Below, piece by piece: positions 1-39,294 of a stretch of 39,294 bases of DNA. Source of the stretch: an uncultured Ruminococcus sp. (GTDB taxonomy: Bacteria > Bacillota > Clostridia > Oscillospirales > Ruminococcaceae); contig CAMOOV010000003.1 of assembly GCA_946621745.1 (NCBI GenBank), forward strand, positions 1 through 39,294, in the 5' to 3' direction. Numbering within the stretch: the stretch's first letter is position 1; every line of letters begins with the position of its first letter. A program made the translations under genes and the position numbers. The notes under the pieces are model-generated. The model was not told where the DNA came from, did not search any database, and saw only the letters and a program-made list of their open reading frames with translations.

Positions 1-181
1 CACGACAAAAATCCTGCGCATCTATTCTTCAAGATTTAATTGGTACATCAATATCTGATTTATCATAACACATTTTTTCGCATCATGTCAAGATTATCGC
101 GGTTTTTGTGTATGATGCACATAGATAATATCATTACGATAGGAACTGACTGTATATAACATAGAATCCGTCCTAAAACAC

Positions 182-210
182 TTGACAAATCTCTATGATA
201 ATGTTATTAT
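182..210 (+). promoter_or_regulatory. promoter of the J-domain/vWA/PurA-like operon
   Basis: TTGACA (182-187), a 17 bp spacer and TATTAT (205-210) form a good vegetative sigma promoter, giving a leader of about 80 nt before the start at 296. The 181 bases upstream are AT-rich and hold no gene that I can see. Confidence 0.65.
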
Positions 211-295
211 GATAATAACAAAATGATATTAGCACAGATTCATTTTTCGGCAGCGTTCATATCATTTTGATTCTATCGCAAGGAGGGGAGTGACT

Positions 296-1273
296 ATGGA
301 TATTTCCGAAATCCTGAAATGCAAATGCTGCAAGGATATCTTTCCGGAGGATCCCGCACTCGCGCAGCCGATCTATCTGGCGCTGATGCTGAAATATCAC
401 CCTGACAGATGCAGCGATCCGAGAGCGCCGGAGGTATCCGCCTTTCTCAACGATATGTTCCGGAGGCTGAAAAAGGCGCACAGCGTCCGCGAAAAGCTGT
501 TCCGGAGCGGAAGCCGTGCCTATGAGATCAGATATCTCATGGCGCTGCCGCAGGAATACGGCACGGAATACATCGGTGAAAACACGGTCTGGCTCTTGAT
601 CGAGGATGATTATGCAGACTGCTTCACACGCTCCGAAGCCCGCACGGATCTGTTTTTCAGGGAAAACCTTCCGCGGCAGATCCTTGCACAGACGGAGGTC
701 TTTCTGCCGCTGGTCAGACGGATCATCAATACCGATGACGGGCTGCTCATAGAGACCGGCAAGCGAACAGGAGAGCTGCCGCTGTCACGGGTGCTGGATT
801 TCTACGGCGGAAAGCCCGACAGCCGGCACGCTGCATGGATGATCTCGCGGCTTCTGGGCATCTGCTGTTATGCGGAGGTGCGGGGGATCGTCTGGAACTG
901 TCTCGCGGAAGAAAATCTCCTTGTCGATCCGGCGGAGCATACGGTCAGAGTCGGCGGGGGATGGTGGTTCGCCGCAGAGGAAGGCGGCAGAATGACCGGC
1001 GCGCAGTCCTCCGTATACGATTGCCTTTCGTCGCTGACAAAGACAAACGGGACTGCCTGTCATATCACCGATCTGGAATGCGTCAAGGCGATCGCAAGGC
1101 GTATATTCCCGGATGATGCGCCGAAAGCGGTGCGGGATTTTGCTGAGAGCATATGCAGCAGCTCGGCATTTGAAGAAATGGAGAAATGGGAACAGGTGAT
1201 CCGAGACGGCTTCGGCGGCAGAAGATTCACGCAGATGAATGTCAGACTGCCTGATATTGCAGAGGCTGTTTAG
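296..1273 (+). CDS. J-domain protein fused to a degenerate kinase-like domain
   Basis: The protein has 325 residues. The first 65 residues resemble a J-domain: the diagnostic HPD tripeptide is at residues 35-37 in YHPDR, followed by a helix resembling J-domain helix III. J-domains stimulate Hsp70 (DnaK) ATPase. From about residue 95 to the end the layout resembles a protein-kinase fold, with a hinge-like LLIE and a catalytic-loop-like stretch VWNCLAEENLLVD (199-211). The His and catalytic Asp expected there are Trp200 and Cys202, and the DFG site reads GGG, so I read it as a pseudokinase (inference). I chose ATG 296 because AGGAGG at 281-286 is 9 nt upstream; GTG 290 is too close. It is first in an operon with a vWA protein and a PurA-like enzyme. 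J-domain moderately sure, pseudokinase less so. Confidence 0.75.
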   Translation: MDISEILKCKCCKDIFPEDPALAQPIYLALMLKYHPDRCSDPRAPEVSAFLNDMFRRLKKAHSVREKLFRSGSRAYEIRYLMALPQEYGTEYIGENTVWLLIEDDYADCFTRSEARTDLFFRENLPRQILAQTEVFLPLVRRIINTDDGLLIETGKRTGELPLSRVLDFYGGKPDSRHAAWMISRLLGICCYAEVRGIVWNCLAEENLLVDPAEHTVRVGGGWWFAAEEGGRMTGAQSSVYDCLSSLTKTNGTACHITDLECVKAIARRIFPDDAPKAVRDFAESICSSSAFEEMEKWEQVIRDGFGGRRFTQMNVRLPDIAEAV

Positions 1274-1334
1274 CAGTCAGCGGACAGACCTTGCATATAC
1301 ACAGGCTGAAATAATGATTACAGGAGGTATAACT

Positions 1335-2243
1335 ATGGGACACGGTGCATGGAGCGCCGCAGATTGGAAGCGGTATGCATCCGCGAATATCAGCGGCAAA
1401 AAGGTCAATGACATTTACAGCGCAACGCAGATCGACAAAAAATACGATCCGAGACTGATTCGTGTCAGAGAGAGCTGTGATTCCGCAGATCACCCCGTTA
1501 CAACACCGATCATCATCGGTCTGGATGTGACAGGCTCTATGAGCGATCTGCTCGATGTGACGGCAAAGCGTCTCGGCGAAATGGTCAAGGATATCATCGA
1601 ACGCCAGCCCGTTGAGGGGCCGCAGATCATGTTCTGCGCGGTCGGTGATTCCAGATGCGACCGTTCGCCCTTGCAGGTCACGCAGTTTGAATCCGATATC
1701 CGCATCGCAAGCCAGCTGACGGAGCTGTGGTTCGAGCGCGGCGGCGGCGGAAATCAGTTCGAGAGCTATCCGCTGGTATGGTATCTTGCTGCGAACAAAA
1801 CAAAAACCGATGCATGGGAAAAGCGGCAGCAGAAGGGCGTGATTTTCACGCTCGGCGATGACGGATATCCGGAGATGCTGCTTGCAAAGGAAATCGAAAA
1901 GGTCTTCGGCGACCGCGTCAGCGAGGATATCAATACAGAGGCGCTGCTGGCGCAGGTCAGCAGACGCTGGGAGGTGTTCCACCTCATGGTCATGGACAGA
2001 CGGAGCGAAAGCACGGTCAAGCTGCCGAAGTGGCGGGAGCTCATGGGCGAAAGAGCGATCTCTGTGACGGATGTCAACGCGATTCCTGAGATCATCGTAT
2101 CGCTGCTGGAATGCGTCGCAGGACGGAATACCGAGGATATCATCAATTCGTGGGACGGCAATACACAGCTTGCTGTCCGGAATGCGCTCGGCGGCCTTCC
2201 GGCACAGAAAAGAGGTCTGCTGAACAGAATCATCCGTTTCTGA
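1335..2243 (+). CDS. von Willebrand factor A (vWA) domain protein
   Basis: The protein has 302 residues. It carries a MIDAS metal-binding motif, DVTGSMS, at residues 64-70, preceded by a hydrophobic beta strand (PIIIGL), and a later TLGDDG loop that fits the distal part of the vWA metal site. vWA domains usually bind protein partners through a Mg2+ ion. There is no signal peptide or membrane segment, so it should be cytoplasmic. The start at 1335 is fixed by AGGAGG 8 nt upstream; the upstream extension of the frame overlaps the previous gene and has no ribosome binding site. It lies 61 nt after the J-domain gene and ends 8 nt before the PurA-like gene, so the three are almost certainly co-transcribed. 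Its partner is probably encoded by a neighbour (inference). Confidence 0.85.
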   Translation: MGHGAWSAADWKRYASANISGKKVNDIYSATQIDKKYDPRLIRVRESCDSADHPVTTPIIIGLDVTGSMSDLLDVTAKRLGEMVKDIIERQPVEGPQIMFCAVGDSRCDRSPLQVTQFESDIRIASQLTELWFERGGGGNQFESYPLVWYLAANKTKTDAWEKRQQKGVIFTLGDDGYPEMLLAKEIEKVFGDRVSEDINTEALLAQVSRRWEVFHLMVMDRRSESTVKLPKWRELMGERAISVTDVNAIPEIIVSLLECVAGRNTEDIINSWDGNTQLAVRNALGGLPAQKRGLLNRIIRF

Positions 2244-2251
2244 GGTGAAAT

Positions 2252-3442
2252 ATGAAAAAAGCATATGCGGTCATCGGCGCCGGTTTCGGCGACGAGGGAA
2301 AAGGTCTGATGACGGATTATTTCTGCCGCAGGGACGGCAGCGTCATCAATATCAGGAGCAACGGCGGTGCGCAGGCAGGTCACACTGTCTGCACCGCCGG
2401 CGGAAAACGGCATATCTTCTCCCACATCGGCTCCGGCAGCTTTGCGGGTGCGGACACCTATCTCTCCGGGTATTTCATCCTGAACCCGATGCTTTTTTCA
2501 AAGGAGCTGCAATTACTCGGAGCGGACGCGGGCAGGATCTTCATTGACCGGCAATGCATCATCACGCTGCCCTGTGATATGCTGCTGAATCAGTTTGCAG
2601 AGACCGTGCGCGGAAGCAATCGGCACGGCAGCTGCGGTGTTGGGATCTTTGAGACGGTCGTCCGCAGCAGGGATATCCGGTACCGTCTGGAGTTCGGCGA
2701 TATCCTGAAAGCAGACAGAAATGCGGTCAGGAGCGCAATGCAAAGGATCCATGCGGAATACTGCATTCAGCGTGCGGATGAACTGGGAATCACCGGCGCG
2801 GCAAAGGCAGAACTGACGGATATGCTTGCTAATGTGAATCTGACAGAGAATTATATTGACGATCTTTATGCTATGGCGGCGGTCTGCATCGCGGCGGATG
2901 CGCAGATCATTGAGGAATACGATACTGCCGTCTTTGAGGGCGCACAGGGACTGATGCTCGATCAGAACCGGGCGGATTATTTCCCGCATCTTACGCCCTC
3001 CAATACGGGAATGCAGAATATCCGTGCCATTCTTGACCGGCTCGAACCGCGTGACACGGAGATATGCTATGTGACAAGGTCTTTCTTTACACGGCACGGC
3101 GCAGGCCGGTTTGATACGGAATCCAAGGACATAGCGGATGCATACGGGCTGTACGACAGGACGAATGCGCCGAATGCATTTCAGGGCGTATTCCGTTACG
3201 GCTGGTTTGATCTTCCGGCATTCACCGGATCCCTTGCGCTGGACAGAAAATATGCCGCAGCGGGTGAGCGAATCGCGGTTGCCGTCACGCATCTGGATAT
3301 GACGGGCGGGATGCTGCTCTGTCCGGAAGAAAGGCTGCGGCCGGAGGAGCTTGCTGACCGGACAGGCACGGATATGCTGTATCTTGTCAGCGGTGAGACA
3401 GCGGCGGATGTGGTCTGTCAGCCTGTGAATCAAATGGCATAA
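2252..3442 (+). CDS. divergent adenylosuccinate synthetase (PurA family)
   Basis: The protein has 396 residues, shorter than the usual 425-430. PurA joins IMP and aspartate using GTP. The P-loop GFGDEGKG (residues 11-18) keeps the catalytic Asp14, and AGHT keeps the catalytic His44. FEGAQG and the SNTG stretch are also typical. The guanine-recognition motif is VTHLD instead of the usual TKLD. The arginine-rich loop normally written TTGRRRR before GWFD is replaced by FQGVFRY, and GTTGRGIGP is replaced by GSCGVGIF. The core is therefore intact but the nucleotide and aspartate contacts are altered, so it may use a different nucleotide or be specialised. Retention of the Asp argues against a PurZ-type enzyme, where I recall that residue being replaced. 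It is third in the operon, 8 nt after the vWA gene. It is unlikely to be the housekeeping purA. Confidence 0.85.
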   Translation: MKKAYAVIGAGFGDEGKGLMTDYFCRRDGSVINIRSNGGAQAGHTVCTAGGKRHIFSHIGSGSFAGADTYLSGYFILNPMLFSKELQLLGADAGRIFIDRQCIITLPCDMLLNQFAETVRGSNRHGSCGVGIFETVVRSRDIRYRLEFGDILKADRNAVRSAMQRIHAEYCIQRADELGITGAAKAELTDMLANVNLTENYIDDLYAMAAVCIAADAQIIEEYDTAVFEGAQGLMLDQNRADYFPHLTPSNTGMQNIRAILDRLEPRDTEICYVTRSFFTRHGAGRFDTESKDIADAYGLYDRTNAPNAFQGVFRYGWFDLPAFTGSLALDRKYAAAGERIAVAVTHLDMTGGMLLCPEERLRPEELADRTGTDMLYLVSGETAADVVCQPVNQMA

Positions 3443-3448
3443 GGAAAA

Positions 3449-3483
3449 GGGAACTGCCTGAATGGAAGCAGTTCCCTTTTTTT
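3449..3483. terminator. bidirectional terminator between the PurA-like and PAP2 genes
   Basis: GGGAACTGC (3449-3457) pairs with GCAGTTCCC (3468-3476) and is followed by seven T residues on the plus strand and by TTTTCC on the minus strand. It can end both the plus operon and the convergent PAP2 gene, whose stop codon lies inside the T run. A nearly identical hairpin in inverted orientation is at 4613-4640. Confidence 0.8.
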
Positions 3484-4454
3484 CATTGTTGGTTCACTGT
3501 CTCTGCTTCAACAGCAGCTTTTTTCGCGGCTTTCATAATCATGACCGGATATACCGTCAAGGCAAGCCCGACCAGGAGAAACGCCGAGATGAAATTGCCC
3601 CAGTGCTTGCCGAACCAGACCTGAAATGTGATCGCGTTCAGGTATTGCCGCCAGATGTAAACAATCGCTGTGCCGACACAGACCGTCACGGGGAGCGTTT
3701 CCGAGCCCTTGGGGATATTGTATCGGATATAATGCCGCTCCGCATAGCTGCCGATCATCAGTCCGATGAATCCGCCTGCACCGGTAAAGGTGTCGTTCAT
3801 CATCTTCTGCGGATCGACCAGCAGGGCGCCGTCAACATAATCCATCGGGTAGGATTTCAGCAGAATGTAAACCAGAACGCCGATCGGAACAAGGATTCCG
3901 CAAACGGTCAGCTTATCGGCAAGGCTGCTGTTTCCTTCGAGCTTTTTCTGAATGAAGCCCGCCGCGCAAATGATCAGCGATGTCTCAATGAATCCCACCA
4001 GCACATCCTGCGGCGTATGCACACCGAGGAAGTTTCGTGAGAATGCGGTCAGCAGGATCATCACGCCGCAGCCAATCGCAAGCAGCCGCCGTTTTTTGTA
4101 CTGCCAGACGGCAGTCGTGCCGTAGGCGGCAGTCGCGCACATCGTATGGCCGCTCGGGAACGAATAGCCTGTCGCTGCGGCCTTGGAATCACCGGCCGGC
4201 AGAATGCGTGCATCTCTGATCCACGGCCGGTACGCACAAACGGTCAGCTTGACTGCGCCGTTGACGACCTCACCGCCCCAGATCGTCGCCAGAAAGCGAT
4301 AGCCCCAGCCCTTGTCTACAGCCCAGAAAATCAGAAAAGGCAGCAGGGGCATGATATCCACTGCAATCTTGGAGATCATATTGAAGAATTCGTCGAGGGC
4401 TCCGTTTGTTGCTTCCCGCAGATTTTGCAGCATAAGCAAATAATCCATATCCAT
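3483..4454 (-). CDS. PAP2-family membrane phosphatase
   Basis: The protein has 323 residues. All three parts of the PAP2 (lipid phosphate phosphatase) active site are present: KLTVCAYRP (K-x6-RP), SFPSGHT (PSGH) and SRNFLGVHTPQD (SR-x5-H-x3-D). Several hydrophobic segments predict a multi-pass membrane protein that dephosphorylates a lipid phosphate such as undecaprenyl pyrophosphate or phosphatidic acid; the substrate cannot be told. I chose ATG 4454 because AAAGGAG is about 10 nt upstream; the longer frame runs into the promoter. After the PAP2 core the C-terminus continues with further membrane helices. The last 60 or so residues recur as a broken copy at 8421-8617. Confidence 0.9.
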   Translation of the reverse strand: MDMDYLLMLQNLREATNGALDEFFNMISKIAVDIMPLLPFLIFWAVDKGWGYRFLATIWGGEVVNGAVKLTVCAYRPWIRDARILPAGDSKAAATGYSFPSGHTMCATAAYGTTAVWQYKKRRLLAIGCGVMILLTAFSRNFLGVHTPQDVLVGFIETSLIICAAGFIQKKLEGNSSLADKLTVCGILVPIGVLVYILLKSYPMDYVDGALLVDPQKMMNDTFTGAGGFIGLMIGSYAERHYIRYNIPKGSETLPVTVCVGTAIVYIWRQYLNAITFQVWFGKHWGNFISAFLLVGLALTVYPVMIMKAAKKAAVEAETVNQQ

Positions 4455-4551
4455 AAAAACATTGCTCCTTTCAATGCAGCAGCGAACAGTCCGGATTCTG
4501 CAAACCGGTTTCCGGATTTCCTGAACCTGATCGCCGTCATTCATTTTTAAT

Positions 4552-4580
4552 ATTATACAATAAGCATACAAAAAAGTCAA
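4552..4580 (-). promoter_or_regulatory. promoter of the PAP2 gene
   Basis: On the minus strand, TTGACT (4575-4580), 17 bp and TATAAT (4552-4557). A 10 bp sequence matching the end of the miniature inverted-repeat element (GGCAATACCG, 4581-4590) directly abuts the -35 box. Confidence 0.7.
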
Positions 4581-4606
4581 GGCAATACCGTTTTCTGAAA
4601 ACGAAT

Positions 4607-4640
4607 GAAAAGGGGAACTGCTTCCGTTCAGGCAGTTCCC
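4607..4640 (-). terminator. terminator of the GH5 gene
   Basis: Read on the minus strand, the arms GGGAACTGC and GCAGTTCCC (4613-4640) are followed by CTTTTC. The same hairpin, inverted and with two loop changes, lies at the other end of the PAP2 gene. Confidence 0.75.
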
Positions 4641-4656
4641 TCATCTTAAATGCCGC

Positions 4657-6039
4657 TTACAGCAGGAGCCGTTTAAGCTGTGTGAGGTCGGCGGCGTTGA
4701 TACTGCCGTTTTCATCGAGATCGGCAGCCTGCACATCGCTGATTACCGCATCCGGTTCGGTCAGCAGCCACTTTTGCAGCAGCACCGCATCGGCGATACT
4801 GCACTCGCCGTCCGCATTCAGATCCCCTCTGACCGCTTTTGCTTCGGCAGTCCGCGGCTGATATGCCTTGCCGCCGATCGCGTACAGCTGCTTTTGCAGA
4901 TCCTGATCCTCCATTTTGTATGTCTCGCGGTTGTAATGTCCGCCGGGCGTTGACCACATGACCGGACAGTGCCCGCGCTGATACGCTTCTTCACAGACCG
5001 CACTCAAAAATCTCCGGACGGATTCCGGCTCCTTGTTTTTGGTCGGACAACCGTATTCTCCGATGATGACCGGAATGCCCTTGTCAGTGAAATGCGATTT
5101 CAGCATATCCATCTCACTGCGGAGGGATGCATAATCCTGCTCGCTGCCCCATGTCGGCGTCGCCTTGCCCCAGTCCGCATCCTCCTCCAGGATCGCAAAT
5201 CCTGCGGGGGAGTAATAGTGGACGGAAACCGCCATCCGGTTCGCGGGATCATTCGGCATCTGAAACATCGCATCACAGGTGCGGTCGATGCCCGTGTTGT
5301 AGCCCGAAATCAGCAGATGGCGCTTTGCATTGTTGCCGCCTGAGCTGCGCACCGTATCCACAAATGCCTGATTGATCTCATTGCAGAGCGCATAGGATTC
5401 CGCCTTGCCGTTTGTTCCGCCCCACGGATTCCAGACGGATTCCCAGCCGAGCTCCTCATTCTGCGATTCAAACATCAGATAATCGTCGTAATCCCGGAAG
5501 CTCGCCGCGATCTGCTCCCACATATGCGTATAGCGCTTCATGCTTTCCTGCTTGTCGTCCGGGAATTTGTTCACCCAGCCGCCGTCCCAGTGGATATTGA
5601 TGATCGCGTACATACCGCATTCCAGCGTCCAGTCTACGATCTGATGCACCCGCGCATCATAAGCGCTGTCGATCGTATAGCTGCCGTCGTGCTGCATCCG
5701 GTTCGACCATGCGACGGGGATGCGCAGAACGCCGAAGCCTTCCCTGGCGATGCCCTCGATCATTTCCTTCGTGATGACCGGGCTGCCCCATGCGGTTTCA
5801 TAGTTTTCCGGCTTGCCCTCGCTCCATTTCGCGATCCAGTCCTCCTCGTACCAGTTCGCGCAGGATTCCAGCGTATTGCCGAGATTGATGCCGATTCCCA
5901 TATCGCGCACCAGCTCCATTGTGGTGATGTCGCGCATTCCGGAATCCGGTGCGGCGGCAGATGCCGTTCCCGCTGTGTATGTGCAGGATGCCGTCAGAAC
6001 TGCTGCGAGCATTCCTGCGGTGATCTGTCTGATTTTCAT
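4657..6039 (-). CDS. secreted GH5 endoglucanase with C-terminal type I dockerin
   Basis: The protein has 460 residues. A signal peptide covers about residues 1-28 (KIR start, hydrophobic core, ASA cleavage site). The GH5 catalytic domain runs from about 38 to 390: GINLGNTLE near the start, HWDGGW at 150-155, the acid/base Glu195 in ESQNEELG and the nucleophile Glu328 in IIGEYG. This layout is typical of cellulases and xyloglucanases (subfamily 4-like, not certain). Residues 404-460 form a type I dockerin with two Ca-binding repeats (DLNADGECSIADAVLLQKWL and DLDENGSINAADLTQLKRLL) that would bind a cohesin on a scaffoldin. AAAGGAG precedes ATG 6039. Its promoter is just after the regulator gene at 6148-8307, with a paired repeat between them, suggesting control by that regulator. 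Confidence 0.95.
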   Translation of the reverse strand: MKIRQITAGMLAAVLTASCTYTAGTASAAAPDSGMRDITTMELVRDMGIGINLGNTLESCANWYEEDWIAKWSEGKPENYETAWGSPVITKEMIEGIAREGFGVLRIPVAWSNRMQHDGSYTIDSAYDARVHQIVDWTLECGMYAIINIHWDGGWVNKFPDDKQESMKRYTHMWEQIAASFRDYDDYLMFESQNEELGWESVWNPWGGTNGKAESYALCNEINQAFVDTVRSSGGNNAKRHLLISGYNTGIDRTCDAMFQMPNDPANRMAVSVHYYSPAGFAILEEDADWGKATPTWGSEQDYASLRSEMDMLKSHFTDKGIPVIIGEYGCPTKNKEPESVRRFLSAVCEEAYQRGHCPVMWSTPGGHYNRETYKMEDQDLQKQLYAIGGKAYQPRTAEAKAVRGDLNADGECSIADAVLLQKWLLTEPDAVISDVQAADLDENGSINAADLTQLKRLLL

Positions 6040-6083
6040 TGGATCCGCTCCTTTGTTTTCGGAAAGGTGTGTTTTCTGTATTC

Positions 6084-6112
6084 ATTATACAGCGATATTC
6101 CGCGAAAATCAA
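6084..6112 (-). promoter_or_regulatory. promoter of the GH5 gene
   Basis: On the minus strand, TTGATT (6107-6112), 17 bp spacer and TATAAT (6084-6089), ending about 45 nt before the GH5 start codon. Confidence 0.7.
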
Positions 6113-6117
6113 CATAT

Positions 6118-6147
6118 CAGACGGAAAATTGGTGTACTGAACGGAAA
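6118..6147 (-). promoter_or_regulatory. candidate AraC-type activator site (direct repeat)
   Basis: ACGGAAA occurs at 6121-6127 and 6141-6147, exactly 20 bp apart and in the same orientation (minus strand TTTCCGT). The contexts are similar (CAGACGGAAA and TGAACGGAAA). The pair ends five bases from the GH5 -35 box and directly abuts the stop codon of the AraC-type regulator. Spacing of two helical turns beside the -35 box is typical of AraC-family class II activation. The match to this regulator is inferred from position only. Confidence 0.5.
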
Positions 6148-8307
6148 CTATTTCTCGAAAATCCTCCGGAACCGCTGCGGTGTGATGCCGGTGAATTTGC
6201 TGAACTGATGCAGGAAGAATTTGGCGTCGCTGTAGCCGCAGAGCTCCGCGATCTCCGTTGTCGTCATGGCCGTCGTCAGCAGCAGATATTTGCATTTGCA
6301 GATGCGGGCGTGAATGCGATCCTTCTGAAAGCTGATGCCGAAGCATTTTTTATAGCTGTGCCGGAAGGTGTCTGCATCCAGCGCTGCCGCCTTTGCGGGA
6401 TTGAACGGCTGAAAGGTATCCAGCGGCGCACACCACACCGCATTGCGCAGCGCGGAAAGCTGCTTGTAACGGTAGCTGCCGCGGCGGCTGCGGATGATCT
6501 CCGTCTGCACGCGGTTCTGTTCGCAGCAGTCCGCATAGACCGCATCATAGCTGCGTTCGCCGCAGCGGGCGTAAGCGCATACAAACGAATCCGCGCCGTA
6601 TTCTGTGATATAATCTGTGCTTTGCAGCAGCGCCGCAGTGATCGCCCCGCAGATCTGTTCCGCATCCCCGCCGGAAAACAGCAACACAAATGCGCCGCTG
6701 TCCGTGCGCGCCATGATCGCCGCATCCCTGCAAAGCGTGCGCAGATCATCTGCTGTCCTGCGGATGATGCCGAAGCGCTGCTCCTGCCGCAGCGGTTCAG
6801 CCGTTCCCTCAAACAGTCCGGTCTGCATCACGGTCATGAAGCAGTCCCGTTCGCCGGTTTCGGTAAAGCTGCCGTAGAGCTGCCGGATGCCCTTTTCACT
6901 GTAAAGCCCCGTCATACTGTCTGTGCGATCGGACATATTCTGACAGTGCAGGAGATAATGCAGGTCGCTTTTCATCCGGAGATTTTCCAGTGCAAGGGAC
7001 GCGGTTTTCAGCCAGTATCGCAGAAAATCGTCATAGCAGAGCGGTGCATTGTATTGCAGAACGGCGTAGCCCATGTAATGCCGCTTCAAAAACAGCGGGA
7101 GACAGTAGAATGCAGCAGGCATATCGGGCAGCCATGACAGATCGTCCGCACCGGCCGTAAACGGCGTGTTGTCCAGCCACGGCGTGATGCATCTGCATGA
7201 AACGGTCTGCTCCGGCGCGGCAGAGAGATCGTACCAGTTTGTACAGAGACAGAGCCAGAGCGCGGCCGCATCCGTCAGCATCCACTGATCGCGGCCGAGA
7301 ATGCTGCAAAAATCCTCCAGCTTCCGGCTGTCCGCGAGCGCCAGCTCCATGCCGTTGAAAATCGTGAGGAATTCCCTGTCATGCCGCTTCTGCGCGGCAA
7401 GCAGCTCGCTGTCATATTCCGGCAGCTCGCAGGTGCAGGGGCAGCTTCTTCCGTGGATGATCTCGCCGCGGGGCGGTTCAGATATCTGCGGCTTTTCACC
7501 GGCGATCATGCAGAGCGCGGCCTCCGCTGCACTGCGTCCGAGCTCCCGTCTGGCACGGCGGTAGCAGGTGAGCAGCGGGCGGTACAGGATCCGCTCGTCG
7601 GAATAATCATAGCTGACGACGGTGATCTGTTCGGGTACGCGGATTCCTGCCGCTGCAAAAGTCCGCAGCATACCGTATGCCATATAGCAGCTCGCGCAGA
7701 CCACGGCCTGCGGCATCGGCAGCTCGCCGCGGATATACCGTTCGGCAAGTGCGCTGCCGGAATCAAACCAGAAATCGCCGTAATGAATCCGCTGCGGCTC
7801 TGCGGGAATCCCGTAAGCGCCGAGCGCTCTGAGATAGCCCTCTCTGCGGCGCTGTGACGGCTCGGAACCGGGATAACCGGTCAGCAGGTCGATGCTGCGG
7901 AAGCCGTGCGCCGTAATCAGATGGGCAGTCAGGGCTTCCATATCCGCCGCGTCATCGGTGTTCAGATAAAAGCAGCGCTCCGGCGGAAAGCCCGCCAGCT
8001 CTGCACCGGCTGCAATGACCGGCAGATTCAGGTTTTTCACGGTCTGTGCAAGCTGCTGCTTCTGCTTCTCATCGGAGAAGGATTCCGTCAGGATCAGCAG
8101 AGCATCCAGCGCATCTGCGCGGACAAGATCATAGATCTGCTGCTCGCCGGTCACATCTGTGCTGTCGCTGAAATTCAGCAGATTCGAGATGATGACGGCA
8201 GTCGAGCCGCGGGACAGCAGCACCTCGGCTGCGCCTTTGATGATCTCGCTCTCCGCATAGCCGCTGGCATAGGCGGTCACAATTCCGATCGTCGGACGGT
8301 GCTTCAC
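6148..8307 (-). CDS. AraC-type transcriptional regulator with LacI/PBP-like sensor and degenerate GGDEF-like region
   Basis: The protein has 719 residues. Residues 4-285 look like a LacI/periplasmic-binding-protein fold (TIGIVTAYASGYAESEIIKG at the start, then PQAVVCASCYMAYGML and ITVVSYD), which normally binds a sugar. There is no signal peptide, so the sensor is cytoplasmic. A middle region of about 200 residues is uncharacterised. Around residue 465, DSMTGLYSEKG resembles the start of a GGDEF domain, but the signature is replaced by RTDSGAFVLLF, so no diguanylate cyclase activity is expected. The last 85 residues are an AraC HTH with the second helix-turn-helix TEIAELCGYSDAKFFLHQF. It is probably a carbohydrate-responsive activator of the adjoining GH5 gene (inference). 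Its promoter is at 8331-8359. Confidence 0.85.
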   Translation of the reverse strand: MKHRPTIGIVTAYASGYAESEIIKGAAEVLLSRGSTAVIISNLLNFSDSTDVTGEQQIYDLVRADALDALLILTESFSDEKQKQQLAQTVKNLNLPVIAAGAELAGFPPERCFYLNTDDAADMEALTAHLITAHGFRSIDLLTGYPGSEPSQRRREGYLRALGAYGIPAEPQRIHYGDFWFDSGSALAERYIRGELPMPQAVVCASCYMAYGMLRTFAAAGIRVPEQITVVSYDYSDERILYRPLLTCYRRARRELGRSAAEAALCMIAGEKPQISEPPRGEIIHGRSCPCTCELPEYDSELLAAQKRHDREFLTIFNGMELALADSRKLEDFCSILGRDQWMLTDAAALWLCLCTNWYDLSAAPEQTVSCRCITPWLDNTPFTAGADDLSWLPDMPAAFYCLPLFLKRHYMGYAVLQYNAPLCYDDFLRYWLKTASLALENLRMKSDLHYLLHCQNMSDRTDSMTGLYSEKGIRQLYGSFTETGERDCFMTVMQTGLFEGTAEPLRQEQRFGIIRRTADDLRTLCRDAAIMARTDSGAFVLLFSGGDAEQICGAITAALLQSTDYITEYGADSFVCAYARCGERSYDAVYADCCEQNRVQTEIIRSRRGSYRYKQLSALRNAVWCAPLDTFQPFNPAKAAALDADTFRHSYKKCFGISFQKDRIHARICKCKYLLLTTAMTTTEIAELCGYSDAKFFLHQFSKFTGITPQRFRRIFEK

Positions 8308-8330
8308 GGCGGATCCCCCCTTTCTGTTTT

Positions 8331-8359
8331 ATTGTATCATATTCTCACGAAAAGTGCAA
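8331..8359 (-). promoter_or_regulatory. promoter of the AraC-type regulator gene
   Basis: On the minus strand, TTGCAC (8354-8359), 17 bp and TACAAT (8331-8336). The sequence ATTGCACTTTT matches the promoter carried by the dispersed tandem repeats at 21726, 29922, 30110 and 35016, but the rest of that repeat is absent here. Confidence 0.65.
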
Positions 8360-8384
8360 TCAAAATGAACTGTTTCGCAGCTTG

Positions 8385-8411
8385 ACCGCATATCAGTCAG
8401 CGATATGCGGT
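8385..8411. promoter_or_regulatory. perfect 10 bp inverted repeat upstream of the regulator gene
   Basis: ACCGCATATC (8385-8394) and GATATGCGGT (8402-8411) are perfect inverted arms separated by 7 bp. The site lies 26 bp upstream of the -35 box of the regulator promoter and there is no T run, so a protein-binding site is likelier than a terminator. Its right arm overlaps a solitary end of the miniature element (8407-8417). Confidence 0.45.
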
Positions 8412-8417
8412 ATTGCC
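8407..8417 (-). repeat. solitary terminus of the miniature inverted-repeat element
   Basis: GCGGTATTGCC matches the reverse complement of the element terminus GGCAATACCGC. Homology to the PAP2 gene begins four bases later, as if the truncation of that copy was caused by the element. Confidence 0.5.
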
Positions 8418-8420
8418 TAT

Positions 8421-8617
8421 ATTATCTGTGCCGGCACAGTGCTTGTTTGCATTTGGCAGCAATACCTGAACGCAGTCACATTTCAGGTCCGGTTCGGCAG
8501 TCACTGGGCAATTTCATCTCGGCGTTTCTCCTGGTCGGGCTTGCTTTGACGGTATATCCGATCATGATTATGAAAACTGCGAAAAAAGCTGCTGATGAAG
8601 CAAAGACAGTGAAATAA
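8421..8617 (+). pseudogene. frameshifted C-terminal remnant of a PAP2 phosphatase gene
   Basis: Translated from 8421, residues such as IWQQYLNAVTFQVRFGSHW match the intact PAP2 protein (IWRQYLNAITFQVWFGKHW). At 8508 one G is missing relative to the intact gene, and the match resumes in another frame with NFISAFLLVGLALTVYP through to the stop at 8617. Only the last 65 or so codons of a 323-residue gene remain, so it cannot make the phosphatase. It shows that a second PAP2 copy once stood here. The DNA differs from the intact copy at many third positions, so the duplication is not recent. Confidence 0.85.
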
Positions 8618-8656
8618 CAGGAGCTTTCCGGCTGCGGCACTGATATCAGAAAAGAG

Positions 8657-8695
8657 AATGCGTGCGTCCCGAATGACCGGGCAGCACGCATTTTT
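8657..8695 (+). terminator. terminator after the PAP2 remnant
   Basis: AATGCGTGC (8657-8665) pairs with GCACGCATT (8684-8692), with an inner CCCG/CGGG helix, then five T residues. It is probably the old terminator of the lost PAP2 copy. Confidence 0.7.
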
Positions 8696-8700
8696 GATTT

Positions 8701-8874
8701 AGGCAATACCGCACAGAGCTGGCGGTGCAGATACACAGTCAGATTTTTCGTCAGATTGTATGAAAATGACGCCGCTGGGCTGACGCCCAGCAAGGAATTT
8801 TCGTGCAAGATGACGGAAAATATGCAAGTAGATGCGCTGCCAAGCCGTCAGGCGTGCTCTGTGCGGTGTTGCCT
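8701..8874. mobile_element. miniature inverted-repeat element, copy 1 (174 bp)
   Basis: The ends AGGCAATACCGCACAGAGC (8701-8719) and its complement (8856-8874) form 19 bp terminal inverted repeats with one mismatch. If the element is taken to start at GGCAATA, the flanks are TTTA on both sides, consistent with a 4 bp target duplication. There is no room for a transposase. The interior is almost identical to copy 2 at 11222-11433. The right end touches the stop codon of the PP2C gene (8875-8877, minus strand). Confidence 0.8.
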
Positions 8875-10821
8875 TTACTGTTCCGGCTGACGGATCAGAA
8901 ATGTCAGACCGGTGATATTTCGCTGATTGATTCTCGCAAAGGATGTCTGCTCGGCGATCTGCATGACCATCCGGATGCCAAGTCCGCCGTTTTCGTAATC
9001 GTCGAAATCCTTTTCCGCAGGTATTGTTCTGAACGGATCAAATTCTCTGCCGTTATCCTCAAAGCGAACGGTAAGCCGATCCTGCCGGAGTCCGACGGTC
9101 ATTCGCAGGATATCCGCACCGGAGTAGCTGAGAATATTGACGAGGATCTCCTCGCAGGCGAGCACGATACTGCGCGTTTCAGTGTTGTTTCCGGTGATGC
9201 CGGTCAGCCTGCTGCGCATGATGCTGACCGCGTTCATATCCGGCGGAAGCTGCTCATCGGCATAGTTCTCAGACGGTGTGAACCGTACCGCAGTCAGTGT
9301 GATATCATCCGACTGTTCGCAGTCTGCCGCATATGCCCTGACAGCATCCGCAACGGTAGCGGCGAGCTGTTCCGCATTGCCGTCAGCCGCTGCATCCAGC
9401 AGCCGCTGTTCGCCGAACAGCTCGTGCTGCGGATTCAATGCTTCTGTTACACCGTCTGTATAGATCAGTAAGCTGCAGCCGGCGCCGAGCATCGTGCATT
9501 CCTCTGTGATCTCCGCATCCTCGAACAAACCGAGCACAATGCCCGGTTCGGGTGTCAGATACGACTTCTTTTTGCCGCAGATGATCAGCGGACGGGTATG
9601 TCCGGCATTCGCATAGCGGAGCTCACCGGTAGACGGGTTCAGCGTTGCTGCAAAGACCGTAACGAACATATTCTCCGGATTCATGCAGCAGATCTCATCG
9701 TTGACCTCATTCAGCGCAGATGCAGGGGATGCGCCTGCCCGCAGCTTTTCGCGAAGCATATTCTTTGTCATGGCCATGAACAATGCCGCAGCGATCCCCT
9801 TGCCGGAAACATCGGCAATGACGATGCAAACCTTTCCGTTCAGTTCAAAGCAGTCATAGAAATCTCCGCCGACCTCCCTTGCGGGATCCGCCAATGCACA
9901 GATCTCATAGCCCGCGCCGGAAAGCGAGAAGCGCTGCGGTACCATGCCGATCTGGATCCGCCGTGCAATATTCAGCTCTGCGGCTGCGTGTGAACGCTCC
10001 TCTGTCATGGTGCGGAGGTTGTTGATGTAGCCAATGATATCCTCCGACATCTGATCGAATGAATGGCTGATCTCCTCGATCTCCTGATAGGTATTGAATT
10101 TCAGGGCTTCATGCTTTTGTTCGGGATCAAAGTTGTTCATCTCCACGGCGAGCTTTTTGATGGGCATAAATATCTTTTTTCGCAGGATGAGCAGCAGCAG
10201 CCCCAGCACGGTAATCAGCACAATGTTCACGATCAGTACGATCCGCGTCACATAGCGTGTGGTTTTCTCCCGGATCTTTGTGACATCAAAATCTATGCCG
10301 ACAATCACATTCTCACTGCCGGCATTGATGCTGAACGGGAAATAATATGCCAATACCTCGCCGTATTCATTGGATTCCCATTCCGGCCCCGCGAGCTCTC
10401 CGTCCAGCGCACGGTCGATATACAGGCGTTCGCCGATATCTACGGTCGTCCCCATGCTGCGCTCTTCGAACACTCTCCGGTTTTCCTCGTCATCGGCAGC
10501 GACTACAAGGATATATGTGATCTTGTCCTCCTCATGGGAGGCATGGAACAGGTACATATATTTTGCCTCGGAGAATCCGAACAGGCTTCTCATATAATCC
10601 GGAAAGCCGCTGCGCATGATCTTGTCTTTTTCGAGATCATTCAAATCGAGAGCCGGAATGGTATGCGACAAAGCATCCCTGAAATCCGCAGCCTTTTCCG
10701 TACAGCTTTCCGTTACGAGGCGGAAGGCGAAAATGCCCATCATCAGCGTGAGGATCACATCCGTCAGAACGATCAGCAGAACAGACAGAAGGCCGATTTG
10801 CCGCAGCGCGTGATTTTTCAT
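8875..10821 (-). CDS. membrane PP2C phosphatase with sensor, HAMP and C-terminal anti-sigma-type ATPase domain
   Basis: The protein has 648 residues. Membrane helices are at about 10-35 and 190-213 and bracket an extracellular sensor of about 150 residues. A HAMP-like linker follows, then a SpoIIE/RsbU-type PP2C phosphatase (about 295-500) with metal-ligand motifs VGGDFYD, ADVSGKG and SDDIT. The last 125 residues are an HATPase domain of the RsbW/SpoIIAB type (EEILVNIL N-box, FEDNGREFDP and GGLGIRM loops). Phosphatase and kinase-like modules for one STAS partner are thus in a single chain. The partner is encoded directly upstream with an ATGA overlap (10818-10821). In the RsbU/SpoIIAB families these parts control an alternative sigma factor or other output by partner switching; no sigma gene is seen here, so the output is unknown. 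Confidence 0.92.
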   Translation of the reverse strand: MKNHALRQIGLLSVLLIVLTDVILTLMMGIFAFRLVTESCTEKAADFRDALSHTIPALDLNDLEKDKIMRSGFPDYMRSLFGFSEAKYMYLFHASHEEDKITYILVVAADDEENRRVFEERSMGTTVDIGERLYIDRALDGELAGPEWESNEYGEVLAYYFPFSINAGSENVIVGIDFDVTKIREKTTRYVTRIVLIVNIVLITVLGLLLLILRKKIFMPIKKLAVEMNNFDPEQKHEALKFNTYQEIEEISHSFDQMSEDIIGYINNLRTMTEERSHAAAELNIARRIQIGMVPQRFSLSGAGYEICALADPAREVGGDFYDCFELNGKVCIVIADVSGKGIAAALFMAMTKNMLREKLRAGASPASALNEVNDEICCMNPENMFVTVFAATLNPSTGELRYANAGHTRPLIICGKKKSYLTPEPGIVLGLFEDAEITEECTMLGAGCSLLIYTDGVTEALNPQHELFGEQRLLDAAADGNAEQLAATVADAVRAYAADCEQSDDITLTAVRFTPSENYADEQLPPDMNAVSIMRSRLTGITGNNTETRSIVLACEEILVNILSYSGADILRMTVGLRQDRLTVRFEDNGREFDPFRTIPAEKDFDDYENGGLGIRMVMQIAEQTSFARINQRNITGLTFLIRQPEQ

Positions 10822-11108
10822 TTGATATTGAGCTTTTTGTCAAAGCCCGTCATCTTGAAGATATCGAGGATTTCAGCAGAAGCATTGGATATAGTGAAAC
10901 CGTCCTTCATTTTCTTGTACGCGGTGACGATTACGCGCAGTCCGGCTGATGAAATGTATTCGAGCTTTTGCAGATCCAGCTCAAGCGCTGTGATCTCCGG
11001 CTCAAGCGCATCCAGAGCCGTATGGAATTCCGGTGCGCTTTGTGTGTCAAGCCAGCCTTCCAGCCGGATCACAGCAGCATTTCCGTTTTTTTCAGTGGTA
11101 ATAGTCAT
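10818..11108 (-). CDS. STAS-domain anti-anti-sigma factor homologue
   Basis: The protein has 96 residues and is a complete STAS domain. YISSAGLRVI contains the conserved Ser that the partner kinase phosphorylates in SpoIIAA/RsbV. It opens with strand VIRLEGWLDTQSAPEF, as in the family. A strong GGAGG lies before ATG 11108, and the stop codon overlaps the start of the phosphatase gene by 4 bp, so the two are translated together. It is the expected substrate of the PP2C and ATPase domains next door (inference from family and position). Confidence 0.9.
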   Translation of the reverse strand: MTITTEKNGNAAVIRLEGWLDTQSAPEFHTALDALEPEITALELDLQKLEYISSAGLRVIVTAYKKMKDGFTISNASAEILDIFKMTGFDKKLNIK

Positions 11109-11150
11109 ATCAGTATCCTCCTTTTTGATTTGCAGTAGTCCGCTTCTGCT

Positions 11151-11179
11151 ATTTTACCATATAATCCCGCTTTTTTCAA
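11151..11179 (-). promoter_or_regulatory. promoter of the STAS/PP2C operon
   Basis: On the minus strand, TTGAAA (11174-11179), 17 bp and TAAAAT (11151-11156), about 43 bp before the STAS start codon. Confidence 0.6.
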
Positions 11180-11221
11180 GCTCTGTATCAATAATTGATT
11201 ATAAAAACATATTGATATTTA

Positions 11222-11433
11222 AGGCAATACCGCACAGAGCAGGCGGTGCAGGATACTTACGGTCAAATATATTTGACCCGTCAGATTTTTCGTCAGATTG
11301 TATGAAAATGACGCCGCCGGGCTGACGCCCGGCAAGGAGTTTTCGTGCAAGATGACGGAAAATATGCAAGTAGATGCGCTGCCAAGATGCCAGCCGGGCT
11401 CCGGGCGTCAGGCGGGCTTTGTGCGGTGTTGCC
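11222..11433. mobile_element. miniature inverted-repeat element, copy 2 (212 bp)
   Basis: The left end AGGCAATACCGCACAGAGC (11222-11240) pairs with GCTTTGTGCGGTGTTGCC (11416-11433). About 100 bp of interior match copy 1 closely. A hairpin reads GCTGGGC/GCCCAGC in copy 1 and GCCGGGC/GCCCGGC here: both arms changed together, so the pairing is preserved. Extra sequence near both ends makes this copy 38 bp longer. Flanking TAA-like sequences are only an imperfect target duplication. Confidence 0.75.
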
Positions 11434-11643
11434 CTAACGCAGTATCACGGCAAAAAGACAAGCAGATATCTTCAAGAGATAGTTGGTACATCAATAGTAC
11501 TGAGATGATAACAGACAATGATCTCGGATACGAAAAATCATGATATGCCAATTCATTTTTAGAGTATGATGATGATCGGATGATCCGATTCGTAAAAAAG
11601 TGAAGACTGTTTTTGTAGAATTCGCAGAAAATACGAAAATTAC

Positions 11644-11672
11644 TTGTACTCCTGCCGGAATCCTGATATACT
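11644..11672 (+). promoter_or_regulatory. promoter of the GH9 gene
   Basis: TTGTAC (11644-11649), 17 bp and TATACT (11667-11672), 36 nt before the GH9 start codon. Between the mobile element and this promoter (11434-11643) I see no gene; 11464-11505 resembles bases 28-70 of the window. Confidence 0.65.
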
Positions 11673-11707
11673 GTAATCAAAGGCACCGCGAAAGGAGAGA
11701 CAATATC

Positions 11708-14227
11708 ATGAAAACACGGAAAAGTGCTGCGCTCATCCTGAGTGTTCTGTTTTTCTTCACCGCTGCGCCGGCACAGCCCGCGTTTGCGGGAAATGCAGAG
11801 GAAACACCGGGCTGTCAGCTGCAAACCATCCTGATTGACAACGACGGCAAAAATCTATGGACGACCGAGAGCTGGGGCGGCGCGAACATCCTGCCGAATA
11901 CAAGCTGGACAACGACCGATGCCTGCGATTATTATTATAACGGTACGCTGTCCTTTGAAGCAAAAAGCAACAGCATAGAACCGCTCAGCTTCCGGATCGG
12001 ACTCAGCTCCCACTGCCACGCTGAAAGCGTTTCCCTTTACTGGACGGATCTGGAGCAGTATAAAGAAAAAATGATTGCAAAGACGGAATGGACAAGCTAT
12101 ACACTGCCGATCAGGGAGCTGCTTGATGCAAACCCTGACAGCGGGTTTGATCTTGCAAATCTCTGGAAAATCTGTGTATCAGCAGTCAAAAAGGGCGAAA
12201 CGGTCTCCTTCCGGAATGTGAAGATTTCTTCTCCGGATGACGAGCGGCAGTATCCGTTTATCAAGGTCAATCAGGTCGGGTACAGTACGCACGGTGCAAA
12301 AACAGCGCGCATCAGCTATTTTGCAAAGTTCGGCTCGCTGGACGGCAAGACCTATGAAATCATCGACAAATCAACCGGCAGAACTGTTCTGAGCGGAACG
12401 CTGCCTGCCGCAGAGCTGAACGATCATCTGTCCGGCGAATCGGTGCATATCATTCACTTCGATGCGCTGCAAACGCCGGGGACATACTTCATCCGCATTC
12501 CGGATGCCGGATTATCCGCATCTGCACGCGCTCCGCGGGATATCGAAAACGGTCTGAAAACCGATACGCTGACTTCATTCACTTTTGAGATCGGCGACCG
12601 GATCTATGACAGCCTGCTCAGCGACATGACAAAATATTATTATTATCAGCGGCAGGGGCTTGATCTGGATGAAACCTATGCCGGAGATTTCGCAAGAAAA
12701 AATCTGCATCCGAACGATGCACAGGTGAAAAAGTGGTCAGACCGCAACAATCCGGATGCCGAGACCTTTGATATCACGCAGGGCTGGTACGATGCCGGTG
12801 ACTACGGCAAATACACTTCCCCTGCCGCGACCTCGGTCGAAAATCTGCTGCTGGCATATGATCTGTTTCCGGAGGTTTTTCAGGACATGAGCCTGCATAT
12901 TCCCGAAACAGACAGGTCAAATCCCGCATATGCCGATGCACCGGGATATCTCAGCGAGATCAAGTGGGAGATTGATATGCTGTTAAAGCTCGAACACGCA
13001 GACCACGACGGCTCGTTCTATGTCGCTGCAAATTACAAGGACGGCACGATCTATCTGGAGGATACGCTCTATCAGTCTTCCGATCATACATCCGGAACTG
13101 AGCAGACCGATCTGCGCTCGCATCTGGCGACAGCCGAAACGGCAGCCGTTCTGGCACACGCCTACCTGATCTACAGGGATATTCCGGCATATACAGCGTT
13201 TGCGGAAACCTGTCTGGAAACATCACTGCGCGCATGGAGCTGGGTGAATGATCCTGCCAATCCGCAGCACCCGTCGATCGGCGCTGCGAACCGCACCTAC
13301 ACCTATACGCAGGAGGAGCTCGACCGCAGTATGTTCTGGGCTGCCGGGGCAATCTGCCGGGCAGCGAAGGCGGCTGGAATGCAGACCGCACCGTATGAGA
13401 ACTATCTGGCGGAGCACTGCGAGGAAACCAATATCGTCAAGTGTTTCACGGGTGCATCGCTCGGCTACCATTCGCACGGGCGCTCTTTCCTTGGATTCTT
13501 CCATTATCTCTATCACAACGGCGATGCCGATGCAAAGGTCAGGGAAGTCTTTCAGAAGTTCCCTGCCTGGCGCAAACGCACGCTGAATTATGACAACTGG
13601 GGCACCGACTATCCCGACTGGGGCTACTGGTGGGGCTCCAATATGGTCATTGCACAAAGCACAATGAGCCTTCTGCTCGGCAGCATCCTCACTGAGGGCG
13701 AGGAGCGTATTCCCGATGAGGTCATTCTCTCCAATGAGAGTGCGTTCAATTACCTGCTCGGCGTCAATCCGATCTCTTTTTGTTATGTATCGGGATACGG
13801 CGAAAACTGCGTGCGAAATATCTTCAGCGCGATTTACTCCAAGGATGCAAAGCTCGACCCGTACAGATGCCCGGCAGGATATGTGACGGAGGGAACAAAT
13901 CCAAACAACAACCGTCAGCTTTCCAAGTATGACGGGAAATGCTACATGGACAGCGATGCCGAATGGACGACCAACGAAAATACAATCTATGGCAATGCTG
14001 CGATGATTTTCCTGACGGCGGCGATCAAATCGCGGATCGAATCGGATTCGGTCCGCGGCGATATCAGCGCAGACGGCAAATGTGACATTGCTGATGCGGT
14101 GCTTCTGCAAAAATATCTGCTGACGATTGAAACCGGGCTTCCGAACTGGAAAGCCGGTGATATGGACGAAAACGGAACACTCAATGCCGCCGATCTCACA
14201 TGGATGAAACAACTGCTCATGAAATAA
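11708..14227 (+). CDS. secreted GH9 cellulase with N-terminal carbohydrate-binding-like and Ig-like domains and C-terminal dockerin
   Basis: The protein has 839 residues. A signal peptide ends near residue 27 (PAFA). Residues 36-175 form a beta-rich module resembling a carbohydrate-binding module of the CBM4/CBM11 kind (ILIDNDGKNLWTT start; assignment uncertain). Residues 182-296 are an Ig-like domain of the CelD_N type (PFIKVNQVGYSTHGAKTA). The GH9 catalytic domain runs from about 298 to 775, with the base-bearing motif GWYDAGDYGKY (Asp362, Asp365) and the acid Glu757 in TTNENTIYGN. A type I dockerin covers 783-839. The domain order matches cellulosomal GH9 endo- or processive glucanases. 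I chose ATG 11708 because GAAAGGAG lies about 11 nt upstream and the signal peptide begins there. Confidence 0.95.
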   Translation: MKTRKSAALILSVLFFFTAAPAQPAFAGNAEETPGCQLQTILIDNDGKNLWTTESWGGANILPNTSWTTTDACDYYYNGTLSFEAKSNSIEPLSFRIGLSSHCHAESVSLYWTDLEQYKEKMIAKTEWTSYTLPIRELLDANPDSGFDLANLWKICVSAVKKGETVSFRNVKISSPDDERQYPFIKVNQVGYSTHGAKTARISYFAKFGSLDGKTYEIIDKSTGRTVLSGTLPAAELNDHLSGESVHIIHFDALQTPGTYFIRIPDAGLSASARAPRDIENGLKTDTLTSFTFEIGDRIYDSLLSDMTKYYYYQRQGLDLDETYAGDFARKNLHPNDAQVKKWSDRNNPDAETFDITQGWYDAGDYGKYTSPAATSVENLLLAYDLFPEVFQDMSLHIPETDRSNPAYADAPGYLSEIKWEIDMLLKLEHADHDGSFYVAANYKDGTIYLEDTLYQSSDHTSGTEQTDLRSHLATAETAAVLAHAYLIYRDIPAYTAFAETCLETSLRAWSWVNDPANPQHPSIGAANRTYTYTQEELDRSMFWAAGAICRAAKAAGMQTAPYENYLAEHCEETNIVKCFTGASLGYHSHGRSFLGFFHYLYHNGDADAKVREVFQKFPAWRKRTLNYDNWGTDYPDWGYWWGSNMVIAQSTMSLLLGSILTEGEERIPDEVILSNESAFNYLLGVNPISFCYVSGYGENCVRNIFSAIYSKDAKLDPYRCPAGYVTEGTNPNNNRQLSKYDGKCYMDSDAEWTTNENTIYGNAAMIFLTAAIKSRIESDSVRGDISADGKCDIADAVLLQKYLLTIETGLPNWKAGDMDENGTLNAADLTWMKQLLMK

Positions 14228-14233
14228 AACAAG

Positions 14234-14270
14234 AACCGCCGCCTGACGACCAATCAGACGGCGGTTTCAC
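14234..14270 (+). terminator. terminator of the GH9 gene
   Basis: Arms AACCGCCGCCTGA (14234-14246) and TCAGACGGCGGTT (14254-14266) with one mismatch, starting six bases after the stop codon. The T run is short. From 14270 to 14457 I see no gene. Confidence 0.7.
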
Positions 14271-14457
14271 TGTGTTCACTTCCCGATGTACCGTTTCGCA
14301 GCGAATTCCACACTTATGCAGAAACGGATATCCTGTGTCAATGTTATCAGTGAGGGGCGCCTATTCTGATCCGGAGTGTCCGGTGAATCTATATTTTCAG
14401 AATCACAGCATTCTGAAATCATGGATCAGCTGTTCTTTACAAGAGATCAGGCCGTTT

Positions 14458-16503
14458 TTACAGAGACAGCACCAGATTCACCAGAATGCACAGCGATCCG
14501 CCGATCAGGACCGGCAGCAGAAATGCTGTGAATGTCCAGCGCCGGCTTCCGGTTTCCTTATAGATCGTCAGCAAGGTCGTAGCGCAGGGGGCATGAAACA
14601 GTGTAAAAATCAGAAAACAGATCGCTGTTGATATCGTCCAGCCGTGTGCGGTCAGGAGTATGCCGAGCGATTCGATCGAACCGTAATCCGTCAGTGCCGA
14701 ACTGCCGAGATATGCCGTTACTGCGACCGGCAGAACAATCTCATTTGCAGGCAGTCCGAGGATAAACGCAAGAAGCAATACGCCGTCCAGACCGAGCAGC
14801 GTACCGGCAGGTGAGAGCAGTCCGGCGATCTGCTGAAGAACCGTCTCCCCGCCGATATGCAGATTTGCAAGAATCCAGATCAGCAGGCTGACAGGTGCAG
14901 CGGTCATGACAGCTCTGCCGAGGACAAAAACAGTGCGGTCAAGCACGGATCTGACAATCACCTGTCCGAACTGCGGCCGGCGGATCGGCGGCAGCTCCAG
15001 GATGAATGAGGACGGTTCCCCGCGCAGAACAGTCCGGCCGAGCAGCGCCGAGGCCGCAAATGTCATGCAGATGCTCAGGAGAATGAGCGCAGTCATAATG
15101 CAGGCTGAACGGAACGGCGCAGCGCTGTCTGTCCCTGCGAAAAAGACTGTGATAATCGCAAGCAGCGCCGGAAATCTGCCGTTGCAGGGGACGAGCGCAT
15201 TCGTTAGGATCGCGATGAGCCGTTCGCGGCGGCTCGCGATGATGCGGCATTCCGTCACACCGACCGCATTGCAGCCAAAGCCCATTGTCATCGTCAAGGC
15301 CTGTTTGCCGCAGGCCTTACAATGCGCGCAGCAGCGGTCAAGATTGAACGCAATGCGCGGCAGAATCCCGGCATCCTCCAGCAGCGTGAACAGCGGAAAG
15401 AAGATCGCCATCGGCGGGAGCATCACCGAAATGACCCAGCCGGTACCGCGCAGCATCCCGTCAATCAGTGCGCCGGAAAGCCAAGCCGGACAGTGCAGTG
15501 TATCTGCGAGCTGATTTGCGCCGCGGCAGAGCGCTGAAAAACCTTTCGCAAGCCATTCGGAGGGGAGGTTTGCGCCCGCCATTGTCAGCCAGAAAACCAG
15601 TAGGAGCAATCCGAGCATCATCGGATAGCGCAGCCAGGAGGCACAGAGCAGCTTGTCAAAGCGGATATCACGCTGATACGCGCTTTTTGGCGCATTTACA
15701 CATTCGCTGCATATTGTCTCAGCCTGTCGGATGCGTTCCGCTGCGGACATTGCGGGATGCACTTGCACTGAATCGGCAGCGGCCTGCTCTGCGGCAGCAT
15801 CCAGCAAAGCACCAAGCGTTTTTCGTTTCTTTGCAGTGATACCGATGACCGGAATTCCGAGCATCTGCGACATTTTCTCTGTATCAATGCTGATTTTTCG
15901 CTGCTTTGCTTCGTCCATGAGATTGAGGCAGAGTACCGTGTGCGGCTGTACGGGCAGAAGCTCAAGCAGCAGCATGATCCCGCGCACCGGACCGGACGCA
16001 TCACAAACAACAATCAGGCAGTCGTGCGGCACTTCGCGAATAACCTTACACGCCGCCGCTTCCTCGGCAGTATCGGAATGCGCAGCGTAAGTACCGGGCG
16101 TGTCGATCAGCCGGATCTGCGTATCGCGGTACCGGAAGCTGCCCTCCGCACTGCTGACCGTCTTGCCGCACCAGTTTCCGGTATGCTGTTTGAGACCGGT
16201 GAGGGCGTTGAATACCGTGCTTTTTCCGACATTCGGATTTCCTGCGAGCAGATAGGTTTTCTGTCCGCCTGTCAGAGAAATATATATCTGCGAACAGCTC
16301 TCACGCCGCAGTGCGAGTACGGCGCCGTGTATTGCAAATGCGACCGGAGAGCCGCCGCTGCCGCGCATCCGTACCTCAAGCGCTGCACCCGGAATAATGC
16401 CGAGCTGTGATAAGCGTTCGGTCTCGGCGCTGTCCGCCTTAATCTCAGCAATGATGCCGCAGGCACCGGGTCTCAATTCTGAGAGTGGGATTGACGCATT
16501 CAA
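14458..16503 (-). CDS. feoB: ferrous iron transporter, FeoA-FeoB fusion
   Basis: The protein has 681 residues. Residues 1-78 are a FeoA-like SH3 domain (IPLSELRPGACGIIAEI; then GIIPGAALEVRMRG). FeoB begins at about 82 with the GTPase motifs GNPNVGKST (88-96), DTPG (134-137) and NLMD (194-197). From about residue 290 the sequence is a polytopic membrane domain with Gate-like Cys-containing stretches (GFGCNAVGVTECRI and ALVPCNGRFPALLAI). It imports Fe2+ across the cytoplasmic membrane. The start is TTG at 16503; AAAGGG for ribosome binding lies about 10 nt upstream, inside the 3' arm of a strong hairpin. No promoter lies between it and the decarboxylase gene upstream. Confidence 0.93.
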   Translation of the reverse strand: MNASIPLSELRPGACGIIAEIKADSAETERLSQLGIIPGAALEVRMRGSGGSPVAFAIHGAVLALRRESCSQIYISLTGGQKTYLLAGNPNVGKSTVFNALTGLKQHTGNWCGKTVSSAEGSFRYRDTQIRLIDTPGTYAAHSDTAEEAAACKVIREVPHDCLIVVCDASGPVRGIMLLLELLPVQPHTVLCLNLMDEAKQRKISIDTEKMSQMLGIPVIGITAKKRKTLGALLDAAAEQAAADSVQVHPAMSAAERIRQAETICSECVNAPKSAYQRDIRFDKLLCASWLRYPMMLGLLLLVFWLTMAGANLPSEWLAKGFSALCRGANQLADTLHCPAWLSGALIDGMLRGTGWVISVMLPPMAIFFPLFTLLEDAGILPRIAFNLDRCCAHCKACGKQALTMTMGFGCNAVGVTECRIIASRRERLIAILTNALVPCNGRFPALLAIITVFFAGTDSAAPFRSACIMTALILLSICMTFAASALLGRTVLRGEPSSFILELPPIRRPQFGQVIVRSVLDRTVFVLGRAVMTAAPVSLLIWILANLHIGGETVLQQIAGLLSPAGTLLGLDGVLLLAFILGLPANEIVLPVAVTAYLGSSALTDYGSIESLGILLTAHGWTISTAICFLIFTLFHAPCATTLLTIYKETGSRRWTFTAFLLPVLIGGSLCILVNLVLSL

Positions 16504-16549
16504 AAAATCACCCTTTCATATGCTTCTTGTTACAGCATATGAAAGGGTG
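16502..16549 (-). terminator. terminator or attenuator between nspC and feoAB
   Basis: A perfect 15 bp hairpin has arms CACCCTTTCATATGC and GCATATGAAAGGGTG (16509-16549) with an 11 nt loop, followed on the minus strand by six T residues. The same 3' arm contains the only likely ribosome binding site of feoAB, and the T run ends at its TTG start, so the structure can both stop transcription and block translation. Confidence 0.8.
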
Positions 16550-16563
16550 CGCGTTTCCGTGAT

Positions 16564-17685
16564 TCAGAAGCGGTTTTTGTAGTCGGAGAAATGATAGCTC
16601 CGGAGCAGCCGGCAGTCTCCGTCCGGCTCCCGGACTGCCACCGCCGGCATCGGCATTCCGGTATACATCCGCGCCTTTGAGACCGTATTGATCGCCATAT
16701 CGCGGAAAACCAGACGCTCACCGATTTGCAGCTTATGGTCAAAGGAATAATCCCCGAAGATATCCTCCGGCAGGCAGCTTCTTCCGCCGAGCCGGTAGTT
16801 ATAGGGGAGGACGCCGTGCTTGTCCGCACCGATCAGCGGCGGACGGTATTGCAGCTCGGTGATATCCGGCGCATGGCAGACCGCCGATGCATCAAGGATT
16901 GCAATGGGAATCCCGTTTTCGATGATGTCAACGACTGTGGTGACGAAATATCCTGCCTCCCAGACGATCGCCTCGCCGGGTTCGAGATAGACCTTCAGGC
17001 CAAAGGTTTTTTGCAGCATGGCGATTGTTTCTTCGAGCTTTTCGATCTGATAGCCCTCGCGGGTGATATGATGACCGCCGCCGAGATTGATCCATTCCAG
17101 CTCAGGCAGCAGCATCCCGAATTTGTCGATGACAGCTTTCGTCAGACGGACAAGCGCATCTGAATTCTGCTCATAAAGTGCATGGACATGAATGCCGGAG
17201 ATCATGCGGCGGCATTCGGGCGTGAGCTGCGCAAGTGTCGTACCGAGACGGGAATACGGCGCGCAGGGATCGAAGGCATCCAGCTGCTGCGAGAGATATT
17301 CCGGATTGATGCGCAGACCGACCGCGCAGCCGTTTTCACGGGCGAGAGCGCCGTAGCGAAGGAGCTGCGAGGGCGAATTGAACACAATATGATCGCAGAT
17401 CTTGACCAGCTCGCCGATCTCCTCCGGCAGATAGGCAGTCTGATAAACATGATTCTCGCCGCGGAAGAACAGATGAGCAAGCTGCGCTTCATAAGCGGAG
17501 CAGGATGCAGCGCCGTCCAGATAGCGCGAGATCATGGAATAAAACGGATAAGACGAAAACGCTTTTTGTGCAAAGAGGATATGACAGCAGGTGCGCTGAC
17601 GCAGTTCATCGAGCATCATCAGATTGGATTTCAGTTTTGCCTGATCCATCAGATAGCAGGGTGAGGGGAGAGCCGATTCGAGCAT
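16564..17685 (-). CDS. nspC: carboxynorspermidine/carboxyspermidine decarboxylase
   Basis: The protein has 373 residues, normal for NspC. It is a fold III PLP enzyme like alanine racemase and DAP decarboxylase. FAQKAFS (residues 38-44) contains the PLP-binding Lys. HVHALYEQNS, WINLGGGHHITREGY and LEPGEAIVWEAGY are typical of the family and place the PLP phosphate loop and the conserved Glu. It removes CO2 from carboxy(nor)spermidine in the alternative spermidine pathway. The partner dehydrogenase is not in this window. AAAGGAG lies 8 nt before ATG 17685. Confidence 0.9.
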   Translation of the reverse strand: MLESALPSPCYLMDQAKLKSNLMMLDELRQRTCCHILFAQKAFSSYPFYSMISRYLDGAASCSAYEAQLAHLFFRGENHVYQTAYLPEEIGELVKICDHIVFNSPSQLLRYGALARENGCAVGLRINPEYLSQQLDAFDPCAPYSRLGTTLAQLTPECRRMISGIHVHALYEQNSDALVRLTKAVIDKFGMLLPELEWINLGGGHHITREGYQIEKLEETIAMLQKTFGLKVYLEPGEAIVWEAGYFVTTVVDIIENGIPIAILDASAVCHAPDITELQYRPPLIGADKHGVLPYNYRLGGRSCLPEDIFGDYSFDHKLQIGERLVFRDMAINTVSKARMYTGMPMPAVAVREPDGDCRLLRSYHFSDYKNRF

Positions 17686-17728
17686 GGTCTATCACTCCTT
17701 TGTATGATGTCAATACTATTCATCATAC

Positions 17729-17757
17729 AGTATAACATATTTCAGCGAAATTTGCAA
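17729..17757 (-). promoter_or_regulatory. promoter of nspC
   Basis: On the minus strand, TTGCAA (17752-17757), 17 bp and TATACT (17729-17734). From 17758 to 17960 I see no gene. Confidence 0.6.
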
Positions 17758-17960
17758 GTACTGTCAACAAGGAAGATTGTATATTATCTGAAAAAAGGAA
17801 TTATAATCAACGCGAATCCGGATATCAGTCAGCCCGCCCGGAAACGGCGGCGATACGGTTTGCAAGTGTATATAAGCATATATTTCAGCTAATAATAGCA
17901 ATGGCTTTTTGATGCAATCTGTATGAAATGCCGGAATCCGGCGAAATGAATGTGAAAATC

Positions 17961-17989
17961 TTGACAAATCCGGCTCACCGTGTTATAAT
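17961..17989 (+). promoter_or_regulatory. strong promoter of the structured leader
   Basis: TTGACA (17961-17966), 17 bp and TATAAT (17984-17989): both boxes are perfect consensus. Transcription should begin near 17996. Confidence 0.8.
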
Positions 17990-17995
17990 AGGCAC

Positions 17996-18193
17996 ATCAA
18001 GATTCTGAAAGCAGGATCAGAAAGGAAGTTTTTCCGATGAACGCATTTGCACTGCTCGCGCTTCGACTTACGGTCTTGGCTGATTGCTTAAGGCCTGCTT
18101 CGTCATGCACGGGCGTTTTTTGAGAAAATCGGAAAAACGAAAACCATGCGGAAAAATGACGGTGTGAGGCTTTGAGCTTCACACCGTTTTTTT
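17996..18193 (+). ncRNA. candidate structured leader or stand-alone small RNA of about 200 nt
   Basis: This transcript starts at a consensus promoter and ends at a strong terminator. GTTTTTCCGAT (18028-18038) and ATCGGAAAAAC (18128-18138) are perfect complements of 11 bp that close a domain of about 110 nt. Inside, AACGC (18040-18044) can pair with GCGTT (18113-18117). A 28-codon reading frame with a GGAAG site (18037-18123) lies within the domain, but its start would be buried in the helix. The whole may be an attenuating leader for the gene at 18224 or an independent RNA; its size and closed shape would also suit a 6S RNA, which I cannot confirm. Confidence 0.5.
18160..18193 (+). terminator. 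intrinsic terminator in front of the ligase fusion gene
   Basis: CGGTGTGAGGC (18160-18170) pairs with GCTTCACACCG (18176-18186) with one G-U pair, then seven T residues. It sits only 30 nt before the start codon at 18224, and I see no second promoter in between. Confidence 0.8.
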
Positions 18194-18223
18194 GCGTATA
18201 AAGCCGATACTGGAGGTATCACT

Positions 18224-20749
18224 ATGAAAATCTGTTTCTCTACACTGGGCTGTCCGGATTTTGAATGGCCGGATGTCTACTCCATGGCAAAGGATCTGGG
18301 CTTTGACGGCATTGAGCTGCGCTCTTACGGCATTCCCGCAGATCCTTACCGCTCGAAGCCCTTTACCGGTGCGCAGCTCCCGAAGACCGCAGCGAAGCTC
18401 CGCTCGCTCGGACTGGAGATCCCGTGCATCAGCTCCAACTGCTGCCTGAATGAAAAGGACAACGAGGAGCAGAACCGCAAGGAGCTGCGGGCAGTTATGG
18501 AGCTGGCTCATGCCCTCGGCGCACCGTATGTGCGTGTGCTGGGTGACCGCTACTCTGAGGTGACAGGCGAGGTTGACGACGCATATGTGGCATCTGTACT
18601 GACATCGCTGATTCCCGAAGCGGAGGAGGCAGGCGTGACGCTTCTGGTTGAAACAAACGGCGTATTCAGCAACACCAAGCGTCTGAAGGCGCTGCTGGAT
18701 CAGATCGGCAGCATCCGCGTTGCGGCCGTCTGGGATATGCATCATCCCTATCGCTACGGCGGCGAATCGCCGGAGCAGACCGTCGCGAATCTCGGCAATT
18801 ATATCAAATTCGTCCAGACAAAGGACAGCTCCTTTACGAACGGCATTCTCCGCTATGAGCTGATGGGCAGAGGCGATCTGCCGCTCGACGATATGATGGC
18901 GGCGCTCGGCAGCATCAATTATACCGGCTTTGTTTCGCTGGAATGGGTCAAGCGCTGGATGCCGGAGCTGTCGGATGCAGGCATTGTGTTCCCGCAGTTC
19001 GCGGATTACATGAGCCGCTACCGCACCAAGTATAAGCATGAATTGCAGGTCAGCAACCGCGGCACCGGTTATTATCCGTGGCCGAAGGAGCGCCTCATCA
19101 ACTATACATTCCCGGATGTGCTCGACCGCATCTGCGAGCAGTTCCCGAATCAGTATGCATTCCGCTACACCGAGCTGGATTATTCGCGCACCTATCCGCA
19201 GTTCCGCGACGATGTGGACACCTTTGCCCGCGCACTGATTGCAATGGGCGTCAGCGCAGGCGACAAGGTTGCAATCTGGGCGACCAATGTGCCGGCATGG
19301 TTTATCACCTTCTGGGCAACGACCAAGATCGGCGCGGTGCTGGTCACATTCAACACCGGCAACAAGATCCACGAGACGGAATATGTCCTCAAGCAGTCCG
19401 ATACGCATACGCTGGTCATGATTGACGGCTACAAGGGCACGGACTACAATGACATCATGCGCAAGCTGATCCCGGAGCTGGCGGATTCCGAGCCGGGCTG
19501 CCTGCATTCGGAGAAATTCCCGTTCCTGCGCAATGTCATTACGATTGAGAGCCGTCAGCCGGGCTGCTTCACATGGGATGAGGCCGTTGCGAAGTATACG
19601 GAGGTGCCGCTGACCGAGGTCGAGCGCCGCAGACGCAATATCAAAAAGGATGATGTTGCAAATATGCAGTATACCTCCGGTACGACCGGCTTCCCGAAGG
19701 GCGTCATGCTGACACATTATAATGTCGTCAATAACGGCAAGGCGATCGGTGACTGCATGGATCTCTCGACCGAGGACAGAATGATGATTCAGGTGCCGAT
19801 GTTCCACTGCTTCGGCATGGTTCTGGCGATGACTGCTTCTGTCACGCACGGCGTTACGATGTCCCCGATCACGGCATTCTCGCCGCGCAAGGGTCTGGAC
19901 TGCATCAACCGCGAGAAGATCACCTGCTTCCACGGCGTTCCGACGATGTTCATTGCAATGCTCGGTCATGAGAACTTCGCTAAGACCGATTTCTCTCACA
20001 TGAGAACCGGTATCATGGCCGGATCGCCCTGCCCGATCAAGACCATGCAGGAGGTCATCGAAAAGATGCATATGCCGGAAATCTGCATTACCTACGGTCA
20101 GACCGAGGCATCTCCCGCAACGACCATGTCCAAGACAACGGATTCGATCGAAGCCCGCGTGAATACGGTCGGCGGCCCGATCTTCGGCGTTGAATGCAAG
20201 ATCGTCGATCCGGAGACCGGCGAGGAGGTTCCGGACGGCGTGGACGGCGAATTCTGCGCCCGCGGCTACAATATCATGAAGGGCTATTACAAGATGCCCG
20301 AAGCAACGGCGGCTGTCATCGACGAGGACGGCTGGCTGCATTCCGGCGACCTCGCCCGCAGACTGCCGGAGAGCGGCTATTTCAAGATCACCGGCCGCAT
20401 CAAGGATATGATCATCCGCGGCGGCGAGAATCTCTATCCGAAGGAGATCGAGGACTTTATCTATACGCATCCGGATGTCCGCGATGTGCAGGTCATCGGT
20501 GTGCCGGATAAGCAGTACGGCGAGGAGGCAATGGCCTGTGTCATCCGTCAGGAGGGTGCGACCTGCACCGAGGATGATATCAAGGAATATGTCCGCACAC
20601 ATATGGACAAGACAAAGGTTCCGCGCTATGTGCGCTTTGTCGATGCATTCCCGATGAATGCGGCAGGCAAGATCCTGAAATACAAGATGCGCGAGGAAGC
20701 GGTCGATTACCTCAACCTCCACGAAGCAAATAACATTGTCACTGCATAA
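18224..20749 (+). CDS. TIM-barrel isomerase-like domain fused to an AMP-forming acyl-CoA ligase
   Basis: The protein has 841 residues. Residues 1-265 resemble the sugar phosphate isomerase/epimerase (AP endonuclease 2) TIM barrel: MKICFSTLGCPDFEW, GFDGIELRSYG, LLVETNGVFSN and AAVWDMHHPYRYGG, with Glu, Asp and His that can bind metal. Residues 290-835 are a complete acyl-CoA synthetase: YTSGTTGFPKG ATP loop, YGQTEASP, the DEDGWLHSGD motif, GRIKDMIIRGGENLYP hinge and the catalytic Lys in NAAGKILKYKMR. The ligase activates a carboxylic acid with ATP and CoA; the substrate is unknown. GGAGG precedes ATG 18224. Codon use is continuous across the join, so this is a true fusion, not a frame error. 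The promoter and terminator upstream suggest regulated readthrough. Confidence 0.9.
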   Translation: MKICFSTLGCPDFEWPDVYSMAKDLGFDGIELRSYGIPADPYRSKPFTGAQLPKTAAKLRSLGLEIPCISSNCCLNEKDNEEQNRKELRAVMELAHALGAPYVRVLGDRYSEVTGEVDDAYVASVLTSLIPEAEEAGVTLLVETNGVFSNTKRLKALLDQIGSIRVAAVWDMHHPYRYGGESPEQTVANLGNYIKFVQTKDSSFTNGILRYELMGRGDLPLDDMMAALGSINYTGFVSLEWVKRWMPELSDAGIVFPQFADYMSRYRTKYKHELQVSNRGTGYYPWPKERLINYTFPDVLDRICEQFPNQYAFRYTELDYSRTYPQFRDDVDTFARALIAMGVSAGDKVAIWATNVPAWFITFWATTKIGAVLVTFNTGNKIHETEYVLKQSDTHTLVMIDGYKGTDYNDIMRKLIPELADSEPGCLHSEKFPFLRNVITIESRQPGCFTWDEAVAKYTEVPLTEVERRRRNIKKDDVANMQYTSGTTGFPKGVMLTHYNVVNNGKAIGDCMDLSTEDRMMIQVPMFHCFGMVLAMTASVTHGVTMSPITAFSPRKGLDCINREKITCFHGVPTMFIAMLGHENFAKTDFSHMRTGIMAGSPCPIKTMQEVIEKMHMPEICITYGQTEASPATTMSKTTDSIEARVNTVGGPIFGVECKIVDPETGEEVPDGVDGEFCARGYNIMKGYYKMPEATAAVIDEDGWLHSGDLARRLPESGYFKITGRIKDMIIRGGENLYPKEIEDFIYTHPDVRDVQVIGVPDKQYGEEAMACVIRQEGATCTEDDIKEYVRTHMDKTKVPRYVRFVDAFPMNAAGKILKYKMREEAVDYLNLHEANNIVTA

Positions 20750-20755
20750 GATACA

Positions 20756-20796
20756 GCGCCCGGCCGTTTTTGCTGAACGGTCGGGCGCTTCTATAC
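20756..20796 (+). terminator. terminator of the ligase fusion gene
   Basis: GCGCCCGGCCGT and ACGGTCGGGCGC form a 12 bp stem with one mismatched pair, starting seven bases after the stop codon and followed by TTCTAT. Confidence 0.75.
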
Positions 20797-20801
20797 TGAA
20801 A

Positions 20802-20831
20802 ACGGGATGCAGATTCTTTTCTGCATCCCGT
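20802..20831 (-). terminator. terminator of the amidase gene
   Basis: ACGGGATGCAG (20802-20812) and CTGCATCCCGT (20821-20831) are perfect 11 bp arms, followed on the minus strand by TTTCAG, just after the amidase stop codon. Confidence 0.7.
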
Positions 20832-20837
20832 CATGCT

Positions 20838-21656
20838 TTATTGCGGTGCCGCGGAATTGTAGAGTCCCTTGTCTGTCAGCAGCTCGACCATTGCCCCCGC
20901 AATCGCATCGGCGTATTCGTTGAGATGCTGGTCGAAATTCTGATTGTCGATTTCCGCTGTCATGAAGCCCATCTCGACCAGACAGCTCGGCATATTCGTA
21001 TACTGATTCACATAGTAGTTGCTGTCCTTGGATGCGGTATTGCGGAAGCCGTTCTGGATGCCGCGGCGCTTGGAAACGCCGACCTCCGTCAGCCAGTCGA
21101 GAATGTATTCCGCCATGAGCTTATCCCATGCATTGTCGCTGCCGGTATCGGACTCGATCCAGATCTCGACGCCGTTGCCCTCCTCAGCGGAATTGCGGTG
21201 CAGCGAGATGAAAAAGTCAGCGTTCGCTTCATTTGCGATATCGCATCGGTCTTGCAAACCAATGAACTCATCAGTTTCGCGTGTCATGATGATCTCAATA
21301 TCCGGATACTTCGCGAATGCTTCCTTGACGGCCATGCCCAGCCGGAGATTGTCGTCCTTTTCAAAGCGGGTGTTGGACTGATTGACCGCGCCGCCGTCGC
21401 CGCCGCCGTGACCGGGATCTATGACGATCACAAATTTTTTTTGCGTCTGCGCAGCAGGCACATCCTCGCCGCTCAAAGTTGTTTCTGCGGTAGATTCGGG
21501 GATATTCATAGATTCGACAAGGATACTGGATTCCGAAACGGACTCGCCGGTACGGTTCCGGCAGCTGACATGGATAATCAGGATCAGCAGGAAAAGCGGG
21601 CCGAATACGATCAGCACGCGATCCCAGCGGATCTTTCTTCTTTTTCGTTTTGCCAT
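20838..21656 (-). CDS. membrane-anchored N-acetylmuramoyl-L-alanine amidase
   Basis: The protein has 272 residues. A basic N-terminus (AKRKRRKIR) and one hydrophobic helix at about 14-31 anchor it in the membrane, followed by a Ser/Glu-rich linker to residue 70. Residues 75-262 are an Amidase_3 domain with the zinc ligands His in IDPGHGGGD, Glu in RFEKDDNL and His in SLHRN, and the catalytic Glu in CLVEMGFM. It cuts the bond between N-acetylmuramic acid and the stem peptide in peptidoglycan. I chose ATG 21656 because AGGAG is 5 nt upstream; the longer frame is translated repeat DNA. Its promoter lies in the tandem repeat at 21726-21754. Confidence 0.92.
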   Translation of the reverse strand: MAKRKRRKIRWDRVLIVFGPLFLLILIIHVSCRNRTGESVSESSILVESMNIPESTAETTLSGEDVPAAQTQKKFVIVIDPGHGGGDGGAVNQSNTRFEKDDNLRLGMAVKEAFAKYPDIEIIMTRETDEFIGLQDRCDIANEANADFFISLHRNSAEEGNGVEIWIESDTGSDNAWDKLMAEYILDWLTEVGVSKRRGIQNGFRNTASKDSNYYVNQYTNMPSCLVEMGFMTAEIDNQNFDQHLNEYADAIAGAMVELLTDKGLYNSAAPQ

Positions 21657-21725
21657 TTTGACTCCTATTGCACATAATCTTTCTGAAACGCGGGGGATCC
21701 CGCGCCTTTTGTCGATTGCAATTAC

Positions 21726-21754
21726 ATTATAGCATATTTTCTTGAAAAGTGCAA
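21726..21754 (-). promoter_or_regulatory. promoter of the amidase gene, carried by a repeat unit
   Basis: On the minus strand, TTGCAC (21749-21754), 17 bp and TATAAT (21726-21731). In the second repeat unit the matching -10 position reads TAGCCG, so only this copy should be active. Confidence 0.7.
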
Positions 21755-21914
21755 TGGATACCGAAAAAATAAATGCCGGATTACGCGGCATGGTCTCAAA
21801 TCGGAGGCCGGCACTGCCGGCTAGCATATTATCTTGAAAAGTGCAATGGATACCGAAAAAATAAATGCCGGATTACGCGGCATGGCCTCAAATCGGAGGC
21901 CGGCACTGCCGGCT
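21730..21914 (-). repeat. tandem pair of 92 bp promoter-bearing repeats
   Basis: Units 21730-21821 and 21822-21914 differ at only two positions that I can find. Each contains, on the minus strand, a palindrome (GCCGGCAGTGCCGGC), CTCCGATTTGAGG, a GC-rich hairpin (ATGCCG/CGGCAT), TATCCATTGCACTTTT and the promoter spacer. Related pairs lie at 29922-30022, 30110-30234 and 34948-35137. Confidence 0.85.
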
Positions 21915-21982
21915 GAGTCCTGTGAAACTCGGCCGGGATATAAATATTTTTTGTTAAATCGCTCTCATCTTCTAATTTTCGC

Positions 21983-22011
21983 TTGACAATCAGCTGAAAT
22001 TTGTGTATAAT
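21983..22011 (+). promoter_or_regulatory. promoter of the YegP-like gene
   Basis: TTGACA (21983-21988), 17 bp and TATAAT (22006-22011), perfect consensus boxes, 51 nt before the start codon. Confidence 0.8.
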
Positions 22012-22062
22012 ATTATAAACGGCGGGAAACGCCGGGAATTTGAAAAAACGGAGGATCAAATA

Positions 22063-22434
22063 ATGGGCAAGTATCTGATCAAGAAAACCAAGACCGGCAT
22101 CAAGTTCGATCTGAAGGCCGGCAACGGCGAAGTCATCGCAACATCTGAAGTTTATACGACAGAAAAGGCGTGCCGCGCAGGTATCGCCAGCGTACAGAAG
22201 AATGCTCCGATCGCAGCCGTGGAAGACCAGACCGCCGAGGGCTTTGCGAAGGAGAAGCACCCGAAGTTCGAGGTCTATAACGATAAGGCAGGTGAATTCC
22301 GTTTCCGTCTGAAAGCAACAAACGGCCAGATCATCGCGGTGAGCGAGGGCTATAAGGCACTGAGCGGCTGCCTGAACGGCATTGAATCTGTCAAAAAGAA
22401 TGCCGATTCCGATATTGTTATGCAGGATGAATAA
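22063..22434 (+). CDS. YegP-family (DUF1508) protein with two repeats
   Basis: The protein has 123 residues. Two copies of the DUF1508 fold are visible: YLIKKTKTGIKFDLKAGNGE (from residue 4) and FEVYNDKAGEFRFRLKATNG (from about 69). Each is followed by a VIATSEVY- or IIAVSEGY-type strand and a short helix with Lys and Asn. The family is small and cytoplasmic and its function is unknown; members are often abundant or stress-linked. GGAGG is 7 nt before ATG 22063. The perfect promoter suggests high expression. It is co-transcribed with the gene at 22473, 38 nt downstream. Confidence 0.88.
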   Translation: MGKYLIKKTKTGIKFDLKAGNGEVIATSEVYTTEKACRAGIASVQKNAPIAAVEDQTAEGFAKEKHPKFEVYNDKAGEFRFRLKATNGQIIAVSEGYKALSGCLNGIESVKKNADSDIVMQDE

Positions 22435-22472
22435 TCCCGAATAAAAATCTGAATTCTAGGAGGAAAAACACA

Positions 22473-22760
22473 ATGGACATTAAGGCAGAGATCGAGAAGG
22501 TAGTTGAAAAGATCACCGGAGACGGCGACCTCAAGGAGAAATTTACGAAGGATCCGGCGGGTACTGTCAAGGGCATCGTCGGCGATAAGGTTGATAAGGA
22601 TACACTGGATAAGATCATCTCGGCTGTCAAGGAAATGCTCGGCAAGGTTGATCTCGGCGGCATCGGCGAAAAGATTTCGTCTGTACTGGGCGGAAAGCTC
22701 CCGGATGCAGTGACCGGTCTGTTCGGCGGCAAGAAGGATGACGAGGAGAAGAAGGACTGA
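22473..22760 (+). CDS. small charged helical protein of unknown function
   Basis: The protein has 95 residues, rich in Lys, Asp and Gly. Residues 1-55 look like amphipathic helices (IKAEIEKVVEKI, DTLDKIISAVKEML). A Gly- and Val-rich middle (LGGIGEKISSVLGGKLPDAV) is followed by a charged tail KKDDEEKKD. It has no signal peptide and no motif that I recognise. AGGAGG lies 9 nt upstream. It shares a transcript with the YegP-like gene and ends at a clear terminator, so it is very probably real. Confidence 0.8.
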   Translation: MDIKAEIEKVVEKITGDGDLKEKFTKDPAGTVKGIVGDKVDKDTLDKIISAVKEMLGKVDLGGIGEKISSVLGGKLPDAVTGLFGGKKDDEEKKD

Positions 22761-22769
22761 TTATCTACC

Positions 22770-22801
22770 AAACGGCAGGGGAGTGACTCTGCCGTTTGTC
22801 T
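22770..22801 (+). terminator. terminator of the YegP-like operon
   Basis: AAACGGCAG (22770-22778) pairs with CTGCCGTTT (22789-22797), ten bases after the stop codon. Confidence 0.75.
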
Positions 22802-22811
22802 GTTTGTATTT

Positions 22812-22847
22812 GCAGAAAGAACGCGCCCGGTTCGCCGGACGCGTTCT
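22812..22847 (-). terminator. terminator of the lipoprotein gene
   Basis: AGAACGCGCCCGG (22818-22830) and CCGGACGCGTTCT (22835-22847) form a 13 bp stem with one mismatch and a tetraloop, followed on the minus strand by TTCTGC. Confidence 0.7.
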
Positions 22848-22861
22848 GGTTTCTTCCGCAT

Positions 22862-23473
22862 TTATCCCTGCCGGTCGAGATACATTTCATAGGCACTCTT
22901 GCCCTGATCGGCCGGATTGATGTCCACATCCTTCGTATCGGCGCGGTAGGGCGAATCAGACGGCAGCAGCGAATAAGCGAGATTATGCTGCTGCCATTCG
23001 TATGCCATATCCTCCGCAGTCCGTTCTGATTTCAAATCGGCGCCGTGGATCGGATGCTCACGCCGGAGCGCTTCGCAGATCACGGCGATATCCGCTGCAT
23101 TCGTGATAAAACAAGAATCAACGACTTTCCAGTTGTCGGGTGAATAAATCGCCTGAAATGATGCGCCCGCATAGGTAAAGGCATAATGCGTTCCCTGTCC
23201 GTCCGTATCATGCAGCGCGATATCCTCCGGTGAATTCAGCAGACTGCCGGCGGAAGCAGTGGCAGAGTTCTCCGCCGGCTGAGCAGCAGCGGAGGTTTCT
23301 GTCGGTTGTGCAGCGGTTGATCCGGCAGCGGATGGATCTTTATAGTATTCCCAGCTGCTGATGCTGCCCTCATATTTCCTGATATAGAATATATCTTCAC
23401 TACAGCCGCAGAGCAGCAGACATACCGACAGCGGAAATATAATGATTAGGCCTTTTAATGAAAATTGTTTCAT
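22862..23473 (-). CDS. lipoprotein of unknown function
   Basis: The protein has 203 residues. The signal peptide MKQFSLKGLIIIFPLSVCLL ends in a lipobox, LLCGC, with the lipidated Cys near residue 23. A Ser/Ala/Thr/Pro-rich linker (about 50-80) precedes a domain of about 120 residues that I do not recognise (YAFTYAGASFQAIYSPDNW; then VVDSCFITNAADIAVICEAL). It is probably anchored on the outer face of the membrane. I chose ATG 23473 because AAGGAG is 7 nt upstream; ATG 23479 is too close. A longer open frame extends over the divergent phosphatase gene and is not coding. Confidence 0.85.
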   Translation of the reverse strand: MKQFSLKGLIIIFPLSVCLLLCGCSEDIFYIRKYEGSISSWEYYKDPSAAGSTAAQPTETSAAAQPAENSATASAGSLLNSPEDIALHDTDGQGTHYAFTYAGASFQAIYSPDNWKVVDSCFITNAADIAVICEALRREHPIHGADLKSERTAEDMAYEWQQHNLAYSLLPSDSPYRADTKDVDINPADQGKSAYEMYLDRQG

Positions 23474-23515
23474 TTTCATTCTCCTTGTTTTTCTCGTTTC
23501 AGACAGCAAACGCCC

Positions 23516-23544
23516 TTGACGCAGCATCCGAAACCTGATAGAAT
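23516..23544 (+). promoter_or_regulatory. promoter of the DSP-like phosphatase gene
   Basis: TTGACG (23516-23521), 17 bp and TAGAAT (23539-23544), 28 nt before the start codon. Confidence 0.65.
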
Positions 23545-23572
23545 GATAGTGTGAAGAGAGAGGAGATTTCAT

Positions 23573-24043
23573 ATGAAGCGTGTAATTGTCCGCTCCGTTT
23601 ACGGTGCATTTGAATATGTCATGCAGCATTATTACTGCTTCGGGCAGCAGGAGCAGGCTGAACTGACCGACAGCTATGCCGTCATTTCCATACAGGATTC
23701 GCATACGCAGGGATTCGGGTTTCAGTTCTGCGAGAATCAGTGCTGCAAAGGGGTTCTGACGCTGCTGTTTGACGATATCGTCAAGCCGGTTGCGGGTGCG
23801 GTTTTGTTCTCGGATGAAATGGCAGAGCAGATCATTGATTTTATTGCAGCGCACCGAAATGTCGATACGCTGCTGGTGCATTGTTATGCAGGGCAGTCGC
23901 GGTCGCGGGCAGTCGGCGCATTTGCGGTCGAGATGCTCGGCGGCGACAATTCATCCTATTTCCGCGAGAGCTGTCCGAATCAGTATGTTTATGATGTACT
24001 GGAGAATGCATGGGTGATGCGCCAGCTACAGGCATTGCTATAA
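23573..24043 (+). CDS. protein-tyrosine/dual-specificity phosphatase-like protein
   Basis: The protein has 156 residues. Near residue 103, VHCYAGQSRSRAVGA contains the CX5R signature of cysteine phosphatases (Cys, then YAGQS, then Arg), preceded by the usual His. An Asp-rich strand (TLLFDDI) upstream could supply the general acid. Similar small proteins are common in gut bacteria and phages; the substrate is unknown. GAGGAG lies 8 nt before ATG 23573. It has its own promoter and is divergent from the lipoprotein gene. Confidence 0.85.
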   Translation: MKRVIVRSVYGAFEYVMQHYYCFGQQEQAELTDSYAVISIQDSHTQGFGFQFCENQCCKGVLTLLFDDIVKPVAGAVLFSDEMAEQIIDFIAAHRNVDTLLVHCYAGQSRSRAVGAFAVEMLGGDNSSYFRESCPNQYVYDVLENAWVMRQLQALL

Positions 24044-24118
24044 TTGTATTATACCATGAATATGCGATAAATGCAAGCGTGTATCTCTGCTGCCGCACTC
24101 TGAGGCTCCGGTTTCAGT

Positions 24119-25636
24119 TCAGAAATCAGGCACGGGTTCTGCCCGCCGGAATTGCCGGTGATTGAGCAGTCGCAGCAGACCGTAATACATCCCGCCGCAG
24201 CAAACAAGATACACAGCTGTCTCCGCAAGCGGATGCAAATGGAACCGTGCAAGCAAATGCTGTCCGAGTGTGCAGAGCTGCCAGCTCAGCACCAGTGCAA
24301 ACAACGGCCGGATGATGATGCGCCGCCAGACCGGTTTCAGCTCCGTCTGCCGCAGAACGAAATACAGCCGCACCGCGTTGCCTGTCAGATTGCAGGCCAT
24401 ATACGATGCCGCAATGCCGTAGAATCCGAACAGCGGTACGCAGATCAGCAGCACCGAGATCCGCACCAGATATTCCGCAAGATAATTGACTGTCGAGAAA
24501 TTATGCTTGCCGAGTCCGCGCAGGATTCCCTCCATGATGATTTCCAGATAGATCAGCGGAACGACCGGCGCCATCTGCCGCAGAACTCTGCCGGTGAATG
24601 CATCCCCGCCGAGCAATATGCCGATTTCCATGCCCGAATGCATCAAAATCAGCACAATGAACAGTGCATAGGCGATTGTCTGTTCCAGAACGCGCTCCGT
24701 CAGCACCCGGATCTGATGTTTGTCTTTTTCTGCGTTCGCACGGGAAAGCACAGGAACGATCAGTCCGGACATACAGCACTGAATCACCGACGGAAAAAAC
24801 AGTGTGGGAATAATGATCGCTTCAAATGCGCCGAACTGCGCAAGCGCATCTTCTGTGCTGTTTCCGAATTGCAGCAGTGTCAGCGGAACAAGCGCATCAT
24901 TCGTGCTGCTGAGGATTGCAACCAGCGATGCATTCCCGATGATCGGCATAATCTTTTTGAGAAAACTGCGGAATGTGAAGCTGCATACGCCGCAGTATTT
25001 GCCGTGCGGCATCCGAAATACTGCGAGGAACAATGCAGCGCTGCTCTGTCCCAGCAAGGCCGCGATTGCAAATGATGTCAGGATAGAAATTCGTCCGGCC
25101 GGGATCAGGAATACGGTACAGAAGGCCAGCGTACAAGCCCGTACACAGAATTCGATGCATTCCGAAATTGCAGGCAGATAGACACGCTGATATGCATAGC
25201 ATCTGCCTTTGAGACAGGCGAGCAGCGCAGCAGCAGGGAGTGATATGCTGAGGAATCGCACGGTATTTGCATCCGGCGCATTCTGGTGCATCAGCTTGGC
25301 CGGAAGATCTGCAAAGATACAGAGCAGTACCGCTGCCGAAATGCTCAGCCCCAGACAGAATCGCACGATATACCGGTACACTCTGTGCGGATTGCCGCCG
25401 CATCCCTGCTCTTCCGAAAGAAAGCGACTGGCTGCCGTAAATCCGCCGCCGCCGCTCAGGACTGCCGCAAGACCGTAGAATGAGCCGATCAGCGTCAGCT
25501 CTCCGACCGATGCTGCGCCGAGCTTTCGCGTCAGAAAAATATTCAGCAGCAGACCGAGTCCTTGCAGGCAGACCGAACATATGCTGAGAAAGAGTGTTTC
25601 CCGGAACAGCAATTTCTGGTTCCATGTCTCTGTCAT
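24119..25636 (-). CDS. multidrug/oligosaccharidyl-lipid/polysaccharide (MOP) superfamily flippase, SpoVB/MATE-like
   Basis: The protein has 505 residues with 12-14 predicted membrane helices. The opening pattern (LFLSICSVCLQGLGLLLNIFLTRKLGAASVGELTLIGSFYG) is typical of SpoVB/MurJ/polysaccharide export proteins. Such proteins flip lipid-linked glycans across the membrane or export small molecules; which one applies cannot be told. AGGGGTGA precedes ATG 25636. No glycosyltransferase or sporulation gene is adjacent, so context does not help. Confidence 0.85.
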   Translation of the reverse strand: MTETWNQKLLFRETLFLSICSVCLQGLGLLLNIFLTRKLGAASVGELTLIGSFYGLAAVLSGGGGFTAASRFLSEEQGCGGNPHRVYRYIVRFCLGLSISAAVLLCIFADLPAKLMHQNAPDANTVRFLSISLPAAALLACLKGRCYAYQRVYLPAISECIEFCVRACTLAFCTVFLIPAGRISILTSFAIAALLGQSSAALFLAVFRMPHGKYCGVCSFTFRSFLKKIMPIIGNASLVAILSSTNDALVPLTLLQFGNSTEDALAQFGAFEAIIIPTLFFPSVIQCCMSGLIVPVLSRANAEKDKHQIRVLTERVLEQTIAYALFIVLILMHSGMEIGILLGGDAFTGRVLRQMAPVVPLIYLEIIMEGILRGLGKHNFSTVNYLAEYLVRISVLLICVPLFGFYGIAASYMACNLTGNAVRLYFVLRQTELKPVWRRIIIRPLFALVLSWQLCTLGQHLLARFHLHPLAETAVYLVCCGGMYYGLLRLLNHRQFRRAEPVPDF

Positions 25637-25731
25637 GCGATCACCCCTGCTGACATCCTATGCGATGCAGCGGATAAACAGAACCGGAACGCCGTGCATA
25701 CAATGCATTCAAATTGATTTTCAAAAAATGC

Positions 25732-25760
25732 TTGACATTTCAAAGAAAATATGATATAAT
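25732..25760 (+). promoter_or_regulatory. promoter of the tRNA-Pro gene
   Basis: TTGACA (25732-25737), 17 bp and TATAAT (25755-25760): perfect boxes 11 bp before the mature tRNA. Confidence 0.8.
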
Positions 25761-25771
25761 CAATATGTTGT

Positions 25772-25847
25772 CTGGGTGTGGCGCAGTTGGTAGCGCGCTA
25801 CCTTGGGGTGGTAGAGGCCGCCCGTTCAAGTCGGGTCACTCAGACCA
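25772..25847 (+). tRNA. tRNA-Pro (anticodon GGG)
   Basis: A full cloverleaf of 76 nt with encoded CCA. Acceptor CTGGGTG pairs with CACTCAG (one G-U), the D arm is GCGC/GCGC, the anticodon stem CTACC/GGTAG holds the loop TTGGGGT giving anticodon GGG, and the T arm is GCCCG/CGGGT around TTCAAGT. C1-G72 is typical of tRNA-Pro. Confidence 0.95.
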
Positions 25848-25867
25848 AGCGGTTCAGTCCGCAGTAA

Positions 25868-25900
25868 AAAGCGTTCCGTCAGAAATGTCGGAACGCTTTT
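25868..25900 (+). terminator. terminator of the tRNA gene
   Basis: GCGTTCCG (25871-25878) pairs with CGGAACGC (25889-25896), flanked by A and T runs. Confidence 0.8.
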
Positions 25901-25929
25901 GCTTTCTGCATATCATTTTGCAAATGAGA

Positions 25930-25960
25930 ACCGGACGGGACATTGGATATCCCGTCCGGT
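25930..25960 (-). terminator. terminator of the flavodoxin gene
   Basis: ACCGGACGGGA (25930-25940) and TCCCGTCCGGT (25950-25960) are perfect 11 bp arms located after the flavodoxin stop codon. Confidence 0.7.
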
Positions 25961-25975
25961 TCTGCGTTCAATGTA

Positions 25976-26455
25976 TTATTGCAGCGCATTGCAGAATGCA
26001 TGGATCTTCTGCGCATTGCCGGCATCCGGCTTGGTTTTCGGATCCAGAAGCACCAGCTCTGCGGCAAGATCGCTGATCCCCAGCTCGCCTTTCAGCTTGA
26101 TGAATGCCTTATCTGCGCCGCCTGCGGTCTGACAGGCAAACGCCGCAATGCGCTTTCCTTTGAGATCGGTATTGCGGATGAAGGTGCGCAGCGGCGGCGC
26201 GATCGTGCTTGCCCAGACCGGAAATCCGAAGATGATGCAGTCATAGGCGGCGGCATCGCAGCTGTACGGCTTCAGCTCCGGCGTTTCGGACATGACAGCG
26301 CTCTTTCCGCCCCAGACAAATTTGCTGACCTTTCCGGTCGGATAGGCCTTGACCGGTTCGAGCGAGAGCAGATCAGCGCCAAGCTCCTTTGCGATCTCCT
26401 GCGCAGTCTGCGCGGTGTTCCCTTCGAGGGAATAGTAAACGATCAGTGTTTTCAT
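25976..26455 (-). CDS. flavodoxin-like protein
   Basis: The protein has 159 residues. KTLIVYYSLEGNTAQTA at the N-terminus is the FMN phosphate-binding loop of flavodoxins. FGFPVWASTIAPPLRTFI is the second FMN loop, where the Trp stacks on the ring, and FACQTAGG the third. Such proteins carry electrons or act as small NAD(P)H-dependent reductases. I chose ATG 26455, with AAAGGA 9 nt upstream; nine extra codons in the open frame cover the ribosome binding site. Confidence 0.9.
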   Translation of the reverse strand: MKTLIVYYSLEGNTAQTAQEIAKELGADLLSLEPVKAYPTGKVSKFVWGGKSAVMSETPELKPYSCDAAAYDCIIFGFPVWASTIAPPLRTFIRNTDLKGKRIAAFACQTAGGADKAFIKLKGELGISDLAAELVLLDPKTKPDAGNAQKIHAFCNALQ

Positions 26456-26538
26456 ATGCAAATTCCTTTCTGAGAGAATCACAGAAAACGGCTGCGCGGG
26501 ATCTGCTGCGCAGCCGTTCTGATATCATGACTTACGGA

Positions 26539-26904
26539 TCATGTTTCCTGCATACGCCGGACAAATGCGCGGTAGGTGCGCTCGTCGATCTCCAGCAGCG
26601 AGCGCTTGTCATCCTGAAATTTGACGGCGACCGTATAAATGCCCTTGTTCTGTGCAGCGGGCGTTGCGTGCAGCCGAACCTTCAGCAGACAGGCCGGATC
26701 GAGCGAGCCGGTCAGCAGGAGCGAATTGCCGGAGCGGATGATATCCTCCGTCATCAGCTCATAGCGGATCACATTCTCCGGCGTGAGGTATACATCCTCG
26801 ATTTTCTTCATGGTGCCGGAAATATAGGCGAGCTTTGCAGACATACAAAACACGCGGCAGCCGGAATAATCTCCTGCGATGACGATATTGCGTGCGGATG
26901 CCAA
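26539..26904 (-). CDS. small conserved-looking hypothetical protein (TTG start)
   Basis: The protein has 121 residues and is cytoplasmic. Strands such as NIVIAGDYSG, SLLLTGSLD and IYTVAVKFQDD suggest a beta-rich fold; I recognise no domain. There is no ATG near the ribosome binding site: AAGGAG is followed 10 nt later by TTG 26904, which I take as the start. A consensus promoter and an inverted repeat at its transcription start indicate a real, possibly repressed, gene. Confidence 0.65.
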   Translation of the reverse strand: MASARNIVIAGDYSGCRVFCMSAKLAYISGTMKKIEDVYLTPENVIRYELMTEDIIRSGNSLLLTGSLDPACLLKVRLHATPAAQNKGIYTVAVKFQDDKRSLLEIDERTYRAFVRRMQET

Positions 26905-26937
26905 AATGACACATCTCCTTGCTATTGGTGTAGATTG

Positions 26938-26954
26938 ACAGACATTCTGTCTGT
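26938..26954. promoter_or_regulatory. candidate operator of the small hypothetical gene
   Basis: ACAGAC (26938-26943) and GTCTGT (26949-26954) form an inverted repeat with a 5 bp centre, only four bases downstream of the -10 box, where a repressor would block initiation. Confidence 0.5.
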
Positions 26955-26958
26955 GAAT

Positions 26959-26987
26959 ATTATACCATTTTGCTGAGATTTTGTCAA
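26959..26987 (-). promoter_or_regulatory. promoter of the small hypothetical gene
   Basis: On the minus strand, TTGACA, 17 bp and TATAAT (-10 at 26959-26964). Both boxes are perfect consensus. Confidence 0.75.
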
Positions 26988-27002
26988 GCATCCTGTCAAG
27001 GA

Positions 27003-29771
27003 TTACTCATTCGGTACATCGCCCATATGCGCCATATCAAAATTCTCGCTGACCAGCTCAAAGCGGATCTCATGCATTTGCAGGCCGCTCTGCGCGAAGT
27101 ACAGGCGCATCGCCGTATAGCGCGAGAACATCGGCAGCGTATTCGAGAACGAGACCGGCTTTCCGCCCGTGCCGTTCCATGTGAATGTGCCGCTCGCCGT
27201 GCCCATGCTGAAAACGGTGACAGGGATCTGCGCAAGCTCACTCTGCTCCGAGGATGCGGTCAGCGTCATGCGGTACCAGCCCGGCCGCGCGACCTTCAGC
27301 GCAAAGGCGTAGTTCGTCCCCTTTGCCGTGGGGATATCGGTCAGCGGGAGTGTCAGCGCACGGTCAAGATCATAAAATACGACATCGGCACCGTCGTGCT
27401 CCGCATCGGCAGGCTTATTCAGCACCTCGACCGCTTCCGCATTGCCGAGCAGCCGCTGCATGGCGCGCGTCGTCATCACAAAGCGGCAGATATTTGCGGC
27501 ACAGCGCTGCAATTCCGCTCTTGTCAGCGAACCGTCCGCGAGCGCCGCCGTGATGTTGTCCTCATGCTCGGTGCAGTCCGCGCAGACCATATATACATCA
27601 TTCTGTGCGCGTACCATTGCGGCGAGATCGGCCTTGTCCGGAGCCTGTCCGCGCTCATTGATATTCGCCCACCAGTCCGTCATCAGGAAGCCGGTATAGC
27701 CCCATTCGTTCCGGATGATCTCGGTACAGAGATCGTAATTTCCGGCTGTCCAGAGCCCGTTGACGGAGCCGTAGGTCGTCATGATGGAGCGCCCTTCGCC
27801 CTCCGTGACTGCAAGCTCGAAGCCTTTCAGATAGATTTCGCGGAGCGCCCGCTCGGAGACCGCAGCATCAAGGAAATGCCGGTTTGTCTCCTGATTGTTG
27901 CCGCAGCAGTGCTTGACCGTTCCCTCGACACCGGCTCTGTGAAGTCCGCGCAGTTCGGCAATCGCGATCAGTCCTGTCAGCTTCGGATCCTCGGAGAAAT
28001 ATTCAAAGTTTCTGCCGTTGAGCGGATGCCGGTGAATATTCATACCGGGGCCGAGCAGACAGTCCACCTGATTTGCGGCCATTTCCAGACCGACGCATTC
28101 AAACAGGCGCATGATGAGCGGCAGATTGAAGGTCGCGGCGAGCAGCGTGCCGTTCGGCAGGCTGAATGCCTTTGTGCCGCAGTCAAGCCGCATTCCGGAG
28201 GGGCCGTCAGAGCAGCAGCAGGCGGGGATGCCGTATTTCTCCAGCGCATCGGTCACGCCGCCGAATGCAGATGCCGTTCCCGCCATGACGCGCGGGCTGC
28301 CCATGCCCTCGCCGCGGACGATCTGTGCAAGCTCCGTGTCGGAGAGCTGCGCAATGAACGATTCCATCGTCACATCGCCGCGCAGCACATCCGCCAGCAC
28401 GGATTTTCTGCCGTCCTTCGGCATTTCAGCAGGCAGCGCATCGAGCCGCCGCTTGGCTTCGTCAAACTGAATGCGAGGGACATCCTCCCATGCAACCGCA
28501 TAACCCTCGCCGTCTGCGGCGGGCTTCATGCGCTGAAACGCCTGCACCGGCGGCATTGCCTGTCTGCACTGCTTCACGACGATTGTTTCATCGAGAAAAC
28601 GGCTTGCGGCATACTGTGCCGAGCGGATATCCGTGCCGATATAATATTTGTATTCGCCGGCCTCGCGCACCCAGCAGTGCGGATGACCGGTCGCGCCGCT
28701 GTCATCATAGGAATCCGGCAGGAGCAGCTCCAGATTGACGGCCTCCGACTGTCCCGGTTCGAGGACATCGGTCTTATAAAAAATCATGAGCTGACGCGCC
28801 GGCTGACCGAGCCTGCCCTGCGGCGCTTCGACATAGAGCTGCACGACCTCTTTTCCGGCATAGCTGCCGGTATTTTTGACCGTGACCGGCAGATAATAGG
28901 ACTGCCGCACGCGCTGCACATCGCCCGCCGTCACGGAGAAGCTGCTGTACGAGAGGCCGAAGCCGAACGGATAGCGGACACGCTCTTTTGCGAAGGTCTC
29001 GAAATAGCGATAGCCGACATAGATATCCTCGGCATACTGATTGCATTCGGTATTATGGAACCAGCGGTCGGACGGGTAATCGCTGATCTCATAGGCGATC
29101 GTATCCGGCAGCTTGCCGCAGGGAGAGACCGCGCCGGTCAGAACGGCAGCTGCACCGGTGCCGCCGGTCATGCCGCCCTGCCAGACATACAGCACCGCAT
29201 CCGGTCTGCATTCATCCACAAAATGCATATCCATGATATTGCCGGTATTGAGCAGGACAATGACCTTTTCAAAGTGCTTTCGGCAGACGCGGAGCATCTG
29301 CATTTCGTCATCGGTCAGCAGGTAGGAGCCGGGCTCCATGCGGTTATCCTGTTCCTCTCCGGCGGTTCTGCCGATCACGACAAGAGCGCGGCGGCAGGTC
29401 TTTGCAGCCTCGGCTGCAACAGTATCGTCAAGCGGCATTTCTTTCTGCGACCACGGCTCTCCGCCCCAGCCCTCGCCGAGATCATAGGGATGCTCTGCGT
29501 CCCATTTCCGGTAGATTTCCAGCAGGGGCGCATGGACGCGGACACCCGCTTCGAGCAGACCGTCCAGAATGCCGGTGACCTTCGAGACATTGACCATGCC
29601 GCCGGAGCCGGTTCCGCTCTTGTAGTAGTGCAGCTGGATCCGCCCGAAAACGGCGATCTCCTCGTCCTTCGGAAGCGGCAGTGCGCCGTCGTTTCTGAGC
29701 ATGACAATGCCCTCTGCGGCAGCCTGCGCTGCGGTTTTCAGATATACATTCCAGTCAAGTGTACGCTTCAT
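27003..29771 (-). CDS. GH3 beta-glucosidase-type enzyme with permuted domain order
   Basis: The protein has 922 residues. The usual GH3 order is swapped: the C-terminal alpha/beta sandwich comes first (EGIVMLRNDGALPLP at about 20, then GKLPDTIAYEISDYPSD and the PFGFGLSYSSF segment), then a fibronectin III-like domain, then the TIM barrel from about 470. The barrel has GPSGMRLDCG, GPGMNIHRHPLNGRNFEYFS, GVEGTVKHCCGNNQETNR and the nucleophile Asp699 in GFLMTDWWA. This order is known from some rumen beta-glucosidases. The last 130 or so residues are an extra beta-rich tail. No signal peptide is present, so it probably hydrolyses imported oligosaccharides in the cytoplasm. The start is ATG 29771 with an AAAGGAG-type site. 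Confidence 0.92.
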   Translation of the reverse strand: MKRTLDWNVYLKTAAQAAAEGIVMLRNDGALPLPKDEEIAVFGRIQLHYYKSGTGSGGMVNVSKVTGILDGLLEAGVRVHAPLLEIYRKWDAEHPYDLGEGWGGEPWSQKEMPLDDTVAAEAAKTCRRALVVIGRTAGEEQDNRMEPGSYLLTDDEMQMLRVCRKHFEKVIVLLNTGNIMDMHFVDECRPDAVLYVWQGGMTGGTGAAAVLTGAVSPCGKLPDTIAYEISDYPSDRWFHNTECNQYAEDIYVGYRYFETFAKERVRYPFGFGLSYSSFSVTAGDVQRVRQSYYLPVTVKNTGSYAGKEVVQLYVEAPQGRLGQPARQLMIFYKTDVLEPGQSEAVNLELLLPDSYDDSGATGHPHCWVREAGEYKYYIGTDIRSAQYAASRFLDETIVVKQCRQAMPPVQAFQRMKPAADGEGYAVAWEDVPRIQFDEAKRRLDALPAEMPKDGRKSVLADVLRGDVTMESFIAQLSDTELAQIVRGEGMGSPRVMAGTASAFGGVTDALEKYGIPACCCSDGPSGMRLDCGTKAFSLPNGTLLAATFNLPLIMRLFECVGLEMAANQVDCLLGPGMNIHRHPLNGRNFEYFSEDPKLTGLIAIAELRGLHRAGVEGTVKHCCGNNQETNRHFLDAAVSERALREIYLKGFELAVTEGEGRSIMTTYGSVNGLWTAGNYDLCTEIIRNEWGYTGFLMTDWWANINERGQAPDKADLAAMVRAQNDVYMVCADCTEHEDNITAALADGSLTRAELQRCAANICRFVMTTRAMQRLLGNAEAVEVLNKPADAEHDGADVVFYDLDRALTLPLTDIPTAKGTNYAFALKVARPGWYRMTLTASSEQSELAQIPVTVFSMGTASGTFTWNGTGGKPVSFSNTLPMFSRYTAMRLYFAQSGLQMHEIRFELVSENFDMAHMGDVPNE

Positions 29772-29921
29772 ACTGATGACTCCTTTTTCATATTGAATGC
29801 GCGGACGGATAAGCGGCGCACCGTTGTCCGTATTATAGCACAGGCGCGCAAACGGAACAATCAGATTCCGCTGATTTCTGTCAGATTCTTCGCCTGAAAT
29901 ATCATGGCTTACTATGATATG

Positions 29922-30022
29922 ATTATAGCATATTATGCCGGAAAGTGCAATGGATACAACAAATTTTCATCAGTCGTTTCGCGGCCTGATATCATATTGG
30001 AGGCCGGCACTGCCGGCTTATA
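29922..30022 (-). repeat. promoter-bearing repeat pair upstream of GH3
   Basis: On the minus strand the proximal unit gives TTGCAC (29945-29950), 17 bp and TATAAT (29922-29927), followed upstream by the palindrome GCCGGCAGTGCCGGC. A second, degenerate unit begins at 30017 with TATAAG and a weak -35. This is the likely GH3 promoter. Confidence 0.7.
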
Positions 30023-30109
30023 GCATAATATGCCGAATAGTATCACCGGACTGTATCCCGTTCTGTTATTCAGTACACAGAAACAGAGAATAAAATTTGA
30101 GTGAATCCA

Positions 30110-30234
30110 TTGCACTTTTTGTACAATTATGGTATAACCGGACAGTGCCCGGCTCCAATATGAGGTCAGGCTGCGGCATGGTTCTTTATATTTTCCCCTT
30201 ATCAGTTGCACTTTTTGTACAAATATGGTATAAT
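30110..30234 (+). repeat. promoter-bearing repeat pair upstream of leuA
   Basis: The distal promoter is TTGCAC (30110-30115), 17 bp, TATAAC (30133-30138). It runs straight into the palindrome CCGGACAGTGCCCGG. The proximal promoter is TTGCAC (30206-30211), 17 bp, TATAAT (30229-30234), 96 bp downstream. It should drive the leuACDB operon, with a leader of about 130 nt that contains GC-rich inverted repeats but no T-box motif that I recognise. Confidence 0.75.
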
Positions 30235-30369
30235 TAGAGCATACCGCACAGTGTACGGCTATGCCGCAGCCGCCGTTTCCGTCTGTACGGGGAGGGCGGT
30301 TTCTGCTTGCGGAGAATGATCGGTGCGGCCGTGCTAAGGCCGGTCGTCAGATATAAAGGAGAAATACAT

Positions 30370-32049
30370 ATGAATGCCGCTGACAAGTATACAAGACAGT
30401 TTTTTCCGGCACCGAAGGCATCGACAGACTGGATGCAGAAAACCTATATCGACCGTGCGCCGCAGTGGTGCAGTGTCGATCTCCGGGACGGCAATCAGGC
30501 GCTCGTGATCCCGATGAGTCTCGGCGAGAAACTCGAATTCTTTGCGGAGCTTGTGCGCATCGGATTCAAGGAGATAGAGATCGGCTTTCCGGCTGCATCC
30601 GAGACAGAATACGATTTCTGCCGCACGCTGATTGAGCAGAATCTCATTCCGGATGATGTGACGATTCAGGTGCTGACGCAGTCGCGGGAGCATATCATCG
30701 AAAAGACATTTGAAGCGCTGAAGGGCTGCAAGCGTGCGATCGTACATCTTTACAATTCGACCTCTGTGGCGCAGCGCGAGCAGGTCTTCCGCATGAGCCG
30801 CGAGGAGATTATCGGGATTGCGGTCAGCGGCGCGAAGCTCTGCAAGGAATACCGCGAAAAATATGAGGGCGAATTCCGGTTTGAGTATTCGCCGGAGAGC
30901 TTTACCGGTACCGAACCGGAGTTTGCACTGAAGGTCTGCAATGCGGTGCTGGATGTCTGGCAGCCGACTGCGGACGATAAGGTCATCATCAATCTGCCGG
31001 TCACGGTGCAGCTTTCGATGCCGCATGTCTATGCAAACCAGATCGCATATATGAGCGAGAATCTCCGCTGTCGGGAGAATGTGATCCTGTCGCTGCATCC
31101 GCACAATGACCGCGGCTGTGCCGTCGCTGATACCGAAATGGGACTGCTTGCAGGCGCGGAGCGCGTCGAGGGCACGCTGTTCGGCAACGGCGAGCGCACC
31201 GGCAATGTCGATATCATCACGCTTGCGCTGAATATGTATTCGCAGGGCATTGATCCGAAGCTCGATTTTTCGGATATCCCGACGCTGACGGAAATGTATA
31301 CCCGCCTGACGCATATGGATGTATATGAAAGGCAGCCGTATTCCGGAAAGCTCGTGTTTGCTGCGTTTTCCGGCTCTCATCAGGATGCGATTGCCAAGGG
31401 CATGAAGTATCGGGAGGAAAAGGGCGGCGGCATCTGGAATGTGCCGTATCTGCCGATTGATCCGGGCGATCTCGGCCGCGAATACGAATCCGATGTCATC
31501 CGCATCAACAGCCAGTCCGGCAAGGGCGGCATCGGCTATATCCTCGAAACGCGCTTCGGATTCAATCTGCCGAAGAAGATGCGCGAGCGCGTCGGCTATC
31601 TCATCAAGGGCATCTCCGACCACAAGCACAAGGAAATGCTGCCCGACGAGATTTACGATATTTTCAAGACACATTATGTCAACATCACCGCGCCGCTGAA
31701 TATCACAGCCGCACACTTTGTCCAGCACAGCGGCATTGAGGCCACGATCGACATTGAATATCACGGCGCGGTCGCCTCGGCTACAAACAACGGCAACGGC
31801 CGTCTGGATGCAGTCAGCAACGCGGTGCGGTCGTATACCGGCCTTGACTTCACGATCCACACCTATACAGAGCACGCGCTTGAGGTCGGCTCGTCCTCGC
31901 AGGCTGTCTCTTATGTGGAGATCATGTGCGGCGACGGCAGCAGCTTCTGGGGTGTCGGCATCGATAACGATATCATCACATCGTCGATCAAGGCATTCAT
32001 CAGCGCCGTCAACAATATGCTGATCGACAAAAACAGCGGAGAATCGTAA
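30370..32049 (+). CDS. leuA: 2-isopropylmalate synthase, long form
   Basis: The protein has 559 residues and matches the long LeuA type found in actinobacteria and some Clostridia. It condenses acetyl-CoA with 2-oxoisovalerate, the first step specific to leucine. [20 protein letters not shown] (about 38-57) is the substrate and metal site. HPHNDRG supplies metal-binding His, and [12 protein letters not shown] follows. About residue 430 onward is the C-terminal regulatory domain that binds leucine in this family ([19 protein letters not shown]). AAAGGAG is 8 nt before ATG 30370. It is first in leuACDB; leuC starts 32 nt downstream. Confidence 0.95.
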
Positions 32050-32081
32050 TTTTTCTGATTGAATCAGAAAGGAGAAACTAT

Positions 32082-33350
32082 ATGGGCATGACGATGACGC
32101 AGAAGATCCTCGCTTCTCACGCCGGACTGGATACTGTCAGCGCCGGTCAGCTGATCCTTGCCGGTCTGGATCTCGTTCTCGGCAACGATATCACCTCGCC
32201 GGTCGCGATCAAGGCATTCGCTGCCGCCGGTCAGCAGAAGGTATTCGACCGTGATAAGGTCACAATGGTCATGGATCATTTTGTGCCGAACAAGGATATC
32301 AAGGCCGCGGAGCAATGCAAAATGTGCCGTGACTTCTGCCATGCGCAGCAGATCACGCATTTCTATGATGTCGGCAAAATGGGCATCGAGCACGCGCTTT
32401 TGCCGGAGCAGGGACTTGTCACCGCGGGTGATCTCGTGATCGGTGCGGATTCGCATACCTGCACCTACGGTGCGCTCGGTGCATTCTCGACCGGCGTCGG
32501 CTCGACGGATATGGCATTCGGCATGGCATCGGGCAAGGCGTGGTTCAAGGTGCCCTCCGCGATCAGGGTTGTACTGAAGGGCAGTCTGCCGCAGTGGGTG
32601 TCCGGCAAGGATCTGATCCTGCATCTGATCGGCATGATCGGTGTGGACGGCGCACTGTACCGCTCGCTCGAATTCACCGGCGAGGGCGCAGCATCGCTTT
32701 CGGTCAGCGACCGTCTCTGCATCTGCAATATGGCAATCGAAGCGGGCGCAAAAAACGGCATTTTTGAAGCGGACGAGCTGACACTGCAATATCTCAGAGA
32801 ACACGGTGCCGCCGCGCCGCGTATTTACCGTGCCGATGACGATGCGGAATATGAGCAAACGATTGAGATCGACCTTTCGCAGATCGAGCCGACAGTTGCA
32901 TTCCCGCATCTGCCGGAGAATGTCCGGCGATTCGGTGAGATCGGAGATGTCACGATAGATCAGGTTGTGATCGGCTCCTGCACGAACGGCAGACTGGAGG
33001 ATCTTCGCATTGCCGCAGAGATCCTGAAAGGACGCAAATGCGCAGAAAATGTGCGCGTTATCATCATCCCGGCAACACAGCAGATCTATCTGGATGCACT
33101 GCGTGAGGGACTGCTGGAGATCTTCATTGAAAGCGGCGCAGTCGTTTCGACACCGACCTGCGGCCCGTGTCTCGGCGGATATATGGGCATTCTCGCAAAG
33201 GGCGAACGCGCCGCCGCGACCACAAACCGCAATTTCGTCGGCAGAATGGGGCATCCGGAATCCGAGGTCTATCTTGTCAGTCCGGCATCAGCCGCGGCGG
33301 CTGCCGTGACCGGAAAGCTCACCGATCCGAGGGAGGTAATGAGAGCATGA
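32082..33350 (+). CDS. leuC: 3-isopropylmalate dehydratase, large subunit
   Basis: The protein has 422 residues, the shorter archaeal/clostridial type. The 4Fe-4S cluster ligands are Cys in GSCTNGRL and two Cys in [20 protein letters not shown] and [15 protein letters not shown] are family motifs. With LeuD it converts 2-isopropylmalate to 3-isopropylmalate. GAAAGGAG lies 7 nt before ATG 32082. Its stop overlaps the leuD start by 4 bp (ATGA). Confidence 0.95.
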
Positions 33351-33838
33351 AATACACCGGAACCGTGATCCGCTACGGAGACAATGTCGATACCGATGTC
33401 ATCATTCCGGCGCGGTATCTGAATACGAGCGACCGCAGAGAGCTTGCTGCACACTGTATGGAGGATCTCGATCCGACCTTTGCAGGCAGAGTGCAGCAGG
33501 GGAGTATTCTTGTCGCGGGCGAGAATTTCGGCTGCGGTTCATCCCGTGAGCACGCGCCGATTGCGATTCAGGAAAGCGGCGTTTCGCTGGTAATCGCGGC
33601 GAGCTTTGCGCGCATCTTCTACCGCAATGCGGTCAATATCGGACTGGCAATCGTGGAATGTCCGGCGGCTGCTGCTGCGATCACAGAGGGCGATACCGTG
33701 GAAGCCGATCTGGATGCGGGCATCATCCGCGATCTCACGACCGGTGAGAGCTGGCAGACGGCGCCGTTCCCGCCGTTCATTCAGACGATCATTGCGCACG
33801 GCGGACTGATGCAGGCCGCACAGGACGGCGCACTGTAA
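33347..33838 (+). CDS. leuD: 3-isopropylmalate dehydratase, small subunit
   Basis: The protein has 163 residues, full length for this type. [15 protein letters not shown] and the swivel-domain motif [14 protein letters not shown] are diagnostic. It forms the heterodimer with LeuC. The start at 33347 overlaps the leuC stop, which suggests coupled translation and equal amounts. leuB begins 10 nt after its stop. Confidence 0.95.
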
Positions 33839-33848
33839 GGAGGTACAT

Positions 33849-34931
33849 ATGCAGTATCAGATTGCATTGCTGCGGGGCGACGGCATCGGCACGGAGATCG
33901 TCGATGCAGCGGCATCAGTATTGGAGCGCGTCGGCACGCTCTACGGACATACATTTATCTGCACGCCGTATCTGATCGGAGGCTGCGCGATCGACGCAGT
34001 CGGCAAGCCGCTGCCGGAGGAAACGGTTGCGGGATGCCTTGCGAGCGACAGCGTGCTGCTCGGCGCAGTCGGCGGACCGAAATGGGACGGACTTGCGGGA
34101 GATCAGCGGCCGGAAAGCGCATTACTCGGCATTCGCGCCGCACTTGGATTATATACGAATCTGCGGCCGGCGAAGCTGTTCCCGGCGCTGCGCGATGCAT
34201 CGCCGCTGCGGGCGGATCTTGTCAGCGCGGGATTTGATATTCTGATCGTCCGCGAACTGACCGGCGGCATCTATTTCGGCGACCGCGGCTATCGTCAGGG
34301 CAGATTCGGTGAGGAAGCGTTTGACACGGAGGCATACAGTGTCACGGAGATCAAGCGCATCGGCAGAGCAGCCTTTGAAGCAGCCATGAAACGCAGCAAA
34401 CGCCTGACGAGCGTCGATAAGGCAAATGTGCTGGAAACCTCTCGCCTGTGGCGGAAGACCATGCATGATCTCGCGGAATCGTATCCGGAGGTCGCGTATC
34501 AGGATATGTTCGTCGATAATGCGGCGATGCAGCTTGTCCGGAATCCGCAGCAGTTTGATGTGATTGTGACATCGAATATGTTCGGAGATATTCTGTCTGA
34601 TGAAGCGTCTCAGCTCACCGGCTCGATCGGTATGCTTGCTTCTGCATCGCTCGGCGACGGCAAACGCGGAATGTATGAGCCGATCCACGGATCAGCGCCG
34701 GATATCGCGGGACAGAATAAAGCGAATCCGATAGCCGAAATCCTTTCCGCTGCTATGATGCTGCGGTATTCATTCGGACTTGCAGAGGAGGCACAGTGCA
34801 TTGAAAATGCCGTTGACCGCGTGCTCGCGGCCGGGTACCGCACGGCGGATCTGCTCGGCGGACAGAGCGGCAACCCGCTCTCCTGTACGGATATGGCACA
34901 GAAGATCCTTGATGCAATCGTGCGTGAATAA
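33849..34931 (+). CDS. leuB: 3-isopropylmalate dehydrogenase
   Basis: The protein has 360 residues. [16 protein letters not shown] opens the Rossmann-like fold. [18 protein letters not shown] and [12 protein letters not shown] hold catalytic Lys, Asp and substrate contacts. [20 protein letters not shown] is the Mg-binding signature. It oxidises 3-isopropylmalate with NAD. AAGGAGG is 5 nt before ATG 33849. I see no terminator after it: a solitary terminus of the miniature element begins at the base right after the TAA, then the repeats upstream of trkH follow. Confidence 0.95.
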
Positions 34932-34948
34932 AGGCAACACCGCACAAA
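34932..34948 (+). repeat. solitary terminus of the miniature inverted-repeat element
   Basis: AGGCAACACCGCACAAA closely matches the element terminus and touches the leuB stop codon, exactly as copy 1 touches the PP2C stop codon (TAA then AGGCAACACCGCAC in both). No opposite terminus is found before trkH. Confidence 0.55.
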
Positions 34949-35137
34949 CCGGGCAGTGTCCGGCTCCGATATAAAATCAGGGTGCGAAACTGCTCATTTC
35001 ATTTGCCCTTATCCATTGCGCTTTTTTCATAATATGATATAACCGGGCAGTGTCCGGCTCCGATATGAGGTTAGGTTGCGGTATGGTTCATTTTATTTTT
35101 CATATCCATTGCACTTTTGATCGTTTTATGATATAAT
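34948..35137 (+). repeat. promoter-bearing repeat pair upstream of trkH
   Basis: The distal promoter is TTGCGC (35016-35021), 16 bp, TATAAC (35038-35043). The proximal one is TTGCAC (35109-35114), 17 bp, TATAAT (35132-35137), 93 bp later. Palindromes CCGGGCAGTGTCCGG precede each. The proximal promoter should drive the potassium-uptake genes. Confidence 0.75.
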
Positions 35138-35170
35138 AGCAGTACATCACATTTTCAGAAAGGCATCCGC

Positions 35171-36511
35171 ATGAAACTAACAAAACGAAAACCGCGCATT
35201 CAGACGCGCAACACATTCCGCACAATCAGCATCGGCTTTATGCTCCTCATCCTCTGCGGCGCACTGCTGCTGATGCTCCCGATCTCGTCACAGAGCAGGA
35301 CGGTCACACCCTTCCGCGATACGCTGTTTACAGCGATCTCTGCAACCTGCGTGACCGGGCTGATCGTCCGCGATACCGCTACACACTGGTCGCTTTTCGG
35401 TCAGGCCGTGATTCTCACGATGATCCAGATCGGCGGCATGGGCGTCATCACGGTCGGTCTCGCAATCGCAAGGCTCTCCGGCAAAAAAATCGGCCTGTGG
35501 TACCGCGGCATGATGCAGGATTCGATCTCCGCGCCGCAGGTCGGCGGCATCCTACAGCTCACGAAATTCATTCTCCGAGGCTCTGCGATTATTGAGCTGT
35601 CCGGTGCCGTGCTGCTGAGTCCGGTATTCATCCGGGATTTCGGTCTGCCGCGCGGCCTTTGGTATTCACTGTTTCACTCGGTTTCGGCGTTCTGCAATGC
35701 GGGCTTTGACCTCATGGGCGTGCGCGAACCGTTCTCATCACTGACAACCTACGGCAGTCACGCCTATTTTAATGTTATCATCATGCTGCTCATCGTAATC
35801 GGCGGCATCGGCTTCCTCACATGGAACGATGTGCTGCGTTACCGGCACCGTCTCCGTAAATACAGTATGCAGAGCAAGGTCATCCTCGTGACGACCGGCA
35901 TTCTGATCTTCGTACCGGCGCTGTTCTTTTTCTTCACGGAATACAGCGGGGAGCCGGTCAAGGAACGCATCCTGCATTCGCTGTTCCAGTCGGTGACAGC
36001 GCGAACCGCAGGCTTCAATTCCGCAGATCTTTCGCAGATGAACGAAACCGGCTCTTTCACCATGACGATCCTCATGCTGATCGGCGGCTGCTCCGGCTCC
36101 ACGGCAGGCGGCATGAAGACCGCGACGGTCGCGGTGCTGTTCCTTGCAGCGCTGAGCGTCTACCGCCGCAAGGATGATGTGCAGTGCTTCGGGCGGCGCA
36201 TCTCTGAGGACACGGTTCGGAGCGCGAGCGCGATTCTGTTTATGTATATTGTGCTGTTCATGGCGACCGGCATCGCAATCAGCCGGATCGAACAGCTCCC
36301 GCTTGTGACCTGTCTCTTTGAAACGGGTTCGGCGCTCGGTACGGCCGGCCTGACACTCGGCATCACAACAGGGCTTTCGCTCCCCTCACATATCATGCTG
36401 ATGATCCTGATGTTCATGGGCAGAGTCGGCGGCCTGACACTCATCTATGCCGCACTGCCGAACCGTCAGAATGATGCAAGACTCCCGCAGGAAAAAATTA
36501 CAGTCGGATAA
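35171..36511 (+). CDS. potassium uptake membrane subunit, TrkH/KtrB family
   Basis: The protein has 446 residues, the length of KtrB. It has four membrane-pore-membrane repeats, each with a filter loop around a conserved Gly: SATCVTGL, AFCNAGFD, ARTAGFNS and SALGTAGLTLG. It imports K+ with Na+ or H+ coupling, gated by the RCK protein encoded 12 nt downstream. GAAAGG lies 8 nt before ATG 35171. The basic N-terminus (KLTKRKPRIQTRN) is cytoplasmic. Confidence 0.93.
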   Translation: MKLTKRKPRIQTRNTFRTISIGFMLLILCGALLLMLPISSQSRTVTPFRDTLFTAISATCVTGLIVRDTATHWSLFGQAVILTMIQIGGMGVITVGLAIARLSGKKIGLWYRGMMQDSISAPQVGGILQLTKFILRGSAIIELSGAVLLSPVFIRDFGLPRGLWYSLFHSVSAFCNAGFDLMGVREPFSSLTTYGSHAYFNVIIMLLIVIGGIGFLTWNDVLRYRHRLRKYSMQSKVILVTTGILIFVPALFFFFTEYSGEPVKERILHSLFQSVTARTAGFNSADLSQMNETGSFTMTILMLIGGCSGSTAGGMKTATVAVLFLAALSVYRRKDDVQCFGRRISEDTVRSASAILFMYIVLFMATGIAISRIEQLPLVTCLFETGSALGTAGLTLGITTGLSLPSHIMLMILMFMGRVGGLTLIYAALPNRQNDARLPQEKITVG

Positions 36512-36523
36512 GGAGATTCAATT

Positions 36524-37168
36524 ATGAGATCAGCTTTAATTATCGGTGTCGGACAGTTCGGCAGTCACATTGCAAAGCGCATGAGCAAGCTGCACTGTGA
36601 GGTCATGGCTGTCGATATCAACGAGGACCGCATCAACGCGATCCTGCCGTATGTCACGAATGCGCAGATCGGTGACAGCACGAATACCGCATTCATGGAA
36701 TCGCTCGGCATCCCGGATTTTGATGTCTGCATCGTCACGATCAGCGGCAATTTCCAGAATTCTCTGGAGACGACTGCACTGCTCAAGGAGCTGGGTGCAA
36801 AGAATGTGATTTCCCGTGCACAGAATGATGTGCAGCAGAAATTCCTGCTCCGGAACGGTGCGGATGAGACCGTCTATCCGGAAAAGCTGACCGCGCTCCG
36901 TCTCGCGACCAAAGCCGCCTCAGACAGTATTCTCGACTATATCCAGATGGACAAAAGCCTCTCGATCTATGAGATGCGCGTCCCGCGGGAATGGGAGGGT
37001 AAAAATCTGATCGAGCTGGATATCCGCAAGAAATATCAGCTCAATATCATTGCGCTCCGCACCGGCAAGGAGCTAACGCTCCCGACGCCGAATACTGAGC
37101 TGCACGAGGGCGATGATGTGCTGGTCATCGGCAGTCTGCGCGATATCCAGAAATGCTTTAAGCTGTAA
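36524..37168 (+). CDS. potassium uptake regulatory subunit, TrkA/KtrA family (RCK)
   Basis: The protein has 214 residues. The Rossmann motif GVGQFGSHIAKRM (7-19) and the acidic end of strand 2 (MAVDINEDR) bind nucleotide in RCK-N. A TrkA-C (RCK-C) domain covers about 130-214 (YEMRVPREWEGKNLIELDIR; then EGDDVLVIGSL). It forms the ring below the TrkH/KtrB subunit and opens or closes it by nucleotide binding. AAGGAG precedes ATG 36524. It forms one operon with the membrane subunit. Confidence 0.93.
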   Translation: MRSALIIGVGQFGSHIAKRMSKLHCEVMAVDINEDRINAILPYVTNAQIGDSTNTAFMESLGIPDFDVCIVTISGNFQNSLETTALLKELGAKNVISRAQNDVQQKFLLRNGADETVYPEKLTALRLATKAASDSILDYIQMDKSLSIYEMRVPREWEGKNLIELDIRKKYQLNIIALRTGKELTLPTPNTELHEGDDVLVIGSLRDIQKCFKL

Positions 37169-37283
37169 ATATATCTGATTGAAATGCTGCCGTGTAACCG
37201 GCACGCATCCTGTCATAAAATCACCGCTGCCCGCGGCCTCTGCCTGCTGACTGCTCCTCACTGAGGAATGCGTCTGCACAGAA

Positions 37284-37304
37284 GCCGCGAACAGCGGCGT
37301 ATTT
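37284..37304 (+). terminator. weak terminator after the potassium-uptake genes
   Basis: GCCGC (37284-37288) and GCGGC (37294-37298) with a 5 nt loop, then GTATTTTTG. Otherwise 37169-37364 holds no gene that I can see. Confidence 0.5.
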
Positions 37305-37364
37305 TTGTTTTGCAGAATTCATCCGCGCTTACGGTTCCGGCGGATCATGCCTGCGGGCAGCCCG

Positions 37365-38015
37365 TCAGCCGACTGTCGAGTGACTGTAGATGTAGAACTT
37401 TTCCTGACTCGGCATCCATGCCTTTTCCTTCGGCGGGAACTGCCGGTCAAATGCCTCGACCTTCTCCGGCAGCAGCAATTCACAGACATCGCTTTCACGG
37501 TAGACATAATGTCTGCCGTCCAGCGCGCCTTCGCGCAGCTCTCTCACAAACAGCGCGGTCGGAAATGCACCGCCCTCAATCGTGACATGATAGCGCTTGC
37601 AGCTTTTGAAGCCGCTGCTGACATAATTCTCCGGATTGCCGAAGATCACGACGGCAGGATAGCCCAGCGCTGCCGCAGCCTCAAAAGAGTGCGCCATGAT
37701 ACGCTTGCCGAGCCCCCTGCGCTGATAATCGGGATGCACGGAGATCGGCCCGAAGGAGAGCGTCTCCATGCGGTTGCCGGCATCGTCCTCCAGCCACGAG
37801 CGCATATACATGATGCTCGCAGCGATCGCTCCGCCGCATTCCGCGACAAAGGTCAGCTCAGGGATAAAGTCTTTGTGCGTGCGCATGATATGCGCAAGAT
37901 AATGCTCACTGCATCCCGGACAATAGACATTCCAGAATGCCTCGCGTGTCAGCATTTCCACAGCCGCATAGTCCTTCGGCTGTTCCTGACGGATGATAAT
38001 AGTTTCCTTCTGCAT
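37365..38015 (-). CDS. GNAT-family N-acetyltransferase
   Basis: The protein has 216 residues. The acetyl-CoA pyrophosphate loop HPDYQRRGLGKRIMAHS is at about 93-109, preceded by the strand LSFGPISV and followed by YPAVVIFGNPENYVSSGF, a common GNAT pattern. The N-terminal part has Cys-containing YCPGCSEHYLAHIM. The substrate is unknown. AGGAGG lies 8 nt before ATG 38015. The leader is about 160 nt long and includes an inverted repeat at the transcription start. Confidence 0.9.
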   Translation of the reverse strand: MQKETIIIRQEQPKDYAAVEMLTREAFWNVYCPGCSEHYLAHIMRTHKDFIPELTFVAECGGAIAASIMYMRSWLEDDAGNRMETLSFGPISVHPDYQRRGLGKRIMAHSFEAAAALGYPAVVIFGNPENYVSSGFKSCKRYHVTIEGGAFPTALFVRELREGALDGRHYVYRESDVCELLLPEKVEAFDRQFPPKEKAWMPSQEKFYIYSHSTVG

Positions 38016-38156
38016 GATGGATTCCTCCTGATATTGTTCTGTTCGGCAATACGGGAGGTTTGTGTATTGAGATTGTATTCGCAAACCGTCCCGTTTACGC
38101 TGCAATCTCAGGTCTGCTGTAGAATTTCAAACAACTGACTCCTTTATAAAAAATAT

Positions 38157-38180
38157 AATTTGCTGACTGCTCAGCAAATT
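38157..38180. promoter_or_regulatory. candidate operator of the acetyltransferase gene
   Basis: AATTTGCTGA (38157-38166) and TCAGCAAATT (38171-38180) are perfect 10 bp inverted arms with a 4 bp centre, placed directly at the transcription start. A MarR- or TetR-type repressor site is plausible. No such regulator gene is in view. Confidence 0.6.
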
Positions 38181-38181
38181 C

Positions 38182-38210
38182 AGTATAGCACAGTTTCCTG
38201 CGAATGTCAA
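38182..38210 (-). promoter_or_regulatory. promoter of the acetyltransferase gene
   Basis: On the minus strand, TTGACA (38205-38210), 17 bp and TATACT (38182-38187). Confidence 0.75.
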
Positions 38211-38260
38211 GTCCTGATACGGCATTGCGCAACTTTCACGCGATTATCATAGTCAAACTC

Positions 38261-38289
38261 TTGACTTTTTTCACGATTTCCGGTATAAT
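38261..38289 (+). promoter_or_regulatory. promoter of pckG
   Basis: TTGACT (38261-38266), 17 bp and TATAAT (38284-38289), 51 nt before the start codon. Confidence 0.75.
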
Positions 38290-38340
38290 ATAGACGGAGA
38301 AAATTGTTTTTTCCGAAATTGTAACTAGGAGGTCTGCACT

Positions 38341-39294
38341 ATGTCTCTGACAAAAAACCCGAATGTCAACAAGTGGGTCGAGGAAATGATCGCACTCTGC
38401 AAGCCGGACAAGGTCGTCTGGATCGACGGCTCCAAGGCACAGCTCGATGAGCTGACCGCAGAGGTCACTGCTCTGCCGGACGGTCACCCCGACAAGCTTT
38501 ATCCGCTCAATGAGGAAAAATATCCGGGCTGCCTTTATCACCGCACCCGTCCGAACGATGTTGCCCGCGTCGAGGACAGAACATTCATCTGCTCCCGCAA
38601 GCAGGAGGATGCCGGTCCGACCAACAACTGGATGGATCCGAAGGAAATGTATGCAAAGCTCACCCCGCTCTATGACGGCGTCATGAAGGGCAGAACCATG
38701 TATGTCATTCCGTACAGCATGGGTCCGATCGGTTCTCCGCTTGCAAAGGTCGGCGTTGAGGTCACGGATTCGGTCTATGTCGTTCTGAATATGAATATCA
38801 TGACCCGTATGGGCACGAAGGCATTCGAGAATCTCGGCGATACCTCGAATGATTTCGTCCGCGGTCTGCATTCCAAGGCAGATGTTGATCCGGAAAACCG
38901 CTACATCGTGCAGTTCCCGGAGGACAACACGATCTGGTCGATCAATTCCGCATACGGCGGCAATGTTCTGCTCGGCAAGAAGTGCTTCGCGCTGCGCATC
39001 GCTTCCTATCAGGCTAAGAACGAGGGCTGGATGGCTGAGCATATGCTGATTCTCGGCGTTCAGAAGCCGGACGGCGATACCAAGTACATCTGTGCAGCAT
39101 TCCCGTCTGCCTGCGGCAAGACGAACCTCGCAATGCTGATCCCGCCGGAAGGCTACCGCAAGGCCGGCTATAAGGTCTTCACCGTCGGTGATGACATCGC
39201 ATGGCTGAAGCCCGGTCCGGACGGCAGACTCTATGCGATCAATCCGGAATACGGTTTCTTCGGCGTTGCGCCCGGCACGAACGAAAAGTCCAAC
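38341..39294 (+). CDS. pckG: phosphoenolpyruvate carboxykinase (GTP type), 3'-truncated by the window
   Basis: The first 318 codons are present and open to the window edge. GTP-type PEPCK signatures are visible: [20 protein letters not shown], the substrate loop ending in RGLHS, and the P-loop [13 protein letters not shown] with its hyperreactive Cys. After this comes [20 protein letters not shown]. The enzyme interconverts oxaloacetate and PEP; in fibre-degrading anaerobes it usually runs toward oxaloacetate and fixes CO2 on the way to succinate (established for the group, inferred here). AGGAGG is 9 nt before ATG 38341. Nothing in the visible part looks damaged. Confidence 0.96.

Follow-up and report, generated by a model that had tools for sequence, protein, structure and literature searches.

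A J-domain protein fused to a kinase fold, a vWA protein and a PurA-like enzyme are encoded by a conserved three-gene unit that is undescribed, as far as the literature could be searched. The order of these genes, here termed J, V and P, is maintained across distant bacteria, plasmids and phages, which strongly supports the proposal of the initial annotation that the three act together; a link of the unit to genes of NAD and ADP-ribose metabolism is also supported. In the openly licensed literature we found no publication recognisable as describing J, V and P together, and an earlier mention is possible. Contact among the three proteins and the activity of P are predictions.

Layout and conservation of the unit

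The window, the whole stretch of DNA analysed, is 39,294 nucleotides of a contig from an uncultured Ruminococcus sp. J (296-1273), V (1335-2243) and P (2252-3442) all lie on the + strand, separated by 61 and 8 nt, and only 295 bp precede J before the contig ends. Conservation places the start of V at 1335 (MG..), where 132 of 136 aligned rows have Met, rather than at the in-frame ATG further upstream (1239). The one promoter and one terminator claimed for the three genes are both there: a promoter at 182-210 (+ strand; TTGACA-17-TATTAT, 11/12 matches) and an intrinsic terminator at 3442-3483 (+ strand; hairpin with T run, -22 kcal/mol, z -4.9), although a simple terminator scanner, which considers only loops of 3-8, missed the latter. 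Because promoter-like sites in 1-3700 are present in about the number due to chance (4 found, 3.0 expected), the weight of the operon promoter rests on its conservation in Ruminococcus relatives.

Profiles of J, V and P were iterated on the loci fetched. When loci are anchored on V—the best 80 of at least 548 genome relatives, 19 of those 80 being Ruminococcus-type, and the best 80 of 306 viral relatives—P is downstream on the same strand in 76/76 bacterial and 75/78 viral loci with enough sequence, and J is upstream in 67/75 and 43/75, respectively. When they are anchored on P (best 80 of 499, on contigs that overlap those of the V set), V is present in 75 of the 80 viral loci, in 73 of them directly upstream and within 3 kb. 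Of 30 genomes in the genus, exactly the seven with V have P-type matches (351-498 bits), and these adjoin V. Homologues are thus mostly together, seen from the side of V or of P. Distances among V proteins correlate with those among their P partners (0.76 over 119 loci; shuffles gave at most 0.14), the nearest neighbour being identical in just 43% of these loci. Mean column identity, calculated on differing row sets, is 46% for V, 33% for P and 29% for J. The annotated records examined call P an 'adenylosuccinate synthetase', or something close to that, and V a 'hypothetical protein'.

Distribution among bacteria, plasmids and phages

The unit is found on chromosomes of Bacillota and Pseudomonadota, on plasmids of Actinomycetota and in isolated phages, far more widely than one window could show. 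Within the window's phylum it is carried by 1 of the 398 genomes drawn, the window's own, and it is present in 7 of 61 relatives. Viral and bacterial copies are intermixed, with at least nine forced label changes; to this extent the suggestion of a phage-derived system is partly right, transfer in either direction being possible. Phage records yielded 223 matches to P and 207 to V; the surplus P matches, in records of Listeria, Salmonella, Acinetobacter, Staphylococcus and other phages, could be either P apart from V or ordinary purA relatives. J was detected by tblastn in just 113 phage records, all of Mycobacterium.

J and V: a J-domain pseudokinase and a MIDAS protein

The window J matches Pfam DnaJ weakly, below the cut-off (E 0.0046), while 75 of 94 family members match it at E <= 0.01. 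Its predicted structure (pLDDT 96) is most similar in the PDB to DnaJ-PKA chimeras (E 1e-8), at a TM-score of just 0.42-0.47. The HPD motif, at residues 35-37, lies within the J-domain fold and is well kept across 90 aligned rows (H in 88, P in 86, D in 89), so J can be classed as a J-domain protein. The kinase part differs: the HRD and DFG aspartates are absent from the window J, which has C and G at those positions and GGW in place of DFG, and in the alignment the DFG-Asp position is Gly in 81 rows and the HRD-Asp position Asp in only 9. Loss of these residues rules out an active protein kinase for most of the family, and the kinase fold is, to judge from the alignment, mostly dead; the copy from a Mycobacterium phage retains a DFG-type Asp. 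The annotation had rightly seen both the J-domain and the missing catalytic residues. J is itself missing from 32 of the 75 viral loci (best 80 of 306), in 20 of which an unrelated Met-rich protein takes its place, and in four relatives (L010-L013) it has a Zn-ribbon-like N-terminus. Hsp70 recruitment therefore cannot be essential everywhere.

The window V has no Pfam match, and just 1 of 87 family members reaches a Pfam vWA model at E <= 0.01. Its predicted structure is nevertheless of vWA type (pLDDT 91), matching chains of integrins and vWA proteins at E 4e-6 or weaker with a TM-score of ~0.4. Within this fold the MIDAS is intact, with DxTxS at D64-x-T66-x-S68 and the third-motif Asp at D175, in keeping with the annotated MIDAS vWA protein. 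V also matches phrog_2971 (E 6e-47).

P: a PurA fold with an altered aspartate site

P matches Pfam Adenylsucc_synt (PF00709) at 136 bits and falls below the purA equivalog cut-offs (~105 bits against 395.6 for TIGR00184; 107 against 402 for NF002223), as befits the altered adenylosuccinate synthetase originally proposed. The window protein retains D14, K17, H44, Q232 and T248. Across the family, the catalytic Asp and His are each present in 135 of 136 rows, with one gap each, and Gln232 in all 136; these counts cover 136 of 141 rows, five sequences of at least 480 aa having been dropped. The aspartate-binding TTGR loop is present in 0/141 P proteins against 14/17 canonical PurA proteins, a set drawn from 17 of 18 loci, the other having no ORF carrying the motif. 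The columns matched to E. coli R303 and R305, the latter of which we take to be an aspartate contact of PurA, hold Arg in 17/17 canonical rows and not in P. For R303, contact with aspartate is described in the accessible part of PMC8342488. P has its own family-invariant residues: R276, H282, N305 and Q311. On sequence criteria, then, P has the fold, P-loop and catalytic Asp and His of PurA, and neither the TTGR loop nor an equivalog score; the alignments show an NTP/6-oxopurine catalytic core left intact and the aspartate site rebuilt.

P scores 42 bits with the PurZ model, whose cut-off is 300, and matches PHROG 1211 (E 4e-61), labelled '2-aminooxy adenylosuccinate synthetase'. In phage PurZ, Ser replaces the catalytic Asp in 147/147 phage sequences, according to the accessible part of PMC12884076. 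On the Asp retained by P and the low scores we reject a PurZ-type, modified-base enzyme, so that the annotation's modified base, in the PurZ sense, was not borne out. Nor is P a spare purA: every J-V-P genome checked has a full-length purA of its own, elsewhere in the window's genome, as a separate gene in 16/16 further genomes, and as the second match of the P search in 7/7 J-V-P genomes of the genus. P thus appears to be neither PurA nor PurZ.

NAD and ADP-ribose genes adjoin the unit

Genes of NAD or ADP-ribose metabolism, or NrtR-type regulators, adjoin 24 of 43 non-redundant bacterial loci. The commonest neighbour family at these loci is Pfam NrtR_WHD (17 of 149 neighbours), followed by NUDIX (16), AraR_C (7; NrtR-family proteins can sense other ligands), Isochorismatase (5), NAPRTase (4) and PARG (3). 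Compared in the same genomes, 9/16 J-V-P loci have NAD/ADP-ribose genes against 0/16 canonical purA control loci, a contrast favoured by the training of the eight profiles on J-V-P neighbours and including two controls that fell short of the intended length (11.0 and 8.5 kb). The same eight profiles found nothing in the fetched flanks, some of them short, of 19/43 bacterial and 63/80 viral loci. Viral neighbours, of which 141 of 264 were scanned, from the first loci by number, include NAPRTase (5), NAMPT_N (5), NUDIX (4), NADAR (3) and CTP_transf_like (3).

Among the 80 genome loci (best 80 of at least 548), 47 have an NrtR-type profile match no more than 1.5 kb away, the one at L049 being a NadM-Nudix protein; three NrtR-like examples are below the NCBIfam cut-off. 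Plasmids outside the training set provide two further cases among 21 records examined: the order is NUDIX-J-V-P in Agrobacterium vitis and J-V-P-NUDIX in Rhodococcus opacus, and the Nudix proteins score 180 and 82 bits, respectively, with the NrtR-type profile.

Operator-like sites in Ruminococcus

The window's contig has no NrtR-type gene. A divergent sigma70-type promoter (TTGACA-18-TATGAT, 11/12 matches) occupies 62-91 on the - strand, reading leftward from 91 to 62, towards the place where close relatives have an NrtR-type gene, as shown by comparison with L018, whose NrtR-type ORF is on the - strand. Window bases 1-43 no longer match the start of the relatives' gene, and the contig begins at base 1. 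Three sites resemble the consensus TAATATCATTTTGATA: 126-141 (+ strand, 2 mismatches), 216-231 (- strand, 1 mismatch), right after the -10 box, and 257-272 (+ strand, 2 mismatches), ahead of the ribosome-binding site. They match the sites of relatives, an agreement that is partly circular, the consensus having been derived from the same region there.

Searching genomes for the operator-like sequence did not point to a wider regulon. Its further matches adjoin genes unrelated to NAD (by eye: dockerin-type, a LacI-type regulator, efp, HPr/trmD-type and prophage-type), while G019 and G023, the two closest relatives, yielded no match with up to one mismatch allowed. In Ruminococcus, the NrtR-type regulator looks dedicated to the J-V-P operon, on the sequence comparisons made here.

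A working model and its alternatives

The reading we favour, held at a little under even confidence, is that J-V-P is one working unit of an NAD+/ADP-ribose stress network, in which P joins a hypoxanthine nucleotide to an amine other than aspartate, likely that of a protein. Breakdown of NAD+ would yield ADP-ribose, which would release an NrtR-type repressor and switch the operon on. Like PurA, P would spend GTP on phosphorylating a hypoxanthine nucleotide, IMP or a relative of it, at O6, but the amine that it then attached would not be free aspartate. V (through the Mg bound in its MIDAS) and J would act on a protein partner by binding, unfolding or presenting it, J recruiting Hsp70 by its HPD motif and using the pseudokinase as a scaffold; since V and J would handle a protein partner, a protein is the most likely acceptor, or client. 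In phages the unit would help host metabolism or proteins to recover from defences that act by NAD+ depletion or ADP-ribosylation. Against the model count the loci whose flanks gave no NAD/ADP-ribose match, the seemingly dedicated regulator in Ruminococcus and its absence from the window's contig, the other ligands open to NrtR-family proteins, the sub-threshold NCBIfam scores of the three NrtR-like examples, the viral loci without J, the modest share of loci in which V and P have the same nearest neighbour, and the four phage records L003-L006, which carry no NAMPT/NAPRT gene. The boldest form of this model, quite unlikely in our estimation, is a new class of protein modification. A MIDAS vWA protein and a J-domain pseudokinase, with Hsp70, would hold a client protein while a chaperone-guided, GTP-driven PurA-fold ligase attached a purine nucleotide at the client's amino group. 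ADP-ribose would switch this system on by way of NrtR, and it would be common to bacteria and large phages as an answer to NAD+ breakdown.

It is possible, if on balance doubtful, that P instead makes a small diffusible nucleotide that serves as a signal or in repair—an IMP amide or amine adduct, or else an aminated dinucleotide of the NAD type—with V and J only regulating or folding P. The NTP/6-oxopurine core would suit such a role, enzymes of NAD metabolism and nucleotide salvage often accompany the unit, and vWA and J proteins often serve as chaperones or scaffolds of enzymes. However, the top 25 neighbour families hold no dedicated downstream enzyme or sensor, the NrtR-type regulator excepted, and V shows the highest conservation among the three proteins, which would be surprising if it only assisted P.

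The annotation's conflict or stress system is plausible and unspecific, the NAD/ADP-ribose link being invisible from one window. A sharper version, that the unit is an anti-defence device in phages, repairing the effects of NAD+-depleting defence, and a stress or defence device in bacteria, we also consider rather unlikely. Of 13 viral records searched over their full length, 6 carry a NAMPT or NAPRT gene (phage records L003-L006 have none), some viral copies are adjoined by NADAR, NadM-type, RNA ligase or Thg1 genes, and the rarity and patchiness of the unit in bacteria and its repeated exchange between viruses and hosts point the same way. Against this, neither J nor P matches any PADLOC model and V has just a weak match, to Csx1 (E 0.00085), on which we reject a known defence system, and a Pfam-style scan, distinct from PADLOC, placed no defence-type family among the top 25 bacterial neighbour families.

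That V and J remodel proteins for the assembly of virions or large complexes, as proposed for jumbo-phage MoxR-vWA pairs, is very improbable: DnaJ and MoxR-vWA chaperones are indeed described in jumbo phages in the accessible part of PMC7824862, but the unit also resides in bacterial chromosomes and plasmids, often by NrtR-type genes, the top 25 bacterial neighbour families include no virion family, MoxR is absent from both the bacterial and the viral top 25, and P is left unexplained. The idea of P as a PurZ-like maker of a modified DNA base, or a spare purA, merits almost no credence, the PHROG 1211 label being outweighed by the Asp that P retains where phage PurZ has Ser (PMC12884076, accessible part), the PurZ score, the lost aspartate loop and the separate purA.

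If the favoured model of a nucleotide-coupling unit is right, its activity would be called up on NAD+ breakdown, a central theme of phage defence. Retention of the trio from chromosomes to plasmids and phages is a strong sign of a new biochemical function, which the link to NrtR-type and NAD-salvage genes makes testable, and the unit offers a natural J-domain pseudokinase together with a PurA-fold enzyme whose second substrate appears changed.

Comparison with known systems

Several systems share parts of this composition. NrtR-controlled NAD operons and viral NAD+-ADP-ribose networks (PMC9503650) have similar neighbours (NrtR, NAMPT/NAPRT, PncA, NadM, NadE, NADAR, PARG and RNA ligase), and that paper mentions a vWA chaperone in systems that combine an ADP-ribosylglycohydrolase with a Nudix or WYL regulator; its main text mentions neither adenylosuccin-, DnaJ nor PurA, and these networks, as presented there, lack a PurA-like enzyme and a J-pseudokinase. 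MoxR-vWA ternary (VMAP) systems, in the accessible part of PMC7159879, likewise combine a vWA protein with chaperone-type partners in an operon, with variable effectors where J-V-P has a constant PurA-like partner. The top 25 bacterial and viral neighbour families of J-V-P loci contain no PP2C. The TerY-P triad consists of a vWA protein, a kinase and a PP2C phosphatase: it resembles J-V-P in setting vWA beside a kinase-fold protein, as well as in the Zn-ribbon-like N-terminus variant, and differs in that the J-V-P kinase is predicted to be dead and a PurA-like enzyme is added. PurZ and PurZ0 of 2-aminoadenine phages are, like P, phage-carried PurA paralogues, but have Ser at the catalytic Asp (PMC12884076, accessible part). 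PurA itself (PF00709) shares with P the fold, P-loop, catalytic Asp13/His41 and several IMP contacts, whereas P lacks the TTGR loop, R303 and R305, has invariants of its own, adjoins V in nearly all loci seen, and is a second gene beside the true purA.

A conserved operon and its control region

The three forward-strand genes of the initial annotation, J (J-domain/pseudokinase, 296-1273), V (vWA protein, 1335-2243) and P (PurA-like protein, 2252-3442), lie where it had placed them, with gaps of 61 nt (J-V) and 8 nt (V-P). Its proposal that they share a promoter and a terminator also holds: the operon promoter at 182-210, retained in the window's control region, agrees with consensus at 11 of 12 positions and is present in relatives, and the terminator hairpin has a predicted folding energy of -22 kcal/mol (z -4.9).

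In Ruminococcus relatives the region between J and a divergent NrtR-type regulator gene is conserved, and the window keeps the divergent promoter (91-62). The window contig, which begins at base 1, does not carry the regulator gene, and bases 1-43 show no match to the start of that gene. Operator-like copies of TAATATCATTTTGATA lie at 126-141, 216-231 and 257-272; with up to 3 mismatches this consensus, itself drawn from the same region in relatives, has 6 matches in the 39 kb window, 5 of them in the control region, against 0.32 expected. At up to 2 mismatches the whole genome holds 6 sites, three being the control-region copies, and a reversed control pattern gives 2. Since none of the remaining genome sites adjoins an NAD gene, and no site at up to 1 mismatch occurs in two near relatives, the regulator may serve the operon alone in this genus; we infer its ligand only from its family.

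The J-domain of a near-identical operon copy in Ruminococcus UBA4350 (locus L018, J upstream of locus base 2996) is broken by a stop codon, which would reflect either an assembly error or decay of the copy. Beyond the window operon, minus-strand genes for a PAP2-family protein (3483-4580) and a family 5 cellulase with type I dockerin (4657-6039) form a cellulosome-type Ruminococcus setting. They are followed by a 719-aa regulator with a LacI-type sugar-binding domain and a C-terminal AraC-type HTH (6148-8307, minus strand) and, at 18179-20749, by long overlapping ORFs of 847 aa on the minus and 841 aa on the plus strand, the former having no Pfam match at E 1e-4.

J, V and P recur together in genomes, phages and plasmids

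Searches with V returned at least 548 relatives in GTDB species genomes and 306 in IMG/VR, of which the best 80 of each were retained. In these best 80 genome loci P lies downstream on the same strand in all 76 with at least 1.2 kb of downstream sequence (70 at less than 200 nt), and J upstream in 67 of 75 with 1.3 kb upstream, always at less than 200 nt. In the best 80 viral loci P is downstream in 75/78 (52 within 200 nt, 12 at 200-1000 nt, 11 further) and J upstream in 43/75. Starting from P instead, the best 80 of 499 IMG/VR relatives have V in 75 cases, directly upstream within 3 kb in 73, and no P among them bears TTGR, the aspartate-binding loop of canonical PurA. Of 30 genomes in the window's genus, the 7 that have V, and no others, give P-type matches (351-498 bits), each next to V; other P matches reach at most 116 bits, the level of canonical purA. 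The P-centred tests removed a bias of the V-centred counts and left their sense unchanged.

The J-V-P unit (JVP) is rare per genome: of 398 genomes sampled in the window's phylum only 1, that of the window itself, has it (E 1e-20 limit), as do 7 of 61 relatives. V is carried by 21 plasmid records. By tblastn, 207 of 50,697 phage records carry V and 223 carry P; Mycobacterium phages account for 188 and 189 of these, and 10 Rhizobium records, 6 Vibrio records and one human-faecal phage record are shared by the two sets. V precedes P in Vibrio phage Va1, Rhizobium phage TM30 and the faecal phage, while Mycobacterium phage LinStu has the order kinase, vWA, short gene, PurA-like.

Viral and bacterial rows intermix in a tree of 136 V proteins, with 16 label changes, 9 of them forced by well-supported branches; some MAG labels may be wrongly binned, e.g. 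a cyanobacterial contig nested in Competibacteraceae. Upstream of V, 20 of 32 J-less viral loci have a Met-rich protein, seen in none of the 43 viral loci with J. Its ORFs (193-394 aa) form one single-linkage cluster, with members at L003:6252-6965, L004:5717-6544, L006:8495-9103 and in 21 viral loci of the best 80 of 306; scans of three members returned neither a Pfam match above cut-off nor a PHROG match. In four relatives of the window genome (loci L010-L013, genomes G003, G004, G020 and G024) the J-domain of J is replaced by a Zn-ribbon-like N-terminus, V is doubled in tandem, and the NrtR-type genes lie on other contigs.

Predicted activities of the three proteins

J had been described as a J-domain fused to a kinase-like domain without catalytic residues, and each part of this description stands. 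The AlphaFold model (mean pLDDT 96) has DnaJ-PKA chimeras as its top PDB matches (E 1e-8; TM-scores 0.42-0.47 across both domains), and the family profile matches PDB J-domains and kinases by sequence. The HPD motif is kept (H 88, P 86 and D 89 of 90 rows). The alignment shows Asp at the HRD Asp position in just 9/90 rows and Gly at the DFG one in 81/90, inside a conserved GGWW; with both Asp mostly lost, the kinase fold would most likely be a scaffold or ligand sensor. V, which matches no Pfam family and, by sequence, nothing in the PDB at E 1, is predicted to fold as a vWA domain with an intact MIDAS, as annotated.

P is, as proposed, an altered adenylosuccinate synthetase: a PurA-fold protein far under the purA equivalog cut-offs. 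We aligned 136 P rows with 17 canonical PurA sequences from the window's own and other JVP genomes. The catalytic Asp and His are each kept in 135/136 rows (one gap each). The P-loop Lys and Gln232 are kept too, and R276, H282, N305 and Q311 are each present in 136/136. The columns of E. coli R303 and R305, Arg in 17/17 canonical rows, hold mostly Thr/Ser/Asn/Ala and Leu/Phe, respectively, in P, with one residue deleted between them; TTGR occurs in 14/17 canonical PurA vs 0/141 P. R303 contacts free aspartate in PurA, according to the accessible part of PMC8342488. With the core kept and the aspartate-contacting columns changed, P should still use an NTP to activate a 6-oxopurine nucleotide, without the usual acceptance of free aspartate. 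GTP is the probable NTP: at the base-reading Asp, 112 of the 136 rows have D and 23 have N. Two P genes hold inteins, named by eye, directly after the catalytic His motif (L073:6980-9289, a Paenibacillus genome; L119:3403-5925, a viral contig), a position that fits an important active site.

P is not PurZ, since it keeps the catalytic Asp that is Ser in 147/147 phage PurZ in the available portion of PMC12884076. The tree there has 767 sequences, 251 in an E. coli-type and 151 in a PurZ group, and P may fall within the remainder.

Association with NAD+/ADP-ribose metabolism

The 149 neighbours of 43 non-redundant genome loci match 143 Pfam families, NrtR_WHD (17) and NUDIX (16) being commonest, followed by AraR_C (7), Isochorismatase (5), NAPRTase (4), PARG (3) and ABC transporter (3). 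The 141 viral neighbours looked at include NAPRTase (5), NAMPT_N (5), NUDIX (4) and, at 3 each, NADAR, CTP_transf_like, Thg1, RNA ligase, Band_7 and Metallophos. Ten chosen neighbours were compared with NCBIfam: two nicotinate phosphoribosyltransferases, a nicotinamidase, an NAD synthase, two NadM-Nudix proteins and a riboflavin-intermediate N-glycosidase (NADAR type) scored above cut-off, and three NrtR-like repressors stayed under it. Eight profiles for NAD/ADP-ribose genes found at least one such gene in 51/80 genome loci (best 80 of at least 548), 24/43 non-redundant loci and 17/80 viral loci (best 80 of 306). In 16 genomes they did so at 9 JVP loci vs 0 purA loci, the profiles having been trained on JVP neighbours. 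Both plasmids viewed, of the 21 with V, lie outside the training set: an Agrobacterium vitis plasmid has the order NUDIX-J-V-P and a Rhodococcus opacus plasmid J-V-P-NUDIX, their Nudix proteins scoring 180 and 82 bits to the NrtR-type profile. Whole-record searches found a NAMPT/NAPRT gene in 6 of 13 viral records, and none in the four records behind L003-L006. Three small ORFs that all begin with MKxRxDFVTNSSSSSF lie beside JVP at L042:11114-12858.

The claim with the strongest backing, and a quite probable one, is that JVP forms one functional unit, old and mobile, linked to NAD+/ADP-ribose metabolism. P would join a GTP-activated hypoxanthine-type nucleotide to an amine other than free aspartate. 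The main rival reading is that P yields a small-molecule product; the MIDAS of V and a J pseudokinase working with Hsp70 would point instead to a protein client. We recognised no description of the trio among the openly licensed PMC papers that the searches listed. The presence of JVP in phages fits with the NAD+-ADP-ribose networks outlined in the accessible text of PMC9503650.
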